Under the pieces are notes generated by a model. It saw only the letters and a program-made list of their open reading frames with translations, did no database searches and was not told the DNA's origin. Shown here in pieces: positions 1-38,801 of a stretch of 38,801 bases of DNA. Both the position numbers and the translations under genes were made by a program. Where the stretch lies: NCBI GenBank assembly GCA_014879845.1, contig JACSRI010000141.1, positions 1-38,801 on the forward strand, in the 5' to 3' direction. How positions within the stretch are numbered: the first letter of the stretch is position 1; the number at the start of each line of letters is the position of its first letter. This DNA comes from Opitutaceae bacterium. GTDB taxonomy: Bacteria > Verrucomicrobiota > Verrucomicrobiia > Opitutales > Opitutaceae.

Positions 1-1
1 G

Positions 2-688
2 ATCAGGGTGACGCCACTCGTCATCACCGACCTGGAGACGCGGGCCGACACATCCACCGGCCAGAAGGGACCGGCGTGGAGCGTGTTCGCCTTTCTGCTC
101 AGCGGCATGGCGGCGATGTTCCTGCTCTACCTGATCGACCACGGCATGCGTGACGTCTACCGCGAGATGCGACTGCACACGCTCGAGCGCTTCAAGACGA
201 TCCACGAGGGACTCGCGGTCTTCCTCGCCGGCAAGATCGCGTTCGCCGTCGTGCTGGGCTCGCTCGCCGCGCTCATCCTGCTCGGCGGCGGCGCGCTCAT
301 CTTTCAGTTCACCTGGCGCGAGCCGCTGCGGCTCGCCGCGCTCGTGGTGGCGTATTCGTTCTGTGGAGCCGGACTGTTGGGCATGCTCGCCGCCCTCGCC
401 GGGACGGAGCGCCGGGCCGACGCCCTCGCCAACATCATGATCGCCACGCTGGCCATCGCCGGCGGCTGCATGTTTCCCATCCATATGTTTCCCGTCTGGG
501 TGCGCCAGTGGATCACACCCTTCATGCCGACCGGCTGGTTCGCCGAGGCCGCGCGTGCCCTGCAGGACTCCGGTGACACCGGTCCGTGGCTGCACTCAAT
601 GGCCAAGTGCCTGGCCTTCGGCCTCGTCGCGGTGTTCATCGCCAGCGCCCTGCTCCGCCGCCGGATCGAGAAAGGAGTCCGCGCATGA
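2..688 (+). CDS. ABC-2 type transporter permease, 5' end outside the window
   Basis: This is the C-terminal part of a membrane permease of the ABC-2 family. The reading frame is open to the left edge, so the true start lies outside; the GTG at position 8 is unlikely to be the start. The visible 226 residues hold about five or six hydrophobic helices (for example residues 25-42, 73-98, 106-128 and 139-160) and the family-typical pattern in which a helix is followed by a re-entrant stretch with 'MFPIHMFPVWVRQW' and 'MPTGWFAEA'. The stop overlaps the next gene's start (ATGA at 685-688), so the two permeases are co-translated and probably form a heterodimer driven by an ATPase encoded upstream of the window. 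The substrate cannot be told; drug or lipid-like export is the usual range of the family. Confidence 0.85.
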   Translation: MRVTPLVITDLETRADTSTGQKGPAWSVFAFLLSGMAAMFLLYLIDHGMRDVYREMRLHTLERFKTIHEGLAVFLAGKIAFAVVLGSLAALILLGGGALIFQFTWREPLRLAALVVAYSFCGAGLLGMLAALAGTERRADALANIMIATLAIAGGCMFPIHMFPVWVRQWITPFMPTGWFAEAARALQDSGDTGPWLHSMAKCLAFGLVAVFIASALLRRRIEKGVRA

Positions 689-1821
689 GCGCCATCCTCG
701 TCATCGCCTGGAATGATGTTCGCCTCTTCCTTCGCGACCGCACCGCCTACCTCTGGCTCTTCGTCATGCCCCTGGCGTTTGTCTGGGTCATGGGTTTCGC
801 CGCCCGCGGCCCGGGCGGTCCGGAGGACGCGCGCCCGCGCGTGCTCGTGGACAACCGGGACACCGGCTTCATGGGCCGCGTATTCCTCAAGGAACTCGGC
901 CAGCAGGGCCTCGAGATCGTCACACCCGGCTCGGAGCACGCCGCCGACGCCCGCCGCGGCATCACCGTGCCAGCGGACTTCACCGAGCGCGTGCTCGCCA
1001 TGCAGCAGGTGAAGCTCGACTTCTTCACCATCGAGGGCTCCGACATCGGCAACGCGCAGATCGTGCAACTCCGGCTCGGCCGCGTGATCATCGCCCTGAA
1101 CGCGCACCTCGCGCGGCTCGCCATCGACACGCGAGGCGCGCCGCCGACGGAGGCTGGATTGGGAGCACTCATCGACGCACCGCCCGCCGTCGCGCTGCAG
1201 GTCTCGCACGCCGGCCGCAAGCCCCAGCCGGTCGGCATGTCGTTCTCCCTGCCGGGAAATCTCGTCGGCTACACCTTCCTCAATGTCCTGATCTTCGGCG
1301 GTGCCTCCGTGGCCGACCAGCGGCGCAGCGGCGTGATCCGCCGGCTCGCGGTCAATCCACTCAGCCGCCTGCAGCTGCTCGGCGGCAAGATCCTCGGGCT
1401 CATGCTCCTCGCCTTCGTGCAGTCGGCGGGGATGCTCGCGGCCGGCCAGTTTCTCTTCAAGGTGCCGATCGGCGACAGCCTCGGTGGCATCCTGCTGGTC
1501 ATGGGCGTGCTCGGCTGGGTGGCCGCGTCGTTCGGCGTGCTCATCGGTTCGCTCGCGCGCGCCGAGGACAAGGTGATCGGCATCTGCCTCGCCATCGGTC
1601 TGCCGGCCGCCGCGATCGGCGGCTGCTGGTGGCCGCTGGAACTCGCAGGCGACTTCTTCAAGCGCCTCGCCCACGCCGTACCCAACGGCTGGGCACTGGA
1701 TGCGCTGCATCAGCTCATCACCTACGGCTCCGGACTCGGCGCGATCGTCACGCCGCTGCTTGCGCTCGCCGCTTTCGGTCTGGCCGCCAACGTGGCCGCA
1801 GCACGGTGGTTCCGTGCCTGA
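685..1821 (+). CDS. ABC-2 type transporter permease
   Basis: A 378-residue integral membrane permease. The first helix is at about residues 20-38, followed by a roughly 180-residue soluble, probably extracytoplasmic, domain (about 40-215) and then five or six helices making the ABC2 membrane domain, with 'NVLIFGGASVADQRRSGVIRRLAVNPLSR' typical of the coupling region. It is the second half of a permease pair with the gene before it. The ATG at 685 was chosen because it overlaps the previous stop and is preceded by AAAGGAG at 671-677. This architecture (N-terminal helix, large outer domain, C-terminal helices) is that of YhbN/YbhS-like exporters, but nothing in the sequence names the substrate. 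No ATP-binding subunit is present downstream, where the next gene is an unrelated regulator. Confidence 0.85.
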   Translation: MSAILVIAWNDVRLFLRDRTAYLWLFVMPLAFVWVMGFAARGPGGPEDARPRVLVDNRDTGFMGRVFLKELGQQGLEIVTPGSEHAADARRGITVPADFTERVLAMQQVKLDFFTIEGSDIGNAQIVQLRLGRVIIALNAHLARLAIDTRGAPPTEAGLGALIDAPPAVALQVSHAGRKPQPVGMSFSLPGNLVGYTFLNVLIFGGASVADQRRSGVIRRLAVNPLSRLQLLGGKILGLMLLAFVQSAGMLAAGQFLFKVPIGDSLGGILLVMGVLGWVAASFGVLIGSLARAEDKVIGICLAIGLPAAAIGGCWWPLELAGDFFKRLAHAVPNGWALDALHQLITYGSGLGAIVTPLLALAAFGLAANVAAARWFRA

Positions 1822-1878
1822 TTCTCGGCAACGCGCTTGGCAGCGATCCTTATAGCGGTGAGCAACCCGACAGGTTCC

Positions 1879-1907
1879 TTGACTGATAAATCGGCTCGGA
1901 CTACGGC
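1879..1907 (+). promoter_or_regulatory. possible sigma70-type promoter of the response regulator gene
   Basis: TTGACT (1879-1884) and TACGGC (1902-1907) are separated by exactly 17 bases and lie just before the ATG at 1919. The -35 box is good, the -10 box poor. If real, the transcript would have almost no leader. Seen by eye only. Confidence 0.25.
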
Positions 1908-1918
1908 TCGCGCGCTGC

Positions 1919-2569
1919 ATGCACAGGCCCCCACGTGCTCGCGTTCTTCTCGTCGAAGATCATGTTTTTGTCCGCCAACTGATCGCTCAGTTTGCTCGCG
2001 AGCAACTCATGCTTGAAGTCTGCGGTGAGTGTTCCGGATGGCAGGAGGCCGCAGTGACATTGCGGCAAAAGGAAGTCGACGTAGTGATTCTCGATTGGTC
2101 TCTCCCAGATGGTGGCGCCGTCGACCTAATCCGTGCCGCACGCACCGACTTACCCGGGTTGCGATTCGTGATCCTTACTGCGCGGGAGGAACCCGAAGTC
2201 GCGCGCGCCGCGGCTGAGGTCGGGGCGCACGGTTTTGTCCTGAAGAGATCGGGAAGCGACGCCCTGTGCGCCGCTCTCGATGCCGCGCTAGCGGGGAAGA
2301 CCTACTTCTGTGCAAACTCGGCCCCCCTGCTCGCGAGCGCGCTACGTGAACCATCCAACCAGCCTCTCGCCCGCCTCTCTCCGCGCGAGATCGAGATCCT
2401 GCGGTTGATCGCCTCAGGTCGCAGCCCCAAGGAAGCCGCCGCGACACTCGGCACCAGCCCAAAGACAGTTCACAACCAGATCGCTAGCCTCCGGACCAAG
2501 CTGGACATCCACGAGACAGCGGGGCTCGTGCGCTTCGCACTGCGCCACCGAATCATCTCGGCGGATTAA
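1919..2569 (+). CDS. NarL/FixJ-family response regulator
   Basis: A 216-residue DNA-binding response regulator. Residues 7-125 form a receiver domain with acidic residues E13-D14, phosphoacceptor D59 (in 'VVILDWSLPDGG'), switch Thr in 'ILTARE' (T87) and Lys109. Residues about 150-212 form a LuxR-type helix-turn-helix ('LSPREIEILRLIASGRSPKEAAATLGTSPKTVHNQ'). It is convergent with the hybrid kinase gene and overlaps it by four bases: TTAA at 2566-2569 carries both stops, TAA on each strand. The kinase ends in an HPt domain, so this protein is the likely final receiver of the relay, as in BvgS-BvgA type systems (inference). Its target is unknown; the secreted protein beginning at 5551 is the nearest candidate. 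Third-position usage looks less GC-rich than in the flanking genes. Confidence 0.92.
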   Translation: MHRPPRARVLLVEDHVFVRQLIAQFAREQLMLEVCGECSGWQEAAVTLRQKEVDVVILDWSLPDGGAVDLIRAARTDLPGLRFVILTAREEPEVARAAAEVGAHGFVLKRSGSDALCAALDAALAGKTYFCANSAPLLASALREPSNQPLARLSPREIEILRLIASGRSPKEAAATLGTSPKTVHNQIASLRTKLDIHETAGLVRFALRHRIISAD

Positions 2570-5283
2570 CGGCCGGGCGTAACCGAACCCAAAGCCCTGG
2601 CGCGCATCAAAGCCATGCGAAGATCCTGAATTGCGGTGGCAGGGCTTCGTCCCGCACGAGCCAGCGCCTCGATCTCGCTCAAGAACCGACTGGTTTCCCT
2701 GAACTCCGGACCTAGAAAGTCCGCACCATTCTTCAGATAGTGGGCGCGATCGGCGATTGGCTTGCCGTCGCCAATCGCCACCGGTCCCTCCCACGCCCGC
2801 AGGCTCTCCTCGACCTCAGCCAGCCACGCGGACCGGAGGCCGCCGTCGACGACCCACTGCCCGCCGGTCGGAGCGATCGCGCGGACACCCGCGGTCCGTC
2901 CGACCTGAAGCCACGGACGCGCCGCGATCGCACTCGAAAACGTCTCGAGATCACACGGCTTGGGCAGGAAGTGATCGCACCCAGCCTCGGAGGCCCGGCG
3001 CCGTATCTCGACGCCATCGGTCGCCGAAACCCCGATACGCCAGACCTCACCGTCGCCGACCACCACCGGGTCGAGTGCGACGGCGAATCCGGACCCGTCC
3101 GCGAGGTGGTGATCGATCACAAGCACGTCGGGGGCGCCGCTCTTGCGCAACCACGCGCGCGCCTCGGCCACGGATGCGGCGACCGAAGGCACACCGCCCA
3201 ACGTCGTCACGAAGTCGCAGAAGAGTCCGGAGACCGTGGGATGATCCTCGACCACAAGCACCCGCCACCCTTCCAGCCGGCACGTGGAGGCTGCCGTGGC
3301 ATTCGTCTCCCGCGTTTGGTCGCCCCGCTCCACCGGAAATGTCACCCGGAAGAGAGAGCCGGCGCCAGGCTCTGAGTGCACCTCTAGCGTCCCGCGCATG
3401 CAATCGATGATCTGTCGGGTGATCGAGAGACCGAGTCCCGCACCTCGCTGCTCCAGCCGCGCGGCCTGCTCCCCGCGAAAGAACGGATCGAACAGTCGCC
3501 CCAAATCATCCGAATCCATGCCGATACCCGGGTCTTCAACCTCGATCACAAGTTCACCTTCCGAAGGGTGGCGCAGTCGGATGACAATTCCTCCGCGCTC
3601 CGTGTAGCGGACCGCGTTGGACAGCAGATTGACGACAACCTGACGCACGCGCACACCATCGAGTAGGAGCCGGGGTGGCAAGCTCTCGTCGTATTCCGCC
3701 CGCACGGTCAGACCTTTGCGCGTCGCCTCAGCCTCGATCGAAGCCAGCGCATCGGCTGCCACCGTCACCGGATTCTCCATCCGCGGTCGCAACTGGAACA
3801 CACCGGCCCGGAGCGTCGACAGATCGAGCATCTGGTTGATCAGATGCGCAAGGTGCCTCCCATCACAGCGCAGTCGTTCCACGTAGGTTCGTTGCCCCTG
3901 CCCCAGGTCGGTCCGCGCCAGAAGGTCGGCATAGCCCAGCACACTCTGCAGCGGTGTACGCAACTCATGGCTCACGGCCGCCACGGCGGCGTGCGCTCCG
4001 GCGACCTGCGCACTCCGGCGTTGGGCGACGAGCCACAAGCCCCCGCATGCCCCTCCTGCCAGCAGCAGGGCCATGCTGGGAAGGCGCAGGACCAGGAGCT
4101 GCCGAGTCCAGGCCAGGGCGTCGTAGTCGACCCCGAGGAGGATGCGTGAATCAGGACCGTCGACCCAGATCGGAAGCACTGCGGTGACGACCAGACCCGA
4201 GTTGTCCTGCGATGGAGGTAGGAACGAAAAGCGGTCCCCCGGCATCACCCATGCATCCGTCTCGGCGCCGGGCCGGAAGTCGACATCGACATACTTCCCG
4301 GCCGTCACCCATGAGACCGTCGCCGCCGCCGGAAAACACCAGCGCCCGTCGCGCAGCGCCATGAGGTAGGCATACATCGCCCGGCCGTCGCTTCTCCGCA
4401 ATTCCGTCAGCGTGAGCCACACCCGACGATGCGCTTCACTGCCTGCGCGAGCCTCTCGCCGGTAGAGCGCCAAGATATCCCCCTGCTGAAGCTGGGCGGC
4501 CGCCCACGCCATCCGGCTGCGCAGATCGGACGCCAGGCGCCAGCGAAGCTGCCGGTCCCCGTAGGCGATTGCCGCAAACGCCCCACCCGCGCTGAGCGCC
4601 ACCAGGCCCATCGTCCGCAGCGAGAAGCGTCCACTCAAAGTACTGCTGGTTCCCACCCACCAGGCCAAGCCGGCCGGCCCCAAGATCGCGAGCGCCGCAA
4701 GGTGGCGCCACCATGACCAACTCGCACCGGTCAGCAGCCCCGGCCACAGGGTCTGCTCCAGACTCGCCTCCGTCAGCGCGGCCACAGCCACCCATCCGAT
4801 CGCGACCCCGACCGAGATACGGCGCCACCTCTCCGCCGACTTCATACGATTGGCCACGTGCACGAGGACCATGCACAGCAGCGCGCCATCAAAGACTCCC
4901 GGAAGCGGATACGGCAGGGTGTGCCGGGTAACACCGGCCGCCACGGTCACGGCGCCACCGGCCAACGCGACGAACGACGGGGGCGCGGCCGGACGCCAAG
5001 CCCAGATCACACCCGCTGCGAGGATGCCTGTCCCTCCGGCCCGGAAGAGGGTCTCGAGCATCTCCTCGGCCCGCCAGCCCGTCGGTTCGATCCAGCCCGA
5101 GACCGCGCCGGTCACCGAGGCCAGCCAGCCCAGCATCCACCACGCACCCCACATCCGGACCGGTCGATCCTGCCCCGCGCGCCAGGCGCGACGTACCCAG
5201 AGGCCTACTACAGACGTCCAGAGAAGGACCAGGCAATCGACCTCCATCGCATACCCGGGCACATACGGCGTGCGAAACTCCAT
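2566..5283 (-). CDS. hybrid sensor histidine kinase with receiver and HPt domains
   Basis: A 905-residue membrane kinase. From the ATG at 5283, residues about 15-245 contain some seven or eight hydrophobic helices, a helix lies near 222-242, a sensor region of about 150 residues follows, then a last helix near 400-420. The kinase core follows: phospho-acceptor H439 in 'SHELRTP', N-box N556, G1 'DPGIGMD' and G2 'GAGLGL'. A receiver domain spans about 673-785 (D724 in 'VLVIDHHLAD', K775), and an HPt-like domain ends the protein (H848 in 'AHYLKNGADFLG'). All parts of a His-Asp-His relay are therefore in one protein, with the convergent regulator as the likely last Asp. The start is uncertain: an in-frame ATG at 5373 would extend it through the palindrome at 5337-5363, giving 'MGKFPMP', which looks like non-coding repeat sequence; ATG 5247 is also possible. 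Confidence 0.9.
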   Translation of the reverse strand: MEFRTPYVPGYAMEVDCLVLLWTSVVGLWVRRAWRAGQDRPVRMWGAWWMLGWLASVTGAVSGWIEPTGWRAEEMLETLFRAGGTGILAAGVIWAWRPAAPPSFVALAGGAVTVAAGVTRHTLPYPLPGVFDGALLCMVLVHVANRMKSAERWRRISVGVAIGWVAVAALTEASLEQTLWPGLLTGASWSWWRHLAALAILGPAGLAWWVGTSSTLSGRFSLRTMGLVALSAGGAFAAIAYGDRQLRWRLASDLRSRMAWAAAQLQQGDILALYRREARAGSEAHRRVWLTLTELRRSDGRAMYAYLMALRDGRWCFPAAATVSWVTAGKYVDVDFRPGAETDAWVMPGDRFSFLPPSQDNSGLVVTAVLPIWVDGPDSRILLGVDYDALAWTRQLLVLRLPSMALLLAGGACGGLWLVAQRRSAQVAGAHAAVAAVSHELRTPLQSVLGYADLLARTDLGQGQRTYVERLRCDGRHLAHLINQMLDLSTLRAGVFQLRPRMENPVTVAADALASIEAEATRKGLTVRAEYDESLPPRLLLDGVRVRQVVVNLLSNAVRYTERGGIVIRLRHPSEGELVIEVEDPGIGMDSDDLGRLFDPFFRGEQAARLEQRGAGLGLSITRQIIDCMRGTLEVHSEPGAGSLFRVTFPVERGDQTRETNATAASTCRLEGWRVLVVEDHPTVSGLFCDFVTTLGGVPSVAASVAEARAWLRKSGAPDVLVIDHHLADGSGFAVALDPVVVGDGEVWRIGVSATDGVEIRRRASEAGCDHFLPKPCDLETFSSAIAARPWLQVGRTAGVRAIAPTGGQWVVDGGLRSAWLAEVEESLRAWEGPVAIGDGKPIADRAHYLKNGADFLGPEFRETSRFLSEIEALARAGRSPATAIQDLRMALMRARALGSVTPGR

Positions 5284-5336
5284 TCGGGGCGTGGCTAGCG
5301 CGCAACCCAGCCGGTCGCAAGTCCGGCCCTGCCCGC

Positions 5337-5363
5337 CCGGCATGGGAAACTTTCCCATGCCGG
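5337..5363. repeat. perfect 27-bp palindrome between divergent kinase and secreted-protein genes
   Basis: CCGGCATGGGAAA, a single C, then TTTCCCATGCCGG: 13-bp arms with no mismatch. It lies 53 bases before the chosen kinase start and 187 bases before the ATG at 5551. It may be an operator for a dimeric regulator, or a dispersed palindromic repeat; only one copy is visible in the window. Confidence 0.7.
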
Positions 5364-5550
5364 TGGCCATCATTCCCAAGGACGGGGCACACCTTGTGCA
5401 CTATCCTTGGATCGATGTGAAGGCCCACGTTTCGCTGGCGCGCGACCTCCATCGTGGAGCGACGACCTGCGATCGTCGGTTGGCTGCCTTCACTGCGTAG
5501 CCGTTCGTTCCACACCGTGCCACGACCGTCCCTCGCCCCCCCCTACAAAC

Positions 5551-8500
5551 ATGAGACTCGTCTTCCCCTGCATCGCCGTCTGTGCGCTCTCCCATCTTTC
5601 GTATGCGGCGCCGAAACTTCCTGCGACCGACGGGCCCATCAATGCAGTCCTCGTCGACGGCGATGTCACCTATATCGGCGGTGAGTTTTCGACCGTGGCG
5701 GAGGATTTGGGATACGCTCAATTCTTCGACGCGACCTCCGGGGCCCTGCTACGAAACTTCCCGTATGTCGACGGCCTCGTACATGCTGCCGTGCCTGACG
5801 GAGCCGGCGGATTTTACATCGGCGGTGAGTTCATGCGCGTCGGAGGCATCGAGTGCCGCCGGTTGGCGCGCATCCGGGCGGACGGAACGGTCGACACGAC
5901 GTTCTCCGCATCGGTCGACGGGAATCCCTCGAGCTTCTGGCGGCCGCGCAACTTCGTGGCAGGGTCGGTGTCGGGCGACTACGACGGAGCGGGCGAACAG
6001 CGGCATGCCTCGAGCGCTGTCCACAGTCTCCTGCTTGTCGGCGACACGCTCTACGTCGGCGGCTATTTCAGCCAGGTCAGTGGCAGCGTACGATTGAGCC
6101 TCGCTGCCGTGGATGCTACGACCGGCGCTGTGCGCGCATTCAACCCGTGCGTGGAAATGGAGCGACTCGGAGGCGACCCGAACGGCCGCGCGATTCACCC
6201 GGGACTCGTTCTCAGTCTCGCCGAACGCGGTGGCACACTCTACGTCGGAGGTGAGTTCTTTCTCCTCAATCGCGACCAGACAACCATGGTCGGCGGAGTC
6301 CAGCGGCTGAATCTGGCCGCGGTAAACCGCACGACCGGCGTGGCGACGCCGTGGAATCCGAACGCGGCGCTTGCCAGCAAGATTGCCGGGGGCGACTGGA
6401 CGATCCCGGGCGGGACACCACAGCGACCGGCGGATATCCGAGACCACTATGTCGTAGTCACTGCGATCGACACCGATATCGACTCGGTCTACGTGGGTGG
6501 ACGCTCCTGGAGAACAAAGTACGTCGGAGGGACCTCCCTGCGCTCGTTCTACTTCGCTGATGCGACGACACCGCTCAACGGCCCGCTCGCGCGCATCGAC
6601 CGTACATCCGGGGAAACATCGGCGACGTGGCGCACGTCCACCATCACCGAGTCCGATGCGACGGTGATGTCGCTGTTTGTCCATGCAGGCCGAGTTCATA
6701 TCGCGGGGAAACTACCGATCGGTCCCTGGACCTACAATGTGATCGATGCATCGGTGATGACGTCGGTGCTCACGGGATCCGATCTCGGAGAGGTGAGTCC
6801 GGGAATCGTCGGGTCCAACGCCGGATTCGATCAGCGCCACTTCAGGATGTTTCACGATGGCGCCACTGTCTGGTTTGCGGGTTACGCCTATCTCCCCTCC
6901 CATCCGAGTGACGGCGGTGACCTGAACCGCGGTGTGGGTGTGTGGTCCGTCGCCAATCACGGCATCTCGCCGACATTCAGCGGTTGGCGTCCCGAATTCC
7001 GCCCGTCCGGCTACAACCAAGGCCTGATGACAAACGGCACCTTCAGTCATCCCTACAACGGGCAAACCATGACCGTCGCGCGGTCGGGTGGCGTTGTCTT
7101 TGCCGGATCGACCAGCGCGGCTCCCTTTTTCCATCACCGCGCCTGCTTCGCAGCAATCGAGACCTCGACGGGACGCGTCCTTCCGCAAGCAGCCGGTGTC
7201 CTCCAATTCAGCGGCTCGGGCCGCGAGCGGATCAACGCTTTGGCCAAAGTCGGGACGCGGATCTACGCCGGCGGAGTCTTCAATACGGCTTTTAACGGAA
7301 CGACGGCCCCAGGCTCCCTGACGATGGACAACACCACGTACAATCTTTGCGCGATCGTTCCGTCGTCGTCGCCCGGCGGCCAACTCAGTGTCGCCAACTG
7401 CGTCGGGTTCGGCGGCGAGGTGCATGCTCTGGCGGTGGACGGCACCGACCTGCTGGTGGGCGGCGCGTTCATCGACCAGCGCGTTCGCTTCACGGGGACA
7501 CCGAGCTCCGCAATCGGAAGCACAGTCGACGCGAAGCGATTCGTTTGTCGCGTCGACACCACGATCCACTGGGCGGTCGAGTTGGCCCCAGGCGACTCGG
7601 TCGTCGTGATCGGGCGCCCCAAGGACTACAACCCGAATCCCAATGGGACCGTGCGCACCCTGGCCGTGGCCGACGATCAACTCTTCCTAGGAGGTCACTT
7701 CACGAATCTGGGCGGAACAGTGTCGCGCCGGGGGCTTGCCGCGGTGCATCGCGTCACCGGTCAGCCCCTCGCATTCGACGCCGGCATCGATGCCAACGAC
7801 AACCGCCCGGTGACTTCGGTCGTCGTCGATCAGTCCACGGTGTGGGTGGCCGGCGGGTTCAAGGGAGAAGGCAGCGTGGCGGCCGGACTGGCACGACGTG
7901 ACTATGCGGCGGCCTTTGATCGCACGACGGGCTCGCTCAGGCCATGGAATCCCGCCCCGGATGGTCCGGTCCGGGATATCGGCTTGGATCAATCGGCGGG
8001 CGTGGTCTACATCGCAGGTCGGTTTGCGCGCGTCCTTGGGAGCACTTCGCGCTACGATGCCGCCGCATGGCGCACCAATGACCTCCAGCTCCTGGCTTGG
8101 AATCCATTCTCCACGGCCGACCGCCTGGGAGAGTCCGGCGGGGCCCGGCACCTTGTCGTCCACCCCGATGCGGTACAGATCTTCCGTCAGCGATGGGGCG
8201 CCGCCGACACAGGATACGATGACGCGGGCACCTTCGCGCCACGACTGCCCGACAATTGGCGGACGACCATGGCGCGCCATGCCCCACTGGGAGGCGTTCC
8301 GGCCACGCCGGGCCGCTCCGCCGTATGCACCACTGCCAAGGCCGATGCATTCGCCCCAGCCGTGGTGCCGGTGCAGCCGCAACTTCGATACCTCGAACTC
8401 GCACACGGGGAGTCCGCGGCTGTCACCCTCAACCGTACCGGTTTGCGGGCGATCCAGGTTCATGGCGCCCCGTACGGCATGACCTTCGATGCAGCCACCG

Positions 8501-10116
8501 GGATCGTCTCCGGCCGGCCCGCTGGACCTTCGAGCAGCGAACTCAAAGCGACAGTCGTCGACGGAACGACCGCCACGCTGTTTCCGCCGCCGTGGCGCAT
8601 GGTCGTTCAGTACGAAAACGCGAGCGGTTGGTTCTGGTGGCCGATAGAAATACGCGTAGTCCGGCCCGGCGACATTCTCATCACCACCCAACCTGCGGAC
8701 CAAACGATCGCCGAGGGCGGCACGGCTTCGTTCAGCATCGCGGCAGCGGGCACCGGCCCTCTCAGCTACAGCTGGTACGAGTTCGGTCCAAGCGTCGGAA
8801 GCGGGTTCACGCGGATCGCTGGTGCCAACTCACCCACGCTCACTTTCCCGTCCGTGCCGAATTCGAAAACGGGATACAGCTATGCGTGTGCGGTCCAGAA
8901 CGAATCGGGAGGATTGGCTATGTCCGCTCGGGCGATACTCTCGATCGGCGGGACACCGCCCACCATCGTCCAACAACCGAACTCACAGAACGTCGCTGCC
9001 GGTCAACCCGCGACACTCAGTGCCTCGGTGGACGCCCTTGCCGGCGCGATCTACCAATGGCAGATCCTCGCTCAGCCGCTGGGCGCTAGTTCCGCATTCA
9101 GTCTGAAACCCGCCTCGGCCACCTGGGTCGACATACCTGGCGCAACGCAAAGCACCTACACCGTCCCGAGCGCCCAGGCTTTCACCTCGGGCACGTATCG
9201 CCTCATAATCACGGTCGGGGGCCTCTCGACGGCAAGCGATCCGGCCACGATCACCGTCACCGCTCCGCCGCCGTCGGACGCACGGCTGCTCAATCTCTCC
9301 ACGCGCGCGCTCTGCCAGACGGGGGACAGCATCGTCATCCCGGGTTTCGTCATTTCGGGCACCGGCACGAAGAAGATCCTCATCCGCGGCGTGGGCCCGC
9401 GACTCGCCACGCTGGGTGTCCCCGGGGCGCTGCCCGACCCGACGCTCACGCTCAAGCGCGACACCGGCGGCGGAGTCTACGTGACCCTCGATCAGAATGA
9501 CGACTGGAGCACCAACACGAACAAGGCCGAGATCATCACGGTCTCTGCGCAGGTCTTCGCGTTCTCGCTGCCCGACGGCAGCAAGGACTCCGCGCTGCTC
9601 GTGAACCTGCCCGCCGGCTCCTACACCGTGCCCACCGCCGGCGTCGACGACGTGACCGGCGTGAGCCTGGTCGAGCTCTACGACGCCGACGTCGGTTCTC
9701 CCGGCGCACGGCTGATCAATATCTCCAACCGCGGTTTCGTCGGCGTGGGCGGCCAGATCATGATTCCGGGCTTCGTCGTATCCGACGAGGGCTCACGCAC
9801 CTTCCTGATTCGCGCCGTCGGGCCGCGCCTGACGACATTCGGCGTCCAGGGCGTGCTCGAGGATCCGGAGTTCACCGTCTACCGTCGCGAGAACGGCATC
9901 GACTACCCGATCCTGTCCAACGACGACTGGGGCACCGGCGCCGACGCCTCACAAACCGCCGCCGTCGCCCGCCAGGTCTTCGCCTTCTCCTTGGTCGAGG
10001 GCAGCAAGGACGCCGCGTTCGTCGTCACCCTGCCGCCCGGAGCCTACACCGTCAACGCCCGCGGCAAGAACGGCTCCACGGGCGTCGCGCTCGTCGAGGT
10101 CTATCTCGTGCCGTGA
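5551..10116 (+). CDS. secreted beta-propeller / Ig-domain protein with duplicated C-terminal module
   Basis: A 1521-residue exported protein. ATG 5551 gives a short signal peptide (MRLVFPCIAVCALSHLSYA, cut before A-P-K); upstream in-frame codons look non-coding. Residues about 25-920 contain about ten repeats of the type 'V.AL.V.G..LYVGG.F....R..LAA.D..TG....WNP', which resembles delta-60 (DUF5122) beta-propeller repeats. A cadherin/Ig-like segment near 950-1010 contains 'MTFDAATGIVSGRP', and two Ig-like domains follow at about 1041-1135 and 1140-1240. The end is a tandem duplication of a 135-140-residue module (about 1243-1380 and 1385-1521) with 'IPGFVIS..GTK..LIR.VGPRL', 'NDDW', 'VFAFSL..GSKD' and a 'TGV.LVE.Y' end. 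The same pair ends the protein at 17819-19702. Likely role: surface or extracellular recognition; no catalytic motif seen. Divergent from the kinase gene, which may control it. Confidence 0.88.
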   Translation: MRLVFPCIAVCALSHLSYAAPKLPATDGPINAVLVDGDVTYIGGEFSTVAEDLGYAQFFDATSGALLRNFPYVDGLVHAAVPDGAGGFYIGGEFMRVGGIECRRLARIRADGTVDTTFSASVDGNPSSFWRPRNFVAGSVSGDYDGAGEQRHASSAVHSLLLVGDTLYVGGYFSQVSGSVRLSLAAVDATTGAVRAFNPCVEMERLGGDPNGRAIHPGLVLSLAERGGTLYVGGEFFLLNRDQTTMVGGVQRLNLAAVNRTTGVATPWNPNAALASKIAGGDWTIPGGTPQRPADIRDHYVVVTAIDTDIDSVYVGGRSWRTKYVGGTSLRSFYFADATTPLNGPLARIDRTSGETSATWRTSTITESDATVMSLFVHAGRVHIAGKLPIGPWTYNVIDASVMTSVLTGSDLGEVSPGIVGSNAGFDQRHFRMFHDGATVWFAGYAYLPSHPSDGGDLNRGVGVWSVANHGISPTFSGWRPEFRPSGYNQGLMTNGTFSHPYNGQTMTVARSGGVVFAGSTSAAPFFHHRACFAAIETSTGRVLPQAAGVLQFSGSGRERINALAKVGTRIYAGGVFNTAFNGTTAPGSLTMDNTTYNLCAIVPSSSPGGQLSVANCVGFGGEVHALAVDGTDLLVGGAFIDQRVRFTGTPSSAIGSTVDAKRFVCRVDTTIHWAVELAPGDSVVVIGRPKDYNPNPNGTVRTLAVADDQLFLGGHFTNLGGTVSRRGLAAVHRVTGQPLAFDAGIDANDNRPVTSVVVDQSTVWVAGGFKGEGSVAAGLARRDYAAAFDRTTGSLRPWNPAPDGPVRDIGLDQSAGVVYIAGRFARVLGSTSRYDAAAWRTNDLQLLAWNPFSTADRLGESGGARHLVVHPDAVQIFRQRWGAADTGYDDAGTFAPRLPDNWRTTMARHAPLGGVPATPGRSAVCTTAKADAFAPAVVPVQPQLRYLELAHGESAAVTLNRTGLRAIQVHGAPYGMTFDAATGIVSGRPAGPSSSELKATVVDGTTATLFPPPWRMVVQYENASGWFWWPIEIRVVRPGDILITTQPADQTIAEGGTASFSIAAAGTGPLSYSWYEFGPSVGSGFTRIAGANSPTLTFPSVPNSKTGYSYACAVQNESGGLAMSARAILSIGGTPPTIVQQPNSQNVAAGQPATLSASVDALAGAIYQWQILAQPLGASSAFSLKPASATWVDIPGATQSTYTVPSAQAFTSGTYRLIITVGGLSTASDPATITVTAPPPSDARLLNLSTRALCQTGDSIVIPGFVISGTGTKKILIRGVGPRLATLGVPGALPDPTLTLKRDTGGGVYVTLDQNDDWSTNTNKAEIITVSAQVFAFSLPDGSKDSALLVNLPAGSYTVPTAGVDDVTGVSLVELYDADVGSPGARLINISNRGFVGVGGQIMIPGFVVSDEGSRTFLIRAVGPRLTTFGVQGVLEDPEFTVYRRENGIDYPILSNDDWGTGADASQTAAVARQVFAFSLVEGSKDAAFVVTLPPGAYTVNARGKNGSTGVALVEVYLVP

Positions 10117-10237
10117 GTTCGCGCGACCTTGAGGCAGGCTCCCCGCGCGGGATCTGTCGGCCGCACTGGCGCCGCCGGCCGTGATCTCGATGGTCGGGCC
10201 GCACCATGGGGCAGCCATGGTGGCCAGCCCGTTCAGT
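10117..10237. other. convergent intergenic spacer, nothing recognised
   Basis: 121 bases between the stop of the secreted propeller protein and the stop of the tau frame of dnaX. It is GC-rich, with short self-complementary words such as GCCGCACTGGCGCCGCCGGC, but no hairpin followed by a T-run on either strand. Confidence 0.4.
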
Positions 10238-10732
10238 TCAGCGCAGCTGTTCCGGCGTGATGCGGCGGACCGCGCGGAAGCGGGCGCGGAAGAGTTGATC
10301 GAGCGCGTCTTTCGTCTCGGCGGGAATCTTCGCCACCATCTCCTCGAGGGGAGGTGGCGGCTTGAGTTCCGAGATCGGGGTGGAATCGCCGCGCTCGACG
10401 TCGCGGTGCGCGAGGACGGAGCGCGGCACCACCGTCGTGGCGCTCTCGAAACTCTCATCGGAGAGCGGAGTATCGGACAGGGCGTCGAGGTCGTCGGACG
10501 ACGCCGGTGTCTGGACACGCGGCGCCGCAGCAACAGGAACCGGTGCAGCATCGGCGGCGCTCACCCGGGCGACGGGGCGCGGAGACCGCAGCTGCGCGAG
10601 AAACGGTGCGGGGCTGGCGCCGGCGTTGGACGGAAGACTCTTCGCCGCCGCAGGTGGCTCCACACTCGGCGGAGGCGTCGGCGAGGCCTCCCTACCGTCG
10701 GACTCCGACCTCTCCGCTACTTTTTTTTTTCG
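10238..10732 (-). CDS. dnaX: tau-specific C-terminal extension of DnaX, reached by a -1 shift
   Basis: This frame continues dnaX after the A10 run. Read from the slippery site it gives '[12 protein letters not shown]', then a Pro/Ala/Ser-rich linker and a short C-terminal block ending '[43 protein letters not shown]', which is followed by TGA at 10238-10240. It lacks a start of its own and is meaningful only as part of a full-length product of about 535 residues (from GTG 11844). In bacteria tau carries C-terminal domains that bind DnaB helicase and the polymerase alpha subunit; this extension is about 160 residues and its terminal block could serve that role (inference). The codon bias stays strong past the gamma stop, which argues that the frame is translated. 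Confidence 0.75.
10697..10730 (-). promoter_or_regulatory. dnaX slippery site: A10 run followed by a small hairpin
   Basis: On the coding strand the sequence reads GGCGAAAAAAAAAAGTAG: ten A residues (complement of T10 at 10721-10730), with the gamma stop TAG directly after the next G. Eleven bases after the A-run is a short perfect hairpin, GTCGG-AGT-CCGAC (10697-10709). Both -1 ribosomal frameshifting (as in E. coli dnaX) and transcriptional slippage adding one A (as described for Thermus dnaX) would lead into the open tau frame. The run is the longest homopolymer I noticed in this GC-rich window. Confidence 0.75.
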
Positions 10733-11844
10733 CCGGAGGCGCCCAGCGTCGCGATCTCGCGGATGAGCGTGTCGATGGCGCGCGCGCGGCACTCCTCGAC
10801 GGCGCGGAGCATGGAGACCTCGAAGTTGGCCTTCTCGTTGAGGCCGAACTTGAGACTGCCCTCGCTCGAGCGCAGGGCGTCGAGCAGGCGCGAGAGCGAC
10901 TCGACCGTGAGCGGGGCTCCGAGCTGCGCGCTCGTGCCCTTGTGGCGCACGGCATCGAGCAACACGGTGCGCGTGCGCACCTGCAGGTCGGTGACGAGGC
11001 GGACGAAGTCGCGGCCGTTGGCGTCGAAGTCGTCGACGAGCGCGGAGATGGCGGCGTAGTCGGCGGTGACGACAGCCTTGAGCAGCGCGTTGACCTGATC
11101 GGGTGCCACGAGCCCGTAGACCTCGAGCACGTCGGCCTCGGTCACGGTGTCGCCGCAGAAGGCGATCATCTGGTCGAGGATTGACTGCGAGTCGCGCATG
11201 CCGCCGGCGGCCAGGCGGGCGATGGCGGCGAGGGCGGCGGGCTCGACCTGGATCTTCTCCGCCTGCGCGATCTGGGTGAGGCGGGCCACGATCACCTCGT
11301 CGGCAATGGGCTTGAGGTCGAAGCGCTGGCAGCGCGACACGATCGTCGGCAGGACTTTCTCCGCCTCGGTCGTGGCGAAGATGAACTTCACGTGCGGCGG
11401 CGGCTCCTCGAGCGTCTTGAGCAGCGCGTTGAACGCCGCGGCCGAGAGCATGTGCACCTCGTCGATGATGTAGATCTTGAACTTGCCGTCGGCTGCGCCG
11501 TAGCGGACGTCGTCGCGCAGGTTGCGCACCTGCTCCACGCCGTTGTTCGAGGCGCCGTCGATCTCGAGCACGTCCATCGACGTGCCGTCGGTGATCGAGA
11601 CGCAGGCCGGGCAGACGCCGCAGGGCTGGACGGTGGGGCCGTTCTTGCAGTTGAGCGCCTTGGCGAAAATGCGCGCGGTGGTCGTCTTGCCCGTGCCGCG
11701 CGGTCCGACGAAGAGATAGGCGTGCGCGATGCGGTTGCGCAGGATGGCGTTCTTCAGCGTGCGCACCACATGGTCCTGCCCGGAGACCTCGTCAAAGGTC
11801 TGGGGGCGCCATTTGCGCGCGATCACCTGATAGCCGGAAGACAC
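10717..11844 (-). CDS. dnaX: DNA polymerase III gamma subunit (clamp loader), unslipped dnaX product
   Basis: The clamp-loader ATPase of DNA polymerase III. The GTG at 11844 was chosen because GGAG lies eight bases upstream and the family consensus begins right there ('[22 protein letters not shown]'). The 375 residues show Walker A GPRGTGKT (47-54), zinc-binding Cys66, Cys75, Cys78 and Cys81, Walker B 'IIDEVH' (126-131) and the SRC motif with arginine finger (S170-R171-C172). The frame stops at TAG (10719-10717) immediately after 'GEKKK', encoded by ten A residues on this strand, so direct translation gives a gamma-sized protein and a -1 shift gives tau. The SRP RNA gene lies 216 bases upstream on the same strand, a frequent neighbour of dnaX. 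Confidence 0.93.
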
Positions 11845-12060
11845 GCGGTCCACTCCATGGTGTGGGGAGTGAAAGTGAAGGGGAAAGTGTGCGGGGAGTG
11901 AAAGTGCGCGAGAGAGCGAAGGTGCTGGAACGCGGGCGCGCCGTGAGGACGAGTCTTGTCGTGTCGACGGCACGTGCGGACTCCGGAAAAAGCGCACCAT
12001 CCCTGCCGTTGCTCGCACTTTCCCTCTCAGCCCCGCGCCACGCGCGGAGGAGGAAAAGGT

Positions 12061-12160
<100 letters not shown>

Positions 12161-12405
12161 GAGGGCGGACCGTGGACACCGCCGTCAGGCGTTTCAACCT
12201 CAAATAGACCCGAGGTGTCGCAGGCGCCACGCATGCGATCTCATCCGCCAGCGCCGACCTCACCGTCGGCACGATCGACAATGCCAGGTTCGTCCCCGCG
12301 AGTCCATGCAGCCCGGGCTGAGCCAGGCTCCGTCGCGTGCGTCGAAGGCGTGCACAGCAGCTCGCCCTCCAGAAGGTCCCACGTCGCGTCAGCCGGCCCA
12401 CCCAC
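12161..12405. other. 245-bp spacer upstream of the SRP RNA gene, no gene seen
   Basis: The region between the GNAT stop and the SRP RNA 5' end contains the SRP RNA promoter region at its left side. Short frames cross it but none has a recognisable product or start signal, and no tRNA-like cloverleaf could be built. Confidence 0.4.
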
Positions 12406-12942
12406 TCAGCACGCCAAATCGCGATAGAAGATCGTCGTGGCGCAAGACCCACCGGCCGGGAACAAGGCGTAGTTCGGCACCACGCCGACGCGCACCCAGC
12501 CGAGTCGCGCGTAGAGCCGTTCGGCGTCGCCCCCGGACACGGTGTCGAGCACGAGGAGCGTCTTGCCGCAGGCGCGCGCCAGGCCCTCGGCCGCGCCCAT
12601 GAGCGCCTCGCCCAGTCCCTGTCGACGCGCGCGCCGGTGCACGAGCATCTTGGCGAGGTCGGCGCGGTGCGGTTGGTTCTCGGGCAGGGCGAGGACGAGT
12701 TGGACCGTGCCGCAGACGCCCTGCGCATCCTCGGCCACGAGCACGGCGCGCTCGCCTGCCGCCACGCCCTCGGCCACGTGGCGCCAGAACGCGAGCGCGC
12801 GCTCCCGCGGGAACGGATGCATGAAGCTCACGGAGGCGCCGCCGTTGACGCAGTCGATGAGCACGTCGGCGAGGCCGTCGACCAACGTGTCGTCGAGCAC
12901 GACGGGGCGGCGGATGGTCCACGTGCGGTGGGTCGGGATCAT
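12406..12942 (-). CDS. GNAT family N-acetyltransferase
   Basis: A 178-residue acetyltransferase that uses acetyl-CoA; the acceptor is unknown. The fold is seen as the central strand 'AVLVAEDAQGVCGTVQLVLALP' (about 66-87), the strand 'ADLAKMLVHRRARRQGLGEALM' (94-115) with the acetyl-CoA loop RRQGLG, and the C-terminal 'LLVLDTVSGGDAERLYARLGWVRVGVVPNYALFPAGG' (about 127-162). This last part, with 'LDT..G..AE.LY..lGW...G.vP.YA', is typical of acetyltransferases related to phosphinothricin/antibiotic type small-molecule GNATs. ATG 12942 fits the family length; a longer frame upstream reads as low-complexity Arg-rich sequence. No Shine-Dalgarno is visible. It is divergent from the bifunctional nuclease gene and apparently monocistronic. 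Confidence 0.85.
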   Translation of the reverse strand: MIPTHRTWTIRRPVVLDDTLVDGLADVLIDCVNGGASVSFMHPFPRERALAFWRHVAEGVAAGERAVLVAEDAQGVCGTVQLVLALPENQPHRADLAKMLVHRRARRQGLGEALMGAAEGLARACGKTLLVLDTVSGGDAERLYARLGWVRVGVVPNYALFPAGGSCATTIFYRDLAC

Positions 12943-13268
12943 GGGTGCATGGGGCGGGACACGGCGATCGGTCCCCGGTTCGGCGCTTCGCCCGCCGGGG
13001 GCGAACCTGTCCAGCAGCCTCGATGCCACGCGCTGGAAGCCGTGGCCGGGGTTGCGCCGCGGACCGTTTCCCATTCTCCGCCGCTCCATGCCCAGCCTGC
13101 GCATGCTTCGACGGATGATCTTCGACGGACGCGGTCCGCCGCCACCTCCGGCCGTCCCAGGCAGGCGGCGGAGGCCTCGTCCCGACCGGCTCGCGCCGGC
13201 CACCGCTCCCTGAAGTCCTTGTGTACATGCCGCTTGCCGACCTCGGGTTCCGGGGCATTGTTCGCCGC
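12943..13268. other. divergent intergenic region with GC-rich hairpins
   Basis: 326 bases between the divergent GNAT and nuclease genes, so it must hold both promoters. A perfect 9-bp stem TCCGCCGCC (13135-13143) / GGCGGCGGA (13164-13172) with a 20-base loop, and a second short one, CCGG-CTCGCG-CCGG (13184-13197), are present. The first hairpin's right side runs on into GGAGGCCTCGTCCC, a loose match to the dispersed repeat found at 24218-24297. No gene or clear promoter recognised. Confidence 0.45.
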
Positions 13269-13751
13269 ATGAAGAACGAGGTGGTGGAGGTCAGCGTCAA
13301 AGGCGTCATGCCCACGGGCACGGGATGCGCGGTTTTTCTCGGCGACGACGAGAAGAACTTCGTCATCTACGTGGATTCCGGCGTCGGCAACGCCATCTCC
13401 ATGAGCCTCCACGGCGTGAAGCGCGACCGTCCGCTCACGCACGACCTGATGTGCAGCATCTTCCTCGGCCTGGGCGTGACCCTCGAGCGCATCGTCATCA
13501 ACGACGTGAGCGAGAGCACGTTCTTCGCGCGCATCATCCTCAAGATGGAGAACGAGCTGGGCAAGAAGCTCATCGAGATCGACGCCCGCCCCAGCGACTC
13601 CATCGCCCTCGCCCTCCAGCTCAAGCGCCCGATCCTCGTCGCCAAGCACGTCTACGACGGCACCGAGGACATGACCGAGATCCTCGAGCGCGTGCTCAAG
13701 CAGCAGAGCGAAGAGGCCGAAGGCAGCGACGACGACGACGAGCAGACCTGA
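13269..13751 (+). CDS. bifunctional nuclease family protein (DUF151)
   Basis: A 160-residue protein of the DUF151/bifunctional nuclease (BFN) family. Characteristic stretches are the N-terminal 'EVVEVSVKGVMPTGTGCAVFLGDDEKNFVIYVD', 'GNAISMSLHGVKRDRPLTHDLM' and 'IDARPSDSIALAL', which is the most conserved block of the family and probably part of the active site. Some plant BFN members have reported DNase and RNase activity; the bacterial role is not settled. The C-terminus is a run of acidic residues ('EEAEGSDDDDEQT') after the domain. ATG 13269 was chosen because the family begins at 'MKNEVVEV'; ATG 13227 and GTG 13221 lie in frame upstream. The dihydrouridine synthase gene follows in the same direction after 161 bases. 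Confidence 0.92.
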   Translation: MKNEVVEVSVKGVMPTGTGCAVFLGDDEKNFVIYVDSGVGNAISMSLHGVKRDRPLTHDLMCSIFLGLGVTLERIVINDVSESTFFARIILKMENELGKKLIEIDARPSDSIALALQLKRPILVAKHVYDGTEDMTEILERVLKQQSEEAEGSDDDDEQT

Positions 13752-13865
13752 CGCGCCGGGAGCGGTCGACCGAAGGAGTCTCGCGATCGGCCGCCCGGGG
13801 CATCGCCCGAGCCACCACCCGCTGGCGGAGTCGGCCTGTGGGCGCCGGAAGCGCCGGTGTTGCAT

Positions 13866-13908
13866 GTTTCCGCGTTTCCCTCTTTCTGCGTTTCCCACGT
13901 TTCCGCCT
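13866..13908 (+). repeat. short GTTTCC-rich tract before the Dus start
   Basis: Four GTTTCC words stand within about 40 bases in the pyrimidine-rich leader just before ATG 13913. No purine-rich ribosome binding site lies between this tract and the start. It may be simple-sequence drift or an untranslated leader element. Confidence 0.4.
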
Positions 13909-13912
13909 CCGC

Positions 13913-15025
13913 ATGTCCACGACGCATCCCGCCCTCGCCCGCCTGCCCGCGCTCATCGCGCCCGGCCAGCCGCCGACGGCACTCGCGCCGATGCAGGATG
14001 TCACGGATCTGCCGTTCATGACGGCGATCGGCGAGTGTGGCGCGCCGGACTGGTTCTTCACCGAGTACTTCCGCGTGACTGAGACCTCGCGCCTCGAGAA
14101 ACACATCCTGCGCTCGATCACCGAGAATCCCACCGGCCGGCCGGTCTTCGCGCAGCTCATCGGTGAGAATCTCCCGGCCCTGCGCCGCGCCGCCACCGAA
14201 CTGCTCAAGCACCCGGTCGCCGCGATCGACCTGAACATGGGCTGCCCCGCGCCCAAGGTGTACAAGAAGAATGTCGGCGGCGGCCTGCTGCGCGATCTGC
14301 CGAAGGTCGACGCCATCCTCGGCACCCTGCGCGACGCCGTCACCACGCGCCCGTTCACGGTCAAGACGCGTATCGGTTTCGAGGACACGCGCAGCTTCGA
14401 GTCGCTGCTCGACCTGATCAACAAGCACCAGGTCGACCTGCTCAGCCTGCACGGTCGCACGGTGAAGGAGCTCTACCGCTCGGAGGTGCACTACGATTAC
14501 ATCGCGCGCGCCGCCGAACGCGTCGCCTGCCCCGTGCTGGCCAACGGCAATATCACCTCGGCCGAAAAGGCCGCCGCAGTCGTCACGGAGACGCGCTGCG
14601 CGGGCGTGATGATCGGCCGCTCCGCCATCCGCAATCCCTGGATCTTCCGGCAGGTGCGCGAGCGTTTCGCGGGCCAGCCCGTCACGCGCGTGTACCTGCG
14701 GGAGGTGCGCGCCTACGTCGACCGGCTCTGGACCGTGACCGACACGCCCGGCATCCCTGAGCGCGCCCGTGTCGGCAAGATGAAGAAATACCTCAACTTC
14801 GTCGGCCAGGCGATGGACGCCGGCGGTGCCTTCCTTGCGGCCATGCGGCCGACGGCCACTGCGGCCGAACTCTTCGCGGTGTGCGACCAGCACATGCTGG
14901 CCGAGCCGGACGCCCTCTTCGCCGACGAGCCGTTTGCCGGCGTGATCGCCCGCCCGAATTGCGAGACGCCGCATCCCGGACCGGACGCCGACGAGGCGTG
15001 CTCGCTGGATACGATCACGGCGTGA
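13913..15025 (+). CDS. tRNA-dihydrouridine synthase
   Basis: A 370-residue FMN enzyme that reduces uridines to dihydrouridine in tRNA D-loops using NAD(P)H. The TIM barrel shows 'LAPMQDVTDLPFM' (24-36), the catalytic-Cys motif 'NMGCPAPKVYKKNVGGGLL' with C111, K151 in 'VKTRIGFED', H180 in 'SLHGRT', 'ANGNI' and the phosphate-binding 'GVMIGRSAIRNPWIF'. The C-terminal helical domain follows from about residue 255. Sequence alone does not fix which Dus subfamily (A, B or C) applies; the NMGCPA form fits DusB-like proteins best. ATG 13913 is chosen as the first good start before the conserved barrel; the long frame upstream is the shadow of the nuclease gene. There is no Shine-Dalgarno. Confidence 0.93.
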   Translation: MSTTHPALARLPALIAPGQPPTALAPMQDVTDLPFMTAIGECGAPDWFFTEYFRVTETSRLEKHILRSITENPTGRPVFAQLIGENLPALRRAATELLKHPVAAIDLNMGCPAPKVYKKNVGGGLLRDLPKVDAILGTLRDAVTTRPFTVKTRIGFEDTRSFESLLDLINKHQVDLLSLHGRTVKELYRSEVHYDYIARAAERVACPVLANGNITSAEKAAAVVTETRCAGVMIGRSAIRNPWIFRQVRERFAGQPVTRVYLREVRAYVDRLWTVTDTPGIPERARVGKMKKYLNFVGQAMDAGGAFLAAMRPTATAAELFAVCDQHMLAEPDALFADEPFAGVIARPNCETPHPGPDADEACSLDTITA

Positions 15026-15035
15026 GCGAATGGCC

Positions 15036-15087
15036 GCGCCTGGCAAGCGCGGCAACCAGGCGCAGGGGGACGCGATGAGCGCATCGC
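15036..15087. terminator. two adjacent hairpins after the Dus gene
   Basis: GCGCCTGG (15036-15043) pairs with CCAGGCGC (15056-15063) over a 12-base loop, and GCGATG (15072-15077) pairs with CATCGC (15082-15087) over AGCG. They start ten bases after the stop codon. No T-run follows, so intrinsic termination is only possible, not shown. Confidence 0.35.
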
Positions 15088-15175
15088 ACGCTCCAAAGCC
15101 CCGTTTGCCACACGCGGCCTTCGGTTTTCTTCATCGCCCCGGCATCCGCTTTGGCTAGCTTGCCTCCACTCGCCC

Positions 15176-16453
15176 ATGCCTTTCCCGGACGTCGCCTCTC
15201 CCAACTCATTTGCCTTCTGGCACGACCTTGCCGCGCGCAGTCCTGGAGATGCAGCGCGGTTGTTCCACCGGCGCGTCGCCGCCTTGGATGAGACCGAACG
15301 TCGCGCGATCTTCGCCTTCGTGCCGGACGAGAAGGCACTCGCCCATGCTTTCGAGACCGGGGTCCGCCACGGCGGCCCGCTCGCGGGCGTTCCGTTCGTG
15401 GTGAAGGATCTTTTCTCGATCGAAGGTCACAAGGTCGGCGCCGGCTCGCGTTTTCTCGCCTCGCAGCGCGAACCCGAGGTGATCGATGCGCCGATCGTGC
15501 GGCGACTCCGCCACGAGGGCGCGGTGTTCGCCGGCATCACGCACCTGCACGAGTTCGCCTACGGTATCACGGGCGAGAATCCACATTTTGGTGACTGCCC
15601 GAATCCCCGGCTGCCCGGGCGCGTGACCGGCGGTTCGAGCAGCGGCTCGGTCGCGTGCGTGGCCGGCGGAATCGCACCCCTCGGCATCGGCACCGACACC
15701 GGCGGTTCGATCCGGTTGCCGGCGGCATTCTGCGGCGTGTGGGGTCACCGCGGCGAGCCGTACGCGGAGTTCACCGAGCACTGCTTTCCGCTCGCACCGA
15801 GCTTCGACACGGCGGGCTGGTTCACCACGACCCTGCACGACCTGACCACAACGATGCGCGCCCTCTACGGGCCGGCTCCCTTTCGGCCGACGAACAAGCC
15901 GCTCGGCCGGGTCCCCGCCCTGCTCCTACCGTCCGAGCTCGACCCCACGTATGCCCAGCACCTCGATGCCGCCGCACGGGAAATCTCCGAGGCGCTGCCC
16001 GACGACCTCCTGCGCCAGTTTCTCGATGCCACGGCCGACGCTGCCAATGCCTTCGCCGTGATCCAGGGCGTGGAGGCATCGTCGATCCACGCGCCATGGA
16101 TCGATCCATTGCGCGAGGAATACGATCCGGTAGTCTGGGGCCGGCTCGACCGCGGCCGCAAGCGCACCGAGGCCGAACTCGCCGCCGCTCAGGTCACACG
16201 AGACCGGATACACCGGGCCTTCGCCGACATCTTCACCCAGTTCAGCGGCCTCGTCCTGCCGGCGGCGCCGTTTCCGGCGTTGACCAAGGCCGGCTGCACC
16301 GAGGAAGCGCGCCGCCGCATCCTGCAGCTCACGTCGCCCTGCAGTCACGCGGCCCTGCCCGCCCTGGCCGTGCCCGTGGCGCTGCCCGGCGGCGCCTGGA
16401 GCGCGCTGCAGGTCATCACGCCCGGGCCCCAGGACGCGCTGGGCCTGGTGTAG
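15176..16453 (+). CDS. amidase signature family hydrolase
   Basis: A 425-residue amidase with the Ser-cis-Ser-Lys triad: K77 in 'VPFVVKDLFSI', cis-Ser in 'GGSSSGS' (152-158), and nucleophile S178 in 'GIGTDTGGSIR'. The enzyme hydrolyses a C-N bond of an amide; the substrate is unknown. The early part resembles allophanate-hydrolase (AtzF) and biuret-amidase types ('G.PLAGVPFVVKDLFSIEG'), but the usual 'G.KPT.GRVS' block after the nucleophile is replaced here by 'CGVWGHRGEPYAEFTEHCFPLAPSFDTAG', so it is a divergent member. It is not GatA: no gatB or gatC neighbour and it is shorter than usual. ATG 15176 has no clear Shine-Dalgarno. The downstream lpxB is convergent, with stops 27 bases apart. 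Confidence 0.88.
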   Translation: MPFPDVASPNSFAFWHDLAARSPGDAARLFHRRVAALDETERRAIFAFVPDEKALAHAFETGVRHGGPLAGVPFVVKDLFSIEGHKVGAGSRFLASQREPEVIDAPIVRRLRHEGAVFAGITHLHEFAYGITGENPHFGDCPNPRLPGRVTGGSSSGSVACVAGGIAPLGIGTDTGGSIRLPAAFCGVWGHRGEPYAEFTEHCFPLAPSFDTAGWFTTTLHDLTTTMRALYGPAPFRPTNKPLGRVPALLLPSELDPTYAQHLDAAAREISEALPDDLLRQFLDATADAANAFAVIQGVEASSIHAPWIDPLREEYDPVVWGRLDRGRKRTEAELAAAQVTRDRIHRAFADIFTQFSGLVLPAAPFPALTKAGCTEEARRRILQLTSPCSHAALPALAVPVALPGGAWSALQVITPGPQDALGLV

Positions 16454-16480
16454 TCGGCCGGCCGAGCTGACCGGTTCGGC

Positions 16481-17671
16481 TCAGGCCCCCTGCGAACGCT
16501 CCAATTCCTCCGCCAGCCAGTGCGCGGCATCGGCCTCGCGCGGGCGCGACAGCAGATTGTGCAACTCGCCCGAAAGGCGATGCGTGCGCGCGATGCGCTC
16601 GGGATTATCGAGGCAGTCGGCCAGTTCGGCAGCGAGCACCGCGGGACTGGCCGCGTCCTGGATGAACTCCGGATACATCGGCTCCTCGAGCAGGATGTTG
16701 GCGATGCCGAGATACGGGATCGTCACCAGCCAGCGCCCCATGCGGTAGGTCAGCGGATTCGCGCGGTAGGCGATCGCGCCCGGGATGCCGGCAAGCGCAC
16801 ATACCAGCGACATCGTGCCCGAACTCGTGAGCACGGCCGAGGCCGCGACGGCCGCGTCGTTGGCCTCGAGCCGGACGCGCTCCCGCACGGCGGGCCGCCG
16901 CGCCAGTTCCGCCTCGAGAATCCGGCGGATCGTGTCGTTGGGGAAAATCATCACCGCGCGCGCCTCAGGTCGTTGACGCAAATGGGCGGCAAAACCCTCG
17001 AGCAGCACAGGCGCGATCCGCCCCACCGCCGCCCGCCGGCTGCCGGCGAGGAGCAGCACCGGGCCATCCTTGGCGTAGACCAGCGGCGAGACAAAACCCT
17101 CGCTCACGAACGGATGCCCGACGAAGGACACCGGCAGCTTCGTGTCCGCATAGCACTTCACCTCGAAGGGAAAGATGACCGCGAGCGAATCGAGCACGCG
17201 CTGCATGGAGAAACGCCGCCGCGCCTTCCACGCCCAGATTTGCGGGCCGATGTAGTAGGACACGCGGATCGGCCCGCCGCCGGCCCGTGAGAGTTTTTCG
17301 TCAGCGAGTCGCTTCGCCATGCGCAGGTTGAAACCAGGATAGTCGACGAAACACACCACGCGCGGCTGGTGCGCGCGGATCCAGCGCAAGGTCTCGGCAA
17401 ACACCTGACGGAAAAAGCCGAAATGCCGCAGCACTTCGACGAGCCCGACGACCGACGAAGCCGTCAGATCGTAGAGGAGCTGCGCGCCGACCGTCTCGAG
17501 GCGCCGGCCACCGAGCGCTGCGACCCGCAGGTGCGGGTGACGCTCGAGCAAAGCCGAGATCATGCGCGCGGCCTGCTCATCGCCCGAGTGCTCGCCGGCG
17601 ACGATGAGGACGTCCACGCGCCCATGCGCGGGTGGCGGAAAAACGACGGGCGGATGACCGGCGGACGACAT
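16481..17671 (-). CDS. lpxB: lipid-A-disaccharide synthase
   Basis: Inner-membrane-associated glycosyltransferase that condenses UDP-2,3-diacylglucosamine with lipid X to make the lipid A disaccharide. The 396 residues match the family from 'VDVLIVAGEHSGDEQAARMI' through 'GLVEVLRHFGFF', 'FVDYPGFNLRMAKRL', 'YYIGPQIWAWKARR', 'DSLAVIFPFE', 'FVGHPF', 'LLLAGSRRAAVGRI' and 'SSGTMSLVCALAGIPGAIAYRANPLTY' to 'PNILLEE' (here 'ANILLEEPMYPEFIQD'). ATG 17671 chosen; GTG 17677 lies two codons upstream and is possible. It shows that the organism makes lipid A, hence a Gram-negative envelope. The gene is alone, not in the common lpxD-fabZ-lpxA-lpxB operon. A Gfo/Idh/MocA oxidoreductase, often linked to lpx genes elsewhere, lies about 5.5 kb away on the same strand. 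Confidence 0.95.
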   Translation of the reverse strand: MSSAGHPPVVFPPPAHGRVDVLIVAGEHSGDEQAARMISALLERHPHLRVAALGGRRLETVGAQLLYDLTASSVVGLVEVLRHFGFFRQVFAETLRWIRAHQPRVVCFVDYPGFNLRMAKRLADEKLSRAGGGPIRVSYYIGPQIWAWKARRRFSMQRVLDSLAVIFPFEVKCYADTKLPVSFVGHPFVSEGFVSPLVYAKDGPVLLLAGSRRAAVGRIAPVLLEGFAAHLRQRPEARAVMIFPNDTIRRILEAELARRPAVRERVRLEANDAAVAASAVLTSSGTMSLVCALAGIPGAIAYRANPLTYRMGRWLVTIPYLGIANILLEEPMYPEFIQDAASPAVLAAELADCLDNPERIARTHRLSGELHNLLSRPREADAAHWLAEELERSQGA

Positions 17672-17818
17672 CGACACGACGTTGAGACGCGCCCGCGGCG
17701 GCGTCCATCCGCGAACGAGAGAGGCTGTCCAGCGTACGGCAGGCCTCCGCGCCTGCCTCGGACCCCACGCAGTTGGTGCGAGAGGTTCGGACAGGCAGGG
17801 CCCCCTGCCCCCCGGGCC

Positions 17819-19702
17819 TCACGGACCGACGACGTAGAGTTCGACGAGGGAGACACCCGTGGTGCCGTCCTTCCCCGCCACCTGCACGGTGTAGGCACCG
17901 GGATTGAGCGCGATCAGGCACGCCGCGTCCTTCTGGCCGTCGCCGAGGCGGAAGGCGAACGTCGCCTGGCGCGCGGCCTCGAGCGCCGCCTGATTCGGCG
18001 CCTGCTGCCAGTCGTCGTTCGACGCGATCGCCGTCGCACCGCGGAAAACCGTCATGACGGGATCGGCGAGTACACCCGCCACGTTGAACGGTGCGTTGCC
18101 GAGCGTCGGGCCGACCGCGCGCACGAGGAGCGTGAGCGCGACATCGCCATCGATGACAAACCCCGGGATCAGCACCTCCGAACCGGTGCCGACGCGGGCC
18201 CGCGCCGAGATGTTGACCAGGCGCGAGGTCGAGCTCGGCGGATCGAGATCGTAGAGCTCGACCAGGGCGACGCCGGTGGTATTGCCCACGCCGGATGTGA
18301 CCACCGTGTAGAGCTGAGGAGCGAGCGATACCACCATCGCGGCATCCTTCGTCGAGCTGCCGAGCGAGAACGCGAAAACCGACGTGGAGGCGGAAGCGAG
18401 CGCCGCCTGATCGGCGAACTGTCCCCAGTCATCGTTGGCCAGGACCAGACTCGAGCCGGCCATCAGGCTCATCGTCGGGTCGGGCAGCACGCCCGCCACG
18501 CTGAACGGCGACTGCCCCAGGCGCGGGCCGACCGCGCGCACGAGCAGGCTCTTGGTCCCGGTGCCGCTGATGACGAAGCCCGGGATCAGCACCTCGTCGC
18601 CCACGCCGACGCGCGCGCGGGTGGAGAGATTGGCGACCCGCGCGCTGCCGGTGGCCACCACGGCGAGCGCCGCGGCGTTGCTCGTGACGGAACCTCCGGG
18701 GTTGGCCAGCGCCACCGTGTAGGATCCCGCGTCACCGGGCTGGACATTGTTCAGGAACAACGTCGCCTGCGTCGCCCCCGCGATGTCGGCGCCGTCCTTG
18801 CGCCATTGGTAGGTCACGGCCGTCCCCGAGGCCTGGACCGAGAAGAACGCGCCGCTGCCCTGCCTCGAGGTCATGGCCGTCGGCTGGCTGTCGATCGAGG
18901 GCGATGGCGGCGGCGTGACGGTGAGCGTGGCGGAGCTGCTGGTGGCGGAGCCGACGGAGTTGGTTGCGACGCAGTCGTAGGTGCCGGCGTCGCCCAGCAC
19001 GACCGCGCCGAGCGCGAGCGTCGCCGTCGTGGCCCCGGTGATCGGCGTGCCGTCCTTGCGCCACTGCAGCGTGGGCGCCGGCGTGCCGGAGACGGCGACG
19101 GTGAACGACGCGCCGGCCCCGTAGTTGGCCGTCACTGACGCTGGTTGCTGGGTGAAGGACGGAGCGGACTCGACCGCCTCAATCACGATCGTGATCGGGA
19201 ACCGCTCGGTCGATCCGTGCGTCCCGCCGCTGCGGCTGGGTCCGTCGAAGGCCTGGAGGTCGAAGGTGTAGGATCCTGCCGTTGTCGGCGTACCTTGGAT
19301 ACTGCCTGAACTCGCATTGAGCGTGAGGTTTCCCGCCGCTCCGGTGGCGCCGGGCACCGTGAGCCCGGGAGGAAGGATGCCAATGATCGCATAGGACTCC
19401 GGCGTGGCGCTGGGCGCGCCACTCAACGCGAAGACCATGGTGAACGACGTGCCGACCTGCCCGGTGGCCGGACTGGCGGGATTGGTCGCGATCGTGGTGG
19501 CGCCGGTCAGTGCGTTCACCACGCCCGTCGCGAGTGCGACCGGCACGAGGGCCCGCAGCATCTCACCGAGACGGCAGCCAACGGCAAATTCCGACGACGC
19601 GAGGACGCGCAGCATGGGCGTACGCTGCAGCAGCAACACGAGGAGCGAGGAAACCCAGGCCATGCGGGCACCGTGCAGGCGCAGGAGAAGGAACTGATTC
19701 AT
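17819..19702 (-). CDS. secreted Ig-domain protein with duplicated C-terminal module
   Basis: A 627-residue exported protein. ATG 19702 gives an N-terminus of about 30 residues with a hydrophobic stretch 'MAWVSSLLVLLLQ', then a second hydrophobic patch near 48-62; the cut site is uncertain. A putative-Ig (He_PIG-like) domain 'SYAIIGILPPGLTVPG...GTPTTAGSYTFDLQAFD' occupies about 66-170, followed by two I-set-like Ig domains with 'TLQWRKDGTPITGATTATLALGAVVLGDAGTYDCVATNSVGS' and 'TYQWRKDGADIAGATQATLFLNNVQPGDAGSYTVALAN' (about 180-350). Two copies of the 135-residue terminal module (about 355-490 and 493-627) end the protein; they match the C-terminus of the protein at 5551-10116. No enzyme motif is seen. 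Start region reads CCACCATG, with no Shine-Dalgarno. Neighbours give no hint of function. Confidence 0.85.
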   Translation of the reverse strand: MNQFLLLRLHGARMAWVSSLLVLLLQRTPMLRVLASSEFAVGCRLGEMLRALVPVALATGVVNALTGATTIATNPASPATGQVGTSFTMVFALSGAPSATPESYAIIGILPPGLTVPGATGAAGNLTLNASSGSIQGTPTTAGSYTFDLQAFDGPSRSGGTHGSTERFPITIVIEAVESAPSFTQQPASVTANYGAGASFTVAVSGTPAPTLQWRKDGTPITGATTATLALGAVVLGDAGTYDCVATNSVGSATSSSATLTVTPPPSPSIDSQPTAMTSRQGSGAFFSVQASGTAVTYQWRKDGADIAGATQATLFLNNVQPGDAGSYTVALANPGGSVTSNAAALAVVATGSARVANLSTRARVGVGDEVLIPGFVISGTGTKSLLVRAVGPRLGQSPFSVAGVLPDPTMSLMAGSSLVLANDDWGQFADQAALASASTSVFAFSLGSSTKDAAMVVSLAPQLYTVVTSGVGNTTGVALVELYDLDPPSSTSRLVNISARARVGTGSEVLIPGFVIDGDVALTLLVRAVGPTLGNAPFNVAGVLADPVMTVFRGATAIASNDDWQQAPNQAALEAARQATFAFRLGDGQKDAACLIALNPGAYTVQVAGKDGTTGVSLVELYVVGP

Positions 19703-20049
19703 GGTGGATCGAGATCGAGGTGGGACCCGGAGGCGCGCGCCGCCGATGGATCGGGGGAACGACACGCGCCACAGAGCGGAGTCACGGATTCTGAGCGGGA
19801 AGGCTTGAGGCTATTCCCGCGATCGCGGCGATTTGACCGATTCCTAGCCGGTGGCATGACCCACCGGCCGCGGCGCGCGGCCTATGGCGTGTTTTCAAAC
19901 CTCAGTTCGCAAATGAAAGGCGGTGCTCCTGCGCCGCCCTGAATGCGCACCGCTGAGCGTGTGCCGTTCGACGTCCGCGGCCGGGCAGGAGCCCGGCAGT
20001 CCATTCCTAACAAGACGCTCGTGGCGGATGTAGGGTTTGAAAACACGCC
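19703..20049. other. 347-bp region with a 16-bp inverted repeat bounding a structured segment
   Basis: Between the Ig-protein start and the DUF4266 stop. It contains the promoter region of the Ig gene on its left and the inverted-repeat element listed separately on its right. No gene was recognised; short frames crossing it are Arg-rich and look like shadows. Confidence 0.5.
19886..20049. repeat. 164-bp segment bounded by perfect 16-bp inverted repeats
   Basis: GGCGTGTTTTCAAACC (19886-19901) and its exact reverse complement GGTTTGAAAACACGCC (20034-20049) enclose 132 bases. Inside are two further hairpins, GGCGGTGC/GCGCCGCC (19919-19938) and CCGGGC-AGGA-GCCCGG (19981-19996). The octamer CCTCAGTT follows each arm, in the same orientation (19900-19907 and 20048-20055). 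The right arm ends exactly on the DUF4266 stop. It could be a small non-autonomous mobile element or a terminator-type structure. Confidence 0.6.
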
Positions 20050-20280
20050 TCAGTTGCACCCACACCCGCCGCCACCGACCCCGCGACCGCCGCTCGAGCC
20101 CTCGCGCGAGAAGTAGATGTGCTCGCTCATCGCCGCGTGCAACGGATCGCGGTCGGGGCGCATGGTGTAATCCGCGAGGTTGGCGCGCTCCCAGGGCTGC
20201 ACGGAGGTGCATCCGGAGGAAACGACGAGCAGGCCAACGGCAACCAGGGCAGCGAGGATGAGACGAATCCGGATCTTCAT
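20050..20280 (-). CDS. DUF4266 small lipoprotein
   Basis: A 76-residue lipoprotein. The signal 'MKIRIRLILAALVAVGLLVVSSGC' ends in a lipobox with acylated Cys24; the mature part is only about 53 residues, with the family core 'QPWERANLADYTMRPDRDPLHAAMSEHIYFSREGSSGGRGVGGGGCGCN'. The end is Gly-rich and carries two closely spaced Cys (CGC) one residue before the C-terminus. The family is uncharacterised as far as I know. It is the last gene of the operon with TlpA, ApbE and DUF3570; ATG overlaps the TlpA stop (ATGA, 20277-20280) and has a good GGAGG seven bases upstream. Presence of TlpA suggests the CGC cysteines change redox state, which is an inference. Confidence 0.9.
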   Translation of the reverse strand: MKIRIRLILAALVAVGLLVVSSGCTSVQPWERANLADYTMRPDRDPLHAAMSEHIYFSREGSSGGRGVGGGGCGCN

Positions 20281-20819
20281 GGTGTTTCCTCCAGCAGGGC
20301 CGCGATCTCGCCACGCAGGCGGTCGCGCGTGGCGTCCCCCTCGAATCCCGCGTGCACGAACCGCACGACGCCCCGGCCATCGAGGACAAAGGTGGTCGGC
20401 ATGGTGGGCACGTCGACACGCTGCACGAGCTTCATGCCCGCATCTCGGACGACGGAAAACGACACGGGATGCTTCTTCAGGAAGGCCTCCATGGCGCCGC
20501 GGTTCTGGTCGACACTGACGGCGACCACCCGCACGCCCCGCGGTCCGAACTCCGCCTGCACTGCGTCGAGCACGGGAAACGCAGCCCGACAGGGCGGACA
20601 CCACGAGGCCCAGAAATCGACGACCACCACCCGCGCTCCGGAAGTGTCGGGCCACGTGCCCTCGAGGCCGTGCTCGTCGGGAGCCGGAAAACCCTGGCCG
20701 ACCGCAAGCGGCTCGGCGCGGCTCGAGGCGATGGCGGCCACGATGGTCACGATCGCGAGGATATGCCGTCCGCAGGCGCGTGGCGCCCGCAGGCCGCGCG
20801 GAAGTGCGTCAGTACACAT
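20277..20819 (-). CDS. TlpA-type thioredoxin-like protein
   Basis: A 180-residue exported thiol oxidoreductase (from ATG 20819). The N-terminal hydrophobic segment 'HILAIVTIVAAIASSRA' fits a signal peptide with a long Arg-rich n-region. The thioredoxin fold shows 'VVVVDFWASWCPPCRAAFPVLDAVQ' with the active-site C74-P-P-C77, then 'VRVVAVSVDQN', the cis-Pro segment 'VPTMPTTFVLDGRGVVRFVHAGF'. TlpA/ResA proteins reduce disulfides outside the cytoplasm and usually serve cytochrome or metal-site assembly; here the operon partners are ApbE, DUF3570 and DUF4266, so a substrate among those is likely (inference). The start at 20849 ('MSDRPGVSAG') would extend it by ten residues and overlap the ApbE gene by 41 rather than 11 bases. 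Confidence 0.93.
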   Translation of the reverse strand: MCTDALPRGLRAPRACGRHILAIVTIVAAIASSRAEPLAVGQGFPAPDEHGLEGTWPDTSGARVVVVDFWASWCPPCRAAFPVLDAVQAEFGPRGVRVVAVSVDQNRGAMEAFLKKHPVSFSVVRDAGMKLVQRVDVPTMPTTFVLDGRGVVRFVHAGFEGDATRDRLRGEIAALLEETP

Positions 20820-21801
20820 ACCGGCAGAAACCCCGGGTCTGTCGCTCATCGCGCTCGGTGGCGATGCAGCCCTCGGCCCCGAAATAGTCGTCGATCAGCT
20901 TCAACCCCTCCGCGGGCCCGAGGACGAACGCCGTGGTCGAAAGCAGTCCCGCCTCGAGGCAGCTGTTGGCCACGACCGTGACCGAGCGGCACTCGTTGGA
21001 CACCGGGTATCCGTTCCGTGGATCGATGATATGGCCGAAGCGCCGTCCGCCCACCTCGAAGCACCGGATGTAGTCACCCGAGGTCGCGATCCCGGCATCG
21101 CTCACCGCGAGGCGCGCGCGCACCGTGCCGGGCGAGCGCGAATCCTCCACGCCGACCGCCCAGCAGGGCGCGCCCGGCGGCGCACCGATCACGCGCACAT
21201 CGTGGCCGAAATCGACCAGGACATTGGCCACGCCGTGCGCACGTGCGATGTCGAGCACGCGGTCGACGGCGTACTCCTTGCCGAATCCGCCGAGATCGAG
21301 CCCCATGCCCGCTTCCGGAAGGTAGATGCGCCCGGGCTCGCGCCGCACGCGCGACCATCCCGTCCTGCCCAGCGCGTGGGTGACCTCGTCGACCGAGGGC
21401 ACGCGCGGAGTGGGAGCACGGTAGTTCCACAGACGGAGCAGGGGCAGGATCGTCGGATCGATGATCCCGCGCGTGAGCACGTGGATCTGATCGGCGAGCG
21501 CGAAGATGCGCTCGGCCTCGTTGTCGACCGCGACCCAATCGCGTCCGGCCGCAGCATTGATCCGCCCGATGAGCGAGTCGGGCCGGAAGCGCGTGTATTT
21601 CGCCTCGAACGCGTGGACCCAGGTGACCGCCTCGCGGACGAAGGCCTGGCCAGCACCGCGGTCAGCCGCGGCGTACTGGATCTCGCACTGCGTACCCAGG
21701 GCCTGGAAACGCACACGGTCGGGCAGCCGCGTTCCGGTCGCGCCGGTATCGCCTGCGGCCGACGGGCCGTCGCGACCTTGATGGGAGTTCTCTAGAACCA
21801 T
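20809..21801 (-). CDS. apbE: ApbE-family FAD:protein FMN transferase, divergent
   Basis: A 330-residue ApbE homologue. ApbE enzymes cleave FAD and attach FMN to Thr of a 'DxxSGAT' motif. Family landmarks: 'FEAKYTRFRPDSLIGRIN' (65-82), 'GLDLGGFGKEYAVDRV' (167-182), 'SDAGIATSGDY' (234-244), 'HIIDPRNGYPV' (257-267) and 'SCLEAGLLSTTAFVLGPAEG' (280-299). Two oddities. At G285 the family normally has Asp of 'ADALATAL', a magnesium ligand; the Thr four residues on (T289) is kept. No signal peptide or lipobox is visible, though most ApbE act in the periplasm. The start (ATG 21801) overlaps the DUF3570 stop by ten bases and leaves no room for a clear signal peptide upstream. Its probable substrate is the preceding barrel, which carries the acceptor motif. 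Confidence 0.88.
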   Translation of the reverse strand: MVLENSHQGRDGPSAAGDTGATGTRLPDRVRFQALGTQCEIQYAAADRGAGQAFVREAVTWVHAFEAKYTRFRPDSLIGRINAAAGRDWVAVDNEAERIFALADQIHVLTRGIIDPTILPLLRLWNYRAPTPRVPSVDEVTHALGRTGWSRVRREPGRIYLPEAGMGLDLGGFGKEYAVDRVLDIARAHGVANVLVDFGHDVRVIGAPPGAPCWAVGVEDSRSPGTVRARLAVSDAGIATSGDYIRCFEVGGRRFGHIIDPRNGYPVSNECRSVTVVANSCLEAGLLSTTAFVLGPAEGLKLIDDYFGAEGCIATERDERQTRGFCRYVY

Positions 21802-22988
21802 AAAGAGATGCCGCCGGTGACGATGTCGGCGGTGGCGTAGGCGCTGGCGGGGGTCACGCCGTCGCGGCCCCGCATGTCGTAGCGCTCAACGGCGACGTCG
21901 GCCGACCAGCGATCGTCGTGCCGGTAGGTGAGTTTGAGGCCGAGCGTGGTGGCCTCAAACTGGGAGAGCCGGTAGTCCGACGAGTAGTGCGGCGCCGAGC
22001 CATCGGGTTCCGGCGCGGGCACGATCGCGGACTGGTCGAGATCGTAGTAGTAGAAATCCGCCTGTCCCTGGCGGTAGTAGCGCAGGTAGGGGCTGAGCAC
22101 CCAGCGTTCGCCGACTTTCTGCAGCCACGCCATCTCGAGGGTGTCGCTGTCGATGCCGTGGGAGTCGCTGTAGAAGCGCACCGATGCCTCGAGGCTCGCG
22201 TGCGCAGGCTCAAAGTGGCGCGCGACCTGAGCGAACACGATCGTCTTGTCGCGCGAGTCCGGCCGGTTCTCGGCAAAAGTCAGCGGCAGCGGAAAACCCG
22301 GCAGGATCTCGACCGTCTTCTGCACGAGCTTGTAGGGATCGGAGAGGTACCCGCTCGAGTTGCCGAGGGTGAGGTTGACCGTGAGAACGGTGTTCCTGTC
22401 GATCAGCTGCACCAGCCCGGCCATGACATCGCGCGAGTCCTTGTTGCGCCCCTCGCTGAAAAACACCGGGTGGATGCGATCGTCCGTGTAGGCAAAACCG
22501 AGCTGCAGCTGCGTGTTCTTCTCATTGAAGTCGCACAGCCAGGTCAGCGCGTAGCCGCTCGAGGTGTAGTCGTCCTCGGTGCTGTAGGCGTACTGGAGAT
22601 TCACGGTCTGCATGCCGAACGTATGCGCGAGGTCGACGACGACTGCACTGCGCTCATCCTCCATCACCGCGAGCGGCACCTCGTCCGAGCCGTCTGGGGC
22701 GGGCGCGCCGGTCGGCGTGGCGCCGCTGATCGTGTCGATCACGCCGCGCACCTTGAGCGCGGTCGCAGTGCCGAGGTCGAGCGTGGCGCGGGCGTTGTGG
22801 TTGCGCACGCGGATACGGTCGTCGGCCTCCTGGTAATCCTGGTATTTGTATGCGAGCGAGTTCTCCGCGCGCAGAAGGCGGGGCAGCGTCGCGGCGAGGG
22901 CCAGGCAGAACGCGAGAATGCGGGCGGCCGCCGGGGCCGATCGGCAGGAAGACGGTTCGAACTGGGGGGATGCAGGCGTTGGGAACAT
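21792..22988 (-). CDS. DUF3570 outer-membrane barrel-like protein with a flavinylation motif
   Basis: A 398-residue protein that opens the four-gene operon. ATG 22988 gives a signal peptide with hydrophobic core 'ILAFCLALAATLPRLL' (cut near A41-E42). The rest is alternating polar/apolar strands rich in Tyr, Trp and acidic residues ending '...GISLWF', a terminal Phe as expected for BAM-assembled barrels. Residues 85-93 read DTISGATPT, a match to the ApbE target consensus Dxx(S/T)GA(T/S), so T91 is a candidate FMN site. It lies in a probable loop after the first strand pair, followed by a Pro/Gly/Asp-rich stretch. The DUF3570/ApbE/TlpA/DUF4266 set is a recurring neighbourhood in Gram-negatives (my recollection, not checked); its function is unknown to me. 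The gene has no Shine-Dalgarno. Confidence 0.88.
   Translation of the reverse strand: MFPTPASPQFEPSSCRSAPAAARILAFCLALAATLPRLLRAENSLAYKYQDYQEADDRIRVRNHNARATLDLGTATALKVRGVIDTISGATPTGAPAPDGSDEVPLAVMEDERSAVVVDLAHTFGMQTVNLQYAYSTEDDYTSSGYALTWLCDFNEKNTQLQLGFAYTDDRIHPVFFSEGRNKDSRDVMAGLVQLIDRNTVLTVNLTLGNSSGYLSDPYKLVQKTVEILPGFPLPLTFAENRPDSRDKTIVFAQVARHFEPAHASLEASVRFYSDSHGIDSDTLEMAWLQKVGERWVLSPYLRYYRQGQADFYYYDLDQSAIVPAPEPDGSAPHYSSDYRLSQFEATTLGLKLTYRHDDRWSADVAVERYDMRGRDGVTPASAYATADIVTGGISLWF
22710..22736 (-). other. candidate FMN-attachment motif DTISGATPT in the DUF3570 protein
   Basis: Nine codons encode D-T-I-S-G-A-T-P-T. ApbE-modified proteins such as NqrB, NqrC and RnfG carry Dxx(S/T)GA(T/S), with FMN on the final Thr or Ser. 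Here the motif is complete, and the ApbE-like gene begins ten bases before this gene ends. Confidence 0.65.
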
Positions 22989-23061
22989 GCGACGGGAGGA
23001 AGGGCGCAGACGTGCCCCGACCCGGAGAATCCGAACGAGGCGCACGATGAGAGCGCGTTCC

Positions 23062-23082
23062 CCCGCGGGCAATTCCCGCGGG
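23062..23082. terminator. hairpin between the Gfo-type gene and the DUF3570 operon
   Basis: CCCGCGGG-CAATT-CCCGCGGG: an 8-bp stem and five-base loop. The two genes around it are on the minus strand, so it could stop transcription from the upstream oxidoreductase and separate it from the DUF3570 operon 74 bases further on. No clear T-run on the minus strand. Confidence 0.4.
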
Positions 23083-23204
23083 TTCGGCGCGGGGGTTTTG
23101 ATCCCGTTGTTACAGGGTGTGTTCCCCAGATGAGTGCGATACCCCAGAGGGTGGTCGCCGGCGTGCCGCCGGTGGCGCCCGGTCCGGCGCAGGTGCCGTC
23201 AGCC

Positions 23205-24194
23205 TCAGGCGTGACGAACGGCGGCGGCGCGGATCTGGTTCGTGATGGCCAGGGCGACCTCGAGGGCGGACTTGCCGAGGCCGGCGCCGACCTTGGGCTC
23301 GCGGGCGTGCCGGACGGCCTCGACGAACGAGGCCAGTTCAAGGCGCAGCGGCTCGCCCTTCTCCAGTGGTATCCGCTCGACGGGCACGGCGGCGAGGTCG
23401 CCGGGCTTGGCCGCGCCGGTCATGAGTTTCTGCGCGTACTCGAGCATGCCGGACTTGCGCACGATGTGGCCGGCCTGGTTCATGAAATCGAAGGAGAAAT
23501 ATCCGGTCGGCTGGAACACCCGGATCTCGCGCAGCTTCTTCAGCGACATGCGGGAGACATTGAGCGTCGCCACGCAGCCGTTCTCGAACTCGATGCGGGC
23601 ATTCGCGATGTCCTCCGTGCGCGAGAGCACGCTCACGCCCACGCTGTCGATGCGCGCGACCGGCGACTTCACGAGCTCGAGCACGATCCCGATGTCGTGG
23701 ATCATCAAGTCGAGGACCACACCCACCTCGGTGCCGCGCGGCTGGAAGGGCGCGAGGCGCTCGGTCATGATGTACTTCGGCGAGACGACCTCCTTCTCGA
23801 GGAAGCCCATGACCGGGTTGAAATGCTCGATGTGCCCGACCTGCACGACCGCATGCGCGGCGCGCGCCGCCTCGAGGATCCGTTCGGCCTCCTCGCGGCT
23901 GGTGCAAAGCGGCTTTTCGATGAGCAGGTGGCAGCCCTTGGCGAGGAGCGGCAGCGCGACCTCGCAGTGGCGGTCGGTCGGCACGGCCACGCTCACGGCG
24001 TCGCATGCCTCACCCAGTTCGTCGAGCGTGGCAAAGCGCCGGCACTGGTAGAGTGCGCAGATCTCGGCCGCGCGGGCGTCGTTGACCTCGTAGATGCCGG
24101 CGAGTTCGGCGCCGGGAATCTCGCGGTAGATCCGCGCGTGGTGTTGCCCGAGGTAGCCGGTGCCGGCGACGCCGCATTGGATGGTCGTGGTCAT
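23205..24194 (-). CDS. Gfo/Idh/MocA family NAD(P)-dependent oxidoreductase
   Basis: A 329-residue sugar-type dehydrogenase. The N-terminal Rossmann fold has 'GVAGTGYLGQHHARIYREIPG' near residues 8-28, then 'AVSVAVPTDRHCEVALPLLAKGCHLLIEKPL' with the catalytic EKP motif, and 'VQVGHIEHFNPVM'. The latter, 'GHIE.FNP', is also typical of UDP-GlcNAc 3-dehydrogenases of the GnnA kind, which act before LpxA in bacteria that make lipid A with amide-linked acyl chains; a GnnB aminotransferase would be needed and none is in the window. Substrate therefore remains open. ATG 24194 gives a normal length; ATG 24215 extends it by seven residues. The start lies 23 bases from the palindromic repeat at 24218-24297. 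Confidence 0.9.
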   Translation of the reverse strand: MTTTIQCGVAGTGYLGQHHARIYREIPGAELAGIYEVNDARAAEICALYQCRRFATLDELGEACDAVSVAVPTDRHCEVALPLLAKGCHLLIEKPLCTSREEAERILEAARAAHAVVQVGHIEHFNPVMGFLEKEVVSPKYIMTERLAPFQPRGTEVGVVLDLMIHDIGIVLELVKSPVARIDSVGVSVLSRTEDIANARIEFENGCVATLNVSRMSLKKLREIRVFQPTGYFSFDFMNQAGHIVRKSGMLEYAQKLMTGAAKPGDLAAVPVERIPLEKGEPLRLELASFVEAVRHAREPKVGAGLGKSALEVALAITNQIRAAAVRHA

Positions 24195-24217
24195 GGAGGA
24201 AATGGTTGAAAGCACAA

Positions 24218-24297
24218 AGGTAGGGCGAGGCCTCCGGCCGAGCCGAGACCGTCGCCCAGTCCATGCACGCGGCTCGGCCGGAGGCCTCGCCCTACCT
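24218..24297. repeat. 80-bp palindromic repeat, copy 1 (28-bp perfect arms)
   Basis: The left arm (24218-24245) begins AGGTAGGGCGAGGCCTCCGG and its exact complement occupies 24270-24297; the loop is 24 bases. A second, slightly degraded copy is at 37259-37331. Each lies between genes, so they look like a dispersed REP-like family rather than a gene-specific structure. Confidence 0.85.
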
Positions 24298-24309
24298 CGG
24301 AAAGCAGAC

Positions 24310-24964
<655 letters not shown>

Positions 24965-24972
<8 letters not shown>

Positions 24973-26194
24973 GGCGGAGCGCCTCCACGGGCTTGAGGCG
25001 CGCGGCACGCCAGGCGGGCAGCACGCCGGCGAGCGTCGAGGCCAGGACCGAGCCGATCGCGATGATCACCACGTCGCTCGCAAGCGTGTGCGACGGCAGG
25101 TCGACGAACTGGTAGAACTGCTGGAACACGTCCTCGCCCACCGTCAGGCCGGCGACCACGCGCACGATATCGGCACGGAAGTGCAACACCGCCTGGCCGA
25201 GCGCCAGCCCGAGCCCCGTGCCGACCAGGCCGAGCACAAAACCCTGCGTGCAGAAACACACCGCCACGTGCAACCCGCGCGCGCCGAGGGCGCCGACCAG
25301 GCCGATCTCGCGCGTCTTGCGCACGACCGAGATGAGCAGCGAACTCATGATCGAGAGCGCGGCCACGATCACGATGAACGTGAGGAGGAAGAACACCATG
25401 TACTTCTCGAACTTCACGATGCTCTGGAAGTCGGCGTTGGTCTCGAACCACGTCTGTGCCCGCATCTCCCACGGGAGCACGGGGTTGATCTTGCGCACCA
25501 TTTCGAACTCATCGACGCCCGGGGCGAGGCGCACGTTGAGCGCCTGCACCGAATCGCCGGAGCCGTAGAGTTCCTGCATCGTGCGCAGCGTTGTGATGAT
25601 CGTGCTGCGATCGAGTTGGTCGTGGCCGATCTGGAGCAGCCCGGCCACGCGCACCACACGCGGCAGCAGCACCTCATCGCGGCCCATCCGATCGATGATC
25701 AGCGGCGTATAGACCTCGAGCTGGCTGCCGACGGACGCGCCCAGCTCGATCGCGAGCTTGGTGCTGAGGATGACGGAATCGTCGTCCAGGTCGTCGAGCG
25801 ATCCGCGCACCAGGTAGCGCTGCAGGTGAAAGACCTCGCCGACGGTCGCGAGGTCGACGCCCTGGATCATCGGATACGCGGGAACGTTGCGATGCATCAC
25901 CATGACCACACCCCGCACGACCGGCGTGACGCCCGCCACGCCCTCGATCGCGCGGACCTGGGCCATGATCTCGGCGGGATTCTGGATGTTGGCCCGCGAC
26001 ACGACCTGGATCTCGCCCTGGGTGTCGACGATCATGCGGCGAATCTCGTGGCCGAAGCCGCCCATGATGCTCGTGGCCACGTGCAGCAGGGCCACGCCGA
26101 CCGCGACGCCCAGTCCCGACATGAAGGTGAAGAACGGAAACCGCCGCCCGGTCGGGAAAAGCTGCTTGAGCGCGAGATAGAGGGGCCAGGGCAT
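24965..26194 (-). CDS. lipoprotein-releasing ABC transporter permease (LolC/E type)
   Basis: A 409-residue permease with four membrane segments: one at residues about 20-45 after a short cytoplasmic start ('MPWPLYLALKQLFPTGRRFPFFTFMSGLGVAVGVALLHVATSIMGGFG'), a large periplasmic domain, then three helices (about 275-300, 325-350, 378-400) with the FtsX-domain coupling sequence 'RKTREIGLVGALGARG'. 'MVMHRNVPAYPMIQGVD' and 'VYTP' in the periplasmic domain fit LolC/E/F. The single permease suggests the LolF-D arrangement, in which one protein acts as homodimer. Together with lpxB this supports a canonical outer membrane. ATG 26194 is the family-like start; an AT-rich inverted repeat is directly upstream. 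Confidence 0.9.
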
Positions 26195-26201
26195 GAACGG
26201 G

Positions 26202-26264
26202 AATTTTCGATTTTCGATTGGGCCGGCGATCGCGAGGGCTCTTCGAAATCGAAAATCGAGAATC
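26202..26264. repeat. AT-rich imperfect inverted repeat between lysS and the Lol operon
   Basis: TTTCGATTTTCGATT on the left (about 26205-26219) is matched by AATCGAAAATCGA (26247-26259) on the right over a 27-base GC-rich spacer; flanking bases continue with mismatches (26202-26264). It sits between the lysS stop and the permease start, both on minus. Strikingly AT-rich for this DNA; may act as terminator or promoter element. Confidence 0.5.
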
Positions 26265-26288
26265 AAGAATTGAGAATCACCACCGCAA

Positions 26289-27755
26289 TCACTCGGGCCT
26301 CAGCTGCGGAAACAGGATCACGTCGCGGATGCTCTCCGCCCCGGTGAGCAGGATGCAGAGGCGGTCGATGCCGATGCCCATGCCGCCGGCCGGCGGCATC
26401 CCATGCTCGAGCGCGAGGAGGAAGTCCTGGTCGACCTTCTGCTGCTCCTCGCCGGCCTGCGCCTCGAACATCTGGCGCTGCACGTCGGGGTCATTCTGCT
26501 CGCTGTAGGCCGGCGCGATCTCCATGCCGCCGATCGTGAGCTCGAACACGTCGATCACGCTCGGATCATCCAGGTTGATCTTGGCGAGTGGGCAGAGTTC
26601 CTTGGGCAGGTGCGTGACGAAGGTCGGCTGGATCAGCGTCGGCTCGATCTTCTTGGAGAAGATCTCCTGCGTGATCTCGAAGTCCTCCCACTTGCGATCG
26701 ACGTAGAGACCGAGCTCCACCGCCTTCGCGGCCTTTTCGTCCTTGGAGCGGCTGAACCAGTCGGAATCGCCCACGACCTCGCGGACCAGGTCCTTGTAGC
26801 GAACCTCGCGCCAGTCGCCGGCGAAGTTGATCACCTGTCCGCTGGCCGCGTGCTTGATCTCCGACGTGCCGAGCACGTCGCGGCAGAGGCCCTGCAGGAG
26901 CGACTTCACCAGCTCCATCATGCCGCGGTAGTCACTGTAGGCCTGATACACCTCGAGCATGGTGAACTCGGGGTTGTGGCGCGGAGAAACTCCCTCGTTG
27001 CGGAAGTTTCGGCCGATCTCGAAGACGCGGTCGTAGCCGCCGACGAGCAGGCGCTTGAGGTAGAGTTCGAGCGAGATGCGCAGGACGAAGTCCGCACCGA
27101 GCGCGTTGTGGTGGGTCTGGAACGGACGCGCCGCCGCACCGCCGGCGACGCCCTGGAGCACCGGCGTCTCGACCTCGAGGAAGCGCCGAGACTCGAGGAA
27201 CTGGCGCACGTACGAGACGATGCGCGAGCGCAGGAAGAGGCGCTTGCGCGAGTCCTCGTTGACGATGAGGTCGAGGTAGCGCTGGCGGTAGATCTTCTCG
27301 GGGTCGGCCAGGCCGTGCCATTTCTCCGGCAGCGGTCGCAGGGCCTTGGAGACAAGCGTGCAGCTGTCGACGCGCACGGTGATCTCGCCGGTCTTGGTTT
27401 TGAAAAGCGTGCCGGCGGCCCCGATGATGTCGCCGAGGTCGAGCTTCTTGAAAGCCGCGTAGGCCTCGTCGCCCACAAGATCCTTCTTCACGTAGAGCTG
27501 GAGCAGCCCCTGCTGGTCGAGGATCTTCACGAACTGGCTCTTGCCCATGTCGCGAATCACCACGAGGCGACCCGCCACGGCGACGCGGGTGGCGTAGTCC
27601 TGGCCGTCGACATACGCTTTCAGTGCATCGCCCGAAAAGTGCGTCTGCTCGAACGTGGCACGAAACGGGTCGAAGCCCGCGGCCCGCATGTCCGCGAGCT
27701 TCTGGCGGCGGACGGCGTGTTGGTCGTGGCTGATGTCAGGCGTGGTGTCGCTCAT
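26289..27755 (-). CDS. lysS: lysyl-tRNA synthetase, class II
   Basis: A 488-residue class II synthetase that charges tRNA-Lys. The N-terminal OB-fold anticodon-binding domain spans about 50-150 ('VAGRLVVIRDMGKSQFVKILDQQGLLQLYVKKD'). The catalytic domain shows motif 1 ('FLEVETPVLQGVAGGAAARPFQTHHNAL'), motif 2 ('FEIGRNFRNEGVSPRHNPEFTMLEVY') and motif 3 ('GMGIGIDRLCILL'), ending with 'IRDVILFPQLRPE'. ATG 27755 is chosen from family length. The insertion around residues 305-360 ('SRSKDEKAAKAVELGLY') lies where LysRS-II proteins vary. The lolCD pair follows on the same strand after about 95 bases with an AT-rich inverted repeat in between. Confidence 0.97.
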   Translation of the reverse strand: MSDTTPDISHDQHAVRRQKLADMRAAGFDPFRATFEQTHFSGDALKAYVDGQDYATRVAVAGRLVVIRDMGKSQFVKILDQQGLLQLYVKKDLVGDEAYAAFKKLDLGDIIGAAGTLFKTKTGEITVRVDSCTLVSKALRPLPEKWHGLADPEKIYRQRYLDLIVNEDSRKRLFLRSRIVSYVRQFLESRRFLEVETPVLQGVAGGAAARPFQTHHNALGADFVLRISLELYLKRLLVGGYDRVFEIGRNFRNEGVSPRHNPEFTMLEVYQAYSDYRGMMELVKSLLQGLCRDVLGTSEIKHAASGQVINFAGDWREVRYKDLVREVVGDSDWFSRSKDEKAAKAVELGLYVDRKWEDFEITQEIFSKKIEPTLIQPTFVTHLPKELCPLAKINLDDPSVIDVFELTIGGMEIAPAYSEQNDPDVQRQMFEAQAGEEQQKVDQDFLLALEHGMPPAGGMGIGIDRLCILLTGAESIRDVILFPQLRPE

Positions 27756-27924
27756 GGTTGGCAAAGGGTTGACGGTGGCGGGCCGCCAGACCGGGCGCAA
27801 CGGGGAAAATCCATGGGCCCCCGGGCGATTTCGCCCCGAAACACCCGCGCCTTGGGTCCCCAGCCCTCAGGTCTGCGCTCGTTTTTCCGTTTCCATACCT
27901 GGCATCCCAAGGTCTGATACCACC

Positions 27925-29223
27925 ATGCACTGCTTACCCCGACTCCTGCCTCTGCTCGCCACCGTGCTCGCGCTCCACGCCGCCGCGCCGGCGTCTGCCG
28001 TGCCCGAGGCGGCTGATCTCGCCATCCTCGATCGCCTCGCCGCCAGCGCGACCGCGGAACTCAACGGAAACATCCTGCCGTTCTGGATGAGCAGGACCTG
28101 CGACACCGAGCACGGCGGTTTCTTCGCCGAACTGCGGGCCGATGGCACCCCCAACCTCAAGGCACCGCGCGGGGCGCTGATGACATGCCGCATCCTGTGG
28201 ACCTACTCGGCCGCAATGCTCCGCGACCGGCGCCAGGACTACCGCGACATGGCGCGACGGGCGTTTCAGGATCTCGATCGCAGCTACTGGGACGTGCGCC
28301 ACGGCGGCGTCTTTTGGACCGTCGATGTCAACGGCGCCCCAGTCGATAGTCACAAACAGACTTACCTCCAGGCCTTCGCGATCTTCGGGCTGAGCGAGTA
28401 TCACCGAGCAACCGACGACGCGACGGCCTTCATTCAGGCCCGCAAGATTTTCTGGCTGCTCGAAAAGCACGCGCGTGATCGCGAACACGGCGGCTACCTC
28501 GAGGCGTTCAACCGCGAGTGGACGGAGGAACTCCCAAAAATGCGGCGGCTCATCGGAGGCAACGCGCCCAAATCGCAGAACACCCACCTCCACCTCATGG
28601 AGGCGTACACGAACCTCCTGCGCGTCTGGCCCGATGAACAGCTTCGCGAGGCCCTGCACTCGCTCGTCGTGCTCATGCTCGACCGCATCCTGGATCCGGA
28701 GACGCACCACCTTCGGCTCTATTTCGAGAGCGATTGGACACCAGCCTCGCGCGCCATCTCCTACGGCCATGATATCGAGGCGGCCTGGCTGCTTTGTGAC
28801 GCGGCCGACGCGCTCGGCGATGCCGACCTGCAGCAACGCACGCGCCGGGTCGCCGTCGACATCGCCCGCACCACGCTGGCCGAGGGCGTCTCGCCCCTGG
28901 GTGGCATCTACAACGCCGGCGGCCCGAAGGGTGTGACCGACCGCGATCACGAGTGGTGGTCGCAGGCCGAGGCCGTCGTCGGGTTCCTCCACGTCTATAA
29001 GTTATCCGGCGACGCGCAGTACCTCCGCGCGGCCGAGAGGACCTGGGACTTCATCGATCGTCACGTGATCGATCGCGCGGGTGGCGAGTGGTTCCTCATG
29101 GTCGATCCCGAGGGCCGGCCACGACCCAATCGCGTGAAGGCCGGCATGTGGAAGTGTCCCTACCACAATGGACGGGCCTGCATGGAGATCGCCGACCGCG
29201 TGGCCGCGATCAAGACGCAGTAA
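27925..29223 (+). CDS. exported AGE-family sugar 2-epimerase
   Basis: A 432-residue enzyme of the N-acylglucosamine 2-epimerase/cellobiose 2-epimerase family, with an (alpha/alpha)6 barrel. Diagnostic blocks are 'HGGFFAELRADG', 'DVRHGGVFWTVDVNG', 'QNTHLHLMEAYTNLLRVW', 'ISYGHDIEAAWLL', 'DHEWWSQAEAVVGFL' and 'MWKCPYHNGRACMEI', which carry the catalytic and binding His, Arg and Trp. It most resembles cellobiose/mannose 2-epimerases, which convert glucose to mannose units at a reducing end. Unlike the family's usual cytoplasmic members, it has a signal peptide (MHCLPRLLPLLATVLALHAAAPASA, cut before V-P-E), so it should act in the periplasm. Start region reads CCACCATG. The convergent gene 40 bases on is the NRAMP-type transporter. 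Confidence 0.9.
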   Translation: MHCLPRLLPLLATVLALHAAAPASAVPEAADLAILDRLAASATAELNGNILPFWMSRTCDTEHGGFFAELRADGTPNLKAPRGALMTCRILWTYSAAMLRDRRQDYRDMARRAFQDLDRSYWDVRHGGVFWTVDVNGAPVDSHKQTYLQAFAIFGLSEYHRATDDATAFIQARKIFWLLEKHARDREHGGYLEAFNREWTEELPKMRRLIGGNAPKSQNTHLHLMEAYTNLLRVWPDEQLREALHSLVVLMLDRILDPETHHLRLYFESDWTPASRAISYGHDIEAAWLLCDAADALGDADLQQRTRRVAVDIARTTLAEGVSPLGGIYNAGGPKGVTDRDHEWWSQAEAVVGFLHVYKLSGDAQYLRAAERTWDFIDRHVIDRAGGEWFLMVDPEGRPRPNRVKAGMWKCPYHNGRACMEIADRVAAIKTQ

Positions 29224-29262
29224 GCACGCTCCGTTCATCGCGGAGCGTCGGCCAGCCGCATC

Positions 29263-30606
29263 TCACTCGAACCACTTGCGGAGCTGCTCGTAGAGCTGCC
29301 ATCCACCGGCGGCGGTCAGGCTGGCGGCGGACAGCCAGAGCATCGCGGTCCACAGGCGGCCCGGACGGAGTTCCGGATCGAGTCGGCGATAGCGCAGGAA
29401 GAGCGCCGCTCCGCCAAGGAACGGCAGGAGCAGCGCCTGGCCGATGCCACTGATCAGGATCAACGTCACGGGCTTCGGCCAGACGAGGTAGAGCACCATC
29501 GCATAGAGCGGGAGCAACGCACTGCAGACCTGCACGCGCCGGCGGTAAACTGGTTCATCGACCTCGCGCCGCAGGACGCCGAAAAGACCCAACGCGTCGG
29601 CGAGCAGCCGGGCGTTCGACGCCGTACCGGCAAACGCCGTGGAGTAGAGCGTCGCAAACGCACCGAGCACGAAGACCCACAGCCCGACGACGCCATAGGT
29701 CTCCACGTACATGTGCGCGAGCGTGGGCACCATGTCGGCGTTGGACACGACCATGCCTTTGCGATGCAGCACGGCCGCGCCGAGGACGAAGAAGGCGGCG
29801 GTCGCCGCGGTGTAGATCACCATCGAGCTCCACGCATCCACCCGCATCACGCGCATCCACCCGCGGGCGCGCGCCCCCCAGGCGGCATCGCCGGGCACGC
29901 GCGGGCCGACGCGGCTGCCGTATCCTTTTTCCAGACACCAATAGGGATAATAGAGCAGCTCGGCCGCACCCACGCCGATGATGCCGAGCGCGGCGAAGGC
30001 CGTGGCGAAGTTCTCCGGGAGGTGAAAACTGAATCCCAGCGCGAGGTCGGCGCCGGTCACACGATACTCCGTCCACTGCAGGGCGATCACGGCGGCCGTG
30101 GTCGCGAAGGCGAACATCACGACCAGCAGCGTGGAGAACCGCTCGACCAGGCGATACCCGCCCCACCCCAGCGCCGCCGCACAGGAGACGCCGAGGACCA
30201 CCACCAGAATCCGCGCATCCCAGTCGAGCCCGGCCAAGCGCAGCACTTCCGCCGTGCCGCCGAGGATGCCGCCGATGACCGAGATCATCGCCAGATACAC
30301 CGGGAGCCACAGCCACAACATCCAGCCCGCGCCCAGCCGCGGCCCGGGCAGCGCATCGAGCACCTGGAGCGTGGTCTGCCCGGTCGCGACGGCGTAGCGG
30401 CCCAGCTCGATCTGCGTGAACACCTTCACCATGCAGCCCAGCACGATGAGCCACAGCAGCGCGAACCCGTGCTCGCTGGCCACGCGCGGCGTGAGCACGA
30501 GTTCGCCCGTGCCGACGATGCCGGCGGTGAGGATGAGTCCGGGGCCGATGTAGCGCAGCGCCTCGACGATCCGCCGGGGAGGTTCCGCCGTCTGGGGAGG
30601 GGGCAT
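29263..30606 (-). CDS. NRAMP-fold transporter lacking canonical metal ligands
   Basis: A 447-residue membrane protein with eleven or so helices and NRAMP-family pattern: 'YIGPGLILTAGIVGTGELVLTPRVASEHGFALLW' aligns with helix 1 of Nramp ('GPG...DPGN...YGY.LLW'), but the metal ligands Asp and Asn of DPGN are Gly and Glu here. In helix 6 'GVGAAELLYYPYWCLEKG' aligns with the canonical 'A..MPHNLYLHS', and the Met and His are absent. The protein therefore keeps the fold but not the divalent-metal site, and its substrate is unknown. ATG 30606 preferred over GTG 30630. It diverges from the DbpA-type helicase gene and is convergent with the epimerase gene. Confidence 0.8.
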   Translation of the reverse strand: MPPPQTAEPPRRIVEALRYIGPGLILTAGIVGTGELVLTPRVASEHGFALLWLIVLGCMVKVFTQIELGRYAVATGQTTLQVLDALPGPRLGAGWMLWLWLPVYLAMISVIGGILGGTAEVLRLAGLDWDARILVVVLGVSCAAALGWGGYRLVERFSTLLVVMFAFATTAAVIALQWTEYRVTGADLALGFSFHLPENFATAFAALGIIGVGAAELLYYPYWCLEKGYGSRVGPRVPGDAAWGARARGWMRVMRVDAWSSMVIYTAATAAFFVLGAAVLHRKGMVVSNADMVPTLAHMYVETYGVVGLWVFVLGAFATLYSTAFAGTASNARLLADALGLFGVLRREVDEPVYRRRVQVCSALLPLYAMVLYLVWPKPVTLILISGIGQALLLPFLGGAALFLRYRRLDPELRPGRLWTAMLWLSAASLTAAGGWQLYEQLRKWFE

Positions 30607-30715
30607 GGCGTCGACGCTAGCGACCGGCACGAGTCGCGGTCAAATCCGCACGTCGCCGCCCGCAGGCAGGAAAAGCCGGCTGGTCTCGCCGACACAGACG
30701 TGCATCCTGGAATGC

Positions 30716-32530
30716 ATGGAAAAACTTCGTTTCGCCGAGCTCGGTCTGTCGCCCGAGATCCTCAAGGCCGTCGACAAGATGGGCTTCGAGGAGGCCTCAC
30801 CCATCCAGACCGCGGCGATCCCCGTCATCCTCTCCGGCCGCGACATGGTCGGCCAGTCCTCCACCGGCTCCGGCAAGACCGCGGCCTTCGCCATCCCGGC
30901 CGTCGAGCGGATCGATCCGCACGTGCGCCAGGTGCAGGTGCTCGTGCTCTGCCCCACGCGCGAGCTCGCCGTGCAGGTGGCCGAGGAGGTCGCGAAGGTC
31001 TCGTTCTTCAAGCGCGGCGTGCACGCGCTGCCGATCTTCGGCGGGCAGTCCTACGACCGCCAGTTCCGCGGGCTCGAAGCCGGCGCGCAGATCGTCATCG
31101 GCACGCCCGGTCGCGTGCTCGACCACATGGAGCGCGGCACGCTGCGCCTCGATGCGCTCAAGCTGCTCATCCTCGACGAGGCTGACCGCATGCTCGACAT
31201 GGGCTTCCGCGAGGACATCGAGCGCGTGCTCGCCGGCGCACCCGAGTCGCGCCAGCTGTTGTTCTTCTCCGCCACGATGCCGCCCGCGATCTCGGCGCTG
31301 ATCCGGCGCTTCGCGCGCGACCCGCAGCTCGTCCGGATCGAGGCGCACGCGCAGAATGCGCCGCAGGTCGACCAGGTGTGGTTCGAGGTCGACCGCCGCT
31401 CCAAGCTCGAGGCGTTGACTCGGTTGATCGACATCCACGACTTCCGCTACGGCATCATCTTCTGCGCGACCAAGCTCATGGTCGACGAGCTCGACGAGCA
31501 CATGCACGCGCGCGGCTACGCGGTCGACCGGCTGCACGGCGACATCACGCAGGCGCAGCGTATCCGCGTCATGGAGAAATTCCGCCGGCGCGGCTTCGAG
31601 TTCCTCATCGCCACCGACGTGGCCGCGCGCGGCCTCGACGTCGACGATCTCGAGGTCGTCTTCAACTTCGACCTGCCCAATGATGCGGAGGACTACACCC
31701 ACCGCATCGGCCGCACCGGCCGCGCCGGCCGCACCGGCAAGGCATTCACCTTCGTCTCGGGCCGCGAGCTCTACGCGCTCCAGTCGATGATCCGCTACGG
31801 GAAACTGAAGATCCGCCGCGAGCGCATCCCGTCGCTCGACCAGGTGGAGGAGGCCCGTGAGAACCAGTTCTTCGAGCGCCTGCGCGCCACACTCGACGAT
31901 GGAAAGTTCCGCAAGCAGGACCGCATGCTCGACCGCCTCCTCGACCAGGGATACCCGAGCACCGACATCGCCTCCGCGCTCATCCACCTGTTGCAAGGCG
32001 GCGCCACGCCCGATGCTGCCTCCGGCAAGAGCGAGAGCGCGCCGGCTCCGGCGTCGACAGCTGGCCGTAGCGCCGCGTCGGCACCGCCGCCCACGGTGGC
32101 CGCGAAGGCGCTGCCCATCGCGCCCCCGGTCGTCGTCCGGCCCGAACCCCGCATCGCACGCGAGGCCCCCGAAGTGCCGTCCGTTGAGCACACCGATTCC
32201 GAAACCGACACTGGCCCGGAGCCGAAAGCGCCGCGCAAGGCCAAGCCCGCTTTCGAGCGTCCGGCGCGCACGGGGCGCCAGAAAGGCTTTGTCCCGCTCT
32301 TCTTCAATGTCGGCCGCAAAAACCTGGTCGAGCCGGCCGACCTCGTGGGCAAGATCGCCGGCGTGACGCGCCAGCCGGCCTCGATCGTCGGCGCGATCGA
32401 CATCCACCAGCGCCACAGCATCGTCGACATCGCCGAACCCGCGGTGGCGCTCGTCTGCGCCAAGCTCACCGGCGTGCGCGTCAAGGGCCAGGTCCTGCAG
32501 GTCCGGCCTGCGACTGAGCCGGCCGGTTGA
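30716..32530 (+). CDS. DEAD-box RNA helicase with DbpA-type RNA-binding domain
   Basis: A 604-residue ATP-dependent RNA helicase. Helicase motifs in order: Q motif ('FAELGLSPEILKAVDKMGFEEASPIQ', 6-31), motif I 'SSTGSGKT' (48-55), Ia 'PTRELAVQ', Ib 'TPGR', II D154-E-A-D157, III 'SATMP', then 'FCATK', 'LHGDITQAQR', 'ATDVAARGLDVDD' and 'HRIGRTGRAGRTGKA'. A Pro/Ala-rich linker (about 430-520) leads to a C-terminal DbpA RNA-binding domain ('GFVPLFFNVGRKNLVEPADLVGKIAGVT'), the type that recognises 23S rRNA hairpin 92 in E. coli DbpA. A role in ribosome assembly or cold adaptation is likely. The downstream hydrolase starts seven bases after the stop, so the two may be cotranscribed. Confidence 0.93.
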   Translation: MEKLRFAELGLSPEILKAVDKMGFEEASPIQTAAIPVILSGRDMVGQSSTGSGKTAAFAIPAVERIDPHVRQVQVLVLCPTRELAVQVAEEVAKVSFFKRGVHALPIFGGQSYDRQFRGLEAGAQIVIGTPGRVLDHMERGTLRLDALKLLILDEADRMLDMGFREDIERVLAGAPESRQLLFFSATMPPAISALIRRFARDPQLVRIEAHAQNAPQVDQVWFEVDRRSKLEALTRLIDIHDFRYGIIFCATKLMVDELDEHMHARGYAVDRLHGDITQAQRIRVMEKFRRRGFEFLIATDVAARGLDVDDLEVVFNFDLPNDAEDYTHRIGRTGRAGRTGKAFTFVSGRELYALQSMIRYGKLKIRRERIPSLDQVEEARENQFFERLRATLDDGKFRKQDRMLDRLLDQGYPSTDIASALIHLLQGGATPDAASGKSESAPAPASTAGRSAASAPPPTVAAKALPIAPPVVVRPEPRIAREAPEVPSVEHTDSETDTGPEPKAPRKAKPAFERPARTGRQKGFVPLFFNVGRKNLVEPADLVGKIAGVTRQPASIVGAIDIHQRHSIVDIAEPAVALVCAKLTGVRVKGQVLQVRPATEPAG

Positions 32531-32537
32531 GTCCACC

Positions 32538-33416
32538 ATGTTCCGGCGCCTGCTGCTCATGACCCGCTCGCTCATCGTTTCCCTCGCGTGCATGACCGCG
32601 ATCGTCGCAGCCGTCGGAATCGCCGCCGTGCTGCCGAGCGGTTGCACGACCGTGGTCAACCGCTTCGCCTTCTATCCCGCGCGCGGCGAATACCTGCGCG
32701 ACAGCTCGCTGCCGCCCGGGGTGCGGCACATCTCGTTTGCGACGAGCGACGGCGAGACGGTCGAGGGCTACGTCGTGGCCGCGACCACGCGGCCGGACCG
32801 GCTCGTGCTCTACTTCCACGGCAATGCCGGCAACATCGCGCAGCGCGTGCCCGAGCTGCGCGAGATGTCGGCGCGCACCGGCGCGGCTGTGTTCGGCTGC
32901 GGCTATCGCGGCTACGGCACATCGACGGGCGCGCCGAGCGAGGCGGGCGTGTACCTCGACGGCGAGGCCGCGCTGCACCACGCGCGCGAGGTGCTCGGCT
33001 ACGCGCCCGCGCAGATCGTCGTGCTCGGACGCTCGCTCGGGTCAACCGTGGCCACCCACCTCGCCGCACAGGGCGATGACTTCGCCGGCGTGATCCTCGT
33101 CACGCCGCTGAGCACGGGCCGCGATTTCGGCCGCGCCCACATGGGCCCGGTCAGCGCGCTGGCCGGCCGGAGTTTCGACAGCCTGGGCCGTGCGCCAAAG
33201 ATCACCGAGCCGGTGCTCGTGATGCACGGCGACGCCGACGAAGTGATCCCGTACGAGAACGGCCAGAAACTCTACGCCGCGCTCCCCGGCCCGAAACGCC
33301 ATGTCACCATCGCCGGCGGTCATCACAACGACCTCGAATTCGTCGACCCGCAAACCTACTGGACGGCGTTCAGCGCATTCGTCGCAGCGCCCGCGCAGGC
33401 GGTCGCGGCAAAATAG
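32538..33416 (+). CDS. alpha/beta hydrolase lipoprotein
   Basis: A 292-residue alpha/beta hydrolase of the BEM46/ABHD13 type. A long hydrophobic N-terminus (about 9-35) ends at 'VLPSGC' with Cys36 as a lipobox-like site, so it is likely a membrane-anchored lipoprotein. Catalytic residues: oxyanion segment 'LYFHGNAGNIAQR', nucleophile S166 in 'GRSLGS', Asp in 'HGDADEVIP' (D234) and His in 'GGHHND' (H262 or H263). The substrate, an ester or thioester, is unknown; several homologues of this type are annotated as peptidases without proof. CCACCATG again precedes the start. It is the likely second gene of a helicase operon, although a functional link is not obvious. Confidence 0.88.
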   Translation: MFRRLLLMTRSLIVSLACMTAIVAAVGIAAVLPSGCTTVVNRFAFYPARGEYLRDSSLPPGVRHISFATSDGETVEGYVVAATTRPDRLVLYFHGNAGNIAQRVPELREMSARTGAAVFGCGYRGYGTSTGAPSEAGVYLDGEAALHHAREVLGYAPAQIVVLGRSLGSTVATHLAAQGDDFAGVILVTPLSTGRDFGRAHMGPVSALAGRSFDSLGRAPKITEPVLVMHGDADEVIPYENGQKLYAALPGPKRHVTIAGGHHNDLEFVDPQTYWTAFSAFVAAPAQAVAAK

Positions 33417-33599
33417 TCGGGCGAGACCACCTGCGTTTTCCGGCCTGCGGCAACTCGGTCGCCGAGGCAGATGACCTCATGCACCAGGGCCTGCCCGGAT
33501 GAGACCGGCGCAAATCCTGCCGCGATCGGCCACGGGACAGGTCGCCCGGGAGGGCGAGTATCCATCCCTCCGAACCGGCGAATCAAGGCTGCCGACCAC
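33417..33599. other. convergent spacer after the hydrolase gene
   Basis: 183 bases between the hydrolase stop and the Spy-like stop on the opposite strand. Minor palindromes such as GCCCGGGAGGGC are present; no T-run, no credible gene and no tRNA. Confidence 0.4.
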
Positions 33600-34091
33600 C
33601 TAGTCGTCGTGGGGCGCCGAGGCGGGAGGAGGCGGGCCCGGCGGAGGCGGCACGTGCTCCTCCACGGAAACGTCGTGCTTCGGCTCTTCCGCCACGGGCT
33701 TCGGCGGTCCGCCACGACCCCATTTCGCGCGGTCGCGCTCCTTCATCTGGCGATAGAGTTCACGCTGCTCCGGTGTCAGGTCGGACTCGATACGGCGATC
33801 GATCTCGCGCACGACATCGCGGGCCTCGGCAAAAGCCTTCTGCCGCATCACCGAGAGTTTCTCGGAGAAGTCCTCCATCATCGGACGCAGGCACTCGACC
33901 TGTTCGGACGTGAGTTTGACCTCCGTCACCATCCGCTGGAGGTACCGCTCGGTATAGTCCGTCGGCCGCATGAGCCCGCGAGGATCGCGCGGGGCAAACG
34001 TGTAGCCGGCGATGCCGCCGGCCGCCGCACCCGCCACGAAAATCCCCGCCAGCGCCAGCGCGATCTTCCAGCGCCCCGCGCACTCCGTCAT
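33600..34091 (-). CDS. Spy/CpxP-like periplasmic protein
   Basis: A 163-residue protein with one N-terminal helix (about 8-30, 'WKIALALAGIFVAGAAAGGIAGYTF'), then a helical body with heptad-like spacing: 'VTEVKLTSEQVECLRPMMEDFSEKLSVMRQKAFAEARDVVREIDRRIESDLTPEQRELYRQM', with the LTxxQ motif seen twice ('LTSEQ' and 'LTPEQ'), the family signature of Spy/CpxP/CnrX. The tail is Pro-rich ('PPPPGPPPPASAPHDD'). Its place as third gene of an ECF sigma operon suggests an envelope stress sensor or chaperone. The helical core has no His, so the His-based metal site of CnrX is not conserved. ATG overlaps the previous stop (34088-34091) and has GGAGG seven bases upstream. Confidence 0.8.
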   Translation of the reverse strand: MTECAGRWKIALALAGIFVAGAAAGGIAGYTFAPRDPRGLMRPTDYTERYLQRMVTEVKLTSEQVECLRPMMEDFSEKLSVMRQKAFAEARDVVREIDRRIESDLTPEQRELYRQMKERDRAKWGRGGPPKPVAEEPKHDVSVEEHVPPPPGPPPPASAPHDD

Positions 34092-34387
34092 GGCAGGACC
34101 TCCGCGCTGACCGGATCCGCGACGTCCGCCACCTCGGGCACCGGGTCGCGCACGACCACCGGCCAGGCAGCGGCGGCGGCCAGGACGGTGATCAGGCAGG
34201 CCACGGCGAGCGCACGCAGCGCAAAAGTCTCCCATGGCGAGACGAGCAGCACCTCGCGCCGCTCGGCCAGCCACTGCGCCACCACGCGCGTGGAGAGGCC
34301 GGCCGGCATCTCGAGCGCCGCGGCCCCGGCGGGGGCGCGACGTGCGAGGTCGGACAGGCGATTCCAACTCTGGTCGTGGTGGCTCAT
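34088..34387 (-). CDS. small single-pass membrane protein, candidate anti-sigma factor
   Basis: A 99-residue protein of unknown family. About 55 cytoplasmic residues ('SWNRLSDLARRAPAGAAALEMPAGLSTRVVAQWLAERREVLLVSPWETFALRALAV') precede one hydrophobic helix (about 58-78), with a short acidic tail outside ('DPVPEVADVADPVSAEVLP'). It sits between the ECF sigma gene and the Spy-like gene, overlapping each by four bases (ATGA). By position and topology it could be an anti-sigma factor like CnrY, which is also near 95 residues and single-pass; no zinc-binding HxxxCxxC motif is present. GGAAAGGGA upstream serves as a ribosome binding site. I do not recognise it by sequence. Confidence 0.6.
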   Translation of the reverse strand: MSHHDQSWNRLSDLARRAPAGAAALEMPAGLSTRVVAQWLAERREVLLVSPWETFALRALAVACLITVLAAAAAWPVVVRDPVPEVADVADPVSAEVLP

Positions 34388-34971
34388 GGGTGTTCCCTTT
34401 CCTGCAGACGCTTGAACGCCTGCTGAAGTTTCCGTCGGGCGCGAAAGGCTCGGACTTTAATCATAGTCTGCGTCCAGCCGGTGATCTGGCTTATTTCCGC
34501 CAGGGATTTTTGCTCGAGGTCAAGCATGGTGATGACGGTGCGGTCGGTGGGGCCGAGGGTGTCGAGAAGCTTGGAGACAAGTTCGCGCGCGGATGTGGCG
34601 CTCGCGGGATCGGGCTCGTGGTCATCGCGCGTCACGGCATCAAGGACTTGCGCCTCCTCCTCCGAGAGGTCGGCCCAGCGGTACTCGGGGCGGCGCTTCT
34701 GGGCGCGCAAGTGGTCGATGCACGTGGTCACGGCGATGCGCGAAACCCAGTTCGGAAAAGGCACCTTGCCCTCGTATTGGCTGAGGCGCCGGAACATCTT
34801 CATGAAAACTTCCTGAACAAGGTCCTCCTCCGGCACGCGACGCGGCAAATGGGCGCGCACGATGCGGATGACGAGTGGGTAGAGATGCTCGACGAGGGCC
34901 TTACAGGCCGCCTGGTCGTCGCGCCGCACCTGGGCGAGGCAGGCGGCGACATCAAAGGTCTCGTCGAGCAT
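34384..34971 (-). CDS. ECF-type RNA polymerase sigma factor
   Basis: A 195-residue extracytoplasmic-function sigma factor. Region 2 spans about 25-93 ('ACKALVEHLYPLVIRIVRAHLPRRVPEEDLVQEVFMKMFRRL' and 'PFPNWVSRIAVTTCIDHLRAQKRRPEY'); region 4 spans about 128-185 with the helix-turn-helix 'LDLEQKSLAEISQITGWTQTMIKVRAFRARRKLQ'. Region 3 is absent as usual for ECF. ATG 34971 is chosen because the family starts near 'LDETFDVAACLAQVRRDDQAACKAL'; the frame upstream is low-complexity. It heads an operon with the small membrane protein and the Spy-like protein, each overlapped by ATGA. No obvious autoregulatory promoter (GGAAC..GTC) could be recognised before it. Confidence 0.92.
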   Translation of the reverse strand: MLDETFDVAACLAQVRRDDQAACKALVEHLYPLVIRIVRAHLPRRVPEEDLVQEVFMKMFRRLSQYEGKVPFPNWVSRIAVTTCIDHLRAQKRRPEYRWADLSEEEAQVLDAVTRDDHEPDPASATSARELVSKLLDTLGPTDRTVITMLDLEQKSLAEISQITGWTQTMIKVRAFRARRKLQQAFKRLQEREHP

Positions 34972-35501
34972 GTGGATGGAGCGCGAATTCCGTTGCGCAG
35001 GTAGGACGGCGGGCGACCCGGCCGCGTTTCGGAGATTGTGGAGCCGAGGCAATACCTGACGGGGTCGGTTTTCGAACGGAATCTGCACCGACGACGAACC
35101 GGCCCTTGACTCGGATAGGTCCGCTGCCGTTGTCCCCCTTGTATCCGACCCATGGCCGTTTCCCTCCAGCCGTTCGCCCGTGGCGTGACCTCGATCCGAC
35201 GCACCGAGCTGAATCGTCTCGAGATCACGCCCTACCTCAAGGCGACCCACGATCGACTTCGGGCTTAGCCCTCGTCGTCGCGGCACGGCATAACTCCGGG
35301 CGCTCGTGGAGCGCCCAAAGTCGTGCGGGCGTTCCTGCCCGCCACTCGCCGCCTCGCATCACCGCGCGAGACTTGCCAAACCCGGGCGCAGGCACGGAAG
35401 CCCGCCCACTCTGCGGCCGGCCACACACGGACCGCCGCTGCGCATCCGAAACTTCGTTCTCTTCTTTTCCCGCCAACTTTCGCAACCTCATCACTTCGTC
35501 C
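34972..35501. other. 530-bp divergent intergenic region between the sigma operon and leuA
   Basis: This is the largest non-coding stretch in the window and must contain the promoters of the sigma operon (minus) and leuA (plus). Near leuA it holds a double hairpin (35298-35342, listed separately). A 38-codon plus-strand frame (35152-35268) is present but has no support. No Leu-rich leader peptide was found and no riboswitch recognised. Confidence 0.5.
35298..35342. repeat. double GC-rich hairpin upstream of leuA
   Basis: GGGCGCTC-GTG-GAGCGCCC (35298-35316) is followed by GCGGGC-GTTCCT-GCCCGC (35325-35342), both stems perfect. The ATG of leuA is 159 bases further on. The pair could be a leader element or another dispersed palindromic repeat; no run of T follows. 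Confidence 0.5.
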
Positions 35502-37184
35502 ATGCAACCTCCGCCCATCACCAAATACCGGCCCTACCCGATCATCGACCTGCCGGACCGCCAGTGGCCCTCGCGCACCATCACGCGCGCCCCGCTCTGG
35601 TGCAGCGTCGATCTGCGCGACGGCAACCAAGCCCTCGCCATCCCGATGAACGTGGAGGAAAAGCTCGAGCTCTTCCAGACGCTGGTCGATGTCGGCTTCA
35701 AGGAGATCGAGATCGGGTTCCCGTCCGCCTCGCAGACGGAGTTCGATTTCTGCCGCCGCCTCATCGAGGAAAAACGCATCCCCGACGACGTCACCATCCA
35801 GATCCTCACGCAGGCGCGCGAGGAGTTGATCGTACGCAGCTTCGAGGCGCTCAAGGGCGCCCGCCGCGTCGTCTTTCATCTCTACAACTCCACCAACCCC
35901 GCCCAGCGCAAACTGGTCTTCGGCCTCTCCAAGGGCGAGATCAAGGCCATCGCCACGCGCGGCACGGAGCTGGTGAAGAAACACATGCCGATCGTCGCGG
36001 GCACGGACGTTGTTTTCCAGTACTCGCCCGAGAGCTTCTCGCTCACCGAGATCGACTATGCGCTCGAGGTCTGCGAGGCCGTGGCCGACGTCTTGCAGCC
36101 GACGCCGCAGCGGAAGATGATCATGAATCTGCCGGCCACGGTGGAGGTGAACACGCCCAATGTGCACGCCGACCAGATCGAGTGGTTTTGCCGGCACATC
36201 TCGCGCCGCGACAGCGTGATCATCTCGCTGCACGCGCACAACGACCGCGGCTGCGCCGTGGCCGCGACGGAGCTGGGCCTGCTCGCCGGCGCCGACCGCG
36301 TCGAGGGCACGCTCTTCGGCAACGGCGAACGCACGGGCAACGTCGATATCGTCACCGTCGCGCTGAACATGTATTCGGCCGGCGTCCACCCGGGCCTGGA
36401 TTTTTCCAACCTCAATGCCGTGCGCGACGTCTACGAGCGCTGCACGCGCATGGACGTGCCCCCGCGTCAACCGTATGCGGGCGAGCTGGTATTCACCGCG
36501 TTCTCCGGCTCGCACCAGGACGCGATCAACAAGGGCCTGGCCGCGCAGGCGAAGAAAACGCCGACCGAGCTGTGGGAGGTGCCCTACCTCCCGATCGACC
36601 CGAAGGACCTCGGCCGCAACTACCGCGCGATCATCCGGATCAACTCCCAGTCCGGCAAGGGCGGCGTCGCCTTCGTCATGGAGAAGGAGTTCGGCCTGCA
36701 GCTGCCGAAGGCGATGCACCGCGAGCTCGGCCGCATCGTCAACGACATCGCCGACGTGAAGGGCAACGAGATCTCGCCCGACGAGGTGTTCGCCGCCTTC
36801 AAGGCCGAGTATCTCGAGCGCGAGGCGCCGTATCGGCTTGTCGAATTCAGCACCGACTCGCGTGAAGGCCGCAAGGTCGCCTGCTGCGCCACGATGCTGA
36901 TCGACGGCGTCCAGCGCGAACTCGCCGGCACGGGCAACGGCCCGATCGACGCCTTCGTGCACGCGCTCGTCAGCGCCGGGGTGAAGCCCTTCGAGATCCT
37001 CTCCTACTCCGAACACTCGCTCGGCAAGGGCGCGGACTCGCGCGCCGTGTCCTACATCCAGATCAAGACTTCGGCCGAAGTGACGCTCTTCGGCGTGGGC
37101 ATGGACACGAACATCGAGATCGCCTCGATGAACGCGATCGTCAGCGCTCTCAACCGCGCCGCGGTGCGCAACGCCCTGGTCTGA
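35502..37184 (+). CDS. leuA: 2-isopropylmalate synthase
   Basis: A 560-residue enzyme of the first leucine-specific step, condensing acetyl-CoA with 2-oxoisovalerate. It is the long, LeuA-type form beginning 'YRPYPIIDLPDRQWPSRTITRAPLWCSVDLRDGNQAL', with metal/substrate motifs R39-D40 in 'DLRDGNQ', 'HAHNDRGCAVA' and 'GNGERTGNVDI'. The C-terminal regulatory domain (about 430-560) includes 'GKGADSRAVSYIQIKT', expected to bind leucine for feedback inhibition. ATG 35502 matches the family start. No Shine-Dalgarno; a pyrimidine-rich leader precedes the start. It is monocistronic here, with a strong hairpin after the stop and a double hairpin before it. Confidence 0.96.
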   Translation: MQPPPITKYRPYPIIDLPDRQWPSRTITRAPLWCSVDLRDGNQALAIPMNVEEKLELFQTLVDVGFKEIEIGFPSASQTEFDFCRRLIEEKRIPDDVTIQILTQAREELIVRSFEALKGARRVVFHLYNSTNPAQRKLVFGLSKGEIKAIATRGTELVKKHMPIVAGTDVVFQYSPESFSLTEIDYALEVCEAVADVLQPTPQRKMIMNLPATVEVNTPNVHADQIEWFCRHISRRDSVIISLHAHNDRGCAVAATELGLLAGADRVEGTLFGNGERTGNVDIVTVALNMYSAGVHPGLDFSNLNAVRDVYERCTRMDVPPRQPYAGELVFTAFSGSHQDAINKGLAAQAKKTPTELWEVPYLPIDPKDLGRNYRAIIRINSQSGKGGVAFVMEKEFGLQLPKAMHRELGRIVNDIADVKGNEISPDEVFAAFKAEYLEREAPYRLVEFSTDSREGRKVACCATMLIDGVQRELAGTGNGPIDAFVHALVSAGVKPFEILSYSEHSLGKGADSRAVSYIQIKTSAEVTLFGVGMDTNIEIASMNAIVSALNRAAVRNALV

Positions 37185-37206
37185 GACGGGCCGCCCGCCT
37201 CCCGCC

Positions 37207-37235
37207 TGTCACCGCGTCTCCACGACGCGGTGACA
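37207..37235 (+). terminator. strong hairpin after leuA
   Basis: TGTCACCGCGTC (37207-37218) pairs perfectly with GACGCGGTGACA (37224-37235) over a five-base loop, 22 bases after the leuA stop. A 12-bp stem is terminator-like, although the following GTCTCG is not a T-run. Confidence 0.6.
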
Positions 37236-37258
37236 GTCTCGAAGCAGCCGGATGAAGT

Positions 37259-37331
37259 TAGGGCGAGGCCTCGGGCCGAGCCGCCCTCGTGCGCTTGGCG
37301 GTGCCGCGGCTCGGCCGGAGGCCTCGCCCTA
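37259..37331. repeat. palindromic repeat, copy 2
   Basis: The left arm (37259-37283) TAGGGCGAGGCCTCGGGCCG.. and right arm (37307-37331) are complementary over 25 bases with one mismatch, and match the repeat at 24218-24297; the 23-base loop differs. It lies just downstream of the leuA hairpin and abuts the EI24 gene's stop at 37329. Confidence 0.8.
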
Positions 37332-38144
37332 CCGGAGCATCGTCGACGTCGACGCCGTCCCCGGTCCGCCGAGCCGCCGATAGAGCAGCACCGCGCCCGT
37401 CGCCGCCGTCGTGAGAAAAAACGCGTTCACGATCGGCACGAACGTGATCAGCGTCACGCACGCGCCCAGCCCGAGCGTGTGCGCACGGTGTTTGCGCGCG
37501 TAGCCGCGCTGCACCCGGCGGCCGCGCGCGCGCAGCGCCTGCGGGTAGTCCAGATAGTCCATGCCGTAGACCATGGCGTTGAAGTAGCCGCCGATGACCA
37601 CGGCCGCGATCGGTCCGACGATCGGGATGAAACTCATCACAAAACACGATACCGCGATGAAACTCACGAACGTCACGTCGAGCAGCGCATCCACCACCTG
37701 ATAGACGAGCGGCACCTCGCGGATGTCCTCCTGGCGCATGCCGAGGATGAGTTCCACGCGCTTGGCCAGTTCGCTGTAGAAGTAACCGCAAAGGATACCC
37801 TGAAACACAAGCCAGAGCGCGATGGCGAAGAGCAGGATCACGACGGCGAGCGCGGCGCCCAGCAGCACCTCGCCGACCACGGCCAGCCAGGTCAGCCAGT
37901 CCGGCACCCATCCGGAGTGGATCAATCCGTGCAGGTAGATGAACAACTCCACGCCACCCCACACCAGCCCGCCGAGAAACAGCGTGGTGAGGACGAGGTT
38001 CAGCAGGATCGGCAGCACCGCGTAGCCCCAGAGCCGCGGGTGGGCGTTCATGAAACGCAGCCCCGCCAGCGGCGTGCCAAAGCCCTCGACGAAGGCCTGG
38101 AGCCAGGATTGCGGCCGCGCTTGATTGGCGATGGAGGGGCCCAC
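37329..38144 (-). CDS. EI24/CysZ-like membrane protein
   Basis: A 271-residue membrane protein of the EI24 domain family. Four main hydrophobic regions (about 38-65, 84-118, 152-188, 224-260) surround the conserved block 'FQGILCGYFYSELAKRVELIL' and 'FIPIVGPIAAVVIGGYFNAMVYGMDYLDYP', which are the family signature. CysZ of this family is a sulfate transporter; whether this one moves sulfate is not shown by neighbours. The start is GTG 38144 with GGGAG eight bases before. It follows the quinone oxidoreductase stop (38149-38151) by four bases, so the two genes form an operon. The stop lies inside the right arm of the palindromic repeat. Confidence 0.85.
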   Translation of the reverse strand: MGPSIANQARPQSWLQAFVEGFGTPLAGLRFMNAHPRLWGYAVLPILLNLVLTTLFLGGLVWGGVELFIYLHGLIHSGWVPDWLTWLAVVGEVLLGAALAVVILLFAIALWLVFQGILCGYFYSELAKRVELILGMRQEDIREVPLVYQVVDALLDVTFVSFIAVSCFVMSFIPIVGPIAAVVIGGYFNAMVYGMDYLDYPQALRARGRRVQRGYARKHRAHTLGLGACVTLITFVPIVNAFFLTTAATGAVLLYRRLGGPGTASTSTMLR

Positions 38145-38148
38145 GCGC

Positions 38149-38801
38149 TCAGCTCCCGACCGTCAGGATCACCTTGCCGATGTGGTCCCCCGCCTCGAGC
38201 GCGCGATGCGCGTCGGCCGCCTGCTCGAGTGGGAAGGTCGCGTGCACGCACGCTTTCATCGCACCGCTGGCAAAAAGCGGCCAGACCTCGCGCTGCACCT
38301 CGCGCGCGATCCGGCTCTTTTCCGATACGGGCCGCGCGCGCAGGGTCGAGCCGGTAAGCGTGAGGCGCTTCATCATGATGGTGGCGAGATTCACCTCCAC
38401 GCGCGCGCCCTGGAGAAACGCGATGTAGACGAGGCGGCCGTCGGTCGCGAGCGACTCGATGTTTTTCGCGACATACGGACCGCCCACCATGTCGAGAATC
38501 ACGTCCACGCCCTTGCCGCCGGTCGCACCGCGAATCACCTCGGCAAAATCCTCGGCGCGGTAGTTGATGGCGCGGTCCGCACCCAGGCGCAGACAGGCCG
38601 CGCATTTTTCCGGCGTGCCCGCCGTCGTGAAAACTTGGGCGCCGCGCGCCTTCGCCATCTGGATCGCCGTCGTGCCGATGCCGCTCGCGCCACCGTGCAC
38701 GAGGAAACGCTCGCCCGCGGCGAGGCGTCCGCGCTCGAAGACATTGGTCCAGACGGTGAACACCGTCTCCGGCACGCCGGCCGCCGCCACGATATCGACG
38801 C
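38149..38801 (-). CDS. zinc-less quinone oxidoreductase, 5' end outside the window
   Basis: C-terminal 217 residues of a medium-chain dehydrogenase/reductase of the zeta-crystallin/QOR type, reading to the window edge. The NADPH site is seen in 'FLVHGGASGIGTTAIQMAKARGAQVFTTAG', then 'CLRLGADRAINYRAEDFAEVI', 'GVDVILDMVGGPYVAKNIESLATDGRLVYIAFLQG' and the C-terminal 'LEQAADAHRALEAGDHIGKVILTVGS'. It uses NADPH to reduce quinones or enones. No zinc-ligand Cys cluster is visible in this portion. The initial methionine lies outside; ATG at 38790 is internal. It is the first visible gene of an operon with the EI24 protein. Confidence 0.9.
   Translation of the reverse strand, partial: VDIVAAAGVPETVFTVWTNVFERGRLAAGERFLVHGGASGIGTTAIQMAKARGAQVFTTAGTPEKCAACLRLGADRAINYRAEDFAEVIRGATGGKGVDVILDMVGGPYVAKNIESLATDGRLVYIAFLQGARVEVNLATIMMKRLTLTGSTLRARPVSEKSRIAREVQREVWPLFASGAMKACVHATFPLEQAADAHRALEAGDHIGKVILTVGS

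Follow-up and report, generated by a model that had tools for sequence, protein, structure and literature searches.

The window (the whole stretch of DNA analysed here, 38,801 nucleotides from an Opitutaceae bacterium) carries on its minus strand four genes, DUF3570-ApbE-TlpA-DUF4266, that overlap by 10, 11 and 4 bases, just as the initial annotation described them, and a fifth gene is linked to these four. The features are:

21792-22988, minus strand: DUF3570 outer-membrane barrel protein (predicted), 398 aa; assigned by PF12094, AlphaFold and motif alignment
20809-21801, minus strand: ApbE-family FMN transferase, 330 aa, of the E176/G285 type; assigned by PF02424, active-site columns and clade
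20277-20819, minus strand: TlpA/ResA-like exported thioredoxin with WASWCPPC; assigned by Pfam AhpC-TSA and homologue pattern
20050-20280, minus strand: DUF4266 lipoprotein, 76 aa, with C-terminal GCGCN; assigned by PF14086 and homologues
17819-19702, minus strand: fifth gene, 627-aa Ig (I-set) repeat protein; assigned by Pfam and homologous stretches
19886-20049, no strand: 164-bp repeat element; a sequence repeat with inverted ends

The 164-bp element, which lies between the DUF4266 gene and the fifth gene and has 16-nt perfect inverted ends, is probably an inserted MITE-like element outside the system. An Rfam scan of 17000-24500 gave no match. The family identities proposed for the four overlapping genes all hold, with Pfam matches above the cut-offs: E=3.4e-70 for DUF3570 (PF12094; 237.4 bits, cut-off 25), E=4.5e-72 for ApbE (PF02424; 243.2 bits, cut-off 25.6), E=4.4e-19 for TlpA (AhpC-TSA) and E=4.1e-24 for DUF4266 (PF14086; 85.7 bits, cut-off 27). 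The TlpA gene has an alternative in-frame start at 20849; its protein belongs to a set in which W-x-x-[WY]-C-x-x-C is present in 67/67 distinct homologues. DUF4266 homologues end in GCGC[NYF] in 74/74 cases, a C-terminal CxC, and 99% of them have the lipobox Cys24. No DsbD gene is found in the operon; the genome contains three DsbD_TM hits, none on the window's contig. Reading the five proteins by eye finds no CxxCH haem motif, and the operon has no multihaem cytochrome partner. In a sample of 387 genomes of one phylum, apbE is present in 42/42 genomes that have DUF3570. Searches of plasmids (DUF3570 and DUF4266) and of viral contigs (DUF3570) gave no match, and hence no other phyla.

The DUF3570 protein has an inferred signal peptide of approximately residues 1-41 and ends in Trp-Phe, agreeing with the C-terminal Phe reported at the outset. 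Structure prediction supports the barrel-like fold also proposed there: the AlphaFold model (pLDDT 95.5; built with 71 of the 75 aligned rows, L076, L133, L103 and L104 being left out) is predicted to be a closed barrel of 18 strands. When this model is compared with PDB folds, outer-membrane barrels top the lists, the best VIA-align match being to a BamA model (Z 22.3, rmsd 3.2, 274 aligned); searching PDB sequences with the alignment of the DUF3570s gave a best E of 0.17. The acceptor motif DTISGATPT occupies residues 85-93 (bases 22710-22736), with the acceptor position at T91 (codon 22716-22718). In a random protein of the same length and composition, 0.0045 matches to the strict Dxx[ST]GA[ST] would be expected by chance. 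The predicted model places T91 not mid-strand but where strand 3 ends, facing the long loops (connections of 2-36 residues on this side, compared with 2-4 on the chain-end side). With the usual barrel topology, that would put T91 on the outer side of the barrel, the side being assigned by barrel convention.

The acceptor is T or S in all 75 aligned DUF3570s (T in 66, S in 9), and position 85 is either D (66) or N (9). At position 88, S or T occurs in only 46 (A in 25, V in 4), which relaxes the strict consensus at that point. (The set of 75 excludes open frames of <330 aa, namely L082, ended by the contig, and the pieces of L087, a broken frame, as well as L102 and L105-L107, which gave no phmmer hit.) It had been suggested that the motif might be kept only beside apbE. 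Four of the 75 DUF3570s have no neighbouring apbE and retain the motif, but there is no genome without any apbE (0/42): three of these four loci are in genomes with apbE elsewhere, and the fourth, L080, shares its MAG with L066, where apbE is present. No FMN_bind domain is found in the window's genome, which makes DUF3570 the obvious ApbE target.

Flavinylation of such a protein, as the initial annotation proposed it, is well founded but is not a new proposal. In Chlorobium luteolum, the cognate ApbE flavinylates the DUF3570 protein at two [ST]GA[ST] sites (Meheust et al. 2021, PMC8238504), and it is very probable that the barrel protein in the window carries covalently bound flavin, as published for this relative. 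The same paper described clusters of DUF3570, ApbE, thioredoxin and DUF4266 as 'DsbD systems', reporting 316 such clusters without DsbD, and an electron path through TlpA and the Cys-rich lipoprotein is an inference there too. The words barrel and porin are absent from its main text. The window shares with these clusters the four families, the C-terminal CxC of DUF4266 and a DUF3570 of the kind flavinylated there by ApbE. It differs from the DsbD clusters, as far as that account describes them, in having one conserved [ST]GA[ST] motif in DUF3570 rather than two, no clustered DsbD, and a fifth linked gene. A single acceptor site is the rule here (73/75), and a form resembling the two-site type (SSAS..SGAS) is seen in L103-L106. 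The window's ApbE also departs from the published description of the clusters in its altered Mg site and in having no visible signal peptide. These two traits of ApbE and the linkage of the fifth gene had escaped the initial annotation. For a homologue, DUF3570 flavinylation by ApbE is already known; what is new, by the open-licence literature, is an unusual, apparently cytosolic ApbE and a fifth gene with a look-alike motif, and what has been computed here is gene linkage, conservation, the fold prediction, the missing hydrophobic N-terminus of ApbE and its altered metal site.

DUF3570-linked ApbEs form a clade of their own. The catalytic His (His257 in V. cholerae ApbE; PMC5655446) is kept, as HIIDPR in the window and in 74/75 aligned proteins, and the Mg-ligand Thr is kept in 72/75. 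What is a Mg-binding Asp elsewhere (T. pallidum D284, E. coli D280) aligns with G285 in the window's ApbE, and with Gly in 68/75; position 176 is Glu in 69/75. The two substitutions go together: pairs at positions 176/285 are E/G in 80 rows, G/D in 28, G/Q in 1 and E/gap in 2, with E/D and G/G in none. By a simple hydropathy rule (not a trained signal-peptide predictor), a hydrophobic N-terminus is present in 69/79 DUF3570, 65/68 TlpA and 71/73 DUF4266 proteins, but in only 7/73 ApbEs, and four of those seven are of the divergent two-site type. In the window's ApbE, neither hydropathy nor the upstream reading frame reveals a signal peptide or a lipobox (such signals are typical of the family, not universal). 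The absence of hydrophobic N-termini from these ApbEs, against their presence in the operon partners, suggests, from sequence, that flavinylation takes place in the cytosol, before export, at an altered ApbE active site. The C. luteolum protein bears on this: it was flavinylated in E. coli when made without its signal peptide and was found mostly in the pellet (PMC8238504), so that the unassembled chain seems to be a competent substrate. The cytosolic ApbE of Klebsiella pneumoniae, which serves fumarate reductase, likewise has no signal peptide; it acts on a soluble enzyme of the cytosol, whereas the target in the window is an exported barrel.

Two other accounts of this ApbE have to be weighed. 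It might be exported by a route that is not visible in its N-terminus, and flavinylate in the periplasm, ahead of insertion of the barrel, as the classical systems do. We consider this unlikely. A hydrophobic N-terminus is indeed present in 23/25 of the sample's ApbE rows that are neither DUF3570-adjacent nor of the E/G type (best-scoring loci only) and in 4/4 ApbEs of the two-site DUF3570 type, and many E/G members have a short Pro-rich N-terminal tail; but 67/70 E/G ApbEs beside DUF3570 have no hydrophobic stretch, next to operon partners that do, and the upstream frame of the window's gene offers no alternative. Still less probable is an E/G ApbE that no longer transfers FMN and acts instead as a chaperone or a factor that binds FAD, leaving T91 unflavinylated throughout the clade: Mg ligands are reported to be critical for FMN transfer in T. 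pallidum Ftp (PMC4767422), so that loss of the Asp ligand in 68/75 might signify inactivity, but the acceptor, the catalytic His and the Mg-ligand Thr are retained, and G285 is always paired with the new acid E176.

The fifth protein begins with a new N-terminal domain (bases 19433-19702) for which 56 distinct homologous stretches were found (51 in alignment A2, 53 in A3). Its best Pfam matches are to six families, one member each, at E 0.0016 or worse, and its NCBIfam match (E 0.0086) is far under the cut-off, so that it is assigned to no family; no description of it was found in the open-licence literature, the figures and supplements of PMC8238504 apart. The domain occurs in 26/387 genomes, with 25/25 confident matches only in genomes that have DUF3570. 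It contains VNALTGAT, with T69 as candidate acceptor, and shares with DUF3570 the pattern G-x-x-[HDNQ]-x-x-[ASTV]-G-A-[TS] at equal spacing. G60, one of H/D/N/Q at position 63 and the final T/S are each found in 55/55 sequences, and the motif G in 54/55. The motif could mark a second acceptor of FMN, or a signal-peptidase site of unusual form.

We give about even odds to the motif being the signal peptidase I site of an extended signal peptide. By the -3/-1 rule, A/S/T/V at -3 and A at -1 suit that enzyme; in the predicted structure the motif lies after a helix (45-66) and before the first beta strand; and position 63 is H in 30/55, in place of the D of the ApbE motif. Signal peptidase requires none of the conserved features at -2, +1, 60 and 63, however, and at the likely signal-peptide site of DUF3570 the commonest -2 residue is found in only 46/75, yet +1 is conserved there too (E in 70/75). 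In the ApbE motif itself, the D is reported to be dispensable, its change to A having a minor effect.

A tentative reading is that the operon's ApbE flavinylates the fifth protein as well, with the shared pattern and spacing in its favour and H outnumbering D (13/55) at position 63 against it. Covariation of the two motifs, an idea that arose from viewing the sequences, also bears on it: residue 66 is identical to residue 88 of the same-operon DUF3570 in 22/42 pairs (12.1 expected), an excess ranking 3 of 5218 column pairs. Common descent accounts for part of this; 384/2469 comparable column pairs reach the raw mutual information, which ranks 185 of 25191 once corrected. With 32 pairs only, the signal is weaker (606/2095, identity rank 66 of 5084, corrected 834 of 22876). 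The 42-pair covariation is suggestive, but not free of shared ancestry.

We put at roughly 60% the probability of the whole explanation, that the operon specifies an outer-membrane flavin/thiol redox module flavinylated by a cytosolic ApbE. The cytosolic ApbE would transfer FMN from FAD to T91 of the unfolded DUF3570 precursor, which would then be exported and inserted as a barrel with FMN, according to the predicted model and the usual topology, at the outer rim of strand 3. TlpA would be supplied by a DsbD/CcdA-type donor whose gene lies elsewhere and, with the CGC of DUF4266, would carry thiol electrons from the periplasm to FMN, or from FMN to thiols. The Ig-repeat protein would be a partner dedicated to the module, at the surface or in the periplasm, and might be another substrate of ApbE. 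NqrC, RnfG and NosR have the same linear motif, D-x-x-[ST]-G-A-[ST], but these and similar targets are inner-membrane or periplasmic, whereas the window's is a barrel protein.

In porin-cytochrome conduits, of which MtrCAB is an example, electrons cross the outer membrane by way of a barrel. The module in the window would do likewise, using flavin and thiols, with no haem motif. The fullest version of the proposal, a haem-free outer-membrane electron conduit in which the acid-swapped cytosolic ApbE loads both T91 and T69 before secretion, with no export of FAD, and in which TlpA and the CGC join periplasmic thiols to surface flavins, is speculative and on balance doubtful. The published account (PMC8238504) does not seem to settle the position of the DUF3570 flavin or the time of its attachment, and three points can now be put to a direct test: the flavinylation of a secreted protein ahead of its export, the relocation of a metal-binding acid in ApbE, and a partner family with a look-alike motif. 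If this is right, the outer membrane would display FMN at its outer rim with no cytochrome involved.

The four overlapping genes have the order, overlaps and acceptor motif given in the initial annotation, and a Pfam search of the window proteins identifies their products as DUF3570, ApbE, a TlpA/ResA-type thioredoxin and DUF4266. Named records place the nearest relatives among Verrucomicrobiota MAGs, those of Opitutae included. The four genes and their downstream neighbours are arranged as follows:

21792-22988, minus strand: DUF3570, barrel-like protein of 398 residues, with DTISGATPT at residues 85-93 (22710-22736) and T91 as predicted FMN acceptor
20809-21801, minus strand: ApbE (10-base overlap with DUF3570)
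20277-20819, minus strand: TlpA (11-base overlap with ApbE)
20050-20280, minus strand: DUF4266 (4-base overlap with TlpA)
19886-20049: 164-bp element bounded by perfect inverted repeats of 16 nt, next to the DUF4266 stop codon
17819-19702, minus strand: fifth gene, Ig-repeat protein of 627 residues, with VNALTGAT and T69

The 164-bp element, with 23 matches across the window genome at 70-100% identity, is probably a MITE-like repeat. That genome (5.4 Mb, 277 contigs) has two apbE genes, and a domain search found no FMN_bind domain in it. DsbD is absent from the operon, three DsbD_TM matches lying elsewhere in the genome, and no haem motif was seen on reading the five protein sequences. The genome contains a second DUF3570-TlpA-DUF4266 set (L004, contig C123, 1670-3871; motif DTITGATPT) that lacks a neighbouring apbE, so that the window's ApbE may serve both sets; behind this second set, too, lies a fifth-gene copy.

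That ApbE flavinylates the barrel protein, the main inference of the initial annotation, stands for a homologue and is for that reason not new. According to Meheust et al. 2021 (PMC8238504), DUF3570 of Chlorobium luteolum is flavinylated by its cognate ApbE on co-expression; it has two motifs, and both had to be mutated to abolish flavinylation. Since the proteins used were signal-truncated and the product was mostly in the pellet, an unassembled DUF3570 chain is apparently modifiable. The same source counts DUF3570 in 227 and DUF4266 in 221 of 285 DsbD clusters, and 316 DsbD-less ApbE/DUF3570/thioredoxin/DUF4266 clusters besides. In the part of a later paper (PMC11334425) consulted, the outer membrane appears once as a site of flavinylation, and DUF3570 is not named.

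Alignment of 75 distinct DUF3570s shows a single site, [DN]-x-[IV]-[STAV]-G-[AST]-[TS]-P, in 73; the other two (L103, L104) have SSAS..SGAS within one loop, a form shared by L105 and L106, which are outside the 75-member set. In these two-site loci the gene order is different, with DUF4266 first and ApbE last, and the ApbE N-termini are hydrophobic. The acceptor residue is Thr in 66 of the 75 and Ser in 9, and the extended pattern reads G82 (64/75)-x-x-[DN]85-x-x-[SATV]88-G-A-[TS]91. The question whether the motif is kept only beside apbE does not discriminate: four DUF3570s without an adjoining apbE (L004, L080, L101, L134) retain the site. DUF3570 occurs in 42 of the 387 genomes sampled from the phylum, and all 42 have apbE, adjoining or elsewhere. 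Some loci (L090, L092, L093, L099, L100, L120-L122, L136) have a long Pro/Ser/Ala/Thr-rich insert directly behind the acceptor motif; the fifth gene was not found at these loci.

The AlphaFold2 model of DUF3570 (71 sequences; mean pLDDT 95.5, pTM 0.89) is nearly all-beta, with 18 strands, and its top structural matches (Foldseek, VIA-align) are outer-membrane barrels, for example a BamA model (Z 22.3) and OmpG (Z 17.6). Taken as a barrel with both chain ends periplasmic, it has connections of 2-4 residues throughout on the chain-end side and of 2-36 on the opposite side. T91 (model residue 51) is near the end of strand 36-52, ahead of a 13-residue loop on the long-connection side. Given the usual barrel topology, that position would put the flavin at the outer rim of the barrel. 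TlpA carries WCPPC, and DUF4266 ends in GCGCN, C-terminal GCGC being kept in 74 of 74 homologues. The simplest reading extends to the barrel the hybrid thioredoxin/flavin system, of uncertain function, that is proposed in PMC8238504: thiol electrons would pass from TlpA to the CGC tail of DUF4266 and on to FMN at the barrel rim, or in the reverse direction.

The ApbE of these operons is itself unusual. Its Mg-ligand Asp (D284 in T. pallidum, PMC5655446; D280 in E. coli, PMC4767422) is replaced by Gly in 68 of 75 sequences; in the window protein it is Gly285. Where the metal-site loop otherwise has a Gly, the window protein has Glu176, and Glu occupies this position in 69 of 75. The 176/285 pairs in 111 rows, some of them cut copies of one gene, are E/G (80), G/D (28), E/gap (2) and G/Q (1), never E/D or G/G, and in the tree the E176 rows form one clade (82 vs 29, support 0.985). 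With the catalytic His kept in 74 of 75 and the ligand Thr in 72 of 75, the sequences are tentatively read as an enzyme whose acid is relocated rather than one that is dead.

By a simple hydropathy rule applied over all possible starts, hydrophobic N-termini are found in 69/79 DUF3570, 65/68 TlpA and 71/73 DUF4266 genes, and in only 7/73 for ApbE, four of the seven being of the two-site type. ApbE rows neither beside DUF3570 nor of the E/G type have one in 23 of 25 cases (best-scoring loci). Signal loss is not unique to the E/G clade, because the second ApbE of the window genome (L110, C102:20891-21631), with canonical metal residues, also lacks a signal peptide by eye; its gene adjoins one for a multi-spanning membrane protein. 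FAD is synthesized in the cytosol, which would spare a cytosolic ApbE any dependence on FAD export; passage of an FMN-carrying chain through the Sec channel is plausible.

The fifth protein has I-set Ig repeats, and its N-terminal domain (first 90 residues) matches no family in Pfam or NCBIfam. The domain consensus from 56 distinct stretches, one cut before the motif, is L-L-Q-R-x-P ... G60-x-x-[HDNQ]63-x-x-[ASTV]66-G67-A68-[TS]69, with G60 and A68 in 55/55, G67 in 54/55, and T (52) or S (3) at position 69. A profile built from copies beside such operons, with the best 13 or fewer candidates scored per genome, finds the domain in at least 26 of the 387 genomes, 25 of them strongly (E 1e-20 or better). 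All 25 are among the 42 DUF3570 genomes (hypergeometric 1.8e-28, genome relatedness ignored); the 26th, G242, lies outside the 42 and is a marginal match (E 6e-4) with internal stops. By class, among those best candidates, the domain is present in 25 of the 26 DUF3570 genomes that belong to the window's class and in 0 of 16 from other classes; with such a profile and so few candidates, weakly matching or remote copies elsewhere could have gone undetected. In 41 of 74 distinct loci the gene begins no more than 4.5 kb downstream of DUF4266, and in 34 of these the distance is 3-155 bp; some of the other 33 are short of downstream DNA and some have a copy further on, and in loci of other classes it is absent behind DUF4266. 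Tandem pairs of copies follow one operon at L129, L131, L133 and L061. The motif is also kept in three copies that lie away from the operon, on its contig or a different one (L199, L207, L210).

That the [ASTV]GA[TS] of the fifth protein is also an FMN site is possible, if on balance somewhat doubtful. The extended DUF3570 motif recurs in it with identical spacing (G82 to [TS]91), beside the same enzyme, and the kept Gly and Ala fit the sensitivities reported in the review PMC12052999, in which replacing Asp by Ala makes little difference and Gly/Ala changes leave about half the flavinylation. Where the motif has Asp, however, the fifth protein most often has His (H 30, D 13, N 10, Q 2; n=55), and A/S/T/V-x-A behind a hydrophobic helix would also suit cleavage by signal peptidase I; in the model GAT is part of the linker that joins helix 45-66 to the first beta strand (block-mean pLDDT 56-63 for residues 31-70). 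Residues 66 and 88 are identical in 22 of 42 operons, with 12.1 expected, an excess that ranks third of 5218 column pairs, but their raw mutual information is equalled by 384 of 2469 comparable pairs, so that shared ancestry may account for the agreement.

What is new appears to lie in the surroundings of a probably flavinylated DUF3570: the barrel has a single site, its ApbE belongs to an acid-swapped clade that is apparently cytosolic, and a new protein family is linked to the operon.
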